This document shows, in pieces, positions 1 to 64,000 of a DNA stretch of 64,000 nt. Made by a program: the position numbers and the translations under genes. How positions within the stretch are numbered: the stretch's first letter is position 1; each line of letters opens with the position of its first letter. Origin of the DNA: Chitinophagaceae bacterium. GTDB lineage: Bacteria > Bacteroidota > Bacteroidia > Chitinophagales > Chitinophagaceae. The notes under the pieces are model-generated. The model saw only the letters and a program-made list of their open reading frames with translations. It was not told where the DNA came from and searched no databases. The DNA lies in NCBI GenBank assembly GCA_019752045.1, contig JAIEMP010000004.1, positions 248,001 to 312,000 of the forward strand. The letters are read 5' to 3'.

Positions 1-213
1 AAGGATCAGGCAAAGGCAGAAGCCAATAAAATTATGGTAGAAGCAACAGCTGCAATTAATCAGCAAAAGATGGCTGCGTTAACCGATGTAAAAAATCAGG
101 TGGGTAACCTGGTGATTGAAGTGAGTGAAAAAGTTTTACGTCGTGAGCTGGGCAACAGAGCAGAGCAGGAAGCATACATCAACAAATTAGCTGAAGTAGT
201 TAAATTAAACTAA
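1..213 (+). CDS. atpF: ATP synthase Fo subunit b, C-terminal part (partial)
   Basis: The window opens inside this gene; 70 codons and a TAA stop are visible in frame 1. The visible part is a charged, Ala/Glu/Lys-rich helix ending in a segment (EVSEKVLRRELGNRAEQEAY) typical of the C-terminus of subunit b, which forms the peripheral stalk joining membrane Fo to F1 and contacts the delta subunit. The stop lies 11 bases before atpH, so the two are almost certainly co-transcribed. The membrane-anchoring N-terminus lies outside the window. Confidence 0.9.
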   Translation, partial: KDQAKAEANKIMVEATAAINQQKMAALTDVKNQVGNLVIEVSEKVLRRELGNRAEQEAYINKLAEVVKLN

Positions 214-224
214 GCATTTTCATT

Positions 225-788
225 ATGCAGAATCCCCGTCTTTCAGGTCGTTATGCAAAATCACTGGTGGTGCTTGCTCAGGAGCAGAACCAGCTTGATG
301 CTGTACATACGGATATGAAATATTTACAGCAGGTGTGTAAGCAAAGCAGAGAGTTTACCAATTTGCTGCGCAGCCCTGTTATTAATGCTGATATTAAAGA
401 AAAGATAGTAAAAGAAGTAATCAGCAAAAACATCAGTGAACTTTCAGCAGCATTTATTCATTTGCTTGTAAGAAAAGGTCGTGAAAGAAACCTCCCCGAA
501 ATAGCTGTTGCATTTATTGAGCAATACAATGAGATCAATGAGATCCATACCATTAAACTCACAACGGTATCTGTAGCCAGCGAAGAATTGAAAGCAGCCA
601 TCATACAAAAAGTAAAAGCAGATACTGCAATTCAGAAAATTGAATTAGAGACTGTAGTTGACGAAGCCATTATCGGCGGGTTTCAGTTAGAGTACAATGG
701 TAATTTAATTGATGCAACTATTGCAAGAGATCTGCGTGATATTCAAAAGCAGTTTGAGAAAAACATTTACGTTCGGAATATTCGATAA
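225..788 (+). CDS. atpH: ATP synthase F1 subunit delta
   Basis: 187 residues, normal length for the delta (OSCP-type) subunit that couples the peripheral stalk to the top of the F1 alpha/beta hexamer. The N-terminus (NPRLSGRYAKSLVVLAQEQ) is the family hallmark: an R-Y-A-K-S-L helix opening the six-helix domain. The C-terminal part contains the conserved block DEAIIGGFQLEYNGNLIDAT, close to the usual pattern in which a Gly-Gly pair precedes a D-x-S/T segment. It lies between atpF and atpA (59 bases to the next start) in the usual gene order. Identification is secure from sequence and position together. Confidence 0.96.
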   Translation: MQNPRLSGRYAKSLVVLAQEQNQLDAVHTDMKYLQQVCKQSREFTNLLRSPVINADIKEKIVKEVISKNISELSAAFIHLLVRKGRERNLPEIAVAFIEQYNEINEIHTIKLTTVSVASEELKAAIIQKVKADTAIQKIELETVVDEAIIGGFQLEYNGNLIDATIARDLRDIQKQFEKNIYVRNIR

Positions 789-847
789 TCAAAATTGTAA
801 ACTCTCCTCATTCCACGTTATAAAAGTGAGGACTAAAATAAAGCGTT

Positions 848-2428
848 ATGGCAGATATTAAACCAGATGAGATTTCAGCGATACTTCGCCAGCAATTAAG
901 CAATTTCAGTGTTGGTGCTGATTTAGAAGAAGTAGGTACCGTATTACAGGTGGGTGATGGTATTGCCCGTGTATATGGACTGAACAATGTAAGCTATGGT
1001 GAACTGGTGGAATTTGATAATGGTGTTCGTGCCATTGCCTTGAACCTTGAAGAAGATAACGTAGGTGTGGTATTAATGGGTGAAGGAAGAGATATTAAAG
1101 AAGGTTCAAAAGTCCGTCGTACAAAACAGATCGCATCTATTAAAGTAGGTGAAGGTATGAGCGGCCGTGTCATCAACGTATTGGGCGAACCAATTGATGG
1201 TAAAGGTCCACTCGTTGGCGAATTGTACGAGATGCCACTGGAACGTAAAGCACCGGGTGTAATTTTCCGTGAGCCGGTAAAGGAACCATTGCAAACAGGT
1301 ATCAAAGCAATTGATGCAATGATTCCTGTTGGTCGTGGCCAGCGTGAATTAATTATTGGTGACCGTCAAACAGGTAAAACTGCCATTGCCGTTGATACCA
1401 TCATCAATCAAAAAGAATTTTATGCAGCAGGGAAACCTGTTTATTGTATATATGTTGCCATTGGGCAAAAAGCATCTACCATTGCCGGTGTAATGAAAAC
1501 ACTGGAAGATAATGGTGCCATGATGTACACAACTATTGTTGCCGCTTCTGCAAGCGATCCTGCACCACAGCAGTTCTTTGCTCCTTATGCCGGTGCTGCT
1601 ATTGGAGAATTCTTCCGTGATACAGGCCGTCCTGCATTGATCATTTATGATGATCTTTCTAAACAGGCGGTAGCTTATCGTGAAGTATCATTGTTGTTAA
1701 AACGTCCTCCCGGTCGTGAGGCATATCCCGGTGATGTATTCTATCTGCATAGCCGTTTGTTAGAGCGTGCCGCAAAAGTAATTGGTGATGACAGTGTAGC
1801 TAAGAACATGAATGATGTACCCGATAGCATTAAGCATCTGGTGAAAGGTGGTGGATCTTTAACTGCATTACCTATCATTGAAACACAGGCCGGTGACGTA
1901 TCTGCATACATTCCTACCAACGTGATTTCTATTACCGATGGTCAGATCTTCTTAGAAGGTAACCTGTTTAACGCAGGTATCCGTCCGGCGATCAACGTAG
2001 GTATCTCTGTAAGTCGTGTGGGTGGTAACGCACAGATCAAATCAATGAAGAAAGTAGCAGGTACATTAAAACTCGATCAGGCCTTGTACCGTGAGCTGGA
2101 AGCCTTCTCTAAGTTTGGTGGTGATATGGATGCTGCAACAAAATCGGTAATTGATAAGGGTGCACGTAACGTAGAAATTTTAAAGCAGGCACAATACTCT
2201 CCGTTTGCTGTTGAAAAACAAGTAGCTATTATCTATTTGGGAACAAATGGTTTGCTGAATGCTGTACCTGTAAAGCGCATCAAGGAATTTGAAGAACATT
2301 TCTTATTGGAAATGGAAAACAAATTACCCGAAGTGTTGGCAGAGTTTAAGAAAGGTGCATTACCTGAAGATGGAATTAAGAAAATGGTAGACCTTGCTAA
2401 TGGCTTAATTCCGCAATACAAAGCTTAA
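848..2428 (+). CDS. atpA: ATP synthase F1 subunit alpha
   Basis: 526 residues, full length. The N-terminal beta-barrel domain (about 25-95) is followed by the nucleotide-binding domain with P-loop GDRQTGKT at about residues 171-178 and the alpha signature [14 protein letters not shown] near residue 380, then the C-terminal helical domain. Alpha forms the catalytic hexamer with beta and carries non-catalytic nucleotide sites. It is the last gene of this ATP synthase block: a strong terminator follows within 25 bases and the next gene is on the other strand. The gamma subunit (atpG), often next in this phylum, is not here; beta and epsilon (atpD, atpC) are also absent from the window. Confidence 0.98.
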
Positions 2429-2449
2429 ATACATTTTATCCTGATAAGC

Positions 2450-2483
2450 AAAAATCCCGAGAAATTTCACGGGATTTTTTTTA
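2450..2483. terminator. Bidirectional terminator between atpA and T9SS cargo gene
   Basis: Hairpin with arms AAAATCCCG (2451-2459) and CGGGATTTT (2470-2478) followed by a T run on the plus strand; the minus strand also has T after the stem. It closes atpA and the convergent gene ending at 2493. Confidence 0.85.
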
Positions 2484-2492
2484 TTGATGTGT

Positions 2493-4847
2493 TTATCTGC
2501 GTTGCAGTGTTTTATTAATCGTTACTCTGTTAGATTGAATACTGAGAATGTAGGTTCCTTTTGAAAGATAACCAAGTGTTTCAATGGTTACAGGATTGTT
2601 TCCTTTTTTAACAGTTAATGGTAATGTTGTTATCAATTTTCCATACATGTCTAATAAACGAATCTGAATGAGTTCTGTTTCAGGTGCATTGATCTGAAAC
2701 TTCAGCTTATCATCAAATGGATTTACAATTGAATGAACACTTAAGGTGGCCACACTTCCTTTATGCAGTGTAATGGTTTGACTTATTTTGGCAGCAGCAT
2801 TACCGTTTACTGAAATTATTTTAAGACGATAATGTTTTTTACCATTGAGTATATCCGGGTCTGTAAAGTTGTATGTATATGTGCCGCTGTTTACATTTCC
2901 CTGAACAGCTCCGATTGTTTTAAAGTGTATTCCATCATCACTCCGTTCAATTTCAAATGAATGCGGATGACTGCTTTCTGATTTTGCAGTCCATGAAAGC
3001 TTCGAATGCTGATTTAGTACTTCACCATTAAACTGCAACAGATCAACATTTAATACATCACATGAGCTGAGTACAGTTATAGCTATTGTATTGCCCTGAT
3101 AAATTGAACAGGTATTTGTGGCAAGATTGATAAGAGAAGTAGCTACTTTAATCCGGTATTGATAACCGTTGTTAGCAGTAGTTGCAAGAAAATCTGGCAT
3201 GGCTACAGTATCCTTGTAATTGATGCCATCAAACACATAAGTAAATGTTTGTACTGCCGGAAATTCAGGAGCTGCTGACCAGGTTGTACCTCCATCGGTA
3301 CTTCTTTCCCATTGATAATACAGGTAATTATTATAGTAGGTAGAAACAATGGCTGATAAACTCACTTGCGCATTTTGACAGTAAGAAGGACTGGGTCCGG
3401 GTTTCATATCCAAGCCTGGCAAACAGGATGCAAAACTGATATCATCCATCGCCCAGTCATTGCCACCACCACCAGGTGCATTGTTTTTAATTGAAATTGT
3501 TAGTGAGGTTTGTCCGGGCGCCGTTCGGAATACAAAGCCTTTTTTAACCCACTGACCCCAAGTGCCGACATAATCCAGATTGCCGGAGTTATAATAATCC
3601 ACCCCATTAATCTGGAACGTAAGATTTGGTTTAACACCTGATGAATCGTTAACAGGCAACTCTAAATAACCTGCAGGAACGGATACTCCTGATGCACCCC
3701 TGCCCATACTGTCAATACCGCAACGTTTACAAATATTTCTGAACCAGGCAGAAAATTCGTAGTAAGTATCTTCACATAATCCCGAAATATTTTGATTGTT
3801 AGCTACGCCCAGTCTGTAAGCCGCATTCACCGCCAACATATATCCTCCATTGCTTCCACTGGCTGAGGGAGGATTTCCTGCATTAGGATCTGCGGCGTTG
3901 GTATGGTCACCTATGATATCCCAAACTCCAAAAACTCTGTTAAGTGATGCTGATTCCGGTCGTTGAATAAATTGATTTGTACTCTGGCTTGGGCTTACAT
4001 TTTTAATAACAGAATAATTTCCATCACCCGGGTTACCGGTTGTAAGACTTACAAAGTTATAATCAGGAACCGTTCCGGGGTTTGTACCATTATGTGTTGT
4101 GCCCGATCCAAAATCGCCACTACCTGCATTTACCGAGTTAGATCCTGTTGCATTTACACACAACCCATAGTTGTTGTAAATAATAAACGAAAGGGCATTA
4201 GGACTAACAGCAAAATCAGTTGCACCAATAGCCGAAACCTGATTTCTGTATCTTAAAGTCCCGGGCCCATAATTAATTATAGTGTTATAGGGTGTAGCAA
4301 CAGGAACAGTAACCCGATAGGTTACTAAAATAAGCATGCCACCGCTTGCTCTTGGCCGATGCGTATCTGACCTGAAATACCCACCCCCATTAAGTGTAGT
4401 ATCTGTTAATGTTGAAACCACATTTCTTACAGGCATGTTTGTAGGAGCTAAAATCGTATCCCTTCCCAGATTAAAACGGATAGTTCTTGTAACAGCATCG
4501 TACATAGCAAAATCATCACCGCTTGCATCTGTATAAGCTCTGTACAAGACTGCTTCATTGGTTAATAATTTTAAAGACCCTGTAACATAATTAAGGCTGG
4601 AAGGAATCGTGTCGTTAAAACGTGTACGGTAAATAGTCCGGTTTGCAACACCTGTTCCGTTGTTAGTAACGTAGACAGAAATTCGAATCTCAAGTTCATC
4701 ACCAGGTATAATGGTACCCCCGCCGGGCCTGGTAATATTGATAAAACTTTTACCCACCAATACATTGGCTTGGGAAAAACTGTTTAAAGAAAAAACCGAA
4801 AAAGACAAACAAAAAAGTACAGACAGGATATGTTTATTTCTTTTCAT
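2493..4847 (-). CDS. Large secreted protein with T9SS sorting domain (784-residue paralogue 1)
   Basis: The start is placed at the ATG of MKRNKHILSVLF (4847), giving a clean signal peptide of about 26 residues; the open frame extends 13 codons further upstream, but those precede the signal peptide. The N-terminal third begins with GKSFINITRPGGG and resembles DUF11/adhesin-like beta domains. Near residue 367 is a cysteine-bearing motif FSAWFRNICKRC, and near 464 NAPGGGGNDWAMDDI, which looks like a galactose-binding-like jelly roll. An Ig-like segment, an FnIII-like segment (FEIERSDDGIHF) and a C-terminal type A T9SS sorting domain (about 710-784) follow. It should be exported by Sec, moved across the outer membrane by T9SS and trimmed by PorU. 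Two paralogues of identical length lie at 22051-24405 and 24608-26962. Ligand unknown; cell-surface adhesin or carbohydrate binding is inference. Confidence 0.88.
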   Translation of the reverse strand: MKRNKHILSVLFCLSFSVFSLNSFSQANVLVGKSFINITRPGGGTIIPGDELEIRISVYVTNNGTGVANRTIYRTRFNDTIPSSLNYVTGSLKLLTNEAVLYRAYTDASGDDFAMYDAVTRTIRFNLGRDTILAPTNMPVRNVVSTLTDTTLNGGGYFRSDTHRPRASGGMLILVTYRVTVPVATPYNTIINYGPGTLRYRNQVSAIGATDFAVSPNALSFIIYNNYGLCVNATGSNSVNAGSGDFGSGTTHNGTNPGTVPDYNFVSLTTGNPGDGNYSVIKNVSPSQSTNQFIQRPESASLNRVFGVWDIIGDHTNAADPNAGNPPSASGSNGGYMLAVNAAYRLGVANNQNISGLCEDTYYEFSAWFRNICKRCGIDSMGRGASGVSVPAGYLELPVNDSSGVKPNLTFQINGVDYYNSGNLDYVGTWGQWVKKGFVFRTAPGQTSLTISIKNNAPGGGGNDWAMDDISFASCLPGLDMKPGPSPSYCQNAQVSLSAIVSTYYNNYLYYQWERSTDGGTTWSAAPEFPAVQTFTYVFDGINYKDTVAMPDFLATTANNGYQYRIKVATSLINLATNTCSIYQGNTIAITVLSSCDVLNVDLLQFNGEVLNQHSKLSWTAKSESSHPHSFEIERSDDGIHFKTIGAVQGNVNSGTYTYNFTDPDILNGKKHYRLKIISVNGNAAAKISQTITLHKGSVATLSVHSIVNPFDDKLKFQINAPETELIQIRLLDMYGKLITTLPLTVKKGNNPVTIETLGYLSKGTYILSIQSNRVTINKTLQRR

Positions 4848-5016
4848 AGGGAATAGATTAATACTACTAAGTAGAAACCAGTACAAAAATGGTGAGCATT
4901 TTTAAAAAATACAATAGGGAAAGTACGGGTAATTAACCCTTGTTGTTTTTACGTAAACAGGCAGAGATAAGGAATCTTGAGAAATTTGAAATGATTCCGG
5001 AGAGGCAGAAATTATA

Positions 5017-5448
5017 TTATAATAATCGTTTTTTCATAACCACATGAGGGATAGTAAGCATAATAAATTCATCGCCATCAACTTTGTAACCTTGTTTTTC
5101 AAAAAAATGAATGGTTGCTTTGCGGGCATTCATAATAATGGTTTTGTATCCCCTGTCACGTGCCAGATTTTCGGCAAAATTTATTAATGAGGCGCCAATG
5201 CCTTTGCCTTGTACATTATTCTGTACAGCCATTTGCCTTAATCGTACTGTTTCGTGATCAACCCGGGATAAAAAACAGCAGCCGAGCATCTTTTCATCTT
5301 CAAAAGCAGCAATAAGAAGATCATATTTTTCATGCTCCAGTTCTTCTTTGGTAAAATTTAAACCCAGCGGCTTTCTTAAAATTTCATACCGCAAATCAAG
5401 CATTTGCCGGTATTCAGCAGTTCCAAAATCAATTTGTTTCAGTGCCAT
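5017..5448 (-). CDS. GNAT family N-acetyltransferase
   Basis: 143 residues, typical single-domain GNAT length. The acetyl-CoA pyrophosphate-binding loop is visible as VQGKGIGASL at about residues 77-86, preceded by the usual strand LRQMAVQ and followed by the C-terminal block KATIHFFEKQGYKVDG, which matches the FYEKxGF pattern. Substrate cannot be deduced. It starts with ATG at 5448, divergent from acpP with 229 bases between, and stands alone on its strand. No terminator is evident downstream. Confidence 0.85.
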   Translation of the reverse strand: MALKQIDFGTAEYRQMLDLRYEILRKPLGLNFTKEELEHEKYDLLIAAFEDEKMLGCCFLSRVDHETVRLRQMAVQNNVQGKGIGASLINFAENLARDRGYKTIIMNARKATIHFFEKQGYKVDGDEFIMLTIPHVVMKKRLL

Positions 5449-5622
5449 AAGCAGATTTAATACAGGATGAACAAGTTACATTTTTTTGGGTAAAAACAAA
5501 CAGATGTTATGTGATGTTGCTGCAGTTCCTGAAACCGTAAATGAACTTAATTTCAATAAACCCATTTTAATGCTTTTGAACTCGCTGAAACTGAGAGCTT
5601 TCAGACATTTTTCATTAACCGC

Positions 5623-5651
5623 TTGCGAATTGTTTAAAAACTCTATTTTTG
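5623..5651 (+). promoter_or_regulatory. acpP-fabF promoter (Bacteroidota type)
   Basis: A TTG at 5623-5625 and TATTTTTG at 5644-5651 are separated by 18 bases, matching the Bacteroidota -33 TTG / -7 TAnnTTTG consensus. It lies 26 bases before the acpP ATG. Confidence 0.7.
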
Positions 5652-5677
5652 CAACCTGTAACCAAATTATTACGACA

Positions 5678-5914
5678 ATGTCAGACATCGCAGCAAGAGT
5701 AAAAAAAATCATCGTAGACAAGTTAGGTGTAGAAGAATCAGAAGTAAACCCTGAGGCTTCTTTTACCAATGATCTGGGAGCTGATTCTTTAGACACAGTT
5801 GAACTTATCATGGAATTTGAAAAAGAGTTCAACATTTCTATTCCTGATGAGCAGGCCGAAACCATCACAACCGTTGGACAGGCTGTAACTTATTTAGAAG
5901 AACACGCTAAGTAA
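5678..5914 (+). CDS. acpP: Acyl carrier protein
   Basis: 78 residues starting at [12 protein letters not shown]. The phosphopantetheine attachment motif [17 protein letters not shown] is intact; Ser in DSL carries the 4'-phosphopantetheine arm that holds growing fatty acyl chains. The acidic C-terminus is normal. The open frame continues 64 codons upstream, but the promoter at 5623-5651 lies within that stretch, so the internal ATG is the true start. fabF follows after 46 bases, giving the conserved acpP-fabF-rnc order. Confidence 0.97.
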
Positions 5915-5960
5915 TTAATTACCGTTAGCACGGTATAACCCTTCTTTTACCAGGCAACTT

Positions 5961-7211
5961 ATGGAACTCAAACGAGTAGTAGTTACCGGAATTGGCGCCC
6001 TTACACCATTAGGCAAAACTCTTGATGAATATTGGGAGGGATTGGTTAGTGGTGTATCCGGTGCTGATTTTATTCAGCAATTTGACTGTTCTAAATTTAA
6101 AACCCGTTTTGCCTGTGAGGTAAAGGATTTTGATCCTACTACTTATCTCGACCGTAAAGAGGCAAGGAAAATTGACCGCTTTACACAGTTTGCTCTTGTT
6201 GTAAGTGATCAGGCGGTGAAAGATGCCGGTATCAGCAAAGAGAATGTAAACCCAGACAGAGTGGGGGTAATCTTTGCAAGCGGTATTGGTGGTCTCATCA
6301 CTTTTCAGGAAGAGGTGGTAAACTTTGCCAATGGAGATGGAACTCCCCGTTTCAATCCCTTCTTTATTCCCAAAATGATATTGGATATAGCAGCCGGACA
6401 AATTTCTATGCGTCATGGATTTCGTGGTCCTAATTTCGCTGTAGTATCTGCCTGTGCTTCTTCTACCAATGCCATCATTGATGCGTATGACAATATCCGC
6501 TTAGGAAAAGCTGATATTGTTTTAACAGGAGGAAGCGAAGCAGTAGTAAGTGCAGCAGGTGTTGGCGGATTTAACGCCATGAAAGCATTGAGCGAACGAA
6601 ATGACGATCCCAAAACAGCCAGTCGCCCGTTTGATAAAGACAGAGATGGTTTTGTTATGGGCGAAGGTGCAGGTATGCTGGTGCTTGAAAGCCTTGAACA
6701 CGCTTTACAACGTGGTGCCAAAATTTATTGTGAAATTGCCGGTGGTGGTGCTACTGCAGATGCACATCATATTACCGCTCCTCATCCCGAAGGGTTGGGT
6801 GCAAAAAATGTTATGAGTGCAGCATTAAATGATGCCGGGTTGCAGCCATCGGATATTGATTATATTAATGTACACGGCACATCTACACCTTTAGGAGATA
6901 TTGCAGAAACCAAAGCGATCCTCAGTGTGTTTGGTGATCATGCTTATCAACTCAATATCAGCTCTACAAAATCAATGACCGGTCATTGCCTTGGTGCAGC
7001 AGGTGCTTTAGAAGCAATTGCCTGTGTGATGAGTGTGGTGCATGATCTTGTGCCCCCTACCATTAATCACTTTACTGATGATCCGGGACTTGACCCAAAT
7101 CTCAATTTTACATTTAATAAAGCGCAGAAACGCACAGTACGGGCGGCTTTGAGCAATACCTTTGGATTTGGTGGACATAATGCCTCTGTTATTGTAAAAA
7201 AATATTCCTGA
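5961..7211 (+). CDS. fabF: Beta-ketoacyl-ACP synthase II
   Basis: 416 residues, normal for KAS II. The active-site cysteine sits in VVSACASSTNAI (Cys165), and the two catalytic histidines in VHGTSTPLGD and SMTGHCLGAAGALEA, completing the Cys-His-His triad that condenses malonyl-ACP with acyl-ACP in fatty-acid elongation. The KSMTGH lysine is also present. It is downstream of acpP in the same operon and upstream of rnc (74-base gap). Confidence 0.97.
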   Translation: MELKRVVVTGIGALTPLGKTLDEYWEGLVSGVSGADFIQQFDCSKFKTRFACEVKDFDPTTYLDRKEARKIDRFTQFALVVSDQAVKDAGISKENVNPDRVGVIFASGIGGLITFQEEVVNFANGDGTPRFNPFFIPKMILDIAAGQISMRHGFRGPNFAVVSACASSTNAIIDAYDNIRLGKADIVLTGGSEAVVSAAGVGGFNAMKALSERNDDPKTASRPFDKDRDGFVMGEGAGMLVLESLEHALQRGAKIYCEIAGGGATADAHHITAPHPEGLGAKNVMSAALNDAGLQPSDIDYINVHGTSTPLGDIAETKAILSVFGDHAYQLNISSTKSMTGHCLGAAGALEAIACVMSVVHDLVPPTINHFTDDPGLDPNLNFTFNKAQKRTVRAALSNTFGFGGHNASVIVKKYS

Positions 7212-7285
7212 TTTCCTTTAGATTTGTTGCAGCATCCGTTAAATGAAGTTTTTTTGTTTGATGATGATGTTGACGATAAAAATTT

Positions 7286-7996
7286 ATGGTGCGGAACTTC
7301 GTCCGTCAAATATTACCTGCAAAAAATAAATTCGAAAGTAACCTTCGCAATATTCTCGGCTATAGTCCAGGGGATCTTTTACTGTATAAAACAGCATTAA
7401 GCCATCGTTCAATTAAAGAAGGCAGCGATCAGAATAATGAACGGATGGAATTTTTAGGTGATGCTGTACTGAGTGCTGTGGTAGCAGATTATCTGTTTAA
7501 AAAATATCCCTATAAGGGCGAAGGGTTTCTTACTGAGATGAGGAGTAAAATGGTAAACCGTGCTACGCTCAATGATATTGCTGTAAGAATGGGATTGAAA
7601 AAAGTAACCCTCTATAACAAAGGTGATAACTCTCTGAAAATTTCTCAGATATTCGGCAATACGCTGGAAGCCTTACTGGGCGCCATTTATCTTGATCTGG
7701 GGTATAACAAAACAAAGAAATGGATTATGAAAAATATCATCACTCCATATTTGTTTATGGAAGAACTGGAGTTGCTTGAAATTAATCATAAAAATAAATT
7801 GTACGGCTGGGCCAATAAAAACGGTAAAGTTCTTGACTTTGAAACACTGGATGAGCGATTGGAAAACGGTCGCCGCCTGTTTACCATTGGTGCTGTTGTA
7901 GATGGCGAAGTGATCTCAGAAGGAAAAGCGTTTAATAAAAAAGATGCCAGTCAGATTGCAGCACAGACAGCAGTAGAAAAACTCGGCATCATCTGA
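7286..7996 (+). CDS. rnc: Ribonuclease III
   Basis: 236 residues. The RNase III signature NERMEFLGDAVL is at about residues 51-62, supplying the metal-binding Glu and Asp; the second acidic site is in GNTLEALLGAIYLDLG. A C-terminal double-stranded-RNA-binding domain occupies about 168-236, ending in KKDASQIAAQTAVEKLG. The enzyme cuts double-stranded RNA in rRNA precursors and some mRNAs. The acpP-fabF-rnc order is conserved across many bacteria. The start used is the ATG at 7286; an internal start nearer KNKFESNLR would lose only a short extension. Confidence 0.95.
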   Translation: MVRNFVRQILPAKNKFESNLRNILGYSPGDLLLYKTALSHRSIKEGSDQNNERMEFLGDAVLSAVVADYLFKKYPYKGEGFLTEMRSKMVNRATLNDIAVRMGLKKVTLYNKGDNSLKISQIFGNTLEALLGAIYLDLGYNKTKKWIMKNIITPYLFMEELELLEINHKNKLYGWANKNGKVLDFETLDERLENGRRLFTIGAVVDGEVISEGKAFNKKDASQIAAQTAVEKLGII

Positions 7997-8019
7997 TCTC
8001 GTTTTTATTTTTCTTGTAT

Positions 8020-8484
8020 ATGACTCCTCTGTTTAAAAAACTTAACTACAAAACACAGGGCACAATTGTATCCATTCATCACCCTGATAGTTTTTTGCCG
8101 GAGCTTAAATCTATGAGTGAAGAAGCAACGATCATTGATTCTCTTAGTAAGGCAAAACACATCGGGTTTGTGATTGTGTTTGCAATAAAACAGAAGGAAG
8201 TAAATGTAGCTGCTGAACAAATAGCAAAGAAAGCTGCTGAAGATGCAGTGATCTGGTTCTGCTATCCCAAAGGAACATCCAAAAAATATACCTGCGAATT
8301 TAACCGTGATAACGGCTGGGCCAAACTTGGTGAACTTGGTTATGAACCCGTGCGGGCTGTGGCTATTGATGAAGACTGGAGTGCATTACGTTTTCGCAAA
8401 GCAGAACATATAAAAACAATGACACGTTCATTTGCTATGACAGAAGTTGGCAAGAAGAAAGTGGGGGCTGTGAAGAAAAAATAA
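8020..8484 (+). CDS. Conserved small protein of unknown function
   Basis: 154 residues from ATG 8020 (a TTG two codons earlier is in frame but less likely). I do not recognise a named family. The protein has alternating strands and helices, a block VIWFCYPKGTSKKYTCEFNR, and a lysine-rich tail (GKKKVGAVKKK). It has no signal peptide or membrane segment, so it should be cytoplasmic. It lies 23 bases after rnc on the same strand and is closed by the terminator at 8501-8535, so it is probably the last gene of the acpP-fabF-rnc unit. The segment upstream contains TATTTTTC, one mismatch from a -7 box. Confidence 0.7.
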   Translation: MTPLFKKLNYKTQGTIVSIHHPDSFLPELKSMSEEATIIDSLSKAKHIGFVIVFAIKQKEVNVAAEQIAKKAAEDAVIWFCYPKGTSKKYTCEFNRDNGWAKLGELGYEPVRAVAIDEDWSALRFRKAEHIKTMTRSFAMTEVGKKKVGAVKKK

Positions 8485-8500
8485 AAATGGTTTGAAAACA

Positions 8501-8535
8501 AAAATGCTCAACAGGTTTTCTGTTGAGCATTTTTT
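8501..8535. terminator. Strong bidirectional terminator between rnc unit and tRNA-Ser locus
   Basis: A 14-bp perfect stem (arms 8501-8514 and 8520-8533, loop GTTTT) with T runs on both strands. On the plus strand it ends the rnc unit. On the minus strand it lies just beyond the tRNA-Ser 3' relic and can end transcription from the tRNA/GIY-YIG locus. Confidence 0.9.
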
Positions 8536-8537
8536 GT

Positions 8538-8600
8538 GCGGAGACGAAGGGATTCGTCCCGATTTATCGGGATGATACAGTTTCCAGTATACACACTTTC
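8538..8600 (-). pseudogene. tRNA-Ser 3' relic (from anticodon loop to acceptor end)
   Basis: On the minus strand this repeats the intact tRNA-Ser from the anticodon (GAAAGTGTGTATAC) to the acceptor stem and discriminator. 8538-8556 is identical to 8907-8925, and 8573-8600 matches 8932-8959 with one mismatch. Six bases of the T arm are replaced by a 16-base palindrome at 8557-8572, so it cannot fold as a tRNA. Upstream of the anticodon the match stops abruptly. With the 5' relic at 9028-9069 it seems to be the remainder of an older tRNA-Ser gene. Confidence 0.88.
8557..8572. repeat. Palindrome inside the tRNA 3' relic
   Basis: TCCCGATTTATCGGGA, a 7-bp inverted repeat with a 2-base centre, replacing six bases of the T arm. 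A related palindrome with the same outer TCCCGA/TCGGGA arms is in the other relic at 9039-9054. Confidence 0.85.
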
Positions 8601-8639
8601 TGCAGCAGTAAAGTCTTCAATTGTTCTAAGTTTTTGTTT

Positions 8640-8903
8640 TTACAGCTTCCAATTTTTTATTAAGTTTTCAATGAATGTTCTGCTCTTCATTTTCTTAATT
8701 TGTTTTTCTCTGAGTAAGGCAGCTGTTCGTGTAGGAACAAGTTCAAAATAGACTAAACGTAATGGTCTTTTTGAAGAAGTGTATTTGCTAAAGCCATCAT
8801 TGTGTTTTGACATACGTTTGTCAAGGTCTGTACATTGACCTGTGTAAAAAGAAAAATCCTTCTGGCTTTGAAGGATGTAAACATAAAATTTTTCTTCTTG
8901 CAT
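8640..8903 (-). CDS. Small GIY-YIG family nuclease, directly downstream of tRNA-Ser
   Basis: 87 residues, essentially one GIY-YIG domain as in small UvrC/Slx1-type family members. Visible motifs are YVYIL and YTG for the two halves of GIY-YIG, an Arg in DKRMSKHN, the metal-binding Glu expected in [10 protein letters not shown], and a C-terminal IKNW. The family cuts DNA (repair, homing or mobile elements); this protein has no extra DNA-binding domain. Its ATG lies 5 bases after the tRNA-Ser discriminator base, and no promoter separates them, so it is probably co-transcribed with the tRNA and released by tRNA 3' processing. A tRNA-Ser 3' relic lies 39 bases after its stop. The layout suggests a minimal mobile gene; activity is untested. 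Confidence 0.88.
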
Positions 8904-8907
8904 TTTG

Positions 8908-8994
8908 CGGAGACGAAGGGATTCGAACCCTTGATACAGTTTCCCGTATACACACTTTCCAGGCGTGCTCCTTCAACCACTCGGACACGTCTCC
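8908..8994 (-). tRNA. tRNA-Ser (anticodon GGA)
   Basis: 87 nt, class II tRNA. The acceptor stem GGAGACG pairs with CGTCTCC, followed by discriminator G (normal for Ser). The anticodon loop CTGGAAA has anticodon GGA (codons UCC/UCU) on a CACGC/GTGTG stem. A long variable arm (TATACGGGAAACTGTATC) and T arm AAGGG-TTCGAAT-CCCTT are intact. The DNA continues with CA after the discriminator, so full CCA is not encoded. The tRNA is flanked on both sides by broken copies of itself and followed at once by a GIY-YIG gene. Confidence 0.97.
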
Positions 8995-9027
8995 GTTAAT
9001 TATATAGCCTTATTTCAAAAATCTTAG

Positions 9028-9069
9028 TACACACTTTCTCCCGATACTTCGGGAACAGGTATCCGTTAA
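9028..9069 (-). pseudogene. tRNA-Ser 5' relic
   Basis: On the minus strand it begins TTAACGGATACCTG, aligning with the start of the intact tRNA plus its six upstream bases (TTAACGGAGACGTG) with two mismatches and a small insertion. It then loses the D arm and 5' anticodon strand to a 16-base palindrome (9039-9054) and ends with GAAAGTGTGTA (9028-9038), identical to the tRNA anticodon 3' strand and to the start of the 3' relic. It retains a promoter box just upstream (9077-9084). The 5' match is short, so confidence is lower than for the 3' relic. Confidence 0.72.
9039..9054. repeat. Palindrome inside the tRNA 5' relic
   Basis: TCCCGATACTTCGGGA: arms TCCCGA and TCGGGA around four bases, the same arms as the palindrome at 8557-8572. 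Confidence 0.82.
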
Positions 9070-9076
9070 GGGGCAG

Positions 9077-9084
9077 CAAAAATA
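9077..9084 (-). promoter_or_regulatory. -7 promoter box upstream of tRNA-Ser locus
   Basis: Minus-strand TATTTTTG matches TAnnTTTG and lies 15 bases before the tRNA 5' relic's first base. It probably was the promoter of the original tRNA gene and can still read through the relic into the intact tRNA. A clear -33 element is not seen. Confidence 0.55.
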
Positions 9085-9096
9085 CAGTTAGTTAAC

Positions 9097-9858
9097 TCAG
9101 CTGCCGAATAAATTTTGAGCGTTCTTTGTGGTTTCACGAATAATTTCTTCTGTTGATAAACCCATCGCCTCAGCCATTTTTTCAACAACATAAGTAAGAT
9201 AGGCAGGCTCATTTCGCTTTCCCCTAAAAGGCACAGGAGTTAAATAAGGAGCATCAGTTTCCAGTACAAGATGATTGATTGAAGTTGTTTGGAGTACATC
9301 AGAAAGTCCGGATTTTTTATATGTAACAACACCTCCGATACCCATTAAAAATCCCAGATCAATAATTTGCCGGGCTTCTTCGGCTGTTCCTCCAAAACAG
9401 TGAAATATTCCTTTGAGTTTTCCATTTTGATTTACCCGTACAAGATCAATACAATCCTGCATCGAATCCCGGCTGTGGATCACAACAGGCAGGTTTAACT
9501 CTTTTGCCCAATTGATTTGTTGTTGAAATGCGTGTTTTTGTTCAGCAATAAATGTTTTATCCCAATAATAATCCAACCCGATTTCACCTACTGCAGCAAA
9601 AGGTCTTTTTCTGAGCCATTCCTCAACAATTTTTAATTCCTGATTATAGTGTTCATTCACCGAACAGGGGTGCAGGCCCATCATAGCGATGCATTTACCC
9701 GGGTATTGTGCTTCTACCTCCAGCAGATCAGCAACGGAGCTGCTGTCTATATTAGGCAAATAAAATTTGCTGATTCCCTGCTTTTCAGCTCTGGAAACAA
9801 CATCGGCAAGATCTTCCTTAAACTCACCGAGGTAGAGATGTGTATGTGTATCAATCAT
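9097..9858 (-). CDS. tatD: TatD family metal-dependent hydrolase
   Basis: 253 residues from ATG 9858 (the open frame extends to a TTG five codons earlier, but MIDTHTHLY is the normal start). Metal ligands appear in order: IDTHTH at the N-terminus, Glu in VGEIGLDYYW, His in LPVVIHSRDS, His in GIFHCFGG, and Asp in LETDAPYLTP. The TIM-barrel family includes 3'-5' DNase/RNase and D-aminoacyl-tRNA-related activities. It is a single gene with promoter box TACTTTTG at 9871-9878. Confidence 0.94.
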   Translation of the reverse strand: MIDTHTHLYLGEFKEDLADVVSRAEKQGISKFYLPNIDSSSVADLLEVEAQYPGKCIAMMGLHPCSVNEHYNQELKIVEEWLRKRPFAAVGEIGLDYYWDKTFIAEQKHAFQQQINWAKELNLPVVIHSRDSMQDCIDLVRVNQNGKLKGIFHCFGGTAEEARQIIDLGFLMGIGGVVTYKKSGLSDVLQTTSINHLVLETDAPYLTPVPFRGKRNEPAYLTYVVEKMAEAMGLSTEEIIRETTKNAQNLFGS

Positions 9859-9870
9859 ATTTTGGAACGT

Positions 9871-9878
9871 CAAAAGTA
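9871..9878 (-). promoter_or_regulatory. tatD -7 box
   Basis: Minus-strand TACTTTTG matches TAnnTTTG, 12 bases before the ATG at 9858; this also argues against the TTG at 9873 as start. Confidence 0.55.
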
Positions 9879-10020
9879 AGATCTTCCTGTTTTAAGCGTT
9901 CTTAGAACTGTATTCAACCCTATACAAATAAAATATTTTTTAACAGAGTTTAAACCAACTGAAACCCTTAGAGTCTCTTAATAGTTCGTTTCATTTAAAA
10001 ACCTAAAAAAAGCGTATATC

Positions 10021-10911
10021 ATGAAAACAAATCCACTGATTTTAAAAAGCACATGGGCACTCCTGCTGTTTAGTGCACTTTTCTTTACCGCATGTAAAAA
10101 AGACAGAACTGCTGCAAAAGAAGAAGAAGTTGCCACAATTGAAAGTACAATCAGCAACAGCGAAGCTGAAGCCGTTTATGAAGATGTATTTGATAATACA
10201 ATGGGTATTGGCGCAGAAACCGGAGAAGATTTAGGTATTACTGGTGGTATAGGTATTTATGGCCGTATGGAAGCCGGCAGCTATACAGGCCGTATGGATT
10301 CAATCCGTTGTTTTACCATAACAGTTGTTCCACAGCAACAAGGCGTTTTTCCAAAAACGGTGACCATCAACTTTGGCAATGGCTGTCTGGGCCGTGATGG
10401 AAAATTCCGCAAGGGAAAAATCATTACTGTATTTACAGGCCCTATGCGTGCAGCGGGAAGTAAGGCCACCACTACTTTTGAAGGTTACAAAGTTGATAGC
10501 GTAGCTGTTGCCGGTACACATGAAGTAACCAATAACAGCAGCAGCAACAATAAGATTTTTACTACAAAGGTTATAGAAGGTAAATTAACCTGGAACAGTG
10601 GCCGTTGGGTAAAATGGAGCAGCATCAGAACAGTTGCACAGTTAGAAGGCAATGGAACTCCTTACTGGCCGGTTGATGATGTATTTGCTATTACCGGTGG
10701 CGGACGTGGCGAAAACAGTGCAGGCAACAGCTGGGCACATGAAGTAATGGAGCCATTAATAAAAAAATTCACATGTCGCTGGATATCAAAAGGTATTTTA
10801 CGTATCAGATTCAACAATACCAACGGAGTGCTTAATTTCGGTAATGGGGAGTGCGATAATAAAGCAGTACTTACCGTAAACGGAAATACAAGGATCATTA
10901 CGCTTCCCTGA
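10021..10911 (+). CDS. Lipoprotein of unknown function
   Basis: 296 residues. The N-terminus has a lipoprotein signal peptide ending in LFFTACKKD, with the lipidated Cys at residue 25 followed by lysines. An acidic linker (AKEEEVATIESTISNSEAEA) follows, then a Gly-rich stretch and a mostly beta C-terminal region with spaced NFGNGC and NFGNGEC motifs, each carrying a Cys (near residues 121 and 279) that may pair. I do not recognise a named family. It is monocistronic: tatD diverges upstream and a terminator follows. No function should be assigned. Confidence 0.8.
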   Translation: MKTNPLILKSTWALLLFSALFFTACKKDRTAAKEEEVATIESTISNSEAEAVYEDVFDNTMGIGAETGEDLGITGGIGIYGRMEAGSYTGRMDSIRCFTITVVPQQQGVFPKTVTINFGNGCLGRDGKFRKGKIITVFTGPMRAAGSKATTTFEGYKVDSVAVAGTHEVTNNSSSNNKIFTTKVIEGKLTWNSGRWVKWSSIRTVAQLEGNGTPYWPVDDVFAITGGGRGENSAGNSWAHEVMEPLIKKFTCRWISKGILRIRFNNTNGVLNFGNGECDNKAVLTVNGNTRIITLP

Positions 10912-10982
10912 GAAAAAACACTTGTATCTGATAAAAGAAATTGTACCTTAGCGAAAGTTTTCATAGGGTACGGATTAAAAAC

Positions 10983-11016
10983 GGGCCAGGGTTTCCACCC
11001 CGGCCCTCCTTTTTTT
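10983..11016 (+). terminator. Terminator after lipoprotein gene
   Basis: GC-rich stem GGGCCAGGG/CCCCGGCCC (10983-10991 and 10998-11006; one mismatch) followed by TCC and a run of T at 11010-11016. The convergent deacetylase gene stops at 11020, so it may serve both. Confidence 0.85.
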
Positions 11017-11019
11017 AAC

Positions 11020-11655
11020 TTATTTAGCCTGCCGGATTGCCTCAAAACGGTAACCCATACCCGAAAAGTAACGAAGAGTTTCCCTCAGGGCATATTTCAT
11101 ATTTACCAACGCCTTCTCACTGTCGTGAAAAACAATAATGGCCCCGGGCTTTACATTCTTTTTTACATTGTTAAAACATTGCTCCTCACTGATATTTTGG
11201 TCAAAATCGGCACTTAATACATTCCACATAATAATTTGAAACGGCGGGTTTGCCTGTTGCAGGAGTTTTGCCTGAAAGGCCCTTATTTTCCCATAAGGAG
11301 GTCGAAACAGATCGGAATCAATCCATTTGGCGGCTTCTTTTACATTGTTGATCCATGTTTTATCATCCGTTTTCCAGCTATTGAGATGATTGTGGGTATG
11401 GTTCCCGACACGATGCCCTTCTGCTAAAATCCGTTGATAGAGTTCGGGCTGCTCCTGTACATTTTTCCCGATGCAGAAGAAGGTTGCTTTTGCATTGTAT
11501 TTTTTTAATTCATCCAAAACAAACGGAGTTGCAACAGGATGTGGTCCATCATCGAACGTGAAATAAATAATTTTATCTGTTGCAGGAATATGCCAGGTAA
11601 GATTTGCAGGAAACATCATCTTTAACCACCACGGAGTTGTAACAATGTAACGCAT
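11020..11655 (-). CDS. Polysaccharide deacetylase (NodB domain)
   Basis: 211 residues, a single NodB homology domain of carbohydrate esterase family 4. All motifs are visible: TFDDGP at about 33-38 (catalytic Asp and metal Asp), GNHTHNH (metal His pair), FRPPYG, and the C-terminal AIIVFHDS. Members remove N-acetyl groups from peptidoglycan or chitin-like sugars. There is no cleavable signal peptide; the hydrophobic-poor N-terminus suggests cytoplasmic location or atypical export. It follows the DUF6569-like gene by 8 bases on the same strand, so they form a two-gene operon. Confidence 0.92.
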   Translation of the reverse strand: MRYIVTTPWWLKMMFPANLTWHIPATDKIIYFTFDDGPHPVATPFVLDELKKYNAKATFFCIGKNVQEQPELYQRILAEGHRVGNHTHNHLNSWKTDDKTWINNVKEAAKWIDSDLFRPPYGKIRAFQAKLLQQANPPFQIIMWNVLSADFDQNISEEQCFNNVKKNVKPGAIIVFHDSEKALVNMKYALRETLRYFSGMGYRFEAIRQAK

Positions 11656-11663
11656 AGATGAAA

Positions 11664-12605
11664 TTAATACTGATTTGAATACCCAGTTATTTGAATGAGT
11701 AATGATGCATAAAAAAATCGTTTCCCTTTTTTTGAAAGAAAAGCGGCCTGTGTTGCAGGCGAAAATAATTCATTGGCATACAATTGCTCGTTTGAATGAA
11801 TGATTGTTGCGTTGCTGCCTGACAAAACAGCTTCGGTACAATACTTTTCTAACAAACCCGGTAAGGTTTGATAAAACAGTGATGTACTGATAAATACATC
11901 GGCCCCAAGAATTTTATTACCGGTTGAAGCAACGATGCCCACAATACTGCTATCCTTGCTTCTCAGTTGTTGTAAAAAGAAACGTACATATTGATTGGTA
12001 GTATCAGCCGTTTTTTTATTGCCAAGCAGAACAGCGTAGGAAGAAGAGTTGGTTTGATTGTTTTGTTTCAGCAATCGCCGGATCTCATCCCAAACTGCAG
12101 TTTGATTTTTTGCTGTATCAACAACGTTTTGCAAACCGCTGCCTGTTGTACCCCTGTAAGTAAATTTCTTTTCACCGGCACTCCATCTGTTTTCTTCGAT
12201 ACAATACACAGGTATAAGATGTTGTTTGCCGGATGTTAAAACAGTGTCCCTTGCAAACACCCTGTCTTGCCGCCCGCCCATTACAATTTCGCCACTTCTG
12301 ATGATCAGGTCTTTCCCGCTTTTGTTTTCAACTAAAAGTACATTGATGTTGTCCATCATATAATTTCCACGCTCTTTCAGCTTCACTGTTCCCTTGCCCA
12401 TCCCTGTTTTTAATGAAATAGCATTGGGTACTGTGTAGCTGCTGTCTGTTACCTGCTCAATCCGTTTGATAGGGATTAGTTTCAGGTTACGGAAAAGAAT
12501 GGCACTATCGTATTCCACCACAAGCGATGGAAACGTAAAATCAGTTTGTGCAAACGCACTAACACAAGTAAAAAATAAAATAACCAGGCAAGAATATTTA
12601 TTCAT
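11664..12605 (-). CDS. Secreted ARPP-1/DUF6569-like domain protein
   Basis: 313 residues from ATG 12605, which gives signal peptide MNKYSCLVILFFTCVSAFAQ; 17 more codons are open upstream but would bury it. The middle (about 50-170) matches the ARPP-1/DUF6569 pattern: LKLIPIKR, a segment about the protein being a lasting resource (LIIRSGEIVMGGRQDRVFARD), then a V/IPVYCIEENRW block with its Cys-x-E-x-x-R-W core. The C-terminal part is unassigned. Function is unknown; location is periplasmic or extracellular. It is the first gene of a pair with the polysaccharide deacetylase. Confidence 0.8.
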   Translation of the reverse strand: MNKYSCLVILFFTCVSAFAQTDFTFPSLVVEYDSAILFRNLKLIPIKRIEQVTDSSYTVPNAISLKTGMGKGTVKLKERGNYMMDNINVLLVENKSGKDLIIRSGEIVMGGRQDRVFARDTVLTSGKQHLIPVYCIEENRWSAGEKKFTYRGTTGSGLQNVVDTAKNQTAVWDEIRRLLKQNNQTNSSSYAVLLGNKKTADTTNQYVRFFLQQLRSKDSSIVGIVASTGNKILGADVFISTSLFYQTLPGLLEKYCTEAVLSGSNATIIHSNEQLYANELFSPATQAAFLSKKGKRFFYASLLIQITGYSNQY

Positions 12606-12664
12606 TGATTTTGTGAAGGTATAAAATTGAAAACGTTTCATGTCCCTTTCGGGCATTTAGACTT

Positions 12665-12672
12665 TATCTTTG
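12665..12672 (+). promoter_or_regulatory. gltX -7 box, only 4 bases before ATG
   Basis: TATCTTTG matches TAnnTTTG and ends 4 bases before the gltX ATG (12677), so transcription should begin at or next to the start codon. Confidence 0.65.
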
Positions 12673-12676
12673 CGAC

Positions 12677-14191
12677 ATGAGTGTACGAGTTCGTTTTGCT
12701 CCCAGCCCTACGGGAGGTTTGCATTTAGGCGGTGTACGCACCGTGTTGTATAATTATTTATTTGCCAAACATCATGGCGGCGAGTTTGTGTTGCGGATTG
12801 AAGATACTGATCAGTCACGCTTTGTACCCGGTGCCGAAGAATACATTTTCAATTGTTTGAAATGGTGCGGACTGGAGCCTGATGAAAGCCCGGTACACAA
12901 TGGACCTTATGGCCCTTATCGCCAGAGCGAACGCAAAGAATTGTACCGCAGTTATGCGGAAACGTTAGTAACCCGTGGTTTTGCTTATTATGCATTCGAT
13001 ACCAAAGAAGAGTTGGAAAAAATGCGGGAAGAGTTGAAAACAGAAGAAAATCCTTCGCCCCAATACGATCATCGTTCACGCAAGAACATGCGGAACAGTT
13101 TAAACTTAACAGATAATGAAGTAAAAGAACTTTTGGAAAAAAATACGCCGCATGTGATCCGAATCAAAATGTCAGAGAATGATGTGGTGAGCTTTACTGA
13201 TATGATTCGTGGCGAAATTAGTTTTCAAACAGGATTGGTAGATGATAAAGTGTTACTGAAAGCGGATGGTATGCCTACTTATCATTTGGCAGTGGTGGTA
13301 GATGATTATTTAATGAAGATCACACATGCATTTCGTGGGGAGGAATGGTTGCCCAGTGCTCCTGTTCATTTGTTGTTGTGGAAATATTTGGGATGGGAAG
13401 CATCCATGCCGCAATGGGCGCATTTACCATTAATACTCGGACCAAGTGGTAAACTCAGCAAGCGTGATGGGGCCAAATATGGCTTTCCTGTTTTTGCAAT
13501 GAACTGGACCGATCTAAAAACAAATGAACTAACCGAAGGTTTTTTTGAAAAAGGATTTTTGCCTGAAGCATTTATTAATCTTTTAGCAGTGCTTGGCTGG
13601 AACGATGGTACAGAAAAAGAATTGTACAGCATGGATGAGTTGATTGCCAGCTTTGATATTAAACGTGTACACAGTGCAGGTGCAAAGTTTGATTATGAAA
13701 AAGCTAAGTGGTTCAATCATGAATGGATCAAACGATTGCCGGTTGCTGATTTGCGATTGCAGATTGAATCGTACTTTTCAGCAAGTGGAATTGATGTAAG
13801 TGATACTGCAAAGTTTGAACAGGTAATTGAACTGGTGAAAGACCGTTGTTCACTGTTACCAGATTTTGTACAGCAGGGCGGGTTCTTCTTTAAAGCTCCT
13901 GTAACATTGGAGCTGGATGCGGTTAAACCAAAATGGAGCGAAGAGAAGAAACAGTTTTTTGTTGAATATGTGGATGTGTTGAAAACAATTAGCTCATGGG
14001 AGTTAATGACAGTTGAAAATGCATTTAAAGAAATGGCTGCTGCAAAAGCAATCAAGCCCGGTGAACTGCAACTGCCCATGCGGGTTATGTTGGTGGGAGG
14101 AAAGTTTGGTCCGGCTGTATTTCAGATAGCAGAAATTATTGGCAAAGAAGAAACAGTAAAGCGAATGGAGTATGCGCTGAGTTTATTTTAA
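12677..14191 (+). CDS. gltX: Glutamate-tRNA ligase
   Basis: 504 residues. The class I HIGH-type motif is PTGGLHLGG (about 11-19) and the KMSKS-type motif is KLSKRDG in SGKLSKRDGAKYGFP. The Rossmann catalytic domain and helical anticodon-binding C-terminal domain are both complete. The enzyme charges tRNA-Glu (and, where GlnRS is missing, often tRNA-Gln). It is a single gene, closed by the terminator at 14209-14241. Its promoter box is so close that the mRNA is probably leaderless. Confidence 0.97.
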   Translation: MSVRVRFAPSPTGGLHLGGVRTVLYNYLFAKHHGGEFVLRIEDTDQSRFVPGAEEYIFNCLKWCGLEPDESPVHNGPYGPYRQSERKELYRSYAETLVTRGFAYYAFDTKEELEKMREELKTEENPSPQYDHRSRKNMRNSLNLTDNEVKELLEKNTPHVIRIKMSENDVVSFTDMIRGEISFQTGLVDDKVLLKADGMPTYHLAVVVDDYLMKITHAFRGEEWLPSAPVHLLLWKYLGWEASMPQWAHLPLILGPSGKLSKRDGAKYGFPVFAMNWTDLKTNELTEGFFEKGFLPEAFINLLAVLGWNDGTEKELYSMDELIASFDIKRVHSAGAKFDYEKAKWFNHEWIKRLPVADLRLQIESYFSASGIDVSDTAKFEQVIELVKDRCSLLPDFVQQGGFFFKAPVTLELDAVKPKWSEEKKQFFVEYVDVLKTISSWELMTVENAFKEMAAAKAIKPGELQLPMRVMLVGGKFGPAVFQIAEIIGKEETVKRMEYALSLF

Positions 14192-14208
14192 ATAATTTAT
14201 TGATCATG

Positions 14209-14241
14209 AAAATGCCTCTGCAGCTGCTGAGGCATTTTTTT
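14209..14241. terminator. Terminator between gltX and aldo/keto reductase
   Basis: Stem AAATGCCTC (14210-14218) with GAGGCATTT (14229-14237), followed by T run; it lies between convergent genes. Confidence 0.85.
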
Positions 14242-14250
14242 ATGTCAAGA

Positions 14251-15240
14251 TTATCCTTGTTGTCGTATCAGTTCCATCAATTCAATAAAAGCACCAGTAC
14301 CCAGCTTTTCAATCAGTTGCTGATCAGCTTTCTCCAGTTCAAACAAACCATTTGTATTGAGCTTCACCTGTTCCGGTGTGCGAATTCCGGGAATAATGAC
14401 AGATACTTCATCATAACTCAAAATATAACTCAACGCCAGTTGTGTTTTTGTGCAATTGTATTTGCTGCACAATTCCCACACAGGTTCTGTCGCAAGTAAT
14501 GTTTCGTTAATCACATCTTTTGTTAATCTGTTTTTACGATGATCATTTTCAGAAAAACTTACTTGTTCATCAAACTTGCCGGTGAGTAAACCAAACTGCA
14601 ACGGCATGCGTGCAATAACGCCATAACCTTTTGCTGCAGCAGTTTTCATGAGTGGCACTGCTCTTTGATTAATGATGTTGAGCACTAACTGAAATCCGTT
14701 CCCCAAATGATGATTCAATAAAAAATCTGCATCATCGTTTGGCTCAAATGTATTTAACGACAAACCCCAGTATCGGATCTTACCTTGTTGCTGCAATTGC
14801 TGCATTGCTTCAATGCATTCGCCATTTTGTAAATGAGCTAAACGGGCCGTATGTAATTGGTAATAATCAATTGCATCTCTGTTCAGCCGTTTTAACGATG
14901 CTTCGCACGCAGCAAGAATATATTCTTTGGAATAATCAACGGTGAACTGTTCGTTACGGGCAACATTTCCCACTTTCGTTGCAATGATTACATCGCTTCT
15001 GTTGCCTATTTCATTACCAATTATTTTTTCTGAATGACCAAGGCCATAAATATCAGCCGTATCAAAAAAGTTGATCCCCGCATCCAATGCTGCATGAATA
15101 GCTTTGATGGATGTGTTGTCATCTGCATCGCCCCAACCAATGGCAGTAGTGCCAATCATAGCACCTCCACCAATTGCCCATGCACCAAAACCAATTTCAC
15201 TTACAAGGAGTTCTGTGTTGCCAAATTTTCGATAGTTCAT
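14251..15240 (-). CDS. Aldo/keto reductase
   Basis: 329 residues, (beta/alpha)8 NADPH-dependent reductase. The catalytic tetrad is visible: Asp and Tyr in FFDTADIYG, Lys in IIATKVGN, His in YYQLHTARL. The cofactor-binding C-terminal region includes SVIIPGIRTPEQV. The substrate cannot be deduced; the closest pattern is the general stress AKR group (YvgN/IolS-like). It is a single gene on the minus strand, convergent with gltX and divergent from the B12-binding gene. Confidence 0.93.
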   Translation of the reverse strand: MNYRKFGNTELLVSEIGFGAWAIGGGAMIGTTAIGWGDADDNTSIKAIHAALDAGINFFDTADIYGLGHSEKIIGNEIGNRSDVIIATKVGNVARNEQFTVDYSKEYILAACEASLKRLNRDAIDYYQLHTARLAHLQNGECIEAMQQLQQQGKIRYWGLSLNTFEPNDDADFLLNHHLGNGFQLVLNIINQRAVPLMKTAAAKGYGVIARMPLQFGLLTGKFDEQVSFSENDHRKNRLTKDVINETLLATEPVWELCSKYNCTKTQLALSYILSYDEVSVIIPGIRTPEQVKLNTNGLFELEKADQQLIEKLGTGAFIELMELIRQQG

Positions 15241-15362
15241 CTTGTAATTTACGGATTACCTCCACATGCAACGATAGAAACCTTTTTGATTATACATGCA
15301 CTTAGTAAGAAACCGTACATCAACCAATGTTATTCTTTATTTTCGCAACATAACATTGCTGT

Positions 15363-15770
15363 ATGAACAGACCTGTACGAGTACTCGTTGCAAAAGTTGG
15401 ACTGGATGGCCACGATCGTGGTGCCAAAGTGATTGCTACCGCATTGCGTGATGCAGGCATGGAAGTGATTTATACCGGGCTTCGTCAAACACCTGAGATG
15501 GTGGTAAATGCTGCGCTGCAGGAAGATGTAGATGCAATCGGCGTAAGTATTTTAAGCGGAGCCCACATGACAGTTTTTCCCCGTCTGCTGAATTTGATGA
15601 AAGAAAAAGAAATGAATGATGTGTTGCTCACAGGTGGCGGTATAATTCCGGATGAAGATGTAGATGCATTAACAAAGATGGGCGTTGGTAAATTATTTCT
15701 GCCAGGTACTAATACACAAGATATTGCAGCGTATATAAAAGAGTGGGTAAAAGCGAACAGAAATTTTTAA
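15363..15770 (+). CDS. Methylmalonyl-CoA mutase, stand-alone cobalamin-binding subunit
   Basis: 135 residues, consisting only of a B12-binding Rossmann domain. The DxHxxG motif is present as DGHDRG (His donates the lower cobalt ligand), with SILSGAH and [12 protein letters not shown] completing the base-on pattern. Such separate subunits pair with a catalytic TIM-barrel subunit to interconvert methylmalonyl-CoA and succinyl-CoA. The large subunit is not in this window; the epimerase of the same pathway is at 45958-46359. The gene heads a group with a nucleotidyltransferase module and enoyl-CoA hydratase. Confidence 0.92.
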
Positions 15771-15779
15771 TTTTATGCA

Positions 15780-15974
15780 ATGGGAAGAGAGATTAAAATT
15801 TTTAAAAGTTTTCAAGAGCAGGATGAGTATCATATAGAACGAATGCGAAATTCATCAGTATTTGAAAGATTTAGAACTTTATTTCAAATGCAGAAAACTA
15901 CAAAACTATTCCATCCTCTAACTGACAAAATCAGGAAAATAATCATTCAAAAGAATGGACATACTCAACCATGA
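15780..15974 (+). CDS. Small protein upstream of nucleotidyltransferase (possible antitoxin partner)
   Basis: 64 residues, no recognised domain: charged, helix-rich (IKIFKSFQEQDEYHIERM...) with a basic C-terminus. It starts 9 bases after the B12-binding gene and overlaps the nucleotidyltransferase start by 20 bases, implying translational coupling. Its Q/E-rich start and placement directly before a nucleotidyltransferase resemble a small antitoxin or regulator paired with AbiEii/MntA-like enzymes; that role is inference. No Shine-Dalgarno is evident, as usual in this phylum. Confidence 0.68.
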   Translation: MGREIKIFKSFQEQDEYHIERMRNSSVFERFRTLFQMQKTTKLFHPLTDKIRKIIIQKNGHTQP

Positions 15975-16434
15975 ATTTTTGCTATTTCTTAAGTGTGCTC
16001 AACAAAACGCTTTAAGATATCTTCTCATTGGCGGCTATGCAGTAAACTATTACGGCTACAACAGAAATACGGATGATCTGGATATATGGCTTGCACCAAC
16101 AAACGAAAATAAAGGGGCTTTTATAAATACACTTTTGTGTATGAATTATACTGCCGATGAAATTGCTCCTCTAAATGATGAGGATTTTACCGGATATTTT
16201 ATTGGCACAATAGGATCTGCTGATGCAATAATGGATGTTATTACCATCGTACATAATCAGTTGTCCTTTGACGAAGCCGAGAAAAATAAATCAACTTTTG
16301 AGCCAGAGCCGGGTGTAATCATGCAATTTGTTCCTTATGCTTTTTTAAAGGAAATGAAACTCTTATCCCGCAGGGAAAAGGATCTATGGGATATTGCACG
16401 GCTTGAAGAATTAAGATCAAAAAATAAATTATGA
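15955..16434 (+). CDS. Nucleotidyltransferase-like protein (DUF6036/AbiEii-like)
   Basis: 159 residues. The N-terminus has the nucleotidyltransferase core LLIGGYAVNYYGYNRNTDDLD: Gly-Gly followed by an Asp-x-Asp pair (DDLDIW), the metal site of the Pol-beta superfamily; a third acidic residue may lie in IMDVIT. The C-terminal helix LSRREKDLWDIARLEELR is typical of AbiEii/DUF6036-type proteins. Relatives act as toxins that nucleotidylate tRNA or other targets, but some are not toxic. It overlaps the 64-residue gene upstream and overlaps enoyl-CoA hydratase by ATGA downstream, so it sits inside a metabolic operon. Confidence 0.82.
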   Translation: MDILNHEFLLFLKCAQQNALRYLLIGGYAVNYYGYNRNTDDLDIWLAPTNENKGAFINTLLCMNYTADEIAPLNDEDFTGYFIGTIGSADAIMDVITIVHNQLSFDEAEKNKSTFEPEPGVIMQFVPYAFLKEMKLLSRREKDLWDIARLEELRSKNKL

Positions 16435-17204
16435 CTTATCAAACATTACTTACTTCATTAGAAGATGGAATTTTTATCATCACCATCAATCGTCCCGATA
16501 AATTAAATGCACTTAACAAAACAGTAATTGAAGAATTATCTGCTGCTGTTGATGAAGTGAATAGTAATACTGCGATCAAATGTGCTGTCATCACAGGCGC
16601 AGGACCAAAAGCATTTGTTGCCGGTGCCGATATTTCTGAATTTCTTTCAATGGGTGCCACGGATGGTGAAGCTTTAGCACGCAAAGGGCAGGAAATGCTG
16701 TTCAATAAAATTGAACAATCACCCAAGCCCATTATTGCAGCAGTCAATGGTTTTGCATTGGGTGGCGGTTGTGAGTTGGCCATGAGTTGTCATTTCCGTT
16801 TAGCTACTGACAACGCCAAGTTTGGTCAGCCCGAAGTAAATCTTGGTTTAATTCCGGGCTATGGTGGAACACAACGTTTGGTGCAACTGATTGGAAAAGG
16901 CAAAGCAATGGAATTGATGATGACTGCTGCAATGATTGATGCCAATGAAGCCAGGCAACTTGGACTTGTGAATTATGTTACAACCGTTGAAGAGTTAATT
17001 CCAAAAACAAAGGAACTGCTTTCAACAATAATGAGTAAAGGACCGAATGCAGTTGCGAAAGTGATTGCATCTGTGAACGCTTACTTCGATTCATCACAAA
17101 ATGGATTTGAAGCCGAGATTAAATTATTTGGCGAGTGTTTTGGAACGGATGAAATGAAAGAAGGAGTGGGCGCATTCTTAGAAAAACGAAAAGCAAATTT
17201 TTAG
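16431..17204 (+). CDS. Enoyl-CoA hydratase/isomerase family protein
   Basis: 257 residues, crotonase fold. The oxyanion-hole segment AGADISEF and the two catalytic glutamates are present: one in LGGGCELAMSC, the other in GQPEVNLGLIPGYGGTQRL. This pair favours a true hydratase (addition of water to 2-enoyl-CoA, as in short-chain fatty-acid or branched-chain amino-acid breakdown). Its ATG overlaps the nucleotidyltransferase TGA, so translation is likely coupled. It links naturally with the B12-binding mutase subunit in acyl-CoA metabolism. Confidence 0.94.
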   Translation: MTYQTLLTSLEDGIFIITINRPDKLNALNKTVIEELSAAVDEVNSNTAIKCAVITGAGPKAFVAGADISEFLSMGATDGEALARKGQEMLFNKIEQSPKPIIAAVNGFALGGGCELAMSCHFRLATDNAKFGQPEVNLGLIPGYGGTQRLVQLIGKGKAMELMMTAAMIDANEARQLGLVNYVTTVEELIPKTKELLSTIMSKGPNAVAKVIASVNAYFDSSQNGFEAEIKLFGECFGTDEMKEGVGAFLEKRKANF

Positions 17205-17230
17205 CCCGTCAGACGCCCTCGTCGGTCGGG
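17205..17230. repeat. Imperfect hairpin after enoyl-CoA hydratase
   Basis: Arms CCCGTCAGAC and GTCGGTCGGG pair in 8 of 10 positions around a 6-base loop. There is no T run, so it may be an attenuator, an mRNA 3' end or a repeat-family member rather than a standard terminator. Confidence 0.45.
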
Positions 17231-17285
17231 TATTGATAAGTTCTCTATCTCTTTACAACACTTTTAAAAAATTAAATTGACTTAT

Positions 17286-18683
17286 ATGGATTACCGGATT
17301 GAAAAAGATACAATGGGCGAAGTAAAAGTCCCCGTGAACGCTTATTACGGTGCACAAACCCAACGCAGCATCGATAATTTTAAAATTGCACAGGATATCA
17401 ATCGTATGCCGAAAGAAATCATCCGTGCATTTGCATACCTGAAACATGCAGCTGCTATAACCAACAATGAGGCAGGGATATTGCCAAAGAAGAAATCGGT
17501 TTTAATAGGTAAAGTTTGTAAAGAAATACTGGAAGGAAAGCTGGATGATTTTTTTCCACTCGTTGTTTGGCAAACAGGTAGTGGCACACAAAGCAACATG
17601 AATGTAAATGAAGTAATTGCCTATCGTGGTCATGTAATCAATGGCGGCAAATTAAGTGATAAAGAAAAATACCTGCATCCGAATGATGATGTAAACAAAA
17701 GCCAGAGCAGTAATGATACATTCCCAACGGCTATGCATATTGCTGCTTATAAAATTTTAATGGAAACAACCATTCCCGGAATTGAGAAGTTGCGTAATAC
17801 CTTAGATAAAAAAGCAAAGGCATATAAGAAAGTAGTAAAGATTGGTCGTACGCATTTTATGGATGCAACACCATTAACAGTAGGGCAGGAGTTTAGCGGC
17901 TACGTATCACAGTTAGATCATGGATTGAAGGCGATCAAGAATACATTAGCACACCTGAGTGAACTTGCATTAGGCGGCACTGCGGTTGGCACAGGTATTA
18001 ACACGCCTGCAGGTTATGATGTAAATGTGGCGAAGCATATTGCCAAGCTTACCAAGCTTCCATTTAAAACAGCGGAGAATAAATTCGAAGCATTGGCAGC
18101 TCATGATGCCATTGTTGAAGCACATGGCGCATTAAAAACAGTGGCAGTAAGTTTAATGAAGATAGCTAACGATATCCGTATGTTGAGCAGCGGACCACGC
18201 AGCGGTATCGGCGAAATTTTTATTCCTGATAACGAACCCGGTTCATCCATCATGCCCGGTAAGGTAAACCCCACTCAGTGCGAAGCATTAACCATGATTG
18301 CTGCGCAGGTAATGGGTAATGATGTGGCTATTAATGTTGGTGGTGCAATGGGCCATTTTGAATTGAATGTGTTTAAACCGGTGATGATTTACAACTTCCT
18401 GCACAGTGCAAGATTAATTGGTGATGGTTGTGTAAGTTTCAATGATAAGTGTGCAGTAGGTATTGCGCCAATTGAGGCAAATATTAAAAAGCATGTAGAA
18501 AATTCATTGATGCTGGTTACTTCACTTAACACAAAGATCGGTTACTACAAAGCAGCAGAGATTGCACAGAAAGCACACAAAGAAGGAACAACCTTAAAAC
18601 AAATGGCCGTGAAACTGGGTTATGTTACACCTGCAGAATTTGATGCATGGGTAATTCCTGCAAACATGGTTGGAAAAATATAA
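17286..18683 (+). CDS. fumC: Fumarate hydratase, class II
   Basis: 465 residues from ATG 17286 (a TTG three codons upstream is in frame; the ATG start [16 protein letters not shown] is the family norm). The signature [11 protein letters not shown] (residues about 318-328) carries the catalytic Ser loop, and [14 protein letters not shown] and [15 protein letters not shown] supply substrate-binding residues. It interconverts fumarate and malate in the TCA cycle, without an Fe-S cluster. It is a single gene followed by a perfect terminator hairpin. Confidence 0.97.
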
Positions 18684-18702
18684 AGAACCGTTTGCTGAAA
18701 AT

Positions 18703-18732
18703 AAAAAAGGAGAAGCTTGCTTCTCCTTTTTG
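18703..18732. terminator. fumC terminator
   Basis: Perfect 13-bp stem AAAAAGGAGAAGC (18704-18716) / GCTTCTCCTTTTT (18719-18731) with a 2-base loop; its A/T ends allow termination on both strands. Confidence 0.88.
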
Positions 18733-18733
18733 G

Positions 18734-18958
18734 TTATTCATAGCTGCTGTAATAATCCGGTTCAGCAGAACTCTGTTCCGATTGAACAACAGCAGCTGAT
18801 CTTTTATTCAGCCCGAAAAATAAACGGTACAGTCTGGATGTTTTTTCTGAACTGATTTCCTCACGGATTACATACAGATGATTTTCAGATCTTACCAGGT
18901 TGGCTTGTTTTCCAATTGCCGTTGATAGGAAAGAGGCCGGTATCAATGTGTTTGACAT
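18734..18958 (-). CDS. Small hypothetical protein
   Basis: 74 residues from ATG 18958. No known domain and no signal peptide. The protein has a basic middle and an acidic, Ser/Glu/Tyr-rich tail (SSAEPDYYSSYE). It fits exactly between the fumC terminator and the terminator of the secreted dehydrogenase, with no other gene overlapping it, which argues for a real gene; the short length keeps this uncertain. Confidence 0.5.
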   Translation of the reverse strand: MSNTLIPASFLSTAIGKQANLVRSENHLYVIREEISSEKTSRLYRLFFGLNKRSAAVVQSEQSSAEPDYYSSYE

Positions 18959-18981
18959 ATTACAATTTTTTCAGGTTTACT

Positions 18982-19022
18982 AAAACAAAACTCCTGCCAT
19001 CAAAAGGCAGTAGTTTTGTTTT
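18982..19022. terminator. Terminator after secreted dehydrogenase-like gene
   Basis: Long stem: AAAACAAAACTCCTGCC (18982-18998) against GGCAGTAGTTTTGTTTT (19006-19022), one mismatch, with T-rich arm on the minus strand. Confidence 0.82.
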
Positions 19023-19031
19023 AACAAGTAT

Positions 19032-21728
19032 TTATTGTTTAATAAATTTTGTTTTTTCATTTAAGTGAGCACCGGTTACATCAACAAAATAGAACCCGGC
19101 CGGCAAACTGCTCAAATCAAGGTTAAAGTTGTTCATTCCTTTTGTTACTGTAAAGTTGCGGGTCATTACCACACGGCCTGTGTTATCAGCAATTCTCATT
19201 TGTACGGTTTCATCAGCTAAAGCATTTATCCCTATGCTTGTATAGCTGTGTACAGGGTTCGGGAATAGCTGCAGTATACCATTTGTTCTTCTTCCAAACT
19301 TCACACTTGCAACCTGTGTGTATTTTTCTGTGCCATCTGCATGCAGCACTTTTAAACGATAGTAAACTGTTTGTGAAAGTTTGCCTGCATTAAAGTCGGT
19401 AAAGCTGTAAGAATGATCACCTGCATTGTTTGCATTTGTTTTTCCTGCAGCAACAAAGTTTAATTGATCGGTACTACGTTCAATGATGTAAGACTGTATA
19501 CCTGTTTCATTAGTAACATTCCATTGCAGTAAGCTGTGTTCGTTTTTCGCTGTTGCTGTAAACTTAAGTATATCAACCGGCAACGTGCTATTGGCGTTTG
19601 CAAAATAGAAAGTAGAAAAACCGGTGATATCTGTTTGCAATGCATAACCATAGGTTGCAGAAGCTCCTCTTGCGAAACGCCCTGTTACTGTTGGTCTGGT
19701 TATTGTACCGGATACCATGGTTGTACCACAGGCATTGTTATTTTTTAAAATTGCGAGATCAAGAATTCCTGTGATGGCAGGATCTGCAGCAACAAGATTA
19801 TTAAACTCACCACGTGTAAAATACAGTTTAACACGCACTGGTGTAACTGCAGAAATAGTACCTGTTGTTGAGCGGTTAATGGTGATGCTGCGGTTCATGT
19901 AGTATTGTCCGCTGAATGTTCTTGTTGCACCTGTTTTAATATATGAACTGGTTGTTACAGTTCCGAGGTCGTTACCATTTGCATTGATTTCGGCAATGAT
20001 ATCTCCGTTAGGACCAGTTACAGGTACCCAAATAGTATTATTATTATTTGCAGCACTGATCACAACTGTTGTTCCGTTGATGCATGTATTGGTTGTAGCC
20101 GAATCAATTGCAATTTCATCGGGCATTGCACTGGTAACGGGTGATGTACCTTGCGAGTTGTATCCTTTGAAAGTGTATTTAATAATTGCGCCCGGATTTG
20201 TGCTGCTCACAGGGTTGTCTGTGCTTGGGCCCGAAGTACTTCCTCTTCTGTCAATAGAAGCATAGATGCTCCATCCGTCGGGATCAATTGCCAAATCACG
20301 GTAACGGTTGTTGGTAGGAAAAATATAAGACGTATCAAAACCACCAATGCCTCCATTGATGACATCACTTCCATCAGCATTTAATTTTAACCGCATCATA
20401 CTTCCCTGTTTTAATGAAGCAAGGATGAGTGAATTTTTCCAACCCGGAATTTTGCTGTGTGTATATGCATCCATACCCGAAGGTGCAATGGAAGGCCATG
20501 TCATATTGCCGGGATTGTATGCATAAATATTTCTGATTGAACCGGAGTAAGTAGAGTTTGTTCCGGTTGGTGGGGCAGCAGGTGGTGATGCTAAAGGTGC
20601 ATTGGGTGCTGCAAACAGACTGTAAATCGGATCTACATAGTTTGGTATCGTTAATGCATCTGCTGCTTCATCGGTAATGAATGGCATTGTTGTAGGAGTT
20701 CCTGTTTGTGTTGGTGTTGGATTACTTGAAGTAGGAACAGTATATGGTGTGTGTGATAAAGAAGCGTGAGCGTTGTTATAATTTCCATCGGCATAACCCT
20801 GAATTCTTGGGTGACCATAGTTTTTTTCTCTTTCCAGGATATTCACTTCATCATCACTGAACTGTCCGTGCGATGAACCATATAGTTTGCCATTGGCATA
20901 CACCAGGCCTTGCACATTTCGGTGGCCAATACTATACACAGCACTTTGGCCTGTTACCGGAGCAACGTTGTTATATGGATTGTCATTGGGTATCCATTTG
21001 TTGTAATCAACAGCACCCTGATCAGCATCGGCATCTTCTTCCAGATTAAACCGCAACATTTTTCCTTCATAAGAATTGGTGAGTTGAGATTTAATGGCAC
21101 GGCCTGTATTTCCAAACTGCCCTGCACCCATATCGCCTAATGCATAAAACAGATAATCGGTACCACCCTCAGGTGCAATGATGATACGTCCGCTGTTATG
21201 ATCATTACTGCCCGGCAATGTATCGCATAATATTCGGGGGTCTTCTAAAAAACCGGTCGTGGTATTAAATGTAAAACGTACCAGACGGGAAGTATATACA
21301 GTGGAGCTTGTTCGTGAATGAACATAAGCGAGATAAATAAATTTTTTCGCTGCATTTGTTACAAACTCAGGATGAATGGCAAGCCCCATCATACCTCCCT
21401 GTGGCCACCCACTTACATTAGAGGGGAAAGTGCGCCGGAAAGCAGTTGAAATTCCATTCAGTTGTGCAACAGTTGCGTTGTCTGATAAATCAACCAGACT
21501 TCTGAAGCCACCGGTTGTTGGATGCATTTTAAGAATACGGTAAGATGTATCTTCTGTTATCCAGAGCGAATCATCTCCCGGTAAAAAAGTGATTTCCCAA
21601 CCACTGTTTATATTGGCTGAGTTTAATACAGTAGCACTAAACACTTCTTTCATACGGGATGGAGGAGGAGTTTGTGCATGAAGCTGATTGCACAGCAGGA
21701 TTGTAAAAAGAACAATGAGTTGTTTCAT
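19032..21728 (-). CDS. Secreted PQQ-type sugar dehydrogenase-like protein with T9SS sorting domain
   Basis: 898 residues. Signal peptide MKQLIVLFTILLCNQLHA is followed by a six-bladed beta-propeller region (about 30-480) like soluble glucose/sorbosone dehydrogenases: WEITFLPGDDSLWITED, MMGLAIHPEF, DHNSGRIIIAPEGG, IGHRNVQGLVY and EREKNYGHPR are typical blade motifs. Middle beta domains follow, then an FnIII-like segment (IERSTDQLNF) and a type A T9SS sorting domain with SLPAGFYFVDV. Expected on the cell surface; a role in sugar oxidation or just carbohydrate binding is inference. It is divergent from the paralogue pair at 22051. Confidence 0.87.
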   Translation of the reverse strand: MKQLIVLFTILLCNQLHAQTPPPSRMKEVFSATVLNSANINSGWEITFLPGDDSLWITEDTSYRILKMHPTTGGFRSLVDLSDNATVAQLNGISTAFRRTFPSNVSGWPQGGMMGLAIHPEFVTNAAKKFIYLAYVHSRTSSTVYTSRLVRFTFNTTTGFLEDPRILCDTLPGSNDHNSGRIIIAPEGGTDYLFYALGDMGAGQFGNTGRAIKSQLTNSYEGKMLRFNLEEDADADQGAVDYNKWIPNDNPYNNVAPVTGQSAVYSIGHRNVQGLVYANGKLYGSSHGQFSDDEVNILEREKNYGHPRIQGYADGNYNNAHASLSHTPYTVPTSSNPTPTQTGTPTTMPFITDEAADALTIPNYVDPIYSLFAAPNAPLASPPAAPPTGTNSTYSGSIRNIYAYNPGNMTWPSIAPSGMDAYTHSKIPGWKNSLILASLKQGSMMRLKLNADGSDVINGGIGGFDTSYIFPTNNRYRDLAIDPDGWSIYASIDRRGSTSGPSTDNPVSSTNPGAIIKYTFKGYNSQGTSPVTSAMPDEIAIDSATTNTCINGTTVVISAANNNNTIWVPVTGPNGDIIAEINANGNDLGTVTTSSYIKTGATRTFSGQYYMNRSITINRSTTGTISAVTPVRVKLYFTRGEFNNLVAADPAITGILDLAILKNNNACGTTMVSGTITRPTVTGRFARGASATYGYALQTDITGFSTFYFANANSTLPVDILKFTATAKNEHSLLQWNVTNETGIQSYIIERSTDQLNFVAAGKTNANNAGDHSYSFTDFNAGKLSQTVYYRLKVLHADGTEKYTQVASVKFGRRTNGILQLFPNPVHSYTSIGINALADETVQMRIADNTGRVVMTRNFTVTKGMNNFNLDLSSLPAGFYFVDVTGAHLNEKTKFIKQ

Positions 21729-22050
21729 GGTTTTACTTAGGATGTATTAGGATTCATAAAAGTAGACTACGCTTCCTCCTTCTGCAATAGAGGTTTCCCT
21801 TTATTCTTAACGGAAATTACGGATAGTCAATGTGCGTACTTAAACGGACTATTTTATATGAAATATTAATACGGAGAATACAGTTTGGCTGTCGTTTATT
21901 GAAGTATATATTACTGGTATTATACATTAAATACGAAGGGAGCAAATTCAGTACTTATGCTTATTGATCTGCAACGTGTTTGGAAGTACATTTATTGTGT
22001 GTTACATTTTCATCATTTGGTTTTGCAACACCATTTTAATCCGAATTACT
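21729..22050. other. Intergenic region between divergent secreted-protein genes
   Basis: 322 bases between the dehydrogenase-like gene (minus) and the first of two paralogues (plus). It is AT-rich and must hold both promoters, but I find no exact TAnnTTTG box, hairpin, repeat or conserved small gene. An open frame runs from 21964 into the downstream gene, but it lacks a signal peptide start and is treated as untranslated leader. Confidence 0.6.
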
Positions 22051-24405
22051 ATGAAACATTTACTACACTGTATTTACATTGTTTGTTTTTTTATTTTACT
22101 GTTTCTTCATGTACCTTTTGTAGCCGGCAGTCAGTCTGTTCAAACAGGTAAAAGTTATATCAACATCAGCAAACCGGGCGGAGGTGTTATTGAAAATGGA
22201 AACGAACTTGAAATTCGGGCAGTGATTGCCGTTAGTACAAGTTCAATTTATTTTGTGCGATATAATGATACCATTCCTGTGGGTACAACCTACAAGCCCA
22301 ATTCCATTCGTTTTACCACCAATGAAGGAATGAATTACGGAACACCATTACGGCCTTCGGGTTTATTAACTGATGCAGGTGCTGATGATGAGGCAAGATT
22401 TGCAGCAGGTGTGCTGCGTGTAAATGTTGGCAGCCTTTCAAGAACAGGCGGACAAACCATCGCTTACGATGCTGTTGCTGCACCTGTTATAATTGATGTG
22501 TTGCCTGCGGCTTCGGGGTGCAGGGTTTCAACTAACGGAAGACCCAGTTTTTACGGAAGTGCCTGCATCATCATGGTTACATACCGTGTGTTTGTAAATA
22601 CTGCTGCTGGTTCTTCTTTTACAATACCGGGCGGTGCTTTCAGATATAAAACAGCTAATACATTCAGTGAAGCTACATTACCAAGCATTGTACGAAGATT
22701 AAATACCATGAATGTAATGGTAACGGATCCACTGCCTGTTTGTAATGCAACAGGAACAAACTCAATAACAGGAAATGGAGGAAATTTTGGAAGCGGTAAT
22801 ACACAAAATCTCAATCCGGTTCCTGCACCCGGCACAGTTGTACCCGGTTATCAATGGAGAGCATTTGCTGCTCCAACTAATGGTCCTAACGACAGCATGT
22901 TTACAGTTGCAAATAATACAAGTCCTACCGGCAGTACAAATAATTCACTGGCTTATCCAAATGCAGCAAGGTTGTTTAATGTATGGGATATAATAGGCGA
23001 TCATACCAATGCCGTAAATCCTGTTACAGGAAATCCTGCAACAGCTGTTGGAACAAACGGTGGTTATATGGCGGTTGTAAATGCAGCATACGGTATTAAT
23101 AATGCTGTTCAACAAACAGTAAATGGATTATGCGGAGATACTTACTATGAATTTTCTGCATGGTTCAGAAATATTTGCAGGAGGTGCAGCAGCGATACAT
23201 CGGGCAAAGGATCCGGTACTGCTGGATTTAAAAATTACCTGTCACCTGTCATTCCAAATACCAACGACTCTGCCGGTGTATTACCCAATCTTACATTTCA
23301 GGTAAACGGTGTGGATTATTATACCACAGGTAATCTCGATTACAACGCACAGTGGGTTAAAAAAGGATTTCTTTTTAAAACAGCACCCGGACAAACTTCT
23401 GTAAACATAGTTATCAGAAATAATGCACCTGGTGGCGGCGGTAATGATTGGGTGATGGATGATGTTGCTTTTTCTACCTGCTTACCCGGATTAGGAATGC
23501 GGCCAAGTAATAATCCATTGTATTGTTTAAATGGCGAAGTGCGCATGTCGGTGATTGTTACTTCTTTTTACAGTAACTATTTGTATTATCAATGGGAGCA
23601 AAGTACAGATGGAGGCGTATCATGGGGTACAGCACCACTTGCACCAACTCCTCAAACTCTGTCCTATACATTTCTTGCTCCGGATTATAAGGATACGGTT
23701 TCATATCCCACGTTCCTTGCCAGCCCTTCAAATAATGGTCATAAATACAGAATACGTATTGCCACATCTCTAGCTAATTTAACCAACATCACCTGTGCGG
23801 TATATAACACCACCGATATTATAACCGTAAATGTAAACAGCACTTGTGATGTGTTGCAGGGACAACTTACATTCTACAGTGTTACAGAAAAAAACGGATA
23901 CGCACAAATTCAATGGACAGCGAAGTATGAGCAGCAAATGAAAAATTATATTGTAGAAGCCAGTGATGATGGAATATTCTTTCAACCTGTATCTGTATCA
24001 GCTGCTGTTGGCGATACAACAGAAGCTGCCTATGCGTTTACAGATCCTGTTCTGCTAAATGGCAAAAGGTTTTACAGGATAAAAATGGTGAATACAAATG
24101 ATTCTTATATCTATAGTAAAGTATTGGTTGTTGGTACACAACAGGTACGCTACTTTGAGATAAGGCAATTGATTAATCCGGTTGGCAGTGTATTGCAGTT
24201 TCAGTTTTCCACTTCAGTTACTGAGCCGGTAGAAATTGTTTTAACTGATGCATTGGGTAAACCGATATTTATAAAAAAACAAATCATCATGAAAGGAACT
24301 CAAACGATGCAGTTTGAATTACCTGCAACACTTCAAAGAGGTTCCTATATGCTGTATCTTAAATCGGCCAGTGGAATCATCAATAAAGTTTTACAGAAAT
24401 TATAA
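22051..24405 (+). CDS. Large secreted protein with T9SS sorting domain (784-residue paralogue 2)
   Basis: 784 residues from ATG 22051, whose hydrophobic start MKHLLHCIYIVCFFILLFLH is a signal peptide; 29 open codons upstream are ignored. Domain order matches the protein at 2493-4847: an N-terminal block starting GKSYINISKPGGG, DIIGDHTNA, the Cys motif FSAWFRNICRRC, NAPGGGGNDWVMDDV, an Ig-like region (YYQWEQSTDGGVSW), an FnIII-like region and a type A T9SS domain ending in a short Lys/Leu tail. It differs more in its N-terminal third than the other two do from each other. It stands 202 bases before the third paralogue. Function unknown. Confidence 0.88.
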   Translation: MKHLLHCIYIVCFFILLFLHVPFVAGSQSVQTGKSYINISKPGGGVIENGNELEIRAVIAVSTSSIYFVRYNDTIPVGTTYKPNSIRFTTNEGMNYGTPLRPSGLLTDAGADDEARFAAGVLRVNVGSLSRTGGQTIAYDAVAAPVIIDVLPAASGCRVSTNGRPSFYGSACIIMVTYRVFVNTAAGSSFTIPGGAFRYKTANTFSEATLPSIVRRLNTMNVMVTDPLPVCNATGTNSITGNGGNFGSGNTQNLNPVPAPGTVVPGYQWRAFAAPTNGPNDSMFTVANNTSPTGSTNNSLAYPNAARLFNVWDIIGDHTNAVNPVTGNPATAVGTNGGYMAVVNAAYGINNAVQQTVNGLCGDTYYEFSAWFRNICRRCSSDTSGKGSGTAGFKNYLSPVIPNTNDSAGVLPNLTFQVNGVDYYTTGNLDYNAQWVKKGFLFKTAPGQTSVNIVIRNNAPGGGGNDWVMDDVAFSTCLPGLGMRPSNNPLYCLNGEVRMSVIVTSFYSNYLYYQWEQSTDGGVSWGTAPLAPTPQTLSYTFLAPDYKDTVSYPTFLASPSNNGHKYRIRIATSLANLTNITCAVYNTTDIITVNVNSTCDVLQGQLTFYSVTEKNGYAQIQWTAKYEQQMKNYIVEASDDGIFFQPVSVSAAVGDTTEAAYAFTDPVLLNGKRFYRIKMVNTNDSYIYSKVLVVGTQQVRYFEIRQLINPVGSVLQFQFSTSVTEPVEIVLTDALGKPIFIKKQIIMKGTQTMQFELPATLQRGSYMLYLKSASGIINKVLQKL

Positions 24406-24409
24406 AAAG

Positions 24410-24435
24410 AGTAAGCCGCTGCAAAGCGGCTTACT
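24410..24435 (+). terminator. Hairpin after paralogue 2
   Basis: Perfect stem AGTAAGCCGCT (24410-24420) / AGCGGCTTACT (24425-24435), loop GCAA. T-tract is weak, so termination is probable but less certain. Confidence 0.7.
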
Positions 24436-24607
24436 TACATATGAATCTATATCATTTATTAGTAGAGGAAACCTTATGTGTAGTAAGCATAAACCTTTAT
24501 AAAGTAATAATAAATTCACTTCAGTAAAGAGTGGCTGTTTTTATATATTAATTTTAATATCCAATTATCCGCTAAAACCAGTTACTAAGTGTGCTTATCC
24601 TATCCTT

Positions 24608-26962
24608 ATGAAGAAACATAGCTATATCTATATCAGCTTTTTCTTCCTTTCATTTACCGGGAGCTTTCGTGCCAACAGTCAGGCCAGTGTACTGTTAGGT
24701 AAAAGCTTTGTGAATATTACGAGGCCTTCAGGAGGTACTGTTGTGCCCGGTGATGAGCTTGAAATTCGTCTTTCACTTTTTGTATATACAGGTACAACTA
24801 ATTTTATTTACCGGGTACGTTATAATGATACAATACCTACGGGTCTCAACTTTGTAAGTGGCTCATTAAAACTACTTACAAATGAGGGTGTGCTTTATAA
24901 ATCTTATACCGATGCGGGGAATGATGATCAGGCCATGTATAATTCAATTAACCGAACAGTACGTTTTAATTTAGGCAGAGATACAACTGTAAGTGGTTTT
25001 GCTTTTCCTGTAAGAAATGTAAATGCAACTACCACCGATACAGTTGTTGGCGGAGGTTATTTTAACCGTGCCAATCACCGGCCCAGAGCAGGTGGTGGTT
25101 CTCTTGGTTCCGGCATGTTGCTGCTGGTTACTTACCGTGTAACAGTAGACGCAGCAACGCCTTTTAATTCTATTATTAATTACGGGCCCGGAGCATTACG
25201 TTACCGTAGAACAGTTGGTGCAGGTGCTGCCGACGATCAGATAACAGCATCACCTAATTCACTTTCTTTTATTGTTTATCCAAACTATGGATTGTGTGCA
25301 AATGCAACCGGCGCTAACAATGTAAGTGCAGGGAATGGAAATTTTGGATCGGGCACAGCACAAAACGGTCCAAGCCCCGGTGCAGCAGTGCCGGGATATG
25401 TGTTCGGTAACATCACAACTAATTTTCCCGGTGATGGAAGTTACAGTGTGGTAAAGAACGTCAGCCCCAGTCAAAATACAAATCCATTTGTTGCAAGACC
25501 GCAGTCACCTTCAGTAGATCGTGTATTTGGCGTATGGGATATTATAGGCGATCATACCAATGCTCCCGATCAGCTTGCAGGAAATGCACCCGCTGCATCG
25601 GGGGCAAATGCTGGTTATATGCTGGTTGTAAATTCTGCACTCCAATTAAGTGTTGCTAATAATCAAACCATTTCCGGTTTATGCGAAGAAACTTTTTATG
25701 AATTTTCAGCCTGGTTCAGAAATGTATGTAAACGTTGCGGATCAGACAGTATGGGAAGGGGCGCCTCTAATATTTCTGTTCCTGCTGGTTATCTGCCACT
25801 GCCGGGAAACGATTCGTCAGGAGTTAAACCAAATCTAACGTTTCAGATAAATGGTGTAGATTATTATACAACGGGAAATATTGATTACGCCGGTACTTGG
25901 GGAGAGTGGGTAAAAAAAGGATTTGTATTTAAAACCGGGACTGCACAAACTTCCGTAACCATTTCCATAAAAAACAATGCACCTGGTGGAGGCGGTAATG
26001 ATTGGGCAATGGATGATATAACACTGGCAACCTGTTTGCCTGCTTTGGTAATGCGGCCGAGTAACAACCCAACTTATTGTTTAAATAATCAGGTAGATAT
26101 TTCGGTTGCTGTATCAACGTTCTTCGACAATTATTTTTATTATCAATGGGAACGAAGTACAGATGGCGGAACTACCTGGGACCCTGCTCCTGAATCTCCG
26201 GGAATACAAACATTTACTTATACCAACTTTAGTGGTGAATACAGAGATACTGTTTCTCTTCCTTCGTTTGTTGCCAATGCTTCTTATAACGGGTACAGAT
26301 ACAGAATTAAAGTAGCTACATCGCTGACAAATTTAACATTAAACAGTTGTTCTGTTTACAACAGTACCGATGTGATTACGATTAACATCAACGAATCATG
26401 CGATGTACTGCCTGCAAAGCTTAATTATTTCAATGCTGTTTCTGAAAATACTGCGACTGTTATAAAATGGACTGCTTCAGGAGACGCTAACCTTATTGCT
26501 TTTGAAGTTGAAAAAAGCAGAGATGCAAGAACATTTGAAAAAGCGGGTGCTGTGGCTAAAAAAACAGATGCCGGCTTTGAATACCGGTTTACTGATTCTG
26601 TTCCTTATCCAAACAAAACCTATTACCGTCTTAAACTTCTTACAACAAATGCTGCAGTTTATAAATACAGTGATGTTGTTTCTGTTTCAGCCAACATACA
26701 AAATCAGTTCCTGATAACAGGTTTAGTTAATCCTTTTGAAACGGCTATTCGTTTTAATATTTCTTCTTCTCAAAGTTTACCGGTTGTAATTTACCTGCGT
26801 GATATGGCAGGGAGAAAAATCCTCACCCAACAAAAAAACATCATTCCCGGTAATAATTCTGTTTTACTTAGCTACCCTCAAACGTTACAACAAGGGTCCT
26901 ACATTCTCCAAGTTGTATATCCCGGAGGTTCTGTAATTAACAGTATACTGCAAAAAAAGTGA
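24608..26962 (+). CDS. Large secreted protein with T9SS sorting domain (784-residue paralogue 3)
   Basis: 784 residues. Signal peptide (MKKHSYIYISFFFLSFTG...) then SQASVLLGKSFVNITRPSGG, very close to paralogue 1. Shared blocks are DIIGDHTNA, FSAWFRNVCKRC, SMGRGASNISVPAGYLPLP, VDYYTTGNIDYAGTW, NAPGGGGNDWAMDDI and the Ig-like YYQWERSTDGGTTWD, then an FnIII-like region and a type A sorting domain. The same length and layout as its relatives suggest recent duplication with pressure on overall architecture. It probably ends in the T9SS-anchored cell surface layer. No binding partner can be named. Confidence 0.88.
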   Translation: MKKHSYIYISFFFLSFTGSFRANSQASVLLGKSFVNITRPSGGTVVPGDELEIRLSLFVYTGTTNFIYRVRYNDTIPTGLNFVSGSLKLLTNEGVLYKSYTDAGNDDQAMYNSINRTVRFNLGRDTTVSGFAFPVRNVNATTTDTVVGGGYFNRANHRPRAGGGSLGSGMLLLVTYRVTVDAATPFNSIINYGPGALRYRRTVGAGAADDQITASPNSLSFIVYPNYGLCANATGANNVSAGNGNFGSGTAQNGPSPGAAVPGYVFGNITTNFPGDGSYSVVKNVSPSQNTNPFVARPQSPSVDRVFGVWDIIGDHTNAPDQLAGNAPAASGANAGYMLVVNSALQLSVANNQTISGLCEETFYEFSAWFRNVCKRCGSDSMGRGASNISVPAGYLPLPGNDSSGVKPNLTFQINGVDYYTTGNIDYAGTWGEWVKKGFVFKTGTAQTSVTISIKNNAPGGGGNDWAMDDITLATCLPALVMRPSNNPTYCLNNQVDISVAVSTFFDNYFYYQWERSTDGGTTWDPAPESPGIQTFTYTNFSGEYRDTVSLPSFVANASYNGYRYRIKVATSLTNLTLNSCSVYNSTDVITININESCDVLPAKLNYFNAVSENTATVIKWTASGDANLIAFEVEKSRDARTFEKAGAVAKKTDAGFEYRFTDSVPYPNKTYYRLKLLTTNAAVYKYSDVVSVSANIQNQFLITGLVNPFETAIRFNISSSQSLPVVIYLRDMAGRKILTQQKNIIPGNNSVLLSYPQTLQQGSYILQVVYPGGSVINSILQKK

Positions 26963-27326
26963 TTTCTTATTGCCTTTTTCTTCTTCATTATTTTTAGGGT
27001 TATTCGGATTTCTGCACTTTTTTCTAACTCCCTTTCGTATTACTTCTTTTTTATCACCGTATTTTTTACATGCGATACTGTCTTTAATTTTAAGTATTAT
27101 TGCTTATTCATGGTAATACTATATATATTAACTTGCACTCACAATCCTATTACTATGAAACCAAAAAGTTTACTTATTTTATGTACAGATAATTTCTTTT
27201 CACAAGTACAGACTTTCCTGTTACAATCTATATCAAATCAGTTTTTCGGTAAAGAGTTTTATTATAACTAACCGATATATTATCTATATCCAACTATCAC
27301 ATTGATCAACCAAATCCAATTCCACA
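26963..27326. other. Intergenic region before M14 carboxypeptidase
   Basis: 364 AT-rich bases. It contains a 38-codon open frame (27154-27270) with no similarity I recognise and no clear start signal, which I do not call. I see no hairpin terminator for the upstream paralogue, and no full promoter match, repeat or RNA gene. Confidence 0.55.
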
Positions 27327-30152
27327 ATGAAATCAATCAAAGGCTTAGCTCAGCTTAAACAAATTGTCTTCATTTTACTTTTCAGCTTCAGCATTTCAAT
27401 TTCTGTTGCACAAACAATCAAGTATTCTGAGGTGCACATTTTTGTACCTAAAGCAAAATTGAACAAGCTATGGGAATATGGTTTGTCATTTGATCATTTC
27501 AGCTACGATAAAAAAGAGAAAGTATTATCCACTGTTGTGAATCAGGATGATCTTGCCCTGCTAAATAAATACGGTGTTCCTTACCAGGTAATTGAGGCAG
27601 ACGCAGTTGCTGCATTTGTAAGGAAGAATAAATATGCTGATCCTTACCAGTTCGATGACCGTAAGAGTTTAATTAAAATCAGTTCCAGATTATTTCTCGA
27701 ATCACCCGATAAGCCTTACAGCAATATTATTACTACACCTGCTGCTTTTATGAATCCTGCAGGCTCAATGGGCGGCTACTATACATTGGCTGAAGTATAT
27801 ACGCAGATTAATAATATGCGCACGAATTATCCCGGTTTGGTTAAGATTGATACCATTGGTTTTACATTTGGCGGTAACAGAGTAGGCGCAGCCACTCCAA
27901 GACCAATTTGGGTAGTAAAAATTTCTGATAATGTAGCAACTGATGAAACTACAGAATCAGAAGGAATGATTACAGGTCTCAATCATGCAAGAGAAGGAAT
28001 GAGTATGATGAATATTATTTTCTTCATGCAATATATTTTAGAAAATTACAGTACAAATCCAAGAATTAAAGAAGTAATAGATAACAGACAGCTTTACTTT
28101 ATCCCTGTTTCAAACCCCGATGGTTACAAGTTTAACGAAGACAGCAGCCCTGCCGGTGGAGGATTACACCGCAAGAACAGAACCACAACAAACGTAACAA
28201 CAAATATTGGTACTGATATTAACCGGAATTATGAAATAGGTTGGAATGAGATCGGAATTGGCGGCAGTGCCATGAACCCTGGTTCATCCACAACAACAAC
28301 CAATGATACTTATCGTGGACCAAGTGCCATGTCTGAACTGGAAAGCCAGGCCATGCGTGATTTTTTACGTTCCCGCAGAATCAGAATGTCCTTTAATCAT
28401 CACTCTTTTGCCGAAGTACATATCCACCCTGCATGTGTAACTTCTGTTGTAATTCCTGCTACCGATCTGGATTTTATTCAAAACGTATCGGCCAGCATGA
28501 CGAAGTATAATTTTTATATGCCGGGTAATCCCAATACTACTCTTGGAGCAGTAGCAAGAGGATCAAACGACGATTATTTTTATTCAGGAGATTTAGCCAA
28601 TAGAGGAAAAATATTTTCGTGGAGTCCTGAAATTGGACCCAATGCCGGCGGTATTGGCGGTTCAAGTTTCTGGCCCATCTCCAGCCAGATTATTCCATTA
28701 GCCAAAGCAATGTTCTATAGTAATTATCAGCTCACTTTAACAACTGGTGCTTATACAAGAATTGAGGACCGTTCACCTGCAAGTATATCACTTACATCCG
28801 GTTCTTTTAATTTTCGTGTATATAGAATGGGTATTGTTGATTCCTCAACAACTGTTTCAATTATACCAATTGAAAATATTCAATCTGTTGGGGTACCGGT
28901 AAACATTGCAAGCATAGCCAATCATTTAGGCAGCAGCGATGGTTCTATCTCATATACATTAAATGGTTCTATCACAAACGGTCAACGTGTTCGTTTTATC
29001 TGGAGAACAGTAACCGGCGGAATTACTCAAACAGATACGGTCATCCGGTTCTTTAACGGTAACACATCGGGTGTAACCGGGTTTACAGATGATATGGAGT
29101 CGGGAACTGTTGGAACGAACTGGGTTGTAGCAGGTGGCTGGGATTATTCTTCAGCTACCATGGCAGGTGCAGGAGCATTGAGCGGCACAAGAAGCCTGGC
29201 AGAATCACCAGCTAACGGTGCATTGTACACGAGCAGCTCTACCAGAACAGCACAGATCAACCGCACATTTAACTTCTCAACAGTTGGAGCCGGATATCTT
29301 TCGTTCTGGTTAAAACACCGTGCACAAAATGGTAATGATTACCTGCGTATTCAAGCGTCAACTAATGCCGGTGGATCATGGATAACTTTGCCCGGCAGAA
29401 ATACTGTTTCTGAAAATGACGGAGCTGTTCTTGGTGTGCCCTCTTATACAGGTCGCCAGGATTTCTGGACAAGAGACTTTATTAATCTGCAGCAATTCAT
29501 GGGGCAAAGCAGTGTACAATTCCGTTTTCTCTTTGTATCGGACGGAGCTGTTGCGGATGATGGTTTCTTTATTGATGATGTATCGGTAGTAACCAGCAGT
29601 ACCAGCACCAGCTTACCTGTTGAGTTTATTTCTTTCACCGGTAAAATTCAGAACGATCAAGCATTACTTAATTGGGATGCTTCGATGGATGCATCACATG
29701 ATTATTTTGAAGTACAACGATCAACCGATAAAATCAATTACACAGCTATTGGTACGGTAAGATCTGTAACGCCTGCATTTGCATTTACAGATGCACAGCC
29801 AGCCAACGGCGTAAACCATTACCGTATTAAACAGGTATCTAAAGACGGAACATTTAAGTACAGCAATGTGATAGCTCTTACCTACAACAGGATAAAAGTT
29901 TCGGTAAAACTGTTTCCAACTGTAACAACAGAAAGTATCACTATACAAGCGGAGAGTACTGTAAACATGAAGTTGCGTTTAGATTTTATTGATGAGTACG
30001 GACGTATGATAGCACAGCGTGAAGCAACGGTTACATCCGGCACGTCAAAACTAAATCAGAATGTATCGGGTTTAAGCACCGGTGTGTATTTCCTTAAAAT
30101 TGTAAATGATAAAAATGAATTAATAGGAGTTGAGCGATTTGTGAAACAATGA
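27327..30152 (+). CDS. Secreted M14 zinc carboxypeptidase with T9SS sorting domain
   Basis: 941 residues with signal peptide ending near SISVAQ. A propeptide-like region precedes the M14 domain (about 150-460). Zinc ligands are seen in NHAREGMS (His and Glu) and in FNHHSFAEVHIHP (His); NRNY supplies a substrate-binding Arg, and the catalytic Glu is probably in SPEIGP. Then come an MAM-like region (DDMESGTVGTNW... FFIDDVSV), an FnIII-like segment (FEVQRSTDKINY) and a T9SS type A domain. Cuts C-terminal residues from peptides outside the cell; the beta domains may attach it to the surface. The next gene begins 47 bases after its stop. Confidence 0.9.
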   Translation: MKSIKGLAQLKQIVFILLFSFSISISVAQTIKYSEVHIFVPKAKLNKLWEYGLSFDHFSYDKKEKVLSTVVNQDDLALLNKYGVPYQVIEADAVAAFVRKNKYADPYQFDDRKSLIKISSRLFLESPDKPYSNIITTPAAFMNPAGSMGGYYTLAEVYTQINNMRTNYPGLVKIDTIGFTFGGNRVGAATPRPIWVVKISDNVATDETTESEGMITGLNHAREGMSMMNIIFFMQYILENYSTNPRIKEVIDNRQLYFIPVSNPDGYKFNEDSSPAGGGLHRKNRTTTNVTTNIGTDINRNYEIGWNEIGIGGSAMNPGSSTTTTNDTYRGPSAMSELESQAMRDFLRSRRIRMSFNHHSFAEVHIHPACVTSVVIPATDLDFIQNVSASMTKYNFYMPGNPNTTLGAVARGSNDDYFYSGDLANRGKIFSWSPEIGPNAGGIGGSSFWPISSQIIPLAKAMFYSNYQLTLTTGAYTRIEDRSPASISLTSGSFNFRVYRMGIVDSSTTVSIIPIENIQSVGVPVNIASIANHLGSSDGSISYTLNGSITNGQRVRFIWRTVTGGITQTDTVIRFFNGNTSGVTGFTDDMESGTVGTNWVVAGGWDYSSATMAGAGALSGTRSLAESPANGALYTSSSTRTAQINRTFNFSTVGAGYLSFWLKHRAQNGNDYLRIQASTNAGGSWITLPGRNTVSENDGAVLGVPSYTGRQDFWTRDFINLQQFMGQSSVQFRFLFVSDGAVADDGFFIDDVSVVTSSTSTSLPVEFISFTGKIQNDQALLNWDASMDASHDYFEVQRSTDKINYTAIGTVRSVTPAFAFTDAQPANGVNHYRIKQVSKDGTFKYSNVIALTYNRIKVSVKLFPTVTTESITIQAESTVNMKLRLDFIDEYGRMIAQREATVTSGTSKLNQNVSGLSTGVYFLKIVNDKNELIGVERFVKQ

Positions 30153-30199
30153 TGATCAACTGTACAGGATTAGCTTCCTGTATTTCTAAATATCCAGAT

Positions 30200-32614
30200 A
30201 TGAAAACGATTAAAAATAATATAAGAGTTGCTGTAAAAGCCTGCATGCTTTTATTGCTCTGCACAAAAACATTTGCTGCAACTTATGTTGTTACCAATAC
30301 CAATGATTCAGGTGCCGGTTCTTTACGGCAGGCTATTACCGATGCCAATGCTAATGCAGGAGCAGATATGATCCAGTTCCTGATTCCTGACTTAGCGTTA
30401 CCGGGTCAGTATTTTGAAGGAGCCGTTGGAGCAAGATTTGCAGTTATTCGCTTAATTTCTGCTTTGCCAGTTATTACCGATGCTGTTTCAATAGATGGAT
30501 CTACACAACCCAATTCCAATACTGGAGTTATGCCGGGAAGAGTAGTAGGTGCAGATAATATTGTGCAGTCAGCAATTAATTATCCTGATGTATACATCAT
30601 TGCAGATGTTGCAGGTGGGTACCTCCGATCCACAAATACAACTACTCTTGCCCGAGGTTATGGTAACGGAATTAATATCAATGCTGTAAACGTATCTATT
30701 AAGGGTATAGCAATCTCCGGATTTGGAAATACATCTACAGCCGCCAGTACTGCAGGTTTATCTGGAGATATCTGTATACTTCGGTCTGCATCCGTTCGCA
30801 TTGCCAATATCTCTATCACGGAATGTTTTATCAGTTGTGATCCATTGGGTGTTGCTCCTACACAGGCCAGTAACCGCAGAAGTTTAAGCGCTGGTATTGT
30901 TTTAGGTGGAAATAATTTTAATGGAGTCATGAGCCGAAATTATATACGTAATACCGGAACATATGGCATCCATTTTAACGGAGGTGTTGATCATGCTGCT
31001 GTTGGTCCCTCAGGTGCAAACCTGCCTAACAGAGATTGGGTGATTGAAGGAAATCATCTCATTGATATTTCCTGGAATAACAGCTTTGTTGGCCCGGGAG
31101 GAACTGTTACATCAGCTTCTGGCCTTGTGGCTGATGCAATCAATATCATGCATTGCAGCAGACTGAGAATCAATAATAATTATATTGAAAATGTTGAACA
31201 GGTAGGTATTGATATCGGATGGAACGCTGATTCAAATTATGTATCCAATAACTCGATCACCAATTTTACTAAAACATATGCAGGGCCCGTTCAATGCGGC
31301 ATTCGTTCGGCACTTTCTTCCAAAGGCGATTCAATTATTAAAAACAGAATTTTTAATAATTCAAGCACTGAATTCAGAGCAGGTGTTTGGATTGACCGAA
31401 GCGCACCTCCTTTGCCTACAACAGGCTTAACCGGTTATGATAATGAAAATCATGTAGTAGCTCAAAATCAGATTTATAACAATACAGGTTCCGGAATTGT
31501 TTTAAGTACATTTACTCCTACTATATTGGTGAACAACAGGAATAATAAATTTTCTCAGAATATTATTTATGATAATACCGGCCTTGCTATTGATTTAGAA
31601 TTTGCCGGAACCGCAGGGCCAACCGCAGTAAGTGTTAATGATGACGCTGATTCAGATGCAGGCACTAATAATATACTTAATTTTCCTGTTATTGACTCTG
31701 CCATCAGAACCCCTACTGCAATCCGTATCTGGGGAAAAGTGGCTGCAGGCGCCACGCTTGAATTTTTCTTTACCGATGGCGGAGCAAATATGCATGGCGG
31801 AAGACTTTATCCCTATGGCGAAGCTGAGTATTATATTGGTACAGGTGTTGAAGGGAGCGGGGCAGATTTAAGTGCAACATCAGGTCTTTCTTATAATACA
31901 GACGGAAATGTAGCTTCAGGAAATATGAATGGATTTTCATTTTCCTTTCCACTTGCGGCTTTACCTCCCGGTGTGTCGCCCATCGTTTCTGCCACCGCAA
32001 CCATTAGTAATAATACCAGTGAGATGGGGCCTATGGTAGGTACAGCCGGTTTGCTCGATAACGAAGTGTTTGCCTTCAGCGGAAGAAAGATCAGCAATAT
32101 TTCCGAATTGAAATGGGAAGTAAATGCCAACGCTCTCATGCATTACTTTGAAGTTGAACGTTCAGATGACGGCATACGTTTTTCAAATGTTGGTAAAGTG
32201 AATTATGATCATGCAAGGGTAGTTGCCGGTCAAACAACTTTTCGTTATAATGATACAAAACCAAATGGCGGAGCAAATTATTACCGTATTAAAACAGTTT
32301 ATCAAACAGGTAAAACAGAATACAGCAAAACAGTTGTACTCCTGTTCAGCAATGCGTTGTTCAGTGTTACAGCAGGGCCTAATCCGTTTACCAATAAAGT
32401 TAATATTGGTTTTGATGAAAGTAAAACAGCAGCGATTTATCAATTCCGTTTAATGGATGTGTCCGGCAGAATCATTACATCAACAACCTATAAGAGCACA
32501 AAGGGATACAATACATTTGAATGGGCCAATTTAAATATGCCTTCAGGAAATCTCTTTGTCCTGGAAATTATTTCTGAAACAGGCGAACGCTGGCAGAAAA
32601 AATTGATGCATTAA
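30200..32614 (+). CDS. Secreted right-handed beta-helix protein with T9SS sorting domain
   Basis: 804 residues from ATG 30200, which puts MKTIKNNIRVAVKACMLLLL as signal peptide; an ATG 17 codons earlier overlaps the M14 stop but is not a good signal start. The N-terminus YVVTNTNDSGAGSLRQAITD is the classic CSLREA-type lead-in of parallel beta-helix proteins, followed by Asn-rich coils (about 90-500; e.g. NNYIENVEQVGIDIG, NNSITNF). Then an FnIII-like segment (FEVERSDDGIRF) and a T9SS sorting domain. Such helices bind or cut polysaccharides; no catalytic set could be assigned. Probably co-transcribed with the M14 gene. Confidence 0.88.
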   Translation: MKTIKNNIRVAVKACMLLLLCTKTFAATYVVTNTNDSGAGSLRQAITDANANAGADMIQFLIPDLALPGQYFEGAVGARFAVIRLISALPVITDAVSIDGSTQPNSNTGVMPGRVVGADNIVQSAINYPDVYIIADVAGGYLRSTNTTTLARGYGNGININAVNVSIKGIAISGFGNTSTAASTAGLSGDICILRSASVRIANISITECFISCDPLGVAPTQASNRRSLSAGIVLGGNNFNGVMSRNYIRNTGTYGIHFNGGVDHAAVGPSGANLPNRDWVIEGNHLIDISWNNSFVGPGGTVTSASGLVADAINIMHCSRLRINNNYIENVEQVGIDIGWNADSNYVSNNSITNFTKTYAGPVQCGIRSALSSKGDSIIKNRIFNNSSTEFRAGVWIDRSAPPLPTTGLTGYDNENHVVAQNQIYNNTGSGIVLSTFTPTILVNNRNNKFSQNIIYDNTGLAIDLEFAGTAGPTAVSVNDDADSDAGTNNILNFPVIDSAIRTPTAIRIWGKVAAGATLEFFFTDGGANMHGGRLYPYGEAEYYIGTGVEGSGADLSATSGLSYNTDGNVASGNMNGFSFSFPLAALPPGVSPIVSATATISNNTSEMGPMVGTAGLLDNEVFAFSGRKISNISELKWEVNANALMHYFEVERSDDGIRFSNVGKVNYDHARVVAGQTTFRYNDTKPNGGANYYRIKTVYQTGKTEYSKTVVLLFSNALFSVTAGPNPFTNKVNIGFDESKTAAIYQFRLMDVSGRIITSTTYKSTKGYNTFEWANLNMPSGNLFVLEIISETGERWQKKLMH

Positions 32615-32646
32615 AAAAACACCCCGCATCTGCGGGGTGTTTTTTT
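32614..32646. terminator. Terminator between beta-helix gene and lspA
   Basis: Long GC-rich stem (AACACCCCGCA/TGCGGGGTGTT core) with a 2-base loop at 32629-32630 and A/T runs on both sides, so it serves convergent genes. Confidence 0.9.
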
Positions 32647-32664
32647 AATATTTTTTAAATTCAG

Positions 32665-33369
32665 TTACATCACCTGTGCATCATCTGTAACGGAAGAATC
32701 TGTTTCAATTGTTTGAGATGTTTCTTCTGTTTTCCGTTGTTTAAAAAAACGCTTCTGAAATACCAGGATAGTAATTACTCCAGCAGAAATAGAGGCATCT
32801 GCAATATTAAAAATTGCCTGGAAGAATGTAAAAGGTTTGCCGCCGATGAACGGTACCCAGCTTGGCATCATTTTATTTTCAATAATAGGGAAGTACAACA
32901 TATCAACTACATGGCCGTGTAAAAAAGAAGCATATCCTTTTCCCGTAGCTTTGGCTAAGCCATCGTATCCAAAATATGAATCGGTAGCAGCATTATAGAT
33001 CATGCCTTTATCGAAGATCATACCATAGAATAAACTGTCAATTAAATTACCGAGCGCCCCGGCAAAAATCAGGGAAGCGCAAATGATAAAACCACGATGA
33101 TATTTTTCCCGTACAATTTTTACAAGGTACCAGCTGCCAAAAATAACTGCACCTAAACGAAAAAGGGTAAGGGCCATTTTTGCCCACTCGCTGTTGCCTA
33201 GTTTCCAGCCATAAGCCATGCCTGCGTTTTCAATAAAATACAAACGGAACCAGCGGCCAAGAATGAACTTCTCATCCTGGTAAAGCATATGAGTTTTAAT
33301 CCAGATCTTGAGTGCCTGATCTGCAAATAAGATAAGGAGAATGATAAATAAAACGTGACGAATCTTCAC
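32665..33369 (-). CDS. lspA: Lipoprotein signal peptidase (signal peptidase II)
   Basis: 234 residues starting at GTG 33369. Four hydrophobic segments are visible and the catalytic aspartates lie in GALGNLID and FNIADASIS; NAGMAYG is the conserved family loop. The enzyme removes signal peptides from prolipoproteins (for example GldJ here) in the inner membrane. It is about 70 residues longer than the enterobacterial enzyme owing to an insertion of charged/polar sequence between the two Asp motifs, which is normal in this phylum. It is downstream of the four-helix-bundle cassette but has its own promoter box at 33389-33396. Confidence 0.95.
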   Translation of the reverse strand: MKIRHVLFIILLILFADQALKIWIKTHMLYQDEKFILGRWFRLYFIENAGMAYGWKLGNSEWAKMALTLFRLGAVIFGSWYLVKIVREKYHRGFIICASLIFAGALGNLIDSLFYGMIFDKGMIYNAATDSYFGYDGLAKATGKGYASFLHGHVVDMLYFPIIENKMMPSWVPFIGGKPFTFFQAIFNIADASISAGVITILVFQKRFFKQRKTEETSQTIETDSSVTDDAQVM

Positions 33370-33388
33370 AGCCTGATTTTTTAGTGGA

Positions 33389-33396
33389 CAAAGATA
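33389..33396 (-). promoter_or_regulatory. lspA -7 box
   Basis: Minus-strand TATCTTTG matches TAnnTTTG, 19 bases before the GTG start at 33369. It lies between the gene and the left inverted repeat of the four-helix-bundle cassette. Confidence 0.6.
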
Positions 33397-33410
33397 GAGG
33401 AAAGCTGCAA

Positions 33411-33439
33411 GCTGATAGCCATTAGCTTTTAGCTGCAGG
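33411..33439. repeat. Left inverted repeat of four-helix-bundle cassette
   Basis: 29 bases beginning GCTGATAGCCATTAGC. They pair with the right repeat in inverted orientation with about four mismatches. Confidence 0.75.
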
Positions 33440-33456
33440 TATTAAGAAGTAACCAG

Positions 33457-33810
33457 CTATCGGAAAAGGGATTTCAGAAAGCCAGCTAACATTTTTTGTT
33501 CTTCTGATACATTTGTAATAAGGTCAGCTACCTTTCTGTCATCTCCGAATTTTAATCGTTGAGCAATGAGTAATTGTGTTTCCAGTTCAAAAGAAGATCC
33601 TAATGAAATTTCAATAAACCTGCCATAATCTTTTTCACTTGTTCTGCTGCTTCCCTCTGCTATATTCGATGGTATTGACACTCCGGCTCTGTTTATTTGA
33701 GAAGAGATACCAAACTTTTCTGTCGAGGGAAATGATTCTGTCAATTGAAAACAAGAGATGGCTATATCCATCCCTTTTTGCCAGATTTTTAAATCCTTAA
33801 AATTTTTCAT
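33457..33810 (-). CDS. Four helix bundle protein (S23 / 23S rRNA intervening-sequence type)
   Basis: 117 residues matching the TIGR02436-type four-helix-bundle family. Typical blocks are FKDLKIWQKGMDIAI near the start, ISSQINRAGVSIPSNIAEG in the middle and ISLGSSFELETQLLIAQRL later. Members occur as ORFs within 23S rRNA intervening sequences and as scattered single genes; biochemical role unknown, RNA binding is suggested. It is flanked by 29-bp imperfect inverted repeats, sits between murF-alr and lspA, and looks like a small inserted gene. No integrase or transposase accompanies it. Confidence 0.93.
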   Translation of the reverse strand: MKNFKDLKIWQKGMDIAISCFQLTESFPSTEKFGISSQINRAGVSIPSNIAEGSSRTSEKDYGRFIEISLGSSFELETQLLIAQRLKFGDDRKVADLITNVSEEQKMLAGFLKSLFR

Positions 33811-33838
33811 AAATGTTATTTTAATAGTAAGTGATTTG

Positions 33839-33867
33839 CTTGAAGCTAAAGGCTAATGGCTAACAGC
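33839..33867. repeat. Right inverted repeat of four-helix-bundle cassette
   Basis: Reverse complement begins GCTGTTAGCCATTAGCC, matching the left repeat with roughly 25 of 29 positions. It ends five bases before the stop codon of the murF/alr gene. Confidence 0.75.
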
Positions 33868-33871
33868 TTTT

Positions 33872-36331
33872 TTATTCCTCATAATAAACCCTTTTCACCC
33901 GTTGGCTGATGCCGGTCATAACTTCATATGGAATGGTTTGGCTCCATTGTGCAAGCTGATTGATAGATAGGTTCTTCCCAAAAACAATTACTTCATCGCC
34001 TTCGCTTACTCCCGGTATAGCGGTTACATCCAGCATGGTCATATCCATACAAACGGAGCCAATAACAGGTGCTTTTTTTCCATTCACCAGCATATACCCT
34101 TTACCGTTACTGAGGTTTCGGGGATAACCATCTGCATATCCAATACGAACAGTTGCTGTTACACTCGGTTGATGAATAACTCCTCTTCGGTTATAGCCCA
34201 CCGTATCTCCGGGTTGTAAATGTTTAAGCTGCGCAATAGTGGTTTTTAAACTCAAAACTTCTTCTAACTTCAGTTGATGGGCTGCTGAACTGATGCCATA
34301 CATGCCAATACCTAACCTTATCATATCATACTGTAATTGCGGATGACGCAATGTTCCGTTTGAATTATCCAGATGACGGATAAATGAATACTGCAGTTGT
34401 GATTGTATATATGCACAGGCTTCTTCAAAGAGTTTTGCCTGCTGCAATGTAAATGTATCTTCATTTTCATCTTCACTTGCAGCCAGATGGCTGAAGACAG
34501 ATTGTACGGTGAAATAGTTTTTCTTTTTTAACTCCCGGCATAATTGTTCTAACTCCTCTTTCATAAATCCAAGCCGGTGCATACCCGTATCAATTTTCAG
34601 ATGCACGGGATAATCGGTAATGGCTTCTTTTTCAAGATATGTTTCAAATGCATGCAGTATAGAAAAAGAAAACAACTCCGGTTCAAGATTGTGTTCTGTT
34701 AATGCATCAAAACTAACCGGCTCGGGGTTCATCACCATAATGGGTAAAGTAATGCCGGCTTTTCTTAATTCAACACCTTCATCAGTAAACGCAACTGCCA
34801 GATAATCTGCATGTATAAACTGCAGGAGATTAGCTATTTCATAACTGCCGCTGCCATACGAAAATGCTTTGACCATAGCCATGATCTTGGTTGATGGATG
34901 CAGCAACTTCTGGTATTCTTTTATATTTCTTGCAATGGCAGAAAGATTTATTTCGAGAACCGTTTGATGTGTTTTTAATTCCAGCAGCTGAGCAACTTTA
35001 TCCAGTTCAAATGCACGTGCGCCTTTAATAAGAATGGTTTCATTACTAAAGTTGAGGGAGGGTAAAGCATTTATCAGCTCAGCAGTAGATGCAAAGTTTT
35101 CAATTGGTACAGAAGAAATCAGTTCTGTTAAATGCTGTTTTGTTTTTTCTCCAACAGTGAATAACCTGTTTACCCGGTGGCTTAAAATTAAATGCGCAAT
35201 TGATTGGTATACTTCCTGTTCCTGTGCTGCAGGTGCTGGAAAGTCTGACAGGATAACGGTTTTATGCTGATGCTGCCGTTGTTGCTGCAGCATGTTGAGT
35301 GCAATGGCAAAGGAACTGAGATCGGCACTGTAACTGTCGTTAATGATGGTTGTATGATGAATACCGCTTTTTAACTCCAGCCGTAAGCTTACCGGCCTTA
35401 ATTGCAGAAATTTTTCTTTTAACACATCTGACGAAACTTCTAAATACAAACAAACAGCTAAACAGGTCATCGCATTTTCAACCGAAGCATCATCAATAAA
35501 AGGAATTACAATATGATCTGCTTGGTCTTTTTGCTCAAAATGTATTTCTGCAGTTGCAGTATGCTTTTGTATCCGTTTAATTAATACATCATTTGAATTG
35601 CTGCTGCCCCAAGTAAATATTTTTTTAGTTGATAATGTTAGCCCGTTCAATCTTTCCGGCGAGCAGATCAGTACTTCAGCAGTGGAGGCGAGTTTTAATT
35701 TCTCGTCCAGTTTTTGTTGCTTATCTGTAAAGCCGTCATCATGAGCTTCGCCAATAGATGTAAGCACAGCAATGGTTGGCCGAATTATTTGTTCCAACTT
35801 TTCCATCTCGCCTGTTTGCGAAATACCGGCTTCAAAAATGGCAAGTGTATGTTCTGCTTTCAGTTGCCAGACACTTAACGGCACACCAACCTGTGAGTTA
35901 TAACTTTTCGGACTGCGTACAATATTAAACTGATCTGTGAGTAATTGATTGAGCCACTCTTTTACAATGGTTTTTCCATTGCTGCCTGTAAGTCCAATTA
36001 CTGGGATGTTAAATTGTGTGCGATGATAAGCGGAAAGTTGCTGTAATGCAAATAAGCAGTCATCAACCAATAAAAAATTGGCTTCAGGAAAATCGACAAG
36101 CTCTATTTTTTTTTGAACAATAAAACTTCTCACTCCTTTATGATAGCAGTCTTTAATAAACGCATGGCCATCTCTGCGACCCGTTTGCAGCGCAAAAAAA
36201 ATGGTTGATTGGGGATGAATGATGCGTCTGCTGTCGATTTGCAAATGCTCAATAGCATCGGTTGTATTTGCTTTTTGCAAATAAACTGCTTGAAGAACAA
36301 GGGCAATACGATCAATGCTGTATACAGACAT
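33872..36331 (-). CDS. MurF-like / alanine racemase fusion protein
   Basis: 819 residues. The first ~450 resemble MurF (adds D-Ala-D-Ala to UDP-MurNAc-tripeptide), with P-loop TGSNGKT at about 115-121. From about 455 to the end is alanine racemase, with the PLP lysine in MVKAFSYGSG (Lys488), the GMHRLGF block and catalytic Tyr in GYNRRG. Such fusions are a known Bacteroidota trait. The MurF half departs from family motifs: GKTIVK instead of GKTTTK, and NDSYSAD instead of the usual YNANP, while a normal stand-alone MurF is at 47620-48894. The N-terminal half may be non-catalytic (inference). Preceded by terC with 17 bases between. Confidence 0.93.
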   Translation of the reverse strand: MSVYSIDRIALVLQAVYLQKANTTDAIEHLQIDSRRIIHPQSTIFFALQTGRRDGHAFIKDCYHKGVRSFIVQKKIELVDFPEANFLLVDDCLFALQQLSAYHRTQFNIPVIGLTGSNGKTIVKEWLNQLLTDQFNIVRSPKSYNSQVGVPLSVWQLKAEHTLAIFEAGISQTGEMEKLEQIIRPTIAVLTSIGEAHDDGFTDKQQKLDEKLKLASTAEVLICSPERLNGLTLSTKKIFTWGSSNSNDVLIKRIQKHTATAEIHFEQKDQADHIVIPFIDDASVENAMTCLAVCLYLEVSSDVLKEKFLQLRPVSLRLELKSGIHHTTIINDSYSADLSSFAIALNMLQQQRQHQHKTVILSDFPAPAAQEQEVYQSIAHLILSHRVNRLFTVGEKTKQHLTELISSVPIENFASTAELINALPSLNFSNETILIKGARAFELDKVAQLLELKTHQTVLEINLSAIARNIKEYQKLLHPSTKIMAMVKAFSYGSGSYEIANLLQFIHADYLAVAFTDEGVELRKAGITLPIMVMNPEPVSFDALTEHNLEPELFSFSILHAFETYLEKEAITDYPVHLKIDTGMHRLGFMKEELEQLCRELKKKNYFTVQSVFSHLAASEDENEDTFTLQQAKLFEEACAYIQSQLQYSFIRHLDNSNGTLRHPQLQYDMIRLGIGMYGISSAAHQLKLEEVLSLKTTIAQLKHLQPGDTVGYNRRGVIHQPSVTATVRIGYADGYPRNLSNGKGYMLVNGKKAPVIGSVCMDMTMLDVTAIPGVSEGDEVIVFGKNLSINQLAQWSQTIPYEVMTGISQRVKRVYYEE

Positions 36332-36348
36332 AGGAACAAAGATGCAAA

Positions 36349-37320
36349 CTATTTAGGCATATCGGGCGGCAACCCTCTTTTCTTATGATTGATGGAATAA
36401 AGAATAGAACCGCCAATACAGGCAATGATCACCACTAATGACAAAATCACTTGAGAAGTTTTACTCATCACTTCATTGATCCATTTTTCTGCCAGCATTT
36501 TAAATCCGATAAAAAATAAAACAATGGCAATGCCCTGTTGCAAAAAATCGAATTTGCTTACAGCACCTCTAAGTAAAAAAAAGAGTGAACGCAGGCCCAG
36601 TACAGCAAATACGTTGGAGGTATAAATAACAAGACTTGCATAGTTGCTGTTACGATCTACAATACCCAGAACTGCAGGGATCGAATCTAATGCAAATACA
36701 ATATCCGTTGTGGCGAGCATCACCACAACTACAAACAAAGAGGTGTATACAACTTTACCATGTTCTTTTATGCGGTAACGGCCATCACCATCATCCATGG
36801 TAATGGGTAATATTTTTTTCAGGAATTTATAAACCGAACTGTCTCGGGGATCAAACTCTTCTTCCTGGTTGCTGGTAAACATTTTATAACCGGTGTATAA
36901 AAGAAATGCACCAAAAATATACAACACCCAGTGTACACGGTTCACCAGTTCAACACCAAGTGTTATAAATACAACACGGAATACAATGGCCATTAATACG
37001 CCAATTAATAAAACACGTGGAATGTATAATTCTTTTACCCGAAAGAAACTGAAGATGAGTACAAACACAAAAATATTATCAATACTCAGGCTCCACTCCA
37101 TTAAATAAGCACTTACATATTCAAGCGCCGCCTGTTTCCCATCTTCAAACCAGACAAAACCTCCAAAGGCCAAAGCAAGCAATACCCAGAAAATAGTTTG
37201 ATACAATGCCTGTTTGGTGGTGAGCTCTTTTGATTTTTTGCTTAACAAGCCCAAATCAAAGACCAGTGCAATCACCAGAATAATTCCAAAAACAAGATAC
37301 GTAACCTGTGTATGGCTCAT
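36349..37320 (-). CDS. TerC family integral membrane protein
   Basis: 323 residues with about eight to nine hydrophobic segments. The conserved motifs ALEYVSAYLMEWSLSIDNIFVF and ATTDIVFALDSIPAVLGI contain the acidic residues thought to bind metal ions in TerC/Alx proteins. Family members export manganese or other cations, or help metallate exported proteins; the true role here is not deducible. It is 27 bases after gldG and 17 before murF/alr in a minus-strand run. Confidence 0.94.
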   Translation of the reverse strand: MSHTQVTYLVFGIILVIALVFDLGLLSKKSKELTTKQALYQTIFWVLLALAFGGFVWFEDGKQAALEYVSAYLMEWSLSIDNIFVFVLIFSFFRVKELYIPRVLLIGVLMAIVFRVVFITLGVELVNRVHWVLYIFGAFLLYTGYKMFTSNQEEEFDPRDSSVYKFLKKILPITMDDGDGRYRIKEHGKVVYTSLFVVVVMLATTDIVFALDSIPAVLGIVDRNSNYASLVIYTSNVFAVLGLRSLFFLLRGAVSKFDFLQQGIAIVLFFIGFKMLAEKWINEVMSKTSQVILSLVVIIACIGGSILYSINHKKRGLPPDMPK

Positions 37321-37347
37321 AAAATAATTATTGTGCTTTCTGTCTGT

Positions 37348-39180
37348 TTAATGTTTATAACTGTATGTTCTTTTTCGCCACTGCATATAAACAAAGCCAA
37401 TCAATGCTATCAGCAGTAATGGAACAGCAATATTAATCAGCTGCCACATTAACCGCTGTTCATTTACTTTAACGGGATTGAGTAAACGCAGGGTAGCTTC
37501 TTTATTTCTTAACGCTACAATACCTCCTGCTCCTGTAAGATGTTGTAATGCATTTTGTAAAAAACTCCTGTTGGCAAAACTACGTTCCTGTACACGGCTG
37601 TAACCCATGGGGAAGGGTTCCTCTTGTGTATAGCCGTTTAATACCAGATCGCCATCAGCAACAACAATCTGTTGTGTGGGTTCTTCTGTTTGAGATTTAA
37701 ACGAGCCATATGCAGTTGTAAAATACTGTTTCATTTCTGCAGATATACGGTTTGCATAAAAACTGTTAAACCTACCCTCTAATAACATACCAACAGGTAA
37801 ATGTTTTTTATTGTACAGCTTTATATCTTCAATGGTTCTTAATTCCTGCAGGCTGATGATAGCGGGTGTGCTCACCACTTTTGCATTCTCGCTTGATGTA
37901 AGCAATATCGTTTTTGTAACGCCCTCTGCTTTTACTGTATCAATTGTGTTGGCAAACTGACTTAAAACCGGTTCCAGATTTTTGGTAATGGGATGATTAT
38001 CTGTTGCAACCAGTAACGGATAGTAATTAAAAGGAACATCGGCAAGTTGCGGCTGTCCGCCTGCGTTACCAACAACCATTTTGCTGAAATCACATTGCTG
38101 ATCCTGCAACAGATCTCTGTTGATCCGCACACCATATTTAAACAACAGCTCATCGAGCTCCAGGTTGCGGTCGTAAGCAAGTGTTTGAGAAGTTAAAGCT
38201 AAGCTGTCTTTTTCTGCATCCAATACATCCAGCATCCAGATAATTTTTCCTCCCTGCATAACGTACTGATCAATTTTCATTTTAACTGAATCAGTAAAAG
38301 GAATGGATGGTTTAATAATAAAAATAGCTGCAAACTCTTTGGGGATAATGGGCAGCTGATTGGGATCTATAATCTGGAACGTATAATCTGCATCTATCGT
38401 TTGTACCAGATCAAACGTTTCCGGTCCGGTTGGTTCACCGTTGCCGGTTAAATAGCCAATCAACGGTTTTTGTTTTCGTTGTATTTTTTCAATGGCATCA
38501 GCAAATTTAAATTCAAGCAAGGCTTCTGAATTGCTTATGCTTTTTGTTTCGTCTGTTGCCAGCCTGCCTGTTAAAGGATCACGGCTGTATTCGGTTTTAC
38601 CACTGAGCAAATCAACCGGAATAATTCTGTTGCTGTAATGAACAATGGCAGATGGATAAATAACCCGTTGCGTTTTTGCATTTTCTTTTTCCTGCACTTC
38701 AAGTGTGTAAGGCATAATGCCCAGCGTTTTTAAAGAATCTGCAATAATCTGCTGTATCACTTCCTCATTAAAATTGGGGCGTGTTTGCCGGATGCTGTCG
38801 AGATTAATGCCGTTAAACTTTAATTCATTCAATAAATTACTCAGCATATTGGCTTTATCATCTTCTGTAAATAACTCTTCAACTGTTTTATAATTTACAA
38901 CAAGCCTCTTGCCGCTGTACTCCTTCATTTCATCTAACAAATCATCGGTGCTGTTTTTCAGTTTTCTAAACGAAGAGCGTACATCACCTTTCAGAAACAC
39001 ATCAATGGTAATAGTGCTGTCTATATTCTTCAGTAATTTTTTTGTTTGAGAGGAGAGCGAGTAACGCTGTTCGCCTGTTAAATCAAGTCTGAACTTAAAT
39101 GCAGCAGCCAGCAGATTCAGAGCAATGAGTGCAGCCAGCATCAGCACCCATCCATATTTCATTGTGATCATTTTTTTCAT
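37348..39180 (-). CDS. gldG: Gliding motility ABC transporter auxiliary protein GldG
   Basis: 610 residues with one N-terminal membrane helix (YGWVLMLAALIALNLLAA), a large periplasmic part, and one C-terminal helix (NIAVPLLLIALIGFVYMQW). The region VKMKIDQYVMQGGKIIWMLD belongs to the ABC-type uncharacterised auxiliary domain shared by GldG proteins. GldF and GldG form, with the ATPase GldA, a complex required for gliding in Flavobacterium. The ATG overlaps the gldF stop by 4 bases, as is usual. gldA is not in this window. Confidence 0.92.
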   Translation of the reverse strand: MKKMITMKYGWVLMLAALIALNLLAAAFKFRLDLTGEQRYSLSSQTKKLLKNIDSTITIDVFLKGDVRSSFRKLKNSTDDLLDEMKEYSGKRLVVNYKTVEELFTEDDKANMLSNLLNELKFNGINLDSIRQTRPNFNEEVIQQIIADSLKTLGIMPYTLEVQEKENAKTQRVIYPSAIVHYSNRIIPVDLLSGKTEYSRDPLTGRLATDETKSISNSEALLEFKFADAIEKIQRKQKPLIGYLTGNGEPTGPETFDLVQTIDADYTFQIIDPNQLPIIPKEFAAIFIIKPSIPFTDSVKMKIDQYVMQGGKIIWMLDVLDAEKDSLALTSQTLAYDRNLELDELLFKYGVRINRDLLQDQQCDFSKMVVGNAGGQPQLADVPFNYYPLLVATDNHPITKNLEPVLSQFANTIDTVKAEGVTKTILLTSSENAKVVSTPAIISLQELRTIEDIKLYNKKHLPVGMLLEGRFNSFYANRISAEMKQYFTTAYGSFKSQTEEPTQQIVVADGDLVLNGYTQEEPFPMGYSRVQERSFANRSFLQNALQHLTGAGGIVALRNKEATLRLLNPVKVNEQRLMWQLINIAVPLLLIALIGFVYMQWRKRTYSYKH

Positions 39181-39911
39181 GAGTGAGCTTGCTTTTTGCC
39201 GCCGGCATGCTGAACAGTTAGGAAAAGTGCAAAGAAAATAATACTGAGAAAGTAAATCACATCTCTGCTGTCTATTACACCTTTTGATAAACTGCGGTAA
39301 TGAAAATCCATTCCCAGCATTTCAATGGTATAGTCAAGGCCTGCACCCAGCAACAGACTTACTGCAGTAAACCCACTGTAAAAAATAAAACATACAAATC
39401 CGCTGAGTAAAAAAGCTACAACCGGGTTTGTAGTATATACGCTGCAGCAGACTCCAATAGCTGTAAACGCAGCACATAAAAAGAAAAGACCGATGTATGA
39501 GCCGATAATACCACCAGTGTCTAAACTGGTGCCGTCTGCAGCCATTGCCTTCAATGTGAATAAATATGTAAGGGTAGGGAGCAGAGCAATAACAACTACT
39601 AACAGAGCAGCCAGGTATTTGCCAAATACAATTTGCTGAGCAGTAAGCGGTCGTGTAAGCAGGGTTTCAATTGTTCCGTTTCTCCATTCATCGGGGAACA
39701 GCCGCATGGTTACGGCAGGAATCAGAAACAATAAAATGAAAGGGGCCAGTTGAAAAAAGTTTTCAAGCGTGGCATAACCATAATCTAAAATGTTGAAGTT
39801 TGAGAATACAAATAGCATTAATCCGTTCAACAACAGAAACAGAATGATGGTGATATAACCGGTAAGATTGCTGAAAAACTGCCGGAATTCTTTTTTACAG
39901 ATTGCCCACAT
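39177..39911 (-). CDS. gldF: Gliding motility ABC transporter permease GldF
   Basis: 244 residues, six hydrophobic segments typical of ABC-2 type permeases. The N-terminus MWAICKKEFRQFFSNLTGYI and the block WRNGTIETLLTRPLTAQQIVFGKYLAALL are family marks. It is the first gene of the minus-strand run gldF-gldG-terC-murF/alr, with promoter box TATTTTTG only 7 bases from the ATG, hinting at a leaderless message. Its ATPase partner must be encoded elsewhere. Confidence 0.94.
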   Translation of the reverse strand: MWAICKKEFRQFFSNLTGYITIILFLLLNGLMLFVFSNFNILDYGYATLENFFQLAPFILLFLIPAVTMRLFPDEWRNGTIETLLTRPLTAQQIVFGKYLAALLVVVIALLPTLTYLFTLKAMAADGTSLDTGGIIGSYIGLFFLCAAFTAIGVCCSVYTTNPVVAFLLSGFVCFIFYSGFTAVSLLLGAGLDYTIEMLGMDFHYRSLSKGVIDSRDVIYFLSIIFFALFLTVQHAGGKKQAHS

Positions 39912-39918
39912 AGATGAA

Positions 39919-39926
39919 CAAAAATA
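39919..39926 (-). promoter_or_regulatory. gldF -7 box near start codon
   Basis: Minus-strand TATTTTTG matches TAnnTTTG; seven bases separate it from the ATG at 39911. Confidence 0.62.
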
Positions 39927-40008
39927 ATGGAATAATGTTGATGATCAGGGATGATGCATAATCTGCATCAAGTATTTGAATGAAATCTTGAAAAATTATG
40001 TACATGGC

Positions 40009-40041
40009 TTGATTTTTGAATTAGCTATACAATTAGTTTTG
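40009..40041 (+). promoter_or_regulatory. Promoter of T9SS cargo gene 40135
   Basis: TTG at 40009-40011 and TAGTTTTG at 40034-40041 are 22 bases apart, matching the phylum consensus; the predicted leader is nearly 90 bases. Confidence 0.6.
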
Positions 40042-40134
40042 AAGAATCCCTCCTCTGAAAACAAACTGCAAGCCCACACCTTTATCTGGTTCCCGGAGTA
40101 AACAATTTATTACATCAATTAAATTAAAATCTTT

Positions 40135-41550
40135 ATGAAAAGAGTTTTACTTTCTGCGCTTGCCCTTTTTTCAGTTACAGACAATGCTGTTTTTGCTCAA
40201 AACATTTTTAACGGAGAACCTGTTCAGGTGGTGGGTCAAATGAACGGTTACTCTACTGCACCTGCAGCTAATTCGGTTTACAGACTTCTATCTGTAAGCG
40301 CAGGAACACCCACTGATGGAAGAGGACAATGGACATTAACATACAATGCTCAGGCATCGGGTGGTGATGTGTTAAACACAAATATGGCAGGTGGCGGTGG
40401 AAAAGGCTTCTTATTTATTTCGGGGCCGGCAAGTGGTGGTGCTTGCGGCGGAAGATTCAATAACAAGTGGGTGTTTTCAGGAGTTGGCCAAGCTACATTA
40501 AATCAGGTAAATAATATTTCGACCTATTCCAGCACTTGCGGCGGAACAGATATGGGGCTTGATATGAGCACGGCAGGTTATTACACGTTTGTGTTTAATG
40601 ATGCAGGATATACACAAACCAATGCTTCCTATTATGTTGGTTATACTGCAGCCGCACCTGTAACGCTCACGCCTGGTATTACAACAGGTTTAGGTAATGG
40701 TGCATTGCGTGTAAGAATCACCACTTCTGCAACACCTTCTGCCAATGAACGCATTTTTGTACGTTACAGAAATGCAGTCAATGATTTCAGCAGTTCTACT
40801 TCATTGGTTGAAGCAACAGGCAGCGGTACTTCATGGACTGCTGATATTCCATCTCAACCCATTGGCAGCACCACTTATTATTTCATGTTTTCCTCTACCA
40901 GAACATTAGCTGAGTTAAATGCCGATGGTGAATTTCAACGCTCACTTGCCGCTTTACGCTTTAATGATAATGCAGGAGCTAACTTTTCTTACAACGCATC
41001 ACTGCTCCCTGTATCATTTACTTCGTTTACTGCTGTAAGTGAAAATGGAAAAATTAAATTGAACTGGAGTGCAGAAGAAACAGATAACCTCTCTCATTAT
41101 GAAATTGAAGAATCAAACACACCTGACAGACTTGTTACAACCCAACGGGTTGAAAAGAAAAATGAGACAGGACGTGGTTCTTACAGTTATGAAGATGCCA
41201 GTGTGAGACGTGGTGCTAACTATTACAGAGTATTGGCAGTAGGAAAAGACGGGGATAAAAAATATTCACAGGTGTTGCGTGTAAATATTGGTACAGCAGG
41301 TAAAGGAATTGATATTCTTCCTTCATCGGGCAGCGAAACTCTGGTGATCCGTTTTAATGAAATTGCAAGAGGAACGTATCAGTTAAATGTGTTTGGCAAT
41401 AGCGGAGAGCTGGTTTACAGTAAAAGAATTGTGCATGACGGAACAGATCAAACACAACTTATTCAGTTGGGTAAAGCATTGGCACATGGACTTTACCGGG
41501 TGCAGTTAAGTGGATTAAACGAGCGGTTTACAGAAACTATATTTAAATAA
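40135..41550 (+). CDS. Secreted protein with T9SS sorting domain
   Basis: 471 residues. Signal peptide MKRVLLSALALFSVTDNAVFAQ precedes a beta-rich region with Gly-rich loops (NMAGGGGKGFLFISGPASGG, CGGRFNNKW) and several cysteines, then an FnIII-like segment (HYEIEESNTPDRL) and a type A T9SS sorting domain ending TETIFK. I recognise no catalytic motif. It is expected on the cell surface. It is a single gene with its own promoter and terminator, so it is regulated independently of the cargo gene after it. Confidence 0.85.
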   Translation: MKRVLLSALALFSVTDNAVFAQNIFNGEPVQVVGQMNGYSTAPAANSVYRLLSVSAGTPTDGRGQWTLTYNAQASGGDVLNTNMAGGGGKGFLFISGPASGGACGGRFNNKWVFSGVGQATLNQVNNISTYSSTCGGTDMGLDMSTAGYYTFVFNDAGYTQTNASYYVGYTAAAPVTLTPGITTGLGNGALRVRITTSATPSANERIFVRYRNAVNDFSSSTSLVEATGSGTSWTADIPSQPIGSTTYYFMFSSTRTLAELNADGEFQRSLAALRFNDNAGANFSYNASLLPVSFTSFTAVSENGKIKLNWSAEETDNLSHYEIEESNTPDRLVTTQRVEKKNETGRGSYSYEDASVRRGANYYRVLAVGKDGDKKYSQVLRVNIGTAGKGIDILPSSGSETLVIRFNEIARGTYQLNVFGNSGELVYSKRIVHDGTDQTQLIQLGKALAHGLYRVQLSGLNERFTETIFK

Positions 41551-41565
41551 AGAAAAACCACATAT

Positions 41566-41598
41566 AGCCCTGCAGTCTTGTACTGCAGGGCTTTTTTT
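41566..41598 (+). terminator. Terminator after T9SS cargo gene
   Basis: Stem AGCCCTGCAGT (41566-41576) / ACTGCAGGGCT (41582-41592) with loop CTTGT and a run of T. Confidence 0.9.
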
Positions 41599-41757
41599 AA
41601 TTCAATCATTTAGCAAATACTTTTTTTAAGTGGTAAAATAAAACGGGGATTCGGTTGGTTTTTAACGTGCAAACATTATCTTTAAGCTCTCCCGTATATC
41701 CTCTGAAAGTCCCTCTTGACCTGCCTTTAAGAAGCCTGTAACAAATAAAATCATAGT

Positions 41758-44700
41758 ATGATGATGAAAACTGCAGCTGGCTTTCTCCTTTTTTTTGCAA
41801 TAGTATGTACAGGCAATGCACAAACTGTTTTATATACAGCCGATTTTGGAACAGGCACTGCTTTTCCAACAGGCTGGAGTGTAACAGGAACGCAAGCTGC
41901 AAATATTGAAATTTCAACAGCAACTCCATCAAACATCTACAACTTTCCCATTTCTTTTTCTGCCGGATCAAATTTAAATGATGGAAGAACCGGCGCTGCA
42001 AATGGTACGGCAATCATTACAGTATCAGGCGTAGTAAATACAGTTGGGTATACTTCTGTTCAGGTACTTTTTGGTGCACGGGAAACAGCAAATTACTCCG
42101 GCACTTTTTTATTCGAGTGGAGCAGTGATGGTGTAGTCTGGAACCCGATTGCATTCACCAACGTGGCCAACAACAGCACCTGGCAATTGATTAATGCTGG
42201 TAACTGGTTAACATTACCGGCAGGTGCATCCAATCAACCCAATCTGCAGTTTAGATTAACAATGAATCGTACAGGCGGAGGTAATGGCAATTACAGTATA
42301 GATGATTTTACAGTACAGGGTTTTGCAACAGGCGGCAGCAATGCAACAGATTATTTCAGATCAAGACAATCAGGCAACTGGCATTTGTCATCCAGCTGGG
42401 AATCTTCACCCGATAACAGTACATGGATCAATGCAACACTCATTCCAACAGTTTCAGCAAATATCATTCAAATAAGAAACGGGCATAGTATTACAATGAA
42501 CGGAAATGTAATTGCTGATCAACTGATAGTTGATGCTGGAGCTACATTGCTTCATCCCAACTCAACCGCTTTTACAATTGATAACGGACCCGGAGATGAC
42601 ATGTCGGTTTCAGGAACCTATGTGCTTAATGGCGCCAACCCTTTGGGTTTGGGAACATACGTTGTAGAAAATGGCGGTATCATTCGTGCAGATAATAATA
42701 CAGGCGGTGTTGCTGATAATATTGCCATGAGCAGTAACGGACGGGTGTTGTTTAAAACAGGAAGCATCTTTCAGTGGAACAATACCAGCCAGTTTAGTGC
42801 AAACGGATTCACTTATTTTAACAGTGCAACTGAACGGCCTGTTTTCAGAATAACTCAAGGTATTGGTCTTGCAGTTGGTGGCGGAGCTGATCTGCTGATA
42901 AACGGATTGTTTGAAGCTGACGGATCCATTTCTTTTACAGGTGCAGGATCAAAAATATTCAGAGATGGCATTATCGGTGCGGCGATCATTACACAAACAC
43001 CTTCATCCGGAACATTTATTATTAATGGAACAAATGCACAATTGGGTGGCTTCGGTTCAATACTTTTAAACAACTCTGGCCTGCAAATAACAGCAGGCGC
43101 ACAAGTTTTGCTCACCAGCAACAAAACGGTTGATAACTCATCATTCATAAACAACGGAACATTTAATTGTCAGTCGTTTATTGTTTCAGGAACAACCGCT
43201 TTTACACTCAACGCCGGTGCAACACTCGGTATCGGATCTTCTGATGGAATTACCAGTGCAGGTGCAGGTAATATTCAAACATCTTCCCGAACCTACAGCA
43301 GCGATGCCAATTATTTGTACAATGGAGCAACCAACCAGGTAACAGGTGTTTTTACAACCACACCGGTTGCGAACAGCATCAATGCATTGAGCATTGCAAA
43401 TACAGGTAACGTTGTTACGTTAAGCACAAATAATTTAACAACAAACAGCCTTTATTTAAACAGTGGTTTTTTTGCATCAGGCACAAATCAAACTTTACGG
43501 ATAACTGCCAATGGTATTATTTATGGTAATGGTGGTCACAACCAAAACAATGCCGCAGCAGGATTTATTGAGTTTCTTGGGAATGGTTCAACCAACGGCA
43601 TTGCTCCGGGTTTTCCAAATCTGTATGCGGTGATTGCAAATGGAGCAATTGATTTTAATGGAAATCCCAATACACAATCGGCCACCATCATGAACCGCCT
43701 GCAGTTAAACAACGGTTCATCTGTTTCGGCTGCACCGTTTTATGCAACTGGTTCTACGTTGGTTTATAACACCGGCTTTACCTATGCAAGAAATGTAGAA
43801 TGGGGAAGTGCACCTGGTGTACAGGGTTATCCGTATCATGTAACGGTACAAGGGAATACAATTCTTGATTTAAATACCAATCCTGTTGCTACAGCTCAGC
43901 TGGCATTGGGAGGAGACTTAACTGTTGGAACCGCAAATGGTTGGGGACGGATTTATATGAATGCCGGCATGGCAAGACCACTTTCAATTGGAGGTAGTTT
44001 AATCATTGGTTCGGGAAGTGCAGCATCTAACAGCAGTGAACTTTTTCTATCTAATAACATTGGAGGTGATCTTTGGCTGTATGGAAGTTTTACACGTTAC
44101 AATAATTGTTTTTTTACAGATAACAACCGGGCTGTGTATTTAAGAGGAAGTAATAATGCATCAATAAACACACCCGATATTAACACACCGGGAATACCAT
44201 CGCAGAACTTTAGTTATGTTCGTTTAGAGAAAACGGGTAACGCCACCATTACATTAAACTGTGCAACGGGAATTACAAGAGAATTGAGTTTTATCAGTGG
44301 ATTTACACAGAGTAACAGTAATAATCTGTTGGTTTTTTATAACGATGCAGTTGCACTTTCTGCAAGTGCCACATCGTTCAACAATGGTCCGGTTAAAAAA
44401 ATCGGGAACGATGCATTTGTATTCCCTGTTGGTAAACCGCAATTAGCCGGACCAGCCGGTGGAGGTTACCGGTTTATGAGTATTTCAGCCCCTGCTTTAA
44501 CAAGCGATTCTTATACGGCAGAATTTATTGTAGGCAGTGCAACAGGGCTGGGCCCCATTGGAGCTGCTGCTTATGCATTAGGATTAAAACGTGTTAGCCG
44601 TTGTGAGTACTGGACTTTAAACAGAGACAATGGCAACTCAGCAGTTGATGTTACCATTTCCTGGAACGATAGAAGTAGTTGTAATGGTACGTATGTAACT

Positions 44701-45405
44701 GATTTAAGTACACTCGCTGTTGCTCATTTTGATGCAGTATCCGGCACATGGGATTTGTTTGGCGGGCAAGGTAATACCAACCCATTATCCACTGTTGTTG
44801 CGGGTTCAATTACATGGCCGGGAGTAACTGCATTTAGTCCATTTTCAATTGCCAGCACCGATTTTCTAGAAAACCCATTACCACTTACTCTTTCAAGTTT
44901 TACAGCAAGAGCACGTAAAGATGATGTGCAGCTTGACTGGCATGTGATGAACAATATTGATCAGGATGAATACATTTTGGAAAGAAGTGGAGATGGCAGA
45001 TTATTTCATGAATTCAAAAAAGTTCCTGCAAAAGTCATCCTTAATCAGGCTGCTTATACCGAACTGGATAAGAAGCCGCTGTTTGGCTGGAATTATTACC
45101 GTTTAAGGGCGGTTGATAAACAAGACAGAGAAAAGCTATCTGATGTGGTAAAGGTTTGGTTTGGGACAGATGAGCTGATCAGAATCAGCCCCAACCCCGC
45201 TTCAGAAAAAATAGTGATCAATTTATCTCAACCAAGCAGCATTTTACAAATTGAGCTTGTCAATATAGCCGGACAGGTGTTACAGAAGTGGAGCAGAACT
45301 CAATTTACAACTGAAATAAACATCTCACATCTGCAAGCGGGAATGTATTATTTACGTATACAAGGAAAGAACGGGCTTTCCACCAAGTGTTTTGTCAAGA
45401 ATTGA
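41758..45405 (+). CDS. Very large secreted protein with T9SS sorting domain
   Basis: 1215 residues, beginning with three consecutive ATG codons; the signal peptide is MMMKTAAGFLLFFAIVCTG. The first part (about 30-200) resembles a carbohydrate-binding-like beta domain. A central region of roughly 600 residues is rich in Gly/Asn/Thr/Ser, with repeated short stretches around NGTF, TLNAGATL, and NNLTTNSLYLNSG; this looks like an elongated beta-solenoid or adhesin stalk. The C-terminal part has an FnIII-like segment (YILERSGDGRLF) and type A sorting domain with LQAGMYYLRIQGK. Adhesion is inference. The next gene is convergent, with a terminator between. Confidence 0.87.
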   Translation: MMMKTAAGFLLFFAIVCTGNAQTVLYTADFGTGTAFPTGWSVTGTQAANIEISTATPSNIYNFPISFSAGSNLNDGRTGAANGTAIITVSGVVNTVGYTSVQVLFGARETANYSGTFLFEWSSDGVVWNPIAFTNVANNSTWQLINAGNWLTLPAGASNQPNLQFRLTMNRTGGGNGNYSIDDFTVQGFATGGSNATDYFRSRQSGNWHLSSSWESSPDNSTWINATLIPTVSANIIQIRNGHSITMNGNVIADQLIVDAGATLLHPNSTAFTIDNGPGDDMSVSGTYVLNGANPLGLGTYVVENGGIIRADNNTGGVADNIAMSSNGRVLFKTGSIFQWNNTSQFSANGFTYFNSATERPVFRITQGIGLAVGGGADLLINGLFEADGSISFTGAGSKIFRDGIIGAAIITQTPSSGTFIINGTNAQLGGFGSILLNNSGLQITAGAQVLLTSNKTVDNSSFINNGTFNCQSFIVSGTTAFTLNAGATLGIGSSDGITSAGAGNIQTSSRTYSSDANYLYNGATNQVTGVFTTTPVANSINALSIANTGNVVTLSTNNLTTNSLYLNSGFFASGTNQTLRITANGIIYGNGGHNQNNAAAGFIEFLGNGSTNGIAPGFPNLYAVIANGAIDFNGNPNTQSATIMNRLQLNNGSSVSAAPFYATGSTLVYNTGFTYARNVEWGSAPGVQGYPYHVTVQGNTILDLNTNPVATAQLALGGDLTVGTANGWGRIYMNAGMARPLSIGGSLIIGSGSAASNSSELFLSNNIGGDLWLYGSFTRYNNCFFTDNNRAVYLRGSNNASINTPDINTPGIPSQNFSYVRLEKTGNATITLNCATGITRELSFISGFTQSNSNNLLVFYNDAVALSASATSFNNGPVKKIGNDAFVFPVGKPQLAGPAGGGYRFMSISAPALTSDSYTAEFIVGSATGLGPIGAAAYALGLKRVSRCEYWTLNRDNGNSAVDVTISWNDRSSCNGTYVTDLSTLAVAHFDAVSGTWDLFGGQGNTNPLSTVVAGSITWPGVTAFSPFSIASTDFLENPLPLTLSSFTARARKDDVQLDWHVMNNIDQDEYILERSGDGRLFHEFKKVPAKVILNQAAYTELDKKPLFGWNYYRLRAVDKQDREKLSDVVKVWFGTDELIRISPNPASEKIVINLSQPSSILQIELVNIAGQVLQKWSRTQFTTEINISHLQAGMYYLRIQGKNGLSTKCFVKN

Positions 45406-45430
45406 CAACCCGAAACCAACTGCGAAGAAA

Positions 45431-45456
45431 TCCCCTCCCAAAGAGGGGGTTTTATT
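45431..45456. terminator. Terminator between cargo gene and Fe-S carrier gene
   Basis: Short GC stem CCCCTC (45432-45437) / GAGGGG (45443-45448) followed by GTTTTATTTT. Confidence 0.72.
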
Positions 45457-45467
45457 TTAAACCATAT

Positions 45468-45800
45468 TTAAACAGCAAAGCTTTCCCCACATCCGCAGGT
45501 ACGGCTGGCGTTAGGGTTATTAAAATGAAATCCCTTTCCATTTAAGCCATCACTGAAATCAAGCGTTGTATTATAGAGGTATAAAAAGCTCTTCATATCT
45601 GTAACCACTTTTACACCATTATCTTCAAATACCTGATCATTTGGCTTTGATTCATTGTCAAAATCAAGTTTATAGCTCAGTCCGCTGCAACCTCCGCCAA
45701 CAACGCTAACCCTTAAAAAGTAGGAATTATCTGCACCTACATTGGCTTTATCCATGAGGGTGGCTACCTTTTCTTTTGCTTTATCGGTTACAAAAATCAT
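45468..45800 (-). CDS. A-type Fe-S cluster carrier (IscA/ErpA family)
   Basis: 110 residues from the ATG at 45800 (MIFVTDKAKEKV); eight open codons upstream are not typical. The three family cysteines are present: Cys in GGGCSGLSY and the two in SRTCGCGESF. The protein carries assembled Fe-S clusters to target enzymes in the cytoplasm. The gene stands alone between a secreted protein gene and methylmalonyl-CoA epimerase, divergent from the latter. Confidence 0.95.
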   Translation of the reverse strand: MIFVTDKAKEKVATLMDKANVGADNSYFLRVSVVGGGCSGLSYKLDFDNESKPNDQVFEDNGVKVVTDMKSFLYLYNTTLDFSDGLNGKGFHFNNPNASRTCGCGESFAV

Positions 45801-45957
45801 AATCGTTTTTTTTAAAGAGAACAACTAACATACCAGTACAGCTGTACTGACTTCTTGTCTGTAAAATTAATTAAATAAAAGACGGGTATAACCGATAATT
45901 TAAAGGTTAGTGATTCCTGATATTGATGATGGTTGTAAATTGCCTGAAAATAAGACG

Positions 45958-46359
45958 ATGCAAAAAGTAGAGCATATTGGTCTTGCTGTAAAAGATCTGT
46001 CGGTATCCATCCCGTTATTTGAAAAGCTGTTAAATACACTTTGTTATAAAACTGAAACGGTGGAAAGTGAACAGGTGAATACTGCTTTTTTTCAAGTAGG
46101 TGAAACAAAGCTGGAGTTGCTGGAAAGCACACAGGCAGGGGGCACCATTGATAAGTATATTGAACGCAGGGGAGAAGGAGTACATCACATTGCATTTGAA
46201 GTAGCAGATATAGAAGCCGAAATGAAACGATTAACGGATGAAGGATTTATTTTACTGAACGAACAACCAAAACAAGGGGCAGATAATAAACTGGTTTGTT
46301 TTCTTCATCCAAAATCTGCAAATGGTGTGCTGGTAGAATTATGCCAGGAAAAAAAATAG
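45958..46359 (+). CDS. mce: Methylmalonyl-CoA epimerase
   Basis: 133 residues from ATG 45958 (MQKVEHIGLAV); earlier open codons are not part of the fold. The VOC-superfamily metal ligands are visible: His in VEHIG, His in GVHHIAFEV, Glu in GVLVELCQ, and a Glu/Gln in KLELLEST. It converts (S)- to (R)-methylmalonyl-CoA for the B12-dependent mutase, whose B12-binding subunit is encoded at 15363-15770. It is followed by a hairpin at 46356-46379. Confidence 0.95.
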   Translation: MQKVEHIGLAVKDLSVSIPLFEKLLNTLCYKTETVESEQVNTAFFQVGETKLELLESTQAGGTIDKYIERRGEGVHHIAFEVADIEAEMKRLTDEGFILLNEQPKQGADNKLVCFLHPKSANGVLVELCQEKK

Positions 46360-46379
46360 CTGCCTTTACAGGCAGCTAT
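46356..46379. terminator. Hairpin after mce
   Basis: Perfect 10-bp stem ATAGCTGCCT (46356-46365) / AGGCAGCTAT (46370-46379), loop TTAC; it overlaps the mce stop and has no T-tract directly after on the plus strand but A-rich sequence before, favouring the minus direction. Confidence 0.7.
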
Positions 46380-46399
46380 CGTAGAATTCGTTTTTAGTT

Positions 46400-47461
46400 T
46401 TATTGTTTTATCAACGATGTGTTTTCAACCACTCTTCCGTTTTCAATCAATTGCAGGAGATACAAACCCGGCTGGAGGTTACTTAAATCCAACTGCAACG
46501 CATTTTTTCCCGCTGCAACAAATGTTTTAACCCTGCTTCCTTTTGCATCAATCAATTGAAGAACCTGTCCTTGCGTAAATGTAGTTTTAGAATAAACCTG
46601 CGCTACCGATCCTGCAGGATTTGGATAAACACTAATGGTTTTCTTAACTTGATTATTTAAGCGTGCAACTTCTGAATAGCCTGTTTTTCCGTCAAGATCA
46701 ACCTGTTTGATCCGGTAAAAATTAGTTCCTGAAAGGGGACTTTTATCATTAAACCTGTACACTGTTTTAGCAGCAGAATTCCCGATGGATTGCACTGTTC
46801 CGATAGTGCTCCAGTTCCTTTGATCGGCACTTCTTTGAATAGTATAGTCGGTATTATTTTCTTCATAATTAGTAGCCCATTCGAGCTGAACAGTGAAAGG
46901 CTGTTTTTGTTCTGCTTTTAAGAAATCAAAACTTACAGGTAACACACCTGGTCCACCTCCGGTTGGCGTAATAACAAACGGTCCGGTAACATCATTATTT
47001 CCATCCCATACTGTTACACATCCCATATTAATTAAATCAGAATTCCCGTTTGCAGCAGTAATTATACCAGTTGGAGCATATACCTGTATAAAGCCCATAT
47101 TTCCAAGATGCATCTTACCCCCTGCTTTAAACGCAAGCGTTCCGCAAATAAAAAGATAAAGACTGGGGGTTTGAACCGGATCAATAGTCAACGGAATACA
47201 GGAGGTAGGTTCTCTGTACACTTTGTTGTTTATCTCTACTGTTCGTCCGGCAGGAATACAAACTATGTCATTATGAATCGGAATTCTTGCAGGAGACCAT
47301 GTGGCAGGACTTTCCCAGTCACCATCATTCACAGCAATAATTGTACAGTTAGGCGAAACCATTGTACTGCAGCGTGGTCTTGGAGTTGGAAAAGTCCAAG
47401 ATTGTGACATTGCCTGAGAACATACAATTAACAATAAAACAAAAAGCGTACTTTTTTTCAT
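46400..47461 (-). CDS. Secreted protein with T9SS sorting domain
   Basis: 353 residues. Signal peptide MKKSTLFVLLLIVCSQAMSQ; then a G8-like/Cys-containing beta region (NDGDWESPATWSPARIPIHNDIVCIPAGRTVEI resembles cargo with a NxGxWxxxxTW block), an FnIII-like segment (YTIQRSADQRNW) and a type A T9SS sorting domain (LQPGLYLLQLIENGRVVE). The N-terminal block shares its GDWESPATW-type motif with the GNWHLSSSW segment in the 1215-residue cargo, so the two use similar modules. Ligand unknown. Confidence 0.85.
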   Translation of the reverse strand: MKKSTLFVLLLIVCSQAMSQSWTFPTPRPRCSTMVSPNCTIIAVNDGDWESPATWSPARIPIHNDIVCIPAGRTVEINNKVYREPTSCIPLTIDPVQTPSLYLFICGTLAFKAGGKMHLGNMGFIQVYAPTGIITAANGNSDLINMGCVTVWDGNNDVTGPFVITPTGGGPGVLPVSFDFLKAEQKQPFTVQLEWATNYEENNTDYTIQRSADQRNWSTIGTVQSIGNSAAKTVYRFNDKSPLSGTNFYRIKQVDLDGKTGYSEVARLNNQVKKTISVYPNPAGSVAQVYSKTTFTQGQVLQLIDAKGSRVKTFVAAGKNALQLDLSNLQPGLYLLQLIENGRVVENTSLIKQ

Positions 47462-47619
47462 GAAAGACCATTAAATAAGTGAACAGATTAATTTAACGGC
47501 TCGTTTCAAAGGATTGGGAGCAGGATCAACAAAGGAGATTGATAGAGAGATTTCTCAATAAGGATATAATGGAGGAATAACCGTAAAAATACCGTTATTA
47601 TTGGTATATCCAAACTTTA

Positions 47620-48894
47620 TTACAAAACTTCCTCCATTTTCATACTTCTGGAGCCTTTTATAAGGATATGTGTATGATTCAGCTCCTGTAATTGCAGCCA
47701 GTGTTTTGCTTCTGATGCAGTTTGAAAATAGTTGTACGAATGTTCAGTTTTACCAAAATCACCCCCTACCAAAACTACTTCGTGCCAGGGGTATTGGTTC
47801 AGCAAATCAACAACCGCCTGATGTTCTTCCATACTTGCTTCTCCCATTTCGGCCATACCACCAAGCATCACCACTTTTTGCGGTGCCTGCAACCGGGCAA
47901 AATTTTCAATGGCTGCTTTCATACTGCTGGGGTTTGCATTATAAGCATCCAGAATAATGCTGTTGGTGCCCTGTTGAATCAGTTGTGAGCGGCTGTTTGT
48001 CGGGATATAATTTTCAATTGCTTTTTTAATGTCGTTTGCAGGTACATTGAAATGGATGCCTGTACTTACTGCGGCAAGAACATTGGGTAAATTATAATCA
48101 CCTACTAAATGTGTAGCAATAGATCCATTAAAAGCAGTACTGCTGATTTGTACTTTCAGAAAAGGTTCGCTTGCAATTAGAACACCTGTTGTTTCTGCGT
48201 TTTGTGTACCATATGAAATTTGATTGCTGATACCCCTACTCATGTCACGCAGGTAATCATAATCGGTATTAATAAAGATGGTTCCATCGGTACTCCGGAT
48301 AAAATCGTACAACTCTCCCTTTCCTTTTCTAACACCTTCAATACCTCCAAAGCCCTCCAGATGGGCTTTTCCGCAATTATTAATGAGTCCGAAGTTGGGC
48401 AGGGTATAACTGCAATAAGAGGCAATTTCCTTTTGATGATTGGCACCCATTTCAATTACTGCAATTTCGGTATCCGGTTTAACTTTTAATATGGTTAAGG
48501 GAACACCAATATGGTTGTTTAGATTTCCCTCGGTGGTAGATGTTTTATAAGTAGAAGAAAGAACTGCATGAATCAGTTCCTTGGTGGTTGTTTTTCCATT
48601 ACTTCCGGTGATGGCCAGAAAAGGAATGTTGAACTGTTTTCGGTGATGGAGGGCCAGTTGCTGCAATGTGGTTAAAACATGATCAACTTTTATCAGTCGT
48701 TGATCATGATCGTGCAAATCCTCATCAATTACTGCATAAGCAGCACCTTGCTCCAGCGCCTTTTTCGCAAATAAATTGCCGTTATAGTGCTCCCCTTTTA
48801 GGGCAAAAAAGATGTCTCCAACACGTAATTTACGGGTATCGGTTTGAACGTTGGGGTACTTTAAATAGAGGGCATACAGTTCTTTCATTTGCAT
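47620..48894 (-). CDS. murF: UDP-N-acetylmuramoyl-tripeptide:D-alanyl-D-alanine ligase
   Basis: 424 residues, full-length Mur ligase. P-loop TGSNGKTTTKEL is at about 96-107; NNHIGVPLTIL, EMGANHQKEI, and DAYNANPSSM are the canonical MurF blocks. It adds D-Ala-D-Ala to the cell-wall precursor UDP-MurNAc-tripeptide in the cytoplasm. All expected residues are present, unlike the MurF half of the fusion at 33872-36331. It sits beside gldJ, as in other Bacteroidota. The promoter box at 48899-48906 lies 4 bases before the ATG, so the transcript is probably leaderless. Confidence 0.96.
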   Translation of the reverse strand: MQMKELYALYLKYPNVQTDTRKLRVGDIFFALKGEHYNGNLFAKKALEQGAAYAVIDEDLHDHDQRLIKVDHVLTTLQQLALHHRKQFNIPFLAITGSNGKTTTKELIHAVLSSTYKTSTTEGNLNNHIGVPLTILKVKPDTEIAVIEMGANHQKEIASYCSYTLPNFGLINNCGKAHLEGFGGIEGVRKGKGELYDFIRSTDGTIFINTDYDYLRDMSRGISNQISYGTQNAETTGVLIASEPFLKVQISSTAFNGSIATHLVGDYNLPNVLAAVSTGIHFNVPANDIKKAIENYIPTNSRSQLIQQGTNSIILDAYNANPSSMKAAIENFARLQAPQKVVMLGGMAEMGEASMEEHQAVVDLLNQYPWHEVVLVGGDFGKTEHSYNYFQTASEAKHWLQLQELNHTHILIKGSRSMKMEEVL

Positions 48895-48898
48895 GAAT

Positions 48899-48906
48899 CA
48901 AAGATA
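48899..48906 (-). promoter_or_regulatory. murF -7 box, 4 bases before ATG
   Basis: Minus-strand TATCTTTG matches TAnnTTTG, with four bases between it and the ATG at 48894. Confidence 0.62.
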
Positions 48907-49041
48907 ATCACAAGCGATTAAGTGGAAATAGACGGGGATTAATTTCAGAAAAGCTATTTGGAGATTTTAAAATTTGTGAAAAACAAGATCATCAGCATGT
49001 TTACTTTACAATTATATTCGCACTGCAAAAAAACTATGTTT

Positions 49042-49680
49042 ATGAGAAAATTAATACTTCTGATGGGGTTTTGTGTACCCACATTATTTTCAATGGCACA
49101 GGACAATGATGCCGATAAAAATTCCATCTTTTTTCGTTTAGGAGGAGGTTATGCACAGCGTTTAAACCCATTGCCGGGTGAGTTGGATGCGGATGGCCAA
49201 AAGCATTATGGCCGTTTAAACCGTGGTGGTAACCTGTCTTTGCAAATTGGTTATTTCTTAACCGAAAAAGACGCTTTGGCCCTTGTATACTCAAGATTCG
49301 GATCAAAGGCTGAGAATAAGATTAGTGGAAATAACAGGAAATCTCTGGTAAACACCTCATTTGCAGGTATCAGCTACCAGCGTTTTATTCCGGTTGGGGA
49401 TAAAAAAGACATCAACTTTAATGTAAAGCTTGGGCCTGGTTTTCTGTTTCACCGTGAAGAGTCTACTTTAACCAATGGAGTAAATGGTTCAACAAAGCAA
49501 ATGGATTATTCAAAAAGACAACCAGGAGTAATTACAGGTGCCGGGTTTGATTTCAAACTGAATAAAAATATCCGTTTTGAACTGAATCTTGATAAAACCT
49601 GGGGACGCATAAAAGATAAAACCACCAATATTAATTTAGGAGTAGTTTCAATAGGGGCCGGTTTAAGATTTCAATTTTAA
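49042..49680 (+). CDS. Outer-membrane beta-barrel protein
   Basis: 212 residues from ATG 49042 (MRKLILLMGFCVPTLFSMAQ as signal peptide; the open frame extends 28 codons upstream). The mature protein has alternating amphipathic strands: GYAQRLN, GGNLSLQIGYFL, DINFNVKLGPGFLF, GVITGAGFDFKLN, NIRFELNLD and a C-terminal VSIGAGLRFQF, ending in Phe as outer-membrane barrels do. An eight-stranded PF13568-type barrel is likely. Function not known. It is followed by a terminator and the convergent gldJ. Confidence 0.85.
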   Translation: MRKLILLMGFCVPTLFSMAQDNDADKNSIFFRLGGGYAQRLNPLPGELDADGQKHYGRLNRGGNLSLQIGYFLTEKDALALVYSRFGSKAENKISGNNRKSLVNTSFAGISYQRFIPVGDKKDINFNVKLGPGFLFHREESTLTNGVNGSTKQMDYSKRQPGVITGAGFDFKLNKNIRFELNLDKTWGRIKDKTTNINLGVVSIGAGLRFQF

Positions 49681-49699
49681 CTGAATCAGTATAAAACAG

Positions 49700-49725
49700 A
49701 AAAGCCTCCACTATGGAGGCTTTCT
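49700..49725. terminator. Terminator between barrel gene and gldJ
   Basis: Perfect stem AAAGCCTCCA (49701-49710) / TGGAGGCTTT (49714-49723) with a 3-base loop and T after it. Confidence 0.85.
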
Positions 49726-49744
49726 TATTTCTGTGAATTCTTAT

Positions 49745-51292
49745 TTAATTTCTTTTACGGTTATTTTGCTTTCTCTTCTCAAACCAGTTACCGGTTTTTC
49801 TTCCGTTACCTTCCTGGCTGCCATATCTTGTCATTGCACAACGGAAACCGATCATTGAACTGCTTTGATCTTCTTCGAGGAAACGACGGCTTCCCGGAGT
49901 TAACCAATATGCACGATCGTTCCAGCTGCCACCTTTATATACACGGCTTTTATCACTCACTAATGTTGTAATACCGTAGCCATATTGAACAGCACTTAAA
50001 GAATCGCCATCGAGATAATCAATTACATAACCTTTTTGATAGTTCCGGCGATTTTTCACTTCGTCTTCTGTCTCATTGCGGTATTTAATACGACCCATTG
50101 AATCTCTTTCAGCTTTTCCAGTACTCAAATCCATACGTTGGAAATTGTTACCACGGAAATAGTTGAAATCATCACCATCAGTTGGTGTAAGTGGTCTGTA
50201 AACATCGGCCACCCACTCACTCACATTACCGGCCATGTTATATAATCCAAAACCGTTTGGATAAAATGATTTGATTGGTCCTGTAATAACAGCACGATCG
50301 TTTAAACCACCTGCAACACCCATATTATCACCTGCACCTCTTTTAAAGTTGGCGAGAAACTGACCCTGCCATGTACTGCGGCGTGCATCACGCAATCCGT
50401 TTACATTCTGTGCCCATGGGTACACTTGTTTGTTTGCAATTAATTCCTCACCACGGCGCTTTTCGCTTTTACGAGGATTTGGGTTTTGAGCTACATAACC
50501 ATATGCTGCATATTCCCATTCTGCTTCAGAAGGCAATCTGTAATCAGGTAAAATCAACCCTTCTTCAAAACTGATGTTAGTAGGAGCCTGCTTAGTGATA
50601 GGATCTTTATAATTTTTGATGTTTTTACCAGGGGTTGCCTGATATTCACCTAACAAATAAGCTTTGGTGTTGAAATTATCCTGACCACCTCCCTGCATTT
50701 GTTTCTGCAATTCAGCTTTTTTGTTGGTAATCCCTTTTTCGTAAAGAATATTTTCATTTACACGGTCACTGCGCCACAAACAATAATCATAGGCCTGTTT
50801 CCAGCTTACGCCTACTACAGGATATAAATTATAAGACGGGTGGCGGAAATAATACTCTACATAAGGCTCGTTGTAAGCAAGCTCACTGCGCCAGCAAAGA
50901 GTATCCGGTAATGCACGGTTGGTAATGGCTGTATCCATAAATACACGGTTCAGCCAATAGAGATATTCACGGTAGTGAACGTTGGCAACTTCGGTTTCAT
51001 CCATGTAAAAGGAAGCAACAGTAACACGACGTGGAACATTATTCCAGTCACGCATCACATCTTCTTCATTAGCACCCATGGTAAAGGTACCGCCTTCAAC
51101 AAACACCAGACCTGGGCCTGTTTTTTGTTCTTTTTCTTTTGAAACACGAAATCCGTTTCCATTGGGGTCATTATACGTCCAACCCGTACTGGAAGATTTT
51201 TCCGGTTTCTTTTTAAAAATGTTACACGAGGTAATAAGAGTGGCACCAATTAATAGGATAGCCAGATTTTGAATGCGGAAAAGGTTTTTCAT
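49745..51292 (-). CDS. gldJ: Gliding motility lipoprotein GldJ (SUMF1-like)
   Basis: 515 residues. Lipoprotein signal ends in LITSCN (Cys23). It contains a formylglycine-generating-enzyme-like (SUMF1) fold: GPGLVFVEGGTFTMGANEED near the start, YPVVGVSWKQAYDYCLW in the middle, and RGNNFQRMD and GFRCAMTRYG at the end. GldJ is needed for gliding and T9SS in Flavobacterium and stabilises GldK. The choice of GldJ over GldK rests on the GWTYNDPNGNGF leader and the neighbouring murF, porU and porV. Fits next to murF, with porU divergent 272 bases away. Confidence 0.88.
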   Translation of the reverse strand: MKNLFRIQNLAILLIGATLITSCNIFKKKPEKSSSTGWTYNDPNGNGFRVSKEKEQKTGPGLVFVEGGTFTMGANEEDVMRDWNNVPRRVTVASFYMDETEVANVHYREYLYWLNRVFMDTAITNRALPDTLCWRSELAYNEPYVEYYFRHPSYNLYPVVGVSWKQAYDYCLWRSDRVNENILYEKGITNKKAELQKQMQGGGQDNFNTKAYLLGEYQATPGKNIKNYKDPITKQAPTNISFEEGLILPDYRLPSEAEWEYAAYGYVAQNPNPRKSEKRRGEELIANKQVYPWAQNVNGLRDARRSTWQGQFLANFKRGAGDNMGVAGGLNDRAVITGPIKSFYPNGFGLYNMAGNVSEWVADVYRPLTPTDGDDFNYFRGNNFQRMDLSTGKAERDSMGRIKYRNETEDEVKNRRNYQKGYVIDYLDGDSLSAVQYGYGITTLVSDKSRVYKGGSWNDRAYWLTPGSRRFLEEDQSSSMIGFRCAMTRYGSQEGNGRKTGNWFEKRKQNNRKRN

Positions 51293-51541
51293 CTTTTCGT
51301 TTTGTTAGTTAACGAGTGAAGTTCAAAAATATTGTATTGGATTTATCGCCCCAAATTTTGTCTGAGGTGATGACAAACATAGGTTTTTCTTTTGGAAATT
51401 TCGAAGAATTAAACGTTCAGTTTACCATTTTTAGTATTTCTGCTTAGTATGCCGTAGAAATACGAACTGATGCAGCAATGGGTTCAAAACAATCCTCTTT
51501 TAACAGGAAAGGACTTGCTGAATTCAACAACTGAATTCAGG

Positions 51542-51549
51542 TATATTTG
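51542..51549 (+). promoter_or_regulatory. porU -7 box
   Basis: TATATTTG matches TAnnTTTG; 15 bases to the ATG at 51565. It also excludes the in-frame TTG at 51547 as start. Confidence 0.62.
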
Positions 51550-51564
51550 TTCTTCGCCATAATT

Positions 51565-54500
51565 ATGCGCTACACCTTGCTGCTTATTTGCTGCTGTTTT
51601 TCTTTCTTTGGTACTGCTCAACGCAGCTATCGCAGTAATTCTGTTTTGTCAACAGGGAGCTGGTATAAAATATCTGTAAAGAAAACCGGTGTGTATAAAG
51701 TGGATGCCGCTTTTTTACAAACGCTGGGCATCAGCACTTCCAATCTTTCAAGCAACAGCATCCGGTTTTTTGGGAATGGCGGACAAATACTGCCGGAGGC
51801 AAATAATGTTCAACGGGCAGATGACTTGGTTGAAAATGCTGTGATGATGTTTGATGGCAGCGATGGAATATTCAGCGGCAGTGATTATTTTTTGTTTTAT
51901 GCCAATGGTCCGCATACCTGGACAAAAGATTCATTGAATAAAACATTTCATCACAAAAAAAATCTGTACGCCAACGAATCTTATTTTTTTATCAGTATAG
52001 AAGGAACCGGATTGCGTATTCAAACCAAAGCTAGCACTCCTAATCCCAATCAGACTGTTACCGCTTTCAGGGATCGTTATTTTTATGAGCTGGACAGTCT
52101 TAATTTTTTAAAAAGCGGTAAAGAATGGTTTGGAGAAGAGTTCAGCAATATACCGGGCCGTTCGTTAACAAAAGTATTTACTGTTAATTTTCCCAATCTT
52201 ATAACCGGTACACCGGTGCAACTGCTTTCAAATGTTGCTGCCAGGAGTAATGGAGCACCAAGCTCATTTACAATCAGTGTAAATAATAATACAGCAGCAA
52301 CGCATATTGTACCGGCTGTAGGAACCGGTACTTATGATCCCGTTGCTTTTCCTCATCAGTTGCAGGCAATGTTTTCATCTGCACAATCAACCATTAACCT
52401 GCAATACAATTACCAGCCCGGTAGTGTAAATGCACAGGGATGGCTTAACTGGTTTGAATTATTTCCGGTACGGCAGCTGAGTATGTCAGGTGCAGATCAA
52501 TTATTGTTCAGCGACTGGAATTCTGTTGGATCAGGCAATATTGCAGAATTCCGTTTGCAATCTGCTGCTGCAAATACGATGGTATGGGATGTTACAAATC
52601 CATTACAGCCAATAAACATAACGGGTGAGCAGGTTGCCTCTGAACGGAGGTTCAGTAATACGGCTGAACGTCTCCGTGAGTATGTAGCATTTAATAATCA
52701 GGGATTTCCTGTTCCGGATCCCGGCGGAAGAGTAGTCAATCAAAATCTGCATAATTCTGCGCCCGTTAATTATTTAATCATCACCCATTCTTCTTTGTTA
52801 AGTGAAGCACAGCGTTTGGCAACATGGCATCGCCAAAATCAGGGATTAAGTGTTGCAGTAGTAACCACAGAACAGGTGTATCATGAATTTTCATCCGGCA
52901 CACCAGACCCGACCGCCATTCGTGATTTTGTAAAGATGTATTACGATAAAGCAGGCAACGATACCAGCAGGCGACCACGCTATTTATTATTAATGGGTGA
53001 TGCATCGTACGACTATCAAAATCGGATAAGTGCCAATACAAACCTTGTTCCTTGTTATGAAAGCCAAGCATCACTCGACCCCTTATCTACCTATACCAGT
53101 GATGATTTTTTTGGTTTGCTGGATGATGCCGATGATATCAATCAACAGTTTCCGGTTAGTCTGCTGGATATTGGTGTGGGCCGCATTCCTGCAAAAAATG
53201 CAAAGGAAGCGGCTGCAGTGGTAGATAAAATTATACGCTATCATGCCAGAGAAAGTTTTGGTCCCTGGCGAAATGATGTAACACTTGTTGCAGATGATGA
53301 AGATAATAATATACACCTCGATGATGCCGAGTTGCATGCACAGGTGATACAGCAAAACAAAACATTTAATCTTTCAAAAATTTATCTGGATGCGTATCGC
53401 CAGCAAAGCGGAAGTGGCGGCAGCCGTTACCCCGAAGTAAATCAGGCCATCAACAGTAAAATATTTGCAGGCACACTTATCTGGAACTACAGCGGCCACG
53501 GTGGTTTTAGAAGACTGGCAGGCGAAGCCATTCTTGATCAGGATATGGTTAACAGCTGGAGTAACTCCAACCGTCTTCCATTGTTTATAACTGCTACCTG
53601 TGATTTTGCTCCGTATGATAATCCATCGGTAAATTCAATTGGCGAAAATATTCTGTTGAGGGAACGAACAGGTGCCATTGCTTTGATGACGACCACCCGT
53701 GTTGTATTTGCATTCAGCAACCGCATCATCAACAACAATTATTTTCAGCTGGCACTTACTCAACAATCAAATGGATTGTTTCCGTCTTTAGGCGAAGCCA
53801 CTAAGCAAGCCAAAAATTTTACCTATCTCAACTTTGGCGATGTAATTAATAACAGAAAATTTACCCTGCTTGGCGATCCGGCTGTTCGTTTAGCTTATCC
53901 GGTATTAAAAGTGAAAACAACGGCTATTAATAACCAGCCGGCTGGAACAGATACATTAAAAGCATTGGATCTCTGCACCATTAAAGGCGAAGTAACAGAT
54001 GCATCGGGTAACAGGCTTACGCAATTTTATGGAAACGTTTACCCGGTTATATTTGATAAGGTACAACAGGTAAAAACATTAGGCAACGATGCTGGAAGTG
54101 TAGTTGTGAATTTTAACCAGCAGCAGAATATCATTTTCAAAGGCAAGGCCAAAGTAAACAACGGTGAATTCAGTTTCACTTTTGTTGTTCCAAAAGACAT
54201 TAACTATCAGTTTGGCAACGGTAAAATCAGTTATTATGCAGAAGATGGAACCAAAGATGGCAATGGTGCTGAAACAAACATTGTAATTGGTGGTGCTGGC
54301 AATAATCCGGCAAACGATCAAACCGGCCCGGTTATTAAAGCATATCTGCATAATGAAAAGTTTGTGAATGGCGGCATTACCAATGAAACACCGGTTCTGT
54401 TGCTGAAGTTGTTTGATTCAAGCGGTATCAATACAGTTGGCACCGGAATCGGGCACGATCTTATTGCAACACTTGATGGAGATAACAGCCGTTTTTTTAT

Positions 54501-54975
54501 TCTGAATGATTATTACGAAGCAGATACCGACAGCTATCAAAAAGGATCGGTGCGTTTTCAACTGCCTGAAATAAGCGAGGGTGTACATTTCTTAACCGTT
54601 AAAGCATGGGATGTACATAATAACAGCAGTGAATATATACTGGAGTTTAGAGTAGTGAAAGATGCAGAACTTAAAATTGAACGGGTGTATAATTATCCCA
54701 ATCCGTTTACTACCAAAACAACTTTTATGTTTGAGCATAACCGGCCGGGAGATCAGTTACAGGTTATGATTCGTGTTTTTTCGGTTTCAGGTAAAGTAGT
54801 TAAATCAATCAACCGAACAATAAATGATAACGGAAACCGTTCTTTTGAAATTGAATGGGACGGACGTGATGATTACGGACAGAAAATTGGCAGAGGCGTT
54901 TATATTTATCAGTTAGAAGTAAAAGATTCTAACGGAAAAAAACAATCCGCCATTCAAAAATTAGTGCTGTTGTAA
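51565..54975 (+). CDS. porU: T9SS C-terminal signal peptidase (sortase) PorU
   Basis: 1136 residues from the ATG at 51565, with signal peptide MRYTLLLICCCFSFFGTAQ. The C25 (gingipain-like) cysteine peptidase region has its His in NYSGHGGF (His645) and catalytic Cys in TATCDFAPY (Cys679). Earlier motifs include PTAIRDFVKMYY and YLLLMGDASYD; a C-terminal domain with FlgD-like Ig (YNYPNPFTTKTTF... WDGRDDYGQKIGRGVYIYQL) closes it. PorU cuts off T9SS sorting domains and attaches cargo to surface lipopolysaccharide. porV follows after 50 bases in the same operon. It would process the nine cargo proteins in this window. Confidence 0.96.
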   Translation: MRYTLLLICCCFSFFGTAQRSYRSNSVLSTGSWYKISVKKTGVYKVDAAFLQTLGISTSNLSSNSIRFFGNGGQILPEANNVQRADDLVENAVMMFDGSDGIFSGSDYFLFYANGPHTWTKDSLNKTFHHKKNLYANESYFFISIEGTGLRIQTKASTPNPNQTVTAFRDRYFYELDSLNFLKSGKEWFGEEFSNIPGRSLTKVFTVNFPNLITGTPVQLLSNVAARSNGAPSSFTISVNNNTAATHIVPAVGTGTYDPVAFPHQLQAMFSSAQSTINLQYNYQPGSVNAQGWLNWFELFPVRQLSMSGADQLLFSDWNSVGSGNIAEFRLQSAAANTMVWDVTNPLQPINITGEQVASERRFSNTAERLREYVAFNNQGFPVPDPGGRVVNQNLHNSAPVNYLIITHSSLLSEAQRLATWHRQNQGLSVAVVTTEQVYHEFSSGTPDPTAIRDFVKMYYDKAGNDTSRRPRYLLLMGDASYDYQNRISANTNLVPCYESQASLDPLSTYTSDDFFGLLDDADDINQQFPVSLLDIGVGRIPAKNAKEAAAVVDKIIRYHARESFGPWRNDVTLVADDEDNNIHLDDAELHAQVIQQNKTFNLSKIYLDAYRQQSGSGGSRYPEVNQAINSKIFAGTLIWNYSGHGGFRRLAGEAILDQDMVNSWSNSNRLPLFITATCDFAPYDNPSVNSIGENILLRERTGAIALMTTTRVVFAFSNRIINNNYFQLALTQQSNGLFPSLGEATKQAKNFTYLNFGDVINNRKFTLLGDPAVRLAYPVLKVKTTAINNQPAGTDTLKALDLCTIKGEVTDASGNRLTQFYGNVYPVIFDKVQQVKTLGNDAGSVVVNFNQQQNIIFKGKAKVNNGEFSFTFVVPKDINYQFGNGKISYYAEDGTKDGNGAETNIVIGGAGNNPANDQTGPVIKAYLHNEKFVNGGITNETPVLLLKLFDSSGINTVGTGIGHDLIATLDGDNSRFFILNDYYEADTDSYQKGSVRFQLPEISEGVHFLTVKAWDVHNNSSEYILEFRVVKDAELKIERVYNYPNPFTTKTTFMFEHNRPGDQLQVMIRVFSVSGKVVKSINRTINDNGNRSFEIEWDGRDDYGQKIGRGVYIYQLEVKDSNGKKQSAIQKLVLL

Positions 54976-55025
54976 AACCAAAACTTTTCTTTAAATCTTG
55001 CTATTTGTAAAATTCTTCTATTTTT

Positions 55026-56213
55026 ATGGCTCAAACCTTAACTCAGATGAGAAAAATTGCTGCACAGTTCATGTGCCTGTTCCTGCTTGTAGTTTCACTT
55101 AAAACAGTTGCCCAGGATTCTATTAACGTTGTTACAACGGCCGTTCCTATGTTGCGTATATCTGCTGATGCACGTGCAGGCGGTATGGGAGATCTTGGTA
55201 TTGCAACTTCCCCCGATGCCAATGCTTCATTCTGGAATCAGGCTAAAATTCCGTTTGCTTCACAAAAATCTGCTATCTCTTTAACGTATACACCATGGTT
55301 AAAAGATCTTGGATTAGATGATGTGTTTATTTTCACCGGTGCAGGATATTATCAGATCAATGAAGATCAGGCAGTGTCCGGTTCTTTACGCTATTTTAAT
55401 TTAGGAAGTATTCAGTTTACCGATTTTGCAGGGAACGATCTGCAACGGTTTAATCCACGTGAATTTGCAATTGATGCAGGTTACAGCCGCAGACTGAGCG
55501 ATAAAATAGGTGTGGGTATCGCTCTTCGGTATATTTATTCAAACCTCGCCAACGGTACAACTCCGGGCGGTGTTACCTACAAACCAGGTACAGCTGTTGC
55601 AGGAGATGTGTCGTTCTATTATAATGGTATCAATGAAGAAGGCAATGGTTTTACTGCCGGCGCAGTAATGAGCAACCTTGGCAGTAAAATATCTTATACC
55701 AATGATGCACGTGGTAAAGATTATATTCCTGCCAACCTTGGTATTGGTGGCGTATATCACAAAACAATTGATGAAACCAATAAAATCAGTTTTGGTATTG
55801 ATGTAAATAAATTACTGGTACCTACTCCTCCCACATCACGCACGCCCGAAGATTTGGATGCTTACCGTAACAAAAGTGTTGTAGGCAGCTGGTTCTCTTC
55901 GTTTGGAGATGCACCCGGTGGTGGCAGTGAAGAACTGAAAGAATTTCAAATTTCAACCGGTGCAGAATACAGTTACAATGAATTGTTCTTTGCACGTGCC
56001 GGATATTTTTACGAAGCAAAAACAAAAGGGAACCGTCGCTTTTTCAGTGTTGGTGTGGGTGTTAAATACAACCGTCTTGGGTTTAACTTTTCTTACCTGG
56101 TACCAACCGGTCAGGGAATTAACCGTAATCCTTTAAGCAATACAACCCGTTTCAGTTTGTTGTTTGATCTTGGCGGAGGAGGTGACGAAGAAACCACCAC
56201 CACCACGAATTAA
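55026..56213 (+). CDS. porV: T9SS outer-membrane shuttle protein PorV
   Basis: 395 residues with signal peptide in MAQTLTQMRKIAAQFMCLFLLVVSL (start at 55026; MRK at 55047 also possible). The mature protein is a FadL/OmpP1-like barrel; SADARAGGMGDLGIATSPDA is the PorV/PorP signature segment. PorV (LptO) receives cargo from the Sov translocon and passes it to PorU. Located directly behind porU as in other members of the phylum, it is closed by a terminator at 56237-56268. Confidence 0.95.
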   Translation: MAQTLTQMRKIAAQFMCLFLLVVSLKTVAQDSINVVTTAVPMLRISADARAGGMGDLGIATSPDANASFWNQAKIPFASQKSAISLTYTPWLKDLGLDDVFIFTGAGYYQINEDQAVSGSLRYFNLGSIQFTDFAGNDLQRFNPREFAIDAGYSRRLSDKIGVGIALRYIYSNLANGTTPGGVTYKPGTAVAGDVSFYYNGINEEGNGFTAGAVMSNLGSKISYTNDARGKDYIPANLGIGGVYHKTIDETNKISFGIDVNKLLVPTPPTSRTPEDLDAYRNKSVVGSWFSSFGDAPGGGSEELKEFQISTGAEYSYNELFFARAGYFYEAKTKGNRRFFSVGVGVKYNRLGFNFSYLVPTGQGINRNPLSNTTRFSLLFDLGGGGDEETTTTTN

Positions 56214-56236
56214 TACAGCATATAAAAGATTTTGTC

Positions 56237-56268
56237 AAAAGCGGAGGTAGTTTACCTTCGCTTTTTTA
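56237..56268 (+). terminator. porV terminator, overlapping a possible ispF promoter
   Basis: 13-bp stem AAAAGCGGAGGTA (56237-56249) / TACCTTCGCTTTT (56253-56265) with a 3-base loop and T run. Its right arm includes TACCTTCG, one mismatch from a -7 box, 16 bases before the ispF ATG. Confidence 0.85.
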
Positions 56269-56276
56269 TTTACGGT

Positions 56277-56780
56277 ATGGCATACAGAATAGGAACAGGA
56301 GTAGATTATCATCAACTCGCCGAAGGAAGAAAATTATTTATAGGCGGTGTAGAAATACCGCATCACAAAGGAGCAGTGGGCCACAGTGATGCAGATGTGC
56401 TGCTGCATGCGGTTTGTGATGCAATGCTTGGTGCATTGGCATTGGGCGATATCGGCACCCATTTCCCTGATACATCTGCGGAGTTTAAAAATATTGACAG
56501 TAAAATATTGCTGCAGCGTTCGTTTGAAAAAATAAAAGAGAAAGGTTATCACTTAGTAAATGTTGACAGTACGCTTTGTTTGCAGGAACCCAAAATAAAA
56601 CCGTTCATCAGCAGCATGCAATCAACCATTGCAGCAATTCTTGAACTGGGGACAGATGAAGTTTCTATTAAAGCTACCACTACGGAGCAAATGGGTTTTG
56701 TAGGAAGAGAAGAAGGACTGGTTGCGTATGCCACCGTGTTACTTAAAAAAACAAAGCAGCATGACGGTTCGAATCATTAA
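56277..56780 (+). CDS. ispF: 2-C-methyl-D-erythritol 2,4-cyclodiphosphate synthase
   Basis: 167 residues from ATG 56277; earlier codons from TTG 56232 are not part of the family. The zinc-binding D-x-H appears in GVDYHQL, followed by [21 protein letters not shown] and [10 protein letters not shown]. The enzyme makes the cyclic diphosphate in the MEP isoprenoid pathway. The C-terminal block [14 protein letters not shown] is canonical. It overlaps dut by 20 bases, which implies translational coupling. Confidence 0.97.
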
Positions 56781-57195
56781 TCAATCCGATAATCCATTGC
56801 CGGCCTATGCAACCGAAGGTTCAAGTGGTATGGATCTGCGGGCATATTTACAGCAACCAATAGAGTTACAACCTTTAGAACGTGCACTGGTACCAACCGG
56901 TTTGTTTATAGAATTGCCTCAGGGAATGGAAGCACAGATAAGACCCCGCAGCGGATTGGCAATGAAGCAGGGTATTACCTGTTTAAATTCGCCGGGAACA
57001 ATTGATGCAGATTACCGTGGAGAAATTAAGATTATATTAATTAACCTGAGCGGAGAAATACAGTCTGTTAAGAGCGGAGACAGGATAGCGCAAATGGTGT
57101 TTCAAAAAGTAGAGCAGGTTAACTGGCAACTCTCAGTTGAGCTTGAAGATACAGCAAGAAGCAGCGGTGGGTTCGGAAGCACAGGAGTACAATAA
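56761..57195 (+). CDS. dut: dUTP diphosphatase
   Basis: 144 residues from ATG 56761 (MTVRIINQS), inside the 3' end of ispF. The five dUTPase motifs are visible: [42 protein letters not shown], and the C-terminal GGFGSTGV. It hydrolyses dUTP to dUMP, keeping uracil out of DNA and feeding thymidylate synthesis. The operon continues to the DUF4292 lipoprotein 6 bases later. Confidence 0.97.
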
Positions 57196-57201
57196 ATCAT
57201 T

Positions 57202-58026
57202 ATGAAGAGAATTTATTTAGCAGCCATAGTATTTGCAGGATTGTTGTTGATGACAGCCTGCCGTTCTACAAAAAAAATTCAGCAGGCCATCGTAAAAAAA
57301 GATACAGTGGCAGTTGTTGTTACTGAAGTACAGCCAACACATGCCGATACCATGCAAATGGTGAACGAAGTATTAACCAATGTGCAGCAAAAAAGAATTG
57401 AGTTCAATACCTTTTCTGCAAAAATTAAAGTGGATTACAGTAATGAAAAAGGCAGACAGCCCGATTTTGTTGCAAACATCCGCATGTTAAAAGACAGTTT
57501 AATCTGGATATCGCTGAGTAATGATATTGGCATTGAAGGGATTCGTGTATTAATCAGTAAAGACAGTATTAAAATACTCGACAAGCTGGCAAATACATAC
57601 CAGGTGCGAACCTTAAGCACCATACAGGAAGTGAGTCAGATACCATTTGAATTTGCAGATTTACAGAATCTGCTGGTGGGCAATCCTATCTTTTTTAATA
57701 AAGACAGTATTACATCTTATGCACGCACAGCAAACGGATATACCCTGCTGAGTTTTGATGTGTTGTTTAAAAATCTCATTACCATCAGCAATAATTTTAC
57801 GGTTGAAAAAAGCAAACTGGATGATAATGATCCGGCGCTGAACCGCACCTGTAATCTCGAATACACGGAGTATGAAACCAAAAACGGTGTACAGTTCTCT
57901 ACCATGCGGGAGATTGTTATTTTGCAGCAAAGCAAAGTGGATGTGAGGTTGAAGTTTAAAGATTATAAGTTTAATGAACCGTTGAGTTTTCCGTTTACAA
58001 TTCCTAAAAAATTCAAAAGACGCTGA
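57202..58026 (+). CDS. DUF4292 family lipoprotein
   Basis: 274 residues. Lipoprotein signal peptide ends in LLMTACRS (Cys at residue 20). The mature protein matches the DUF4292 pattern: TFSAKIKVDYSNEKGRQPDFVANIRMLKDSLIWISLS, followed by GIEGIRVLISKDSIKILDK. It resembles LolB/LolA-like lipid-binding folds. A role in lipoprotein handling is an inference. It follows dut by 6 bases, and EnvC-like gene follows 70 bases later behind its own promoter. Confidence 0.87.
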   Translation: MKRIYLAAIVFAGLLLMTACRSTKKIQQAIVKKDTVAVVVTEVQPTHADTMQMVNEVLTNVQQKRIEFNTFSAKIKVDYSNEKGRQPDFVANIRMLKDSLIWISLSNDIGIEGIRVLISKDSIKILDKLANTYQVRTLSTIQEVSQIPFEFADLQNLLVGNPIFFNKDSITSYARTANGYTLLSFDVLFKNLITISNNFTVEKSKLDDNDPALNRTCNLEYTEYETKNGVQFSTMREIVILQQSKVDVRLKFKDYKFNEPLSFPFTIPKKFKRR

Positions 58027-58078
58027 TCCTGCATACGTTTTAGGTATAATTGGCGTTTACCCTCTTATACCGATTCCT

Positions 58079-58086
58079 TATTTTTG
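58079..58086 (+). promoter_or_regulatory. -7 box of EnvC-like gene
   Basis: TATTTTTG matches TAnnTTTG, ten bases before the first ATG at 58097, so the leader is very short. Confidence 0.6.
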
Positions 58087-58096
58087 CACTTTCTAA

Positions 58097-59431
58097 ATGA
58101 TGCCTATGCACAAAATTTTTTTGTTTGCGGTTTGTACGATGCTTCAGTTAGCAGTGTATGCGCAGGATAAAGCAGAACTGGAACGCAGAAAAAAACAAAC
58201 ACTTCAGGAAATTGAAATGCTGAATAATCAGTACAATCAGGTTAAAAAAAACAAAAAAGAAAGCATCGGGCAGTTAACGCTTATTCAAAATAAAATACGG
58301 TTACGTAACCAGGTTATTGAAACGATTAACAAACAGGTGCGTTCCATTGATGGCGACATCAATACATCATACCGTGAAATGCGCCGTCTTCAAAAAGATC
58401 TGGATACATTAAAAATGAAGTATGCTCACAATGTAGTGTATGCATACAAAAACAGGAGCAGTTACGATTTTCTCAACTTCTTATTTTCAGCAACAGATTT
58501 TAACGATGCCATCAGACGTATTGCTTACATGAAAGCATACCGCAGTTACCGCTCTCAGCAACTGGAAGCAATCAATCAAAAAGAAGTATTGTACAAACAA
58601 AAAATTACAGAGCTAACCAATAACAGAAAAGAAAAACGAAGTGTGCTCGAAGGACAAAGTAAAGAAATGGGTGAGCTGGTAAAAGATAAACAGGAGCAGG
58701 ATGCGGTAGTAACAAAGTTGAAAAAACGAGAAAAAGAAATTAACGGAAGTATAGCGGCTAAACGTAAACAGGCTCAATCGCTGCAGGCATCTATTACCAC
58801 TATCATTAACCGTGAAATGGCTGCTGCTAAAAAGGAAGCCGATGCAAAAGCAAAAGCCGAACGTCTGGAACGTGAACGGAAAGAAAAAGAAGCAGCAACA
58901 GTAAAAACAAATACACCTGTAACCACTTCGCCGGCTACAACAAAAACGAATCCCATTATAAAAAAAGAGGAGCCTAAAAAAACTGAAAGCTATCTTGAAT
59001 ACAACAAAGAAGATCTGGCGCTGGGAAATAGTTTTGAAAGCAGCAAAGGACGTTTGCCTTTCCCTGTAGATAATGGCTATGTGTCAGGAAACTTTGGAAA
59101 AAACACCGTACCCGGTACAACGATCATTTTTGTACAGGACTTTATTACTATCTCATCGCCTGCAGGCACATCGGTAAAAGCATGTTTTGAAGGAGAAGTG
59201 GTGAGTGTGTTTGATGTGGGAGGAATGAGTGCTGTAATGATTAAGCACGGAAAATATTTTACTACCTACAGTAATCTTTCATCTGTTAATGTAAACAAAG
59301 GGCAAACCGTTAAAACGAATCAGGTAATAGGGCGTGTTGGTACCAACCTCGATGGTGATGGTGAACTGAATTTTATTCTTGCACGTGAAAATCAAATGAT
59401 CAATCCTTCATCATGGCTTCGCAGCCGTTGA
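58097..59431 (+). CDS. EnvC-like murein hydrolase activator (degenerate M23 domain)
   Basis: 444 residues. Signal peptide MMPMHKIFLFAVCTMLQLAVYAQ (start ATG 58097; 58106 also possible), then a long coiled coil (about 25-255) full of Lys/Glu/Gln, a low-complexity linker of Thr/Lys/Pro, and a C-terminal M23-like beta domain (about 310-444). The M23 zinc ligands are missing: the expected GxxHxGxD is TTIIFVQDFI, and the usual HxHFE block reads GELNFILAR. Such proteins activate amidases during cell division rather than cut themselves. The 3' end overlaps bshA by 21 bases on the other strand. Confidence 0.9.
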   Translation: MMPMHKIFLFAVCTMLQLAVYAQDKAELERRKKQTLQEIEMLNNQYNQVKKNKKESIGQLTLIQNKIRLRNQVIETINKQVRSIDGDINTSYREMRRLQKDLDTLKMKYAHNVVYAYKNRSSYDFLNFLFSATDFNDAIRRIAYMKAYRSYRSQQLEAINQKEVLYKQKITELTNNRKEKRSVLEGQSKEMGELVKDKQEQDAVVTKLKKREKEINGSIAAKRKQAQSLQASITTIINREMAAAKKEADAKAKAERLERERKEKEAATVKTNTPVTTSPATTKTNPIIKKEEPKKTESYLEYNKEDLALGNSFESSKGRLPFPVDNGYVSGNFGKNTVPGTTIIFVQDFITISSPAGTSVKACFEGEVVSVFDVGGMSAVMIKHGKYFTTYSNLSSVNVNKGQTVKTNQVIGRVGTNLDGDGELNFILARENQMINPSSWLRSR

Positions 59432-60553
59432 TGCAGGAACAAAACGTTCATACAATTCTTCATACAAAGGAATGATGTGATGAATGTCGAACTTCATGGC
59501 TTGTTTCTTTGCATTTTTTTTCAGGATGTTGAGTTGATCTTCATCTTTCAGCAAATCTGTTCCAAGTTTTGATAAGGTTGCAATATCGCCCACGGCTGCC
59601 ATGTATCCGGTTTCGCCATGTATGTTTATTTCGGGAAGACCACCTGCATTGGTAGATAATACCGGAACACCTGCAGCCATTGCTTCCAGCGCTGAGAGTC
59701 CAAAGCTTTCATATTCTGAAGTAAGAATAAACAAATCTGAAATAGCAAGAATCTCTTCCATTTCCTGTTGCTTACCAAGGAAACGAACATCGTCACAAAT
59801 ATTCAGCTCACGGCAAAGTGCTTCTGCATCGGGTCTGTCGGGCCCATCACCCACCATTAATAATTTAGACGGTACTTCTTTTGCAATATTGGCAAAGATG
59901 TGAATGATATCATTCACCCGTTTTACTTTTCTGAAATTGGATGCATGTGTAATGATGCGTTCGTTATTTGGTGCCAGTACTTTTTTAAATGCATCCAGTG
60001 GTTTTTTATCAAACCGTTTTACATCTATAAAATTATAAATGACTTCAATTTCTTTTTCTATCGCAAAAGAATGATAGGTTTCGTCACGCAGGTTTTTTGA
60101 TACGGCTGTAATAGCATCGCTTTCATTAATGGAAAAGGTAACAACCGGTTCAAAGGTTTTGTCTTTACCAACCAGTGTTATATCGGTGCCGTGTAAAGTG
60201 GTGATAACAGGAATATCTTTGCCTTTCTTTTTTAAAATCTGTTTGGCCATATAAGCAGCCGATGCATGTGGAATGGCATAGTGTACATGCAGCAGATCCA
60301 GATCATTGTTGAGCACCACATCAACCATGGTACTTGCCAATGTGGTTTCATAAGGCGGATAATCAAACAACGGATAATGCGGCACCCGTACTTCGTGATA
60401 ATAAATATTTGTAAAAAAACCGCTTAGCCTTACCGGTTGCTGATAAGTTATAAAATGAACGAGGTGGCCCTTTTCTGCTAATGCTTTTCCCAGTTCCGTA
60501 GCCAGTACACCGCTGCCGCCAAAAGTGGGGTAGCAAACAATTCCAATTTTCAT
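59411..60553 (-). CDS. bshA: N-acetyl-alpha-D-glucosaminyl L-malate synthase (bacillithiol)
   Basis: 380 residues from ATG 60553 (MKIGIVCYPTFGGSGVLATE). A GT4 glycosyltransferase with BshA-specific blocks: HVHYAIPHASAAYMAKQIL, TTLHGTDITLVG, and the C-terminal nucleotide site LTSEYESFGLSALEAMAAGVP. It joins GlcNAc to L-malate, the first step to bacillithiol, a low-molecular-weight thiol widespread in Bacteroidota. It converges on the EnvC-like gene with 21 overlapping bases. Confidence 0.95.
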   Translation of the reverse strand: MKIGIVCYPTFGGSGVLATELGKALAEKGHLVHFITYQQPVRLSGFFTNIYYHEVRVPHYPLFDYPPYETTLASTMVDVVLNNDLDLLHVHYAIPHASAAYMAKQILKKKGKDIPVITTLHGTDITLVGKDKTFEPVVTFSINESDAITAVSKNLRDETYHSFAIEKEIEVIYNFIDVKRFDKKPLDAFKKVLAPNNERIITHASNFRKVKRVNDIIHIFANIAKEVPSKLLMVGDGPDRPDAEALCRELNICDDVRFLGKQQEMEEILAISDLFILTSEYESFGLSALEAMAAGVPVLSTNAGGLPEINIHGETGYMAAVGDIATLSKLGTDLLKDEDQLNILKKNAKKQAMKFDIHHIIPLYEELYERFVPASTAAKP

Positions 60554-60709
60554 ATAGCTAAAATGTAAAACGAAGTTACAGATTTCAAAACACAACTATT
60601 TTTCAGGGCTTGCCGTTTGTACCATTTCAGTACTCTCCGGCTAATATCTTTTTGTGCGTTAACATAGTTGTTTTATTTTCATTTTATTCAATTAACAGAA
60701 TAACAACAT

Positions 60710-62086
60710 ATGCGTACAATTTGTTTATTCATTGCAATGATTGCAACAGCAGCTGCAGCAAATGCACAGCAAACTTCCGATTCAATTGTATTTAAACGGA
60801 TAGCCGATGATATTTTTATAAACAGTAAAGCGTATGAAAATCTGCGCTTCCTGTGTAAACAGGTGGGTCCACGGCTAAGCGGCTCGCCACAGGCAGAGAA
60901 GTCGGTAAAAGAAACGGCCCGTATGATGAAAGAGTTGGGTGCCGATACTGTTTATCTGCAGGAGTGTATGGTGCCGCATTGGGTGCGTGGTGCAAAAGAA
61001 AATGCATTGTTGGTTGATGAGAAGGGTACTTCATTTGCATTGAATGTTTGTGCATTGGGAAACAGTGTGGGCACAGGAAAAAAAGGAATTAAAGCCGAAG
61101 TGATTGAAGTGCGTTCGTTTAAAGAACTGGAACAACTGGGAGAGAAAGGAGTAAAAGGAAAAATTGTGTTTTATAATTTTCCCATGAATCCAACCAATGT
61201 AGAAACCTTCCGTTCCTATGGTGAAGCCGGACAGTTTCGTGGCCGTGGTCCATCTATGGCATCGAAGTACGGAGCAATCGGCGTAATGGTTCGTTCACTG
61301 GCAAGTAATATTGATGATTTTCCGCACACAGGGGCAACAACCTATATTGATTCGTTTCCAAAAATTCCGGCCATTGCTGTTTCAACAAGACATGCAGAAT
61401 ATGTAAGCAGTGAACTCAAAAAGAAAAAAGGCATGCAGTTGTATTTCCGCACCGAATGTGAAATGCTGCCCGATGTAAAAAGTTATAATGTAATTGGAGA
61501 AATAAGAGGAACTGAATTTCCCAATGAGGTCATTACCGTTGGTGGTCATCTCGATTCATGGGATCTTGCAGAAGGTGCACATGATGATGGTACCGGTTGT
61601 GTGCAAAGCATGGAGATCATCCGTGTATACAAACAGCTTGGTATAAAACCCAAGCGTACCATTCGTGTGGTGATGTTTATGAACGAAGAAAATGGTTTAC
61701 GTGGTGGCAGAAAATATGGAGAGGTGGCAGCAGCAGATAAAACAAACAAATACATTTTTGCATTGGAAAGTGATGCCGGCGGATTCACACCCAGAGCTTT
61801 TGGATTTACGGCCAAACCGGAAGTGCTTAGTAAACTCCGTAACTGGGTGCCGTTGTTTAAACCATATGCTGTGTATGAATTCAGCGATGGTGGCGGAGGA
61901 GCGGATATTGGTCCGTTGCGTCCGTTAGGAACGGTGCTCAGCGGACTTCGTCCCGATTCGCAACGCTACTTTGATCATCATCATGCAGCCAATGATGTAT
62001 TTGAAATGGTGAACAAACGTGAACTGGAATTAGGCGCTATCAATATGGTGTTGCTTTTATACGTTGTTGATCAATACGGATTATAA
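60710..62086 (+). CDS. Secreted M28 family zinc peptidase
   Basis: 458 residues with signal peptide MRTICLFIAMIATAAAANAQ. The binuclear zinc site is visible: His and Asp in VGGHLDSWD, Asp in GAHDDGTGC, Glu-Glu in MNEENGLRGG, Asp in ESDAGG, and His in HHHAANDVFE. This is close to glutamate carboxypeptidase/aminopeptidase Q-type (PA domain insert near IKAEVIEVRSFKEL...). It trims peptides in the periplasm or outside. It stands alone, with bshA divergent and an ATP-grasp gene convergent. Confidence 0.93.
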   Translation: MRTICLFIAMIATAAAANAQQTSDSIVFKRIADDIFINSKAYENLRFLCKQVGPRLSGSPQAEKSVKETARMMKELGADTVYLQECMVPHWVRGAKENALLVDEKGTSFALNVCALGNSVGTGKKGIKAEVIEVRSFKELEQLGEKGVKGKIVFYNFPMNPTNVETFRSYGEAGQFRGRGPSMASKYGAIGVMVRSLASNIDDFPHTGATTYIDSFPKIPAIAVSTRHAEYVSSELKKKKGMQLYFRTECEMLPDVKSYNVIGEIRGTEFPNEVITVGGHLDSWDLAEGAHDDGTGCVQSMEIIRVYKQLGIKPKRTIRVVMFMNEENGLRGGRKYGEVAAADKTNKYIFALESDAGGFTPRAFGFTAKPEVLSKLRNWVPLFKPYAVYEFSDGGGGADIGPLRPLGTVLSGLRPDSQRYFDHHHAANDVFEMVNKRELELGAINMVLLLYVVDQYGL

Positions 62087-62093
62087 ATCAACA

Positions 62094-62128
62094 ATGAATG
62101 TGAATGAGGGCAGCTCATTCACATTCAT
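62094..62128. terminator. Hairpin between M28 peptidase and ATP-grasp gene
   Basis: Perfect 15-bp stem ATGAATGTGAATGAG (62094-62108) / CTCATTCACATTCAT (62114-62128), loop GGCAG; the right arm spans the stop codon and final codons of the minus-strand gene. No T run follows. Confidence 0.75.
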
Positions 62129-63674
62129 CATTTAATACCTGCACTACTTTGTTGTAATATTCAACTGCACGTTCAGGTGTGCTGCCAATTGATACCAGAC
62201 CTACTTTGCCAAATTGTGAAAGAGCACTGATTAAATGAAACATCACACCTTCTTCATGTGCGTTGCTGTAATGCAAACCGTTGAGCATGGCAATATCAAT
62301 GAGATCATGTGGCGTTAAACCTTTGTAACAATCCCGTTGCAGATTATCTGTTGCAAAATAATAACGCTTCTTTCCGTCGGGCATAAAGTATTCTCCTTTA
62401 TCCGGATCATAATCACCTTCTGTTAAAAACTGCAACATTAAATAAGGATGGGTAGTGCCGCCCTTTCTTAAATTAATTTCAATGGCATAATGTTTATACG
62501 CATCACCATCCTTTGCAGTAATAAAGTCAACTCCAAAACGGCCAATCACTCCTTCCAGTTTTAGCCCTTCTGAAATAAGATGTCCCAGTTTTCCAATTTC
62601 TCTTGCATACGCTTTGTCAGCAGGAAAAGTAGCGCCTAAAAAAATCTGGTTGTCTTCTCCGCCCAACATCTGATCATGTGTTGACAGTACTGTGATAACG
62701 CCTAACGGATCTATGCGGCATTGCACAGAAGGTGATGTGATTGTTTCTGCATCAATAAACTCTTCTACAATACCTTCCATCTGTTCAAATTTTTTAAAGA
62801 ACAGATCACTTGAAAGTTTGGCAGCAACAATTTTCAATTGATCACTCATGTGTTCGCTGATCCATTTGTGCAAACCTTCATCAGCAGGTGCTCCTTCATA
62901 AGAAAATACGGCATTGCCTTCGCCCGAAAAACCGTCATTCATTTTAATCACGGCTTTTTTTAAACCCGGCTTTTGCTGTTTTAGCAATGTAAGACAATCA
63001 ATCACTTCTTTTTTATTTTTCACATCTTCAAATCCATCCGGTGTAAGAATATGTAACGACTTAAATAATTTTCTGCAGGCACTTTTTGTTCCCAGATAAT
63101 TTAATGCAGGATCACAACCGTACAACGGAATTTGTAACTGCAATGCAAGAGACTGTTCATACTCTGTTACATTAAAGCAGGTAATATGTGCAGGCGAATG
63201 CGGATCAATCAGATTTCTGATACGTTGAATTAATCTTGGACGTTGCAGAATTTTTTCTGTTAATGCAACAGATGATGCATCAAAACAACTCAGCAATGTA
63301 AGCCGTTGCCTTGCATGATAACCGGTAATGCCCGGCAGTAAATGCAGGTAGTAATCAATAATGGCCGGATCAATCGGCACACTTGTTACATAAATAACTC
63401 TTGTGCGTGGCATCCGTAACAACATGAGTAAACAAAGCAGGCGCTCTTCGTAAAACACATGTCCCTTAACTTTTGAAAGAATGGTATGATCTAAAGTAAG
63501 GCTCGGAATTACCACCACCGTTTTTGAAGCGAGGCGATCAGGAAAACTTGTTTTAAACTGATTGATCAATTCAGCTTTCAACTGATCAAAGCTTTCTTTG
63601 TCTTTTGCATGCAAAGGCGGAACTGTTGCTTGTGCCTGAACTGTTCCGGGATGCAATTGTATGATATCTGGCAT
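62115..63674 (-). CDS. PGM1-like ATP-grasp peptide ligase (orphan)
   Basis: 519 residues. The N-terminal half (about 45-190) resembles a pre-ATP-grasp domain; the C-terminal half is ATP-grasp: AVIKMNDGFSGEGNAVF (nucleotide loop), VEEFIDAETITSPSVQCRID, GRFGVDFI, YAIEINLRKGGTTHPY (metal-binding Glu-x-Asn). The LRKGGTTHP motif is typical of proteins related to PGM1, the peptide ligase in pheganomycin biosynthesis. ATP-grasp ligases join a carboxylate to an amine via acyl phosphate. No precursor peptide, transporter or tailoring gene is nearby, so its substrate is open. Confidence 0.85.
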   Translation of the reverse strand: MPDIIQLHPGTVQAQATVPPLHAKDKESFDQLKAELINQFKTSFPDRLASKTVVVIPSLTLDHTILSKVKGHVFYEERLLCLLMLLRMPRTRVIYVTSVPIDPAIIDYYLHLLPGITGYHARQRLTLLSCFDASSVALTEKILQRPRLIQRIRNLIDPHSPAHITCFNVTEYEQSLALQLQIPLYGCDPALNYLGTKSACRKLFKSLHILTPDGFEDVKNKKEVIDCLTLLKQQKPGLKKAVIKMNDGFSGEGNAVFSYEGAPADEGLHKWISEHMSDQLKIVAAKLSSDLFFKKFEQMEGIVEEFIDAETITSPSVQCRIDPLGVITVLSTHDQMLGGEDNQIFLGATFPADKAYAREIGKLGHLISEGLKLEGVIGRFGVDFITAKDGDAYKHYAIEINLRKGGTTHPYLMLQFLTEGDYDPDKGEYFMPDGKKRYYFATDNLQRDCYKGLTPHDLIDIAMLNGLHYSNAHEEGVMFHLISALSQFGKVGLVSIGSTPERAVEYYNKVVQVLNDECE

Positions 63675-63814
63675 AACACAAGATATACATTCAGCAGAAC
63701 GAAGTCAAGCATACTGATTTCAATCATGTGCTCAACTGCCGTCTGTTCCTTTTGCAGCTTACCGACGGCTTGCTGTTGTTTACCGACATTTACCTGCGGC
63801 TTCTCTATGAACTG

Positions 63815-63845
63815 TTGACTGTTGTTTGTTGTAACGATAGTTTTG
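63815..63845 (+). promoter_or_regulatory. Promoter of downstream membrane protein gene
   Basis: TTG at 63815-63817 and TAGTTTTG at 63838-63845, 20 bases apart, match the phylum consensus; the ATG at 63862 is 16 bases further on. Confidence 0.6.
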
Positions 63846-63861
63846 TTCTAAATTCATAAAA

Positions 63862-64000
63862 ATGACAAATAATTGTATGGGAACGAATAATAAAGCAAAT
63901 GAAAAATGGATTGGGATAACCATTCTTGGTGTAGGTATATTGTTTCTGTTGCGGAACTTTAACTTTCCGATTCCAACGGTATTTTTCTCCTGGCCCATGA
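63862..64000 (+). CDS. LiaF/LiaI-like membrane protein, N-terminal part (partial)
   Basis: 46 codons before the window ends. MTNNCMGTNNKANEKW... is followed by a hydrophobic segment WIGITILGVGILFLLRNFNF and IPTVFFSWPM, the hallmark of the LiaI/LiaF-like (DUF5668) transmembrane region. These proteins sit in the inner membrane; in Firmicutes LiaF modulates envelope stress sensing, but the function in this phylum is unclear. An ATG at 63877 is an alternative start. The remainder lies outside the window. Confidence 0.7.
   Translation, partial: MTNNCMGTNNKANEKWIGITILGVGILFLLRNFNFPIPTVFFSWPM

Follow-up and report, generated by a model that had tools for sequence, protein, structure and literature searches.

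Organisation of the tRNA-Ser locus

The window, a 64-kb stretch of the 4.16 Mb genome of a Chitinophagaceae bacterium (G000), carries a single tRNA gene recognised by ARAGORN, tRNA-Ser(gga) at nt 8907–8994 on the minus strand, which matches Rfam RF00005 (55.4 bits); no other Ser(gga) gene was found in that genome. Just 3 bases separate its called 3' end from the ATG of a small ORF specifying a GIY-YIG protein (hereafter GIY), and two direct repeats, one of 28 nt (8573–8600 versus 8932–8959, 96%) and one of 23 nt (8534–8556 versus 8903–8925, 96%), mark a partial copy of the 3' part of the tRNA. Read from tatD along the minus strand, the features are as follows.

9077–9084, minus strand: TATTTTTG, candidate promoter, fitting TAnnTTTG (read from the sequence)
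9028–9064, minus strand: 5' partial tRNA-Ser, made up of first bases, hairpin and GAAAGTGTGTA (tRNA nt 36–46); from repeats, clearer in G003 and G008
9039–9054, minus strand: hairpin TCCCGAAGTATCGGGA within the 5' copy (inverted-repeat search)
8907–8994, minus strand: intact tRNA-Ser(GGA) (ARAGORN, Rfam)
8640–8903, minus strand: predicted GIY-YIG nuclease ORF, 87 aa (Pfam, alignment, model)
8538–8600, minus strand: 3' partial tRNA-Ser, nt 36 to the 3' end (direct repeats, second-copy survey)
8557–8572, minus strand: hairpin TCCCGATAAATCGGGA in the T arm of the 3' copy (inverted-repeat search)
8500–8534, minus strand: terminator-like hairpin with 15-bp arms (repeats, comparison with G013)

The consensus of the -7 box in Bacteroidota is TAnnTTTG, and TATTTTTG is the probable promoter of the tRNA-GIY unit; by eye, the same stretch is also seen 5' of the tRNA in the related genomes G012 and G003, which carry the GIY gene, and in several relatives that do not. 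At the other end of the unit, a similar terminator-like hairpin directly follows the single tRNA of G013, a relative without the GIY gene. A search of the locus (nt 7500–10,000, E up to 1) against Rfam returned no intron match, of group I or otherwise, and the 427-bp insert contains no ORF of integrase size (Pfam was run on the GIY ORF only).

An earlier note on this DNA had described an intact tRNA-Ser(GGA) and a small GIY-YIG gene between partial copies of tRNA-Ser, and on this ARAGORN, Rfam, Pfam and the repeats agree. The 11-mer that it found in both partial copies is real, forming part of the 12-mer TACACACTTTCT present at 8590–8601 and 9028–9039. Its reading as a target-site duplication had to be given up. 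The partial tRNA-Ser copies of G003 and G008 read ...GGAG or CTGG, then TCCCG..CGGGA, then GAAAGTGTG, so that the same edge follows a hairpin there, and the sister genome G012 carries the element without any 5' piece. In the window the 5' piece contains the first tRNA bases and the 11-mer, and a hairpin stands where the D arm and one half of the anticodon arm would be; in the 3' copy, too, a hairpin has altered the T arm. By this comparison the 11-mer is what a TCCCGA..TCGGGA hairpin left over when it took the place of one half of the anticodon arm; no target-site duplication is needed, because replacement of CACGCCTG left the same GAAAGTGTG edge. Taken alone, the 5' relic is weak as a tRNA piece; it is counted as one on the strength of 5' pieces in G003 and G008 that are built alike and easier to recognise. 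Since G012 has the element and lacks this piece, it looks like a separate event, and the likely order in the window is a single tRNA, then a GIY gene plus 3' copy, with the 5' scrap arising separately.

The GIY-YIG protein

The 87 aa product of the ORF (nt 8640–8903, minus strand) matches the Pfam GIY-YIG domain PF01541 (54.4 bits, E 1.6e-14), and residues Y9, Y20, G22, R30 and E66 are invariant in 21 aligned rows. The predicted structure (pLDDT 88.5) comprises the catalytic domain only, with no added DNA-binding part. Its nearest solved folds are UPF0213 protein BH0048 (1zg2), which is the best sequence match as well, followed by Slx1; I-TevI and UvrC are weaker. Judged by sequence, catalytic residues and modelled fold, the protein is a member of the GIY-YIG superfamily and a predicted nuclease. 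GIY enzymes are DNA nucleases, and GIY-YIG proteins of the UPF0213/Slx1 type are structure-specific or uncharacterised cellular proteins that, to our knowledge, show no linkage to tRNA genes. The window protein had no PHROG and no NCBIfam match at E 1e-3. The closest GIY in a wider database, from a Chitinophagaceae metagenome-assembled genome (MAG), is 93% identical. In seven of eight pairs dN/dS lies between 0.06 and 0.18 (in the eighth, G000/G003, dS is saturated), and these low values argue for a working protein.

Other GIY genes in the same genome

G000 carries 12 PF01541 matches, including proteins of 604 and 457 aa. Seven of the 12 follow a tRNA on the same strand, and six tRNA kinds are involved: Ser(gct), Arg(tct), Ser(gga), Arg(ccg) twice, Met(cat) and Asn(gtt). 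Chance adjacency was rejected (~0.002 expected per GIY, P ~1e-16 for 7/12 under a simple uniform model in which the two Arg(ccg) pairs, being one tandem, are not independent). At Arg(tct) the GIY reading frame stops within the second tRNA copy. The Arg(ccg) locus has two GIYs and two tRNA copies filled with hairpins, in alternation.

The genome also contains tRNA scraps without a nearby GIY, beside Ala (L155), Leu caa (L154), Arg acg (L167) and Arg cct (L173), and also Met/Ile cat. Scrap units lying upstream at these four loci keep the tRNA start, and downstream ones (Ala) extend into the terminator. Scraps beside GIY-less tRNA genes would fit lost elements, as expected if elements decay.

Occupied and empty sites in relatives

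The TatD protein of the window was sought in 29 relatives (30 rows), and 18 tatD loci were inspected, the 12 further rows being left aside. Three are occupied (G000, G012 and G003). In ten (G013, G007, G010, G009, G001, G015, G006, G005, G019 and G017) a single tRNA-Ser(gga) follows tatD and no GIY was found by profile, and five lack the tRNA (G011, G002, G008, G014 and G025). The DNA of eight of the ten empty loci was read (G019 and G017 were not printed), and no tRNA scraps were seen in it. In G012, the TatD of which is 93% identical, the tRNA, GIY and 3' copy are present and the 5' scrap is absent; the G003 locus has 5' scrap, intact tRNA, GIY and 3' copy. The intact tRNA-Ser is identical in the occupied genomes G000 and G012 and in the empty G013, so protection of the donor is not accounted for by reading the GIY as a homing gene.

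Turnover is visible within the sister pair G000/G012, where loci were paired by isotype. GIYs occupy eight tRNA genes in all. Three of these sites (Ser gga, Ser gct, Arg tct) are occupied in both genomes and five in one only: Arg ccg, Asn and Met in G000, and His (with a stop) and Pro ggg in G012. In the comparison of sister loci, neither GIY nor scraps were found at Arg(ccg) of G012 or His of G000; flanks were aligned for these two loci only, over the upstream side and the tRNA, with the downstream boundary judged by eye. Together with rnpB (see below), Ser(gga), Arg(ccg) and His are thus sites at which the gene is present and absent in close relatives, the distribution expected of a homing gene.

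Survey of tRNA-linked GIY genes

A profile built from 21 tRNA-linked rows was searched in 118 evenly drawn genomes of the window's phylum and gave matches in at least 74, with up to 22 copies in one genome (G080) among the matches listed. The loci surveyed were 30 including that of the window, 60 further stretches chosen among the matches listed, and the loci of relatives; the places are the best-scoring profile matches among those listed. After GIY domains shorter than 150 nt, those with E above 1e-5 and duplicate places had been left out, 174 distinct GIY places remained, spread over 63 genomes; 148 of them, from 61 genomes, had a profile score of at least 60.

A tRNA lies within 500 bp of 114 of these 148 GIYs, on the same strand in 114/114, upstream in 91 and downstream in 23. 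Rows of family f1 are partly circular here, because the profile was built from tRNA-linked rows (one seed row, L084, came from outside f1); outside the window's own family, 81/111 GIYs have a tRNA within 500 bp. At a profile score of 25 or more, 29 anticodon kinds were tallied beside GIYs. Weaker GIYs (score 25–60) had a tRNA at only 2/24, and two others had none. The earlier note had proposed that tRNA genes serve as target for a homing-like unit, and both of its expectations were borne out: relatives with one unbroken tRNA-Ser(gga) and no GIY were sought and ten were found, and GIYs are enriched beside tRNAs. Neither of the outcomes that it named beforehand as speaking against the idea, a tandem array without an empty site or a lack of enrichment, was observed.

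Among the 34 GIYs without a near tRNA, a tRNA-like piece was located no more than 300 bp away, on either flank, in 26 cases, compared with 5/163 single stretches in a control that tests one stretch each where the loci were tested on two sides. One of the 26 pieces is the 3' end of a tmRNA (L218). The remaining eight comprise two GIYs in rnpB, one second unit after tmRNA, three tandem units and two that are unexplained (L002, L117). An Rfam scan of 18 loci without an intact tRNA returned rnpB (2) and tmRNA (1) above gathering scores.

On the far side of the GIY, a second, partial copy of the same tRNA was present at 96/112 loci, compared with 12/112 when far sides were swapped between loci of different amino acids; at 16/112 no second copy was found. 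Where the intact tRNA is upstream, the second copy keeps the 3' end in 66/76 cases and nt 1–3 in six, and where it is downstream, nt 1–3 are kept in 16/20 and the 3' end in two. The GIY therefore usually has a tRNA start on one side and a tRNA end on the other. In L004, ARAGORN took the hairpin-bearing copy for a tRNA, so that one case counted as 'downstream' belongs with the upstream ones. As read from these loci, the element consists of a gene for a GIY-YIG protein of ~85 aa between a complete and a truncated, often hairpin-broken copy of an RNA gene.

Units can also be repeated, as in the tandem GIY-tRNA arrays of L210 (8 units), L118 and L211. In L210 (G080) each of the eight GIY units is followed by a hairpin-bearing 3' copy of tRNA-Met, and the upstream partner is only a tRNA 3' half. 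Outside Bacteroidota, the same anatomy of tRNA, GIY and second copy was seen in a Calditrichota MAG (L316, Pro(cgg)) and a Patescibacteria MAG (L317, Glu, with a hairpin-filled 5' copy); among 24 loci from the wider database, those of Chloroflexi, Omnitrophota, an alphaproteobacterium and Latescibacteria were without a tRNA by ARAGORN. Less similar GIY ORFs (53–55%) occur at L337–L340 (G148, G194, G154 and G181), and at L338 and L339 the ORF lies inside an apparent integron-integrase gene (judged from translation), between inverted repeats like CCCCGTTAGAAA / TTTCTAACGGGG.

GIY genes in RNase P RNA and tmRNA genes

At L209 and L250 the RNase P RNA gene itself contains the GIY: the 5' strand of P2 is followed by a long helix whose loop holds the ORF, and this by GAGGAAAGTCC (helix names by our own reading). 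G081 and G092 have one RF00010 match each, and in the congeners G054, G065, G127 and G096 a short P3 occupies this position. Nine of 92 genomes of that family carry a relative of the rnpB GIY, four of them elsewhere and five in the RNase P RNA, with the ORF in the P3 loop: L250 (G092), L209 (G081), L334 (G145), L335 (G164) and L336 (G167). Paired with their own partners, the P3 helix arms give -20.5, -11.6, -11.4 and -13.9 kcal/mol, and mixed pairs give -0.1 to -10.3 (the arms of G081 and G145 are identical, and that of G167 is cut by the contig end). The arms vary and pair best with their own partners; therefore the helix has been kept while its letters change. The rnpB insertions duplicate no RNA gene, and there is no second copy. 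The tmRNA case (L218, G059; reverse strand 666–1920) has two tandem GIY units after tmRNA, separated by copies of the tmRNA downstream region. These loci show that, besides tRNA genes, the P3 loop of RNase P RNA and tmRNA also serve as sites for related copies.

Hairpins in the tRNA copies

Both partial copies in the window hold a CCCGA..TCGGG hairpin (8558–8571 and 9040–9053), the only two in the 64 kb; in 100 shuffles of the window the mean was 0.05, and none had two. Over the survey, 59/102 second copies contain 69 insertions between matching tRNA parts, mainly in the D, anticodon, variable and T loops. Inverted-repeat arms of at least 5 bp are present in 55/69 inserts versus 74/345 control stretches, and arms of at least 6 bp in 42/69 versus 26/345. 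Copies of tRNA-Asp have the insert near nt 50–60 in five genomes of four families, and two further Asp copies have it before nt 51; Ser copies have inserts in the anticodon and T arms, the arms of which differ in letters yet pair (by eye). Since hairpins recur at like positions for some tRNA kinds, decay alone is no explanation.

The T-loop insert place is GTTC^GA in several copies. The phage nuclease SegB is reported to have the motif RAWTSGAAC, to cut inside tRNA genes and to drive tandem amplification in phage T6 (PMC13096335). By our own reading the reverse complement of this motif, GTTCSAWTY, corresponds to the tRNA T loop, and the insert place lies within it, which may hint at a link to SegB.

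Genome-wide, CCCGAN{2,9}TCGGG occurs at 50 places in the 4.16 Mb (18 for a reversed-pattern control), and ten of the 50 lie within 400 bp of a tRNA where 0.35 would be expected; of these ten, two adjoin a tRNA and are terminator-like, and one is internal to a tRNA. The hairpins are probably more than plain genome-wide repeats. On contig 14 of G000 (L157:252-686) an IS200-like Y1 transposase (PF01797) is flanked by CCCCGACTTTTAAGTCGGGG hairpins. The hairpins of the tRNA copies may derive from REP elements, with the Y1 transposase of L157 as a possible source.

The hairpin-bearing copy could also be a partner in its own right, a working pseudo-tRNA that binds, guides or restrains the nuclease as in a toxin‒antitoxin or RNA-guided system. 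The shared insert place in several families for some tRNA kinds, the excess of inserts with arms and the pairing of divergent Ser arms would suit such a role; against it, the second copy is often decayed or not found, its hairpins differ from copy to copy in both number and position, no second copy accompanies the rnpB cases, and GIY enzymes act on DNA. On balance this explanation is considered quite unlikely.

Target specificity and movement

In a tree of the GIYs (148 rows, 83 columns) there are 48 changes of target group, compared with a mean of 107.9 after shuffling (0/200 as low), although many forks are unresolved and near-copies in tandem arrays add to the clustering. Of the 148 rows, 133 were labelled: 114 took the label of the tRNA within 500 bp, and 19 (tandem units, relics, tmRNA and rnpB) were assigned manually. 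The 15 unlabelled rows form a group of their own in the 48. Counted by other labels, the changes number 39 for amino acid, 58 for host family and 98 for genome. Leu, Met, Pro and one Ser clade each cover several host families, and the Gly clade covers one. The GIY phylogeny, as reconstructed here, tracks tRNA identity more than host, the specificity looked for in a homing gene.

Ordinary tandem duplication of tRNA genes followed by slow decay, with the GIY as an unrelated neighbour, might leave GIY-less tandem scraps such as those in G000 (Ala, Leu caa, Arg acg, Arg cct). It is hard to reconcile with the enrichment of GIYs beside tRNAs and their strand bias, with a GIY tree that follows the target, or with the single tRNA at the site in ten relatives, and is regarded as highly improbable.

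The G003 locus bears on transfer between species. Its clade (G007, G010, G001) has tRNA-Ser of the AGAGAGG type, and its 3' copy is of the GGAGACG type, identical at 53/53 nt to G000, G012 and G013 and 91% identical to the neighbouring tRNA (in the TatD tree the G008 row, with 23% identity, was disregarded as wrongly cut). The simplest reading is that the GIY and tRNA copy of G003 came from the GGAGACG-type lineage; the unit then seems to have brought the broken copy, while the resident gene stayed whole. The proposal in the earlier note that the insert brings the working tRNA and breaks the old gene is therefore not general, since in G003 the intact gene is the clade-typical one. In 95 loci, six second copies were nearer to the tRNA of another genome; for three, all Arg tct, the cause is a miscalled tRNA, which leaves a foreign-looking second copy at 3/92 loci. 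Sequence comparison thus lends some support, at a few loci, to a possible spread between species. No vehicle was found: the best relative in phages had 48% identity (22 records), all 30 plasmid records were below 60% identity, and a single-protein search for close relatives in viral contigs returned none.

Local events were also considered. GIYs might be recombination genes of host or phage origin that cause tandem amplification of tRNAs in place, with no homing and with the extra copies as decaying by-products. PMC13096335 reports that SegB cleaves in tRNA genes and drives tandem amplification of tRNA plus segB; tandem GIY-tRNA arrays exist (L210 with 8 units, L118, L211), and the majority of second copies resemble the adjacent tRNA at least as closely as that of any other genome. 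Such amplification fits poorly with scrap-free empty sites in sister species, a phylogeny ordered by target across host families, the foreign-type copy in G003 and rnpB insertions without duplication of the RNA gene, and is held to be unlikely.

Interpretation

The GIYs are probably selfish genes of a minimal, homing-like and site-specific kind, and each of their lineages would be bound to a single housekeeping RNA gene. The nuclease would probably cut the DNA of one particular tRNA gene in cells free of the element, and repair from element-bearing DNA, with the tRNA as homology, would insert the GIY together with an extra tRNA copy, so that the host keeps one working gene. The extra copy would then be free to change. 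Hairpins in its loops may break the direct repeat, hindering recombinational loss, and may destroy nuclease sites. Comparison shows that lineages specialise by tRNA identity, decay and get lost, leaving tRNA scraps. The donor would have to escape cutting, and a carrier would presumably move the element between cells.

A further reading, which is possible though doubtful, is that these genes represent a separate selfish class locked onto essential RNA genes, with a bare GIY-YIG lineage for each structured RNA, be it a tRNA identity, tmRNA or the P3 helix of RNase P RNA, in which the hairpin-armoured tRNA copy is a built-in part, either immune (uncuttable) or an RNA/DNA structure that directs the nuclease. 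If true, the class would consist of a small structure-reading nuclease working with a pseudo-tRNA partner.

The homing-like interpretation, if correct, would account for the several tiny GIY-YIG genes in many Bacteroidota genomes and would identify very small chromosomal homing-like elements housed in essential RNA genes. It makes testable the questions of how an 85-aa catalytic domain reaches specificity for tRNA identity, how tRNA genes survive as nuclease targets, and how the tRNA scraps and hairpins found next to tRNA genes arise. The insert size tolerated in P3 of an essential ribozyme could naturally be tested in the RNase P cases, and the nucleases might be of use as small site-specific enzymes. 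Among the matches listed in the literature searched (which excluded subscription papers and preprints), there was neither a tRNA-linked chromosomal GIY family nor a nuclease ORF in bacterial RNase P RNA; the accessible part of PMC1564403 contains no word beginning with Bacteroid.

Comparison with known systems

The window protein resembles GIY-YIG domains of the UPF0213/Slx1 type, its best match in sequence and fold, and differs from them in its linkage to a tRNA. Integrative elements and genomic islands sit at tRNA genes, bounded by a whole and a partial copy; the present elements share these bounds and leave the host gene functional, whereas the insert of ~0.4 kb is too small for an integrase and contains just one gene, for a nuclease. 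Group I introns with homing endonucleases occur in bacterial tRNA genes, and like them the GIY would be a selfish nuclease gene kept harmless inside an RNA gene, but there is no intron: the RNA gene is duplicated instead or, in rnpB, the ORF lies in a loop. The nearest systems in function would be free-standing homing endonucleases such as phage SegB, which is reported to adjoin tRNAs with no isotype favoured (PMC13096335). By that description both are small free-standing GIY-YIG genes beside tRNA genes; unlike SegB, the elements described here reside in bacterial chromosomes, form lineages tied to tRNA identity and are accompanied by a second tRNA copy and its hairpins.
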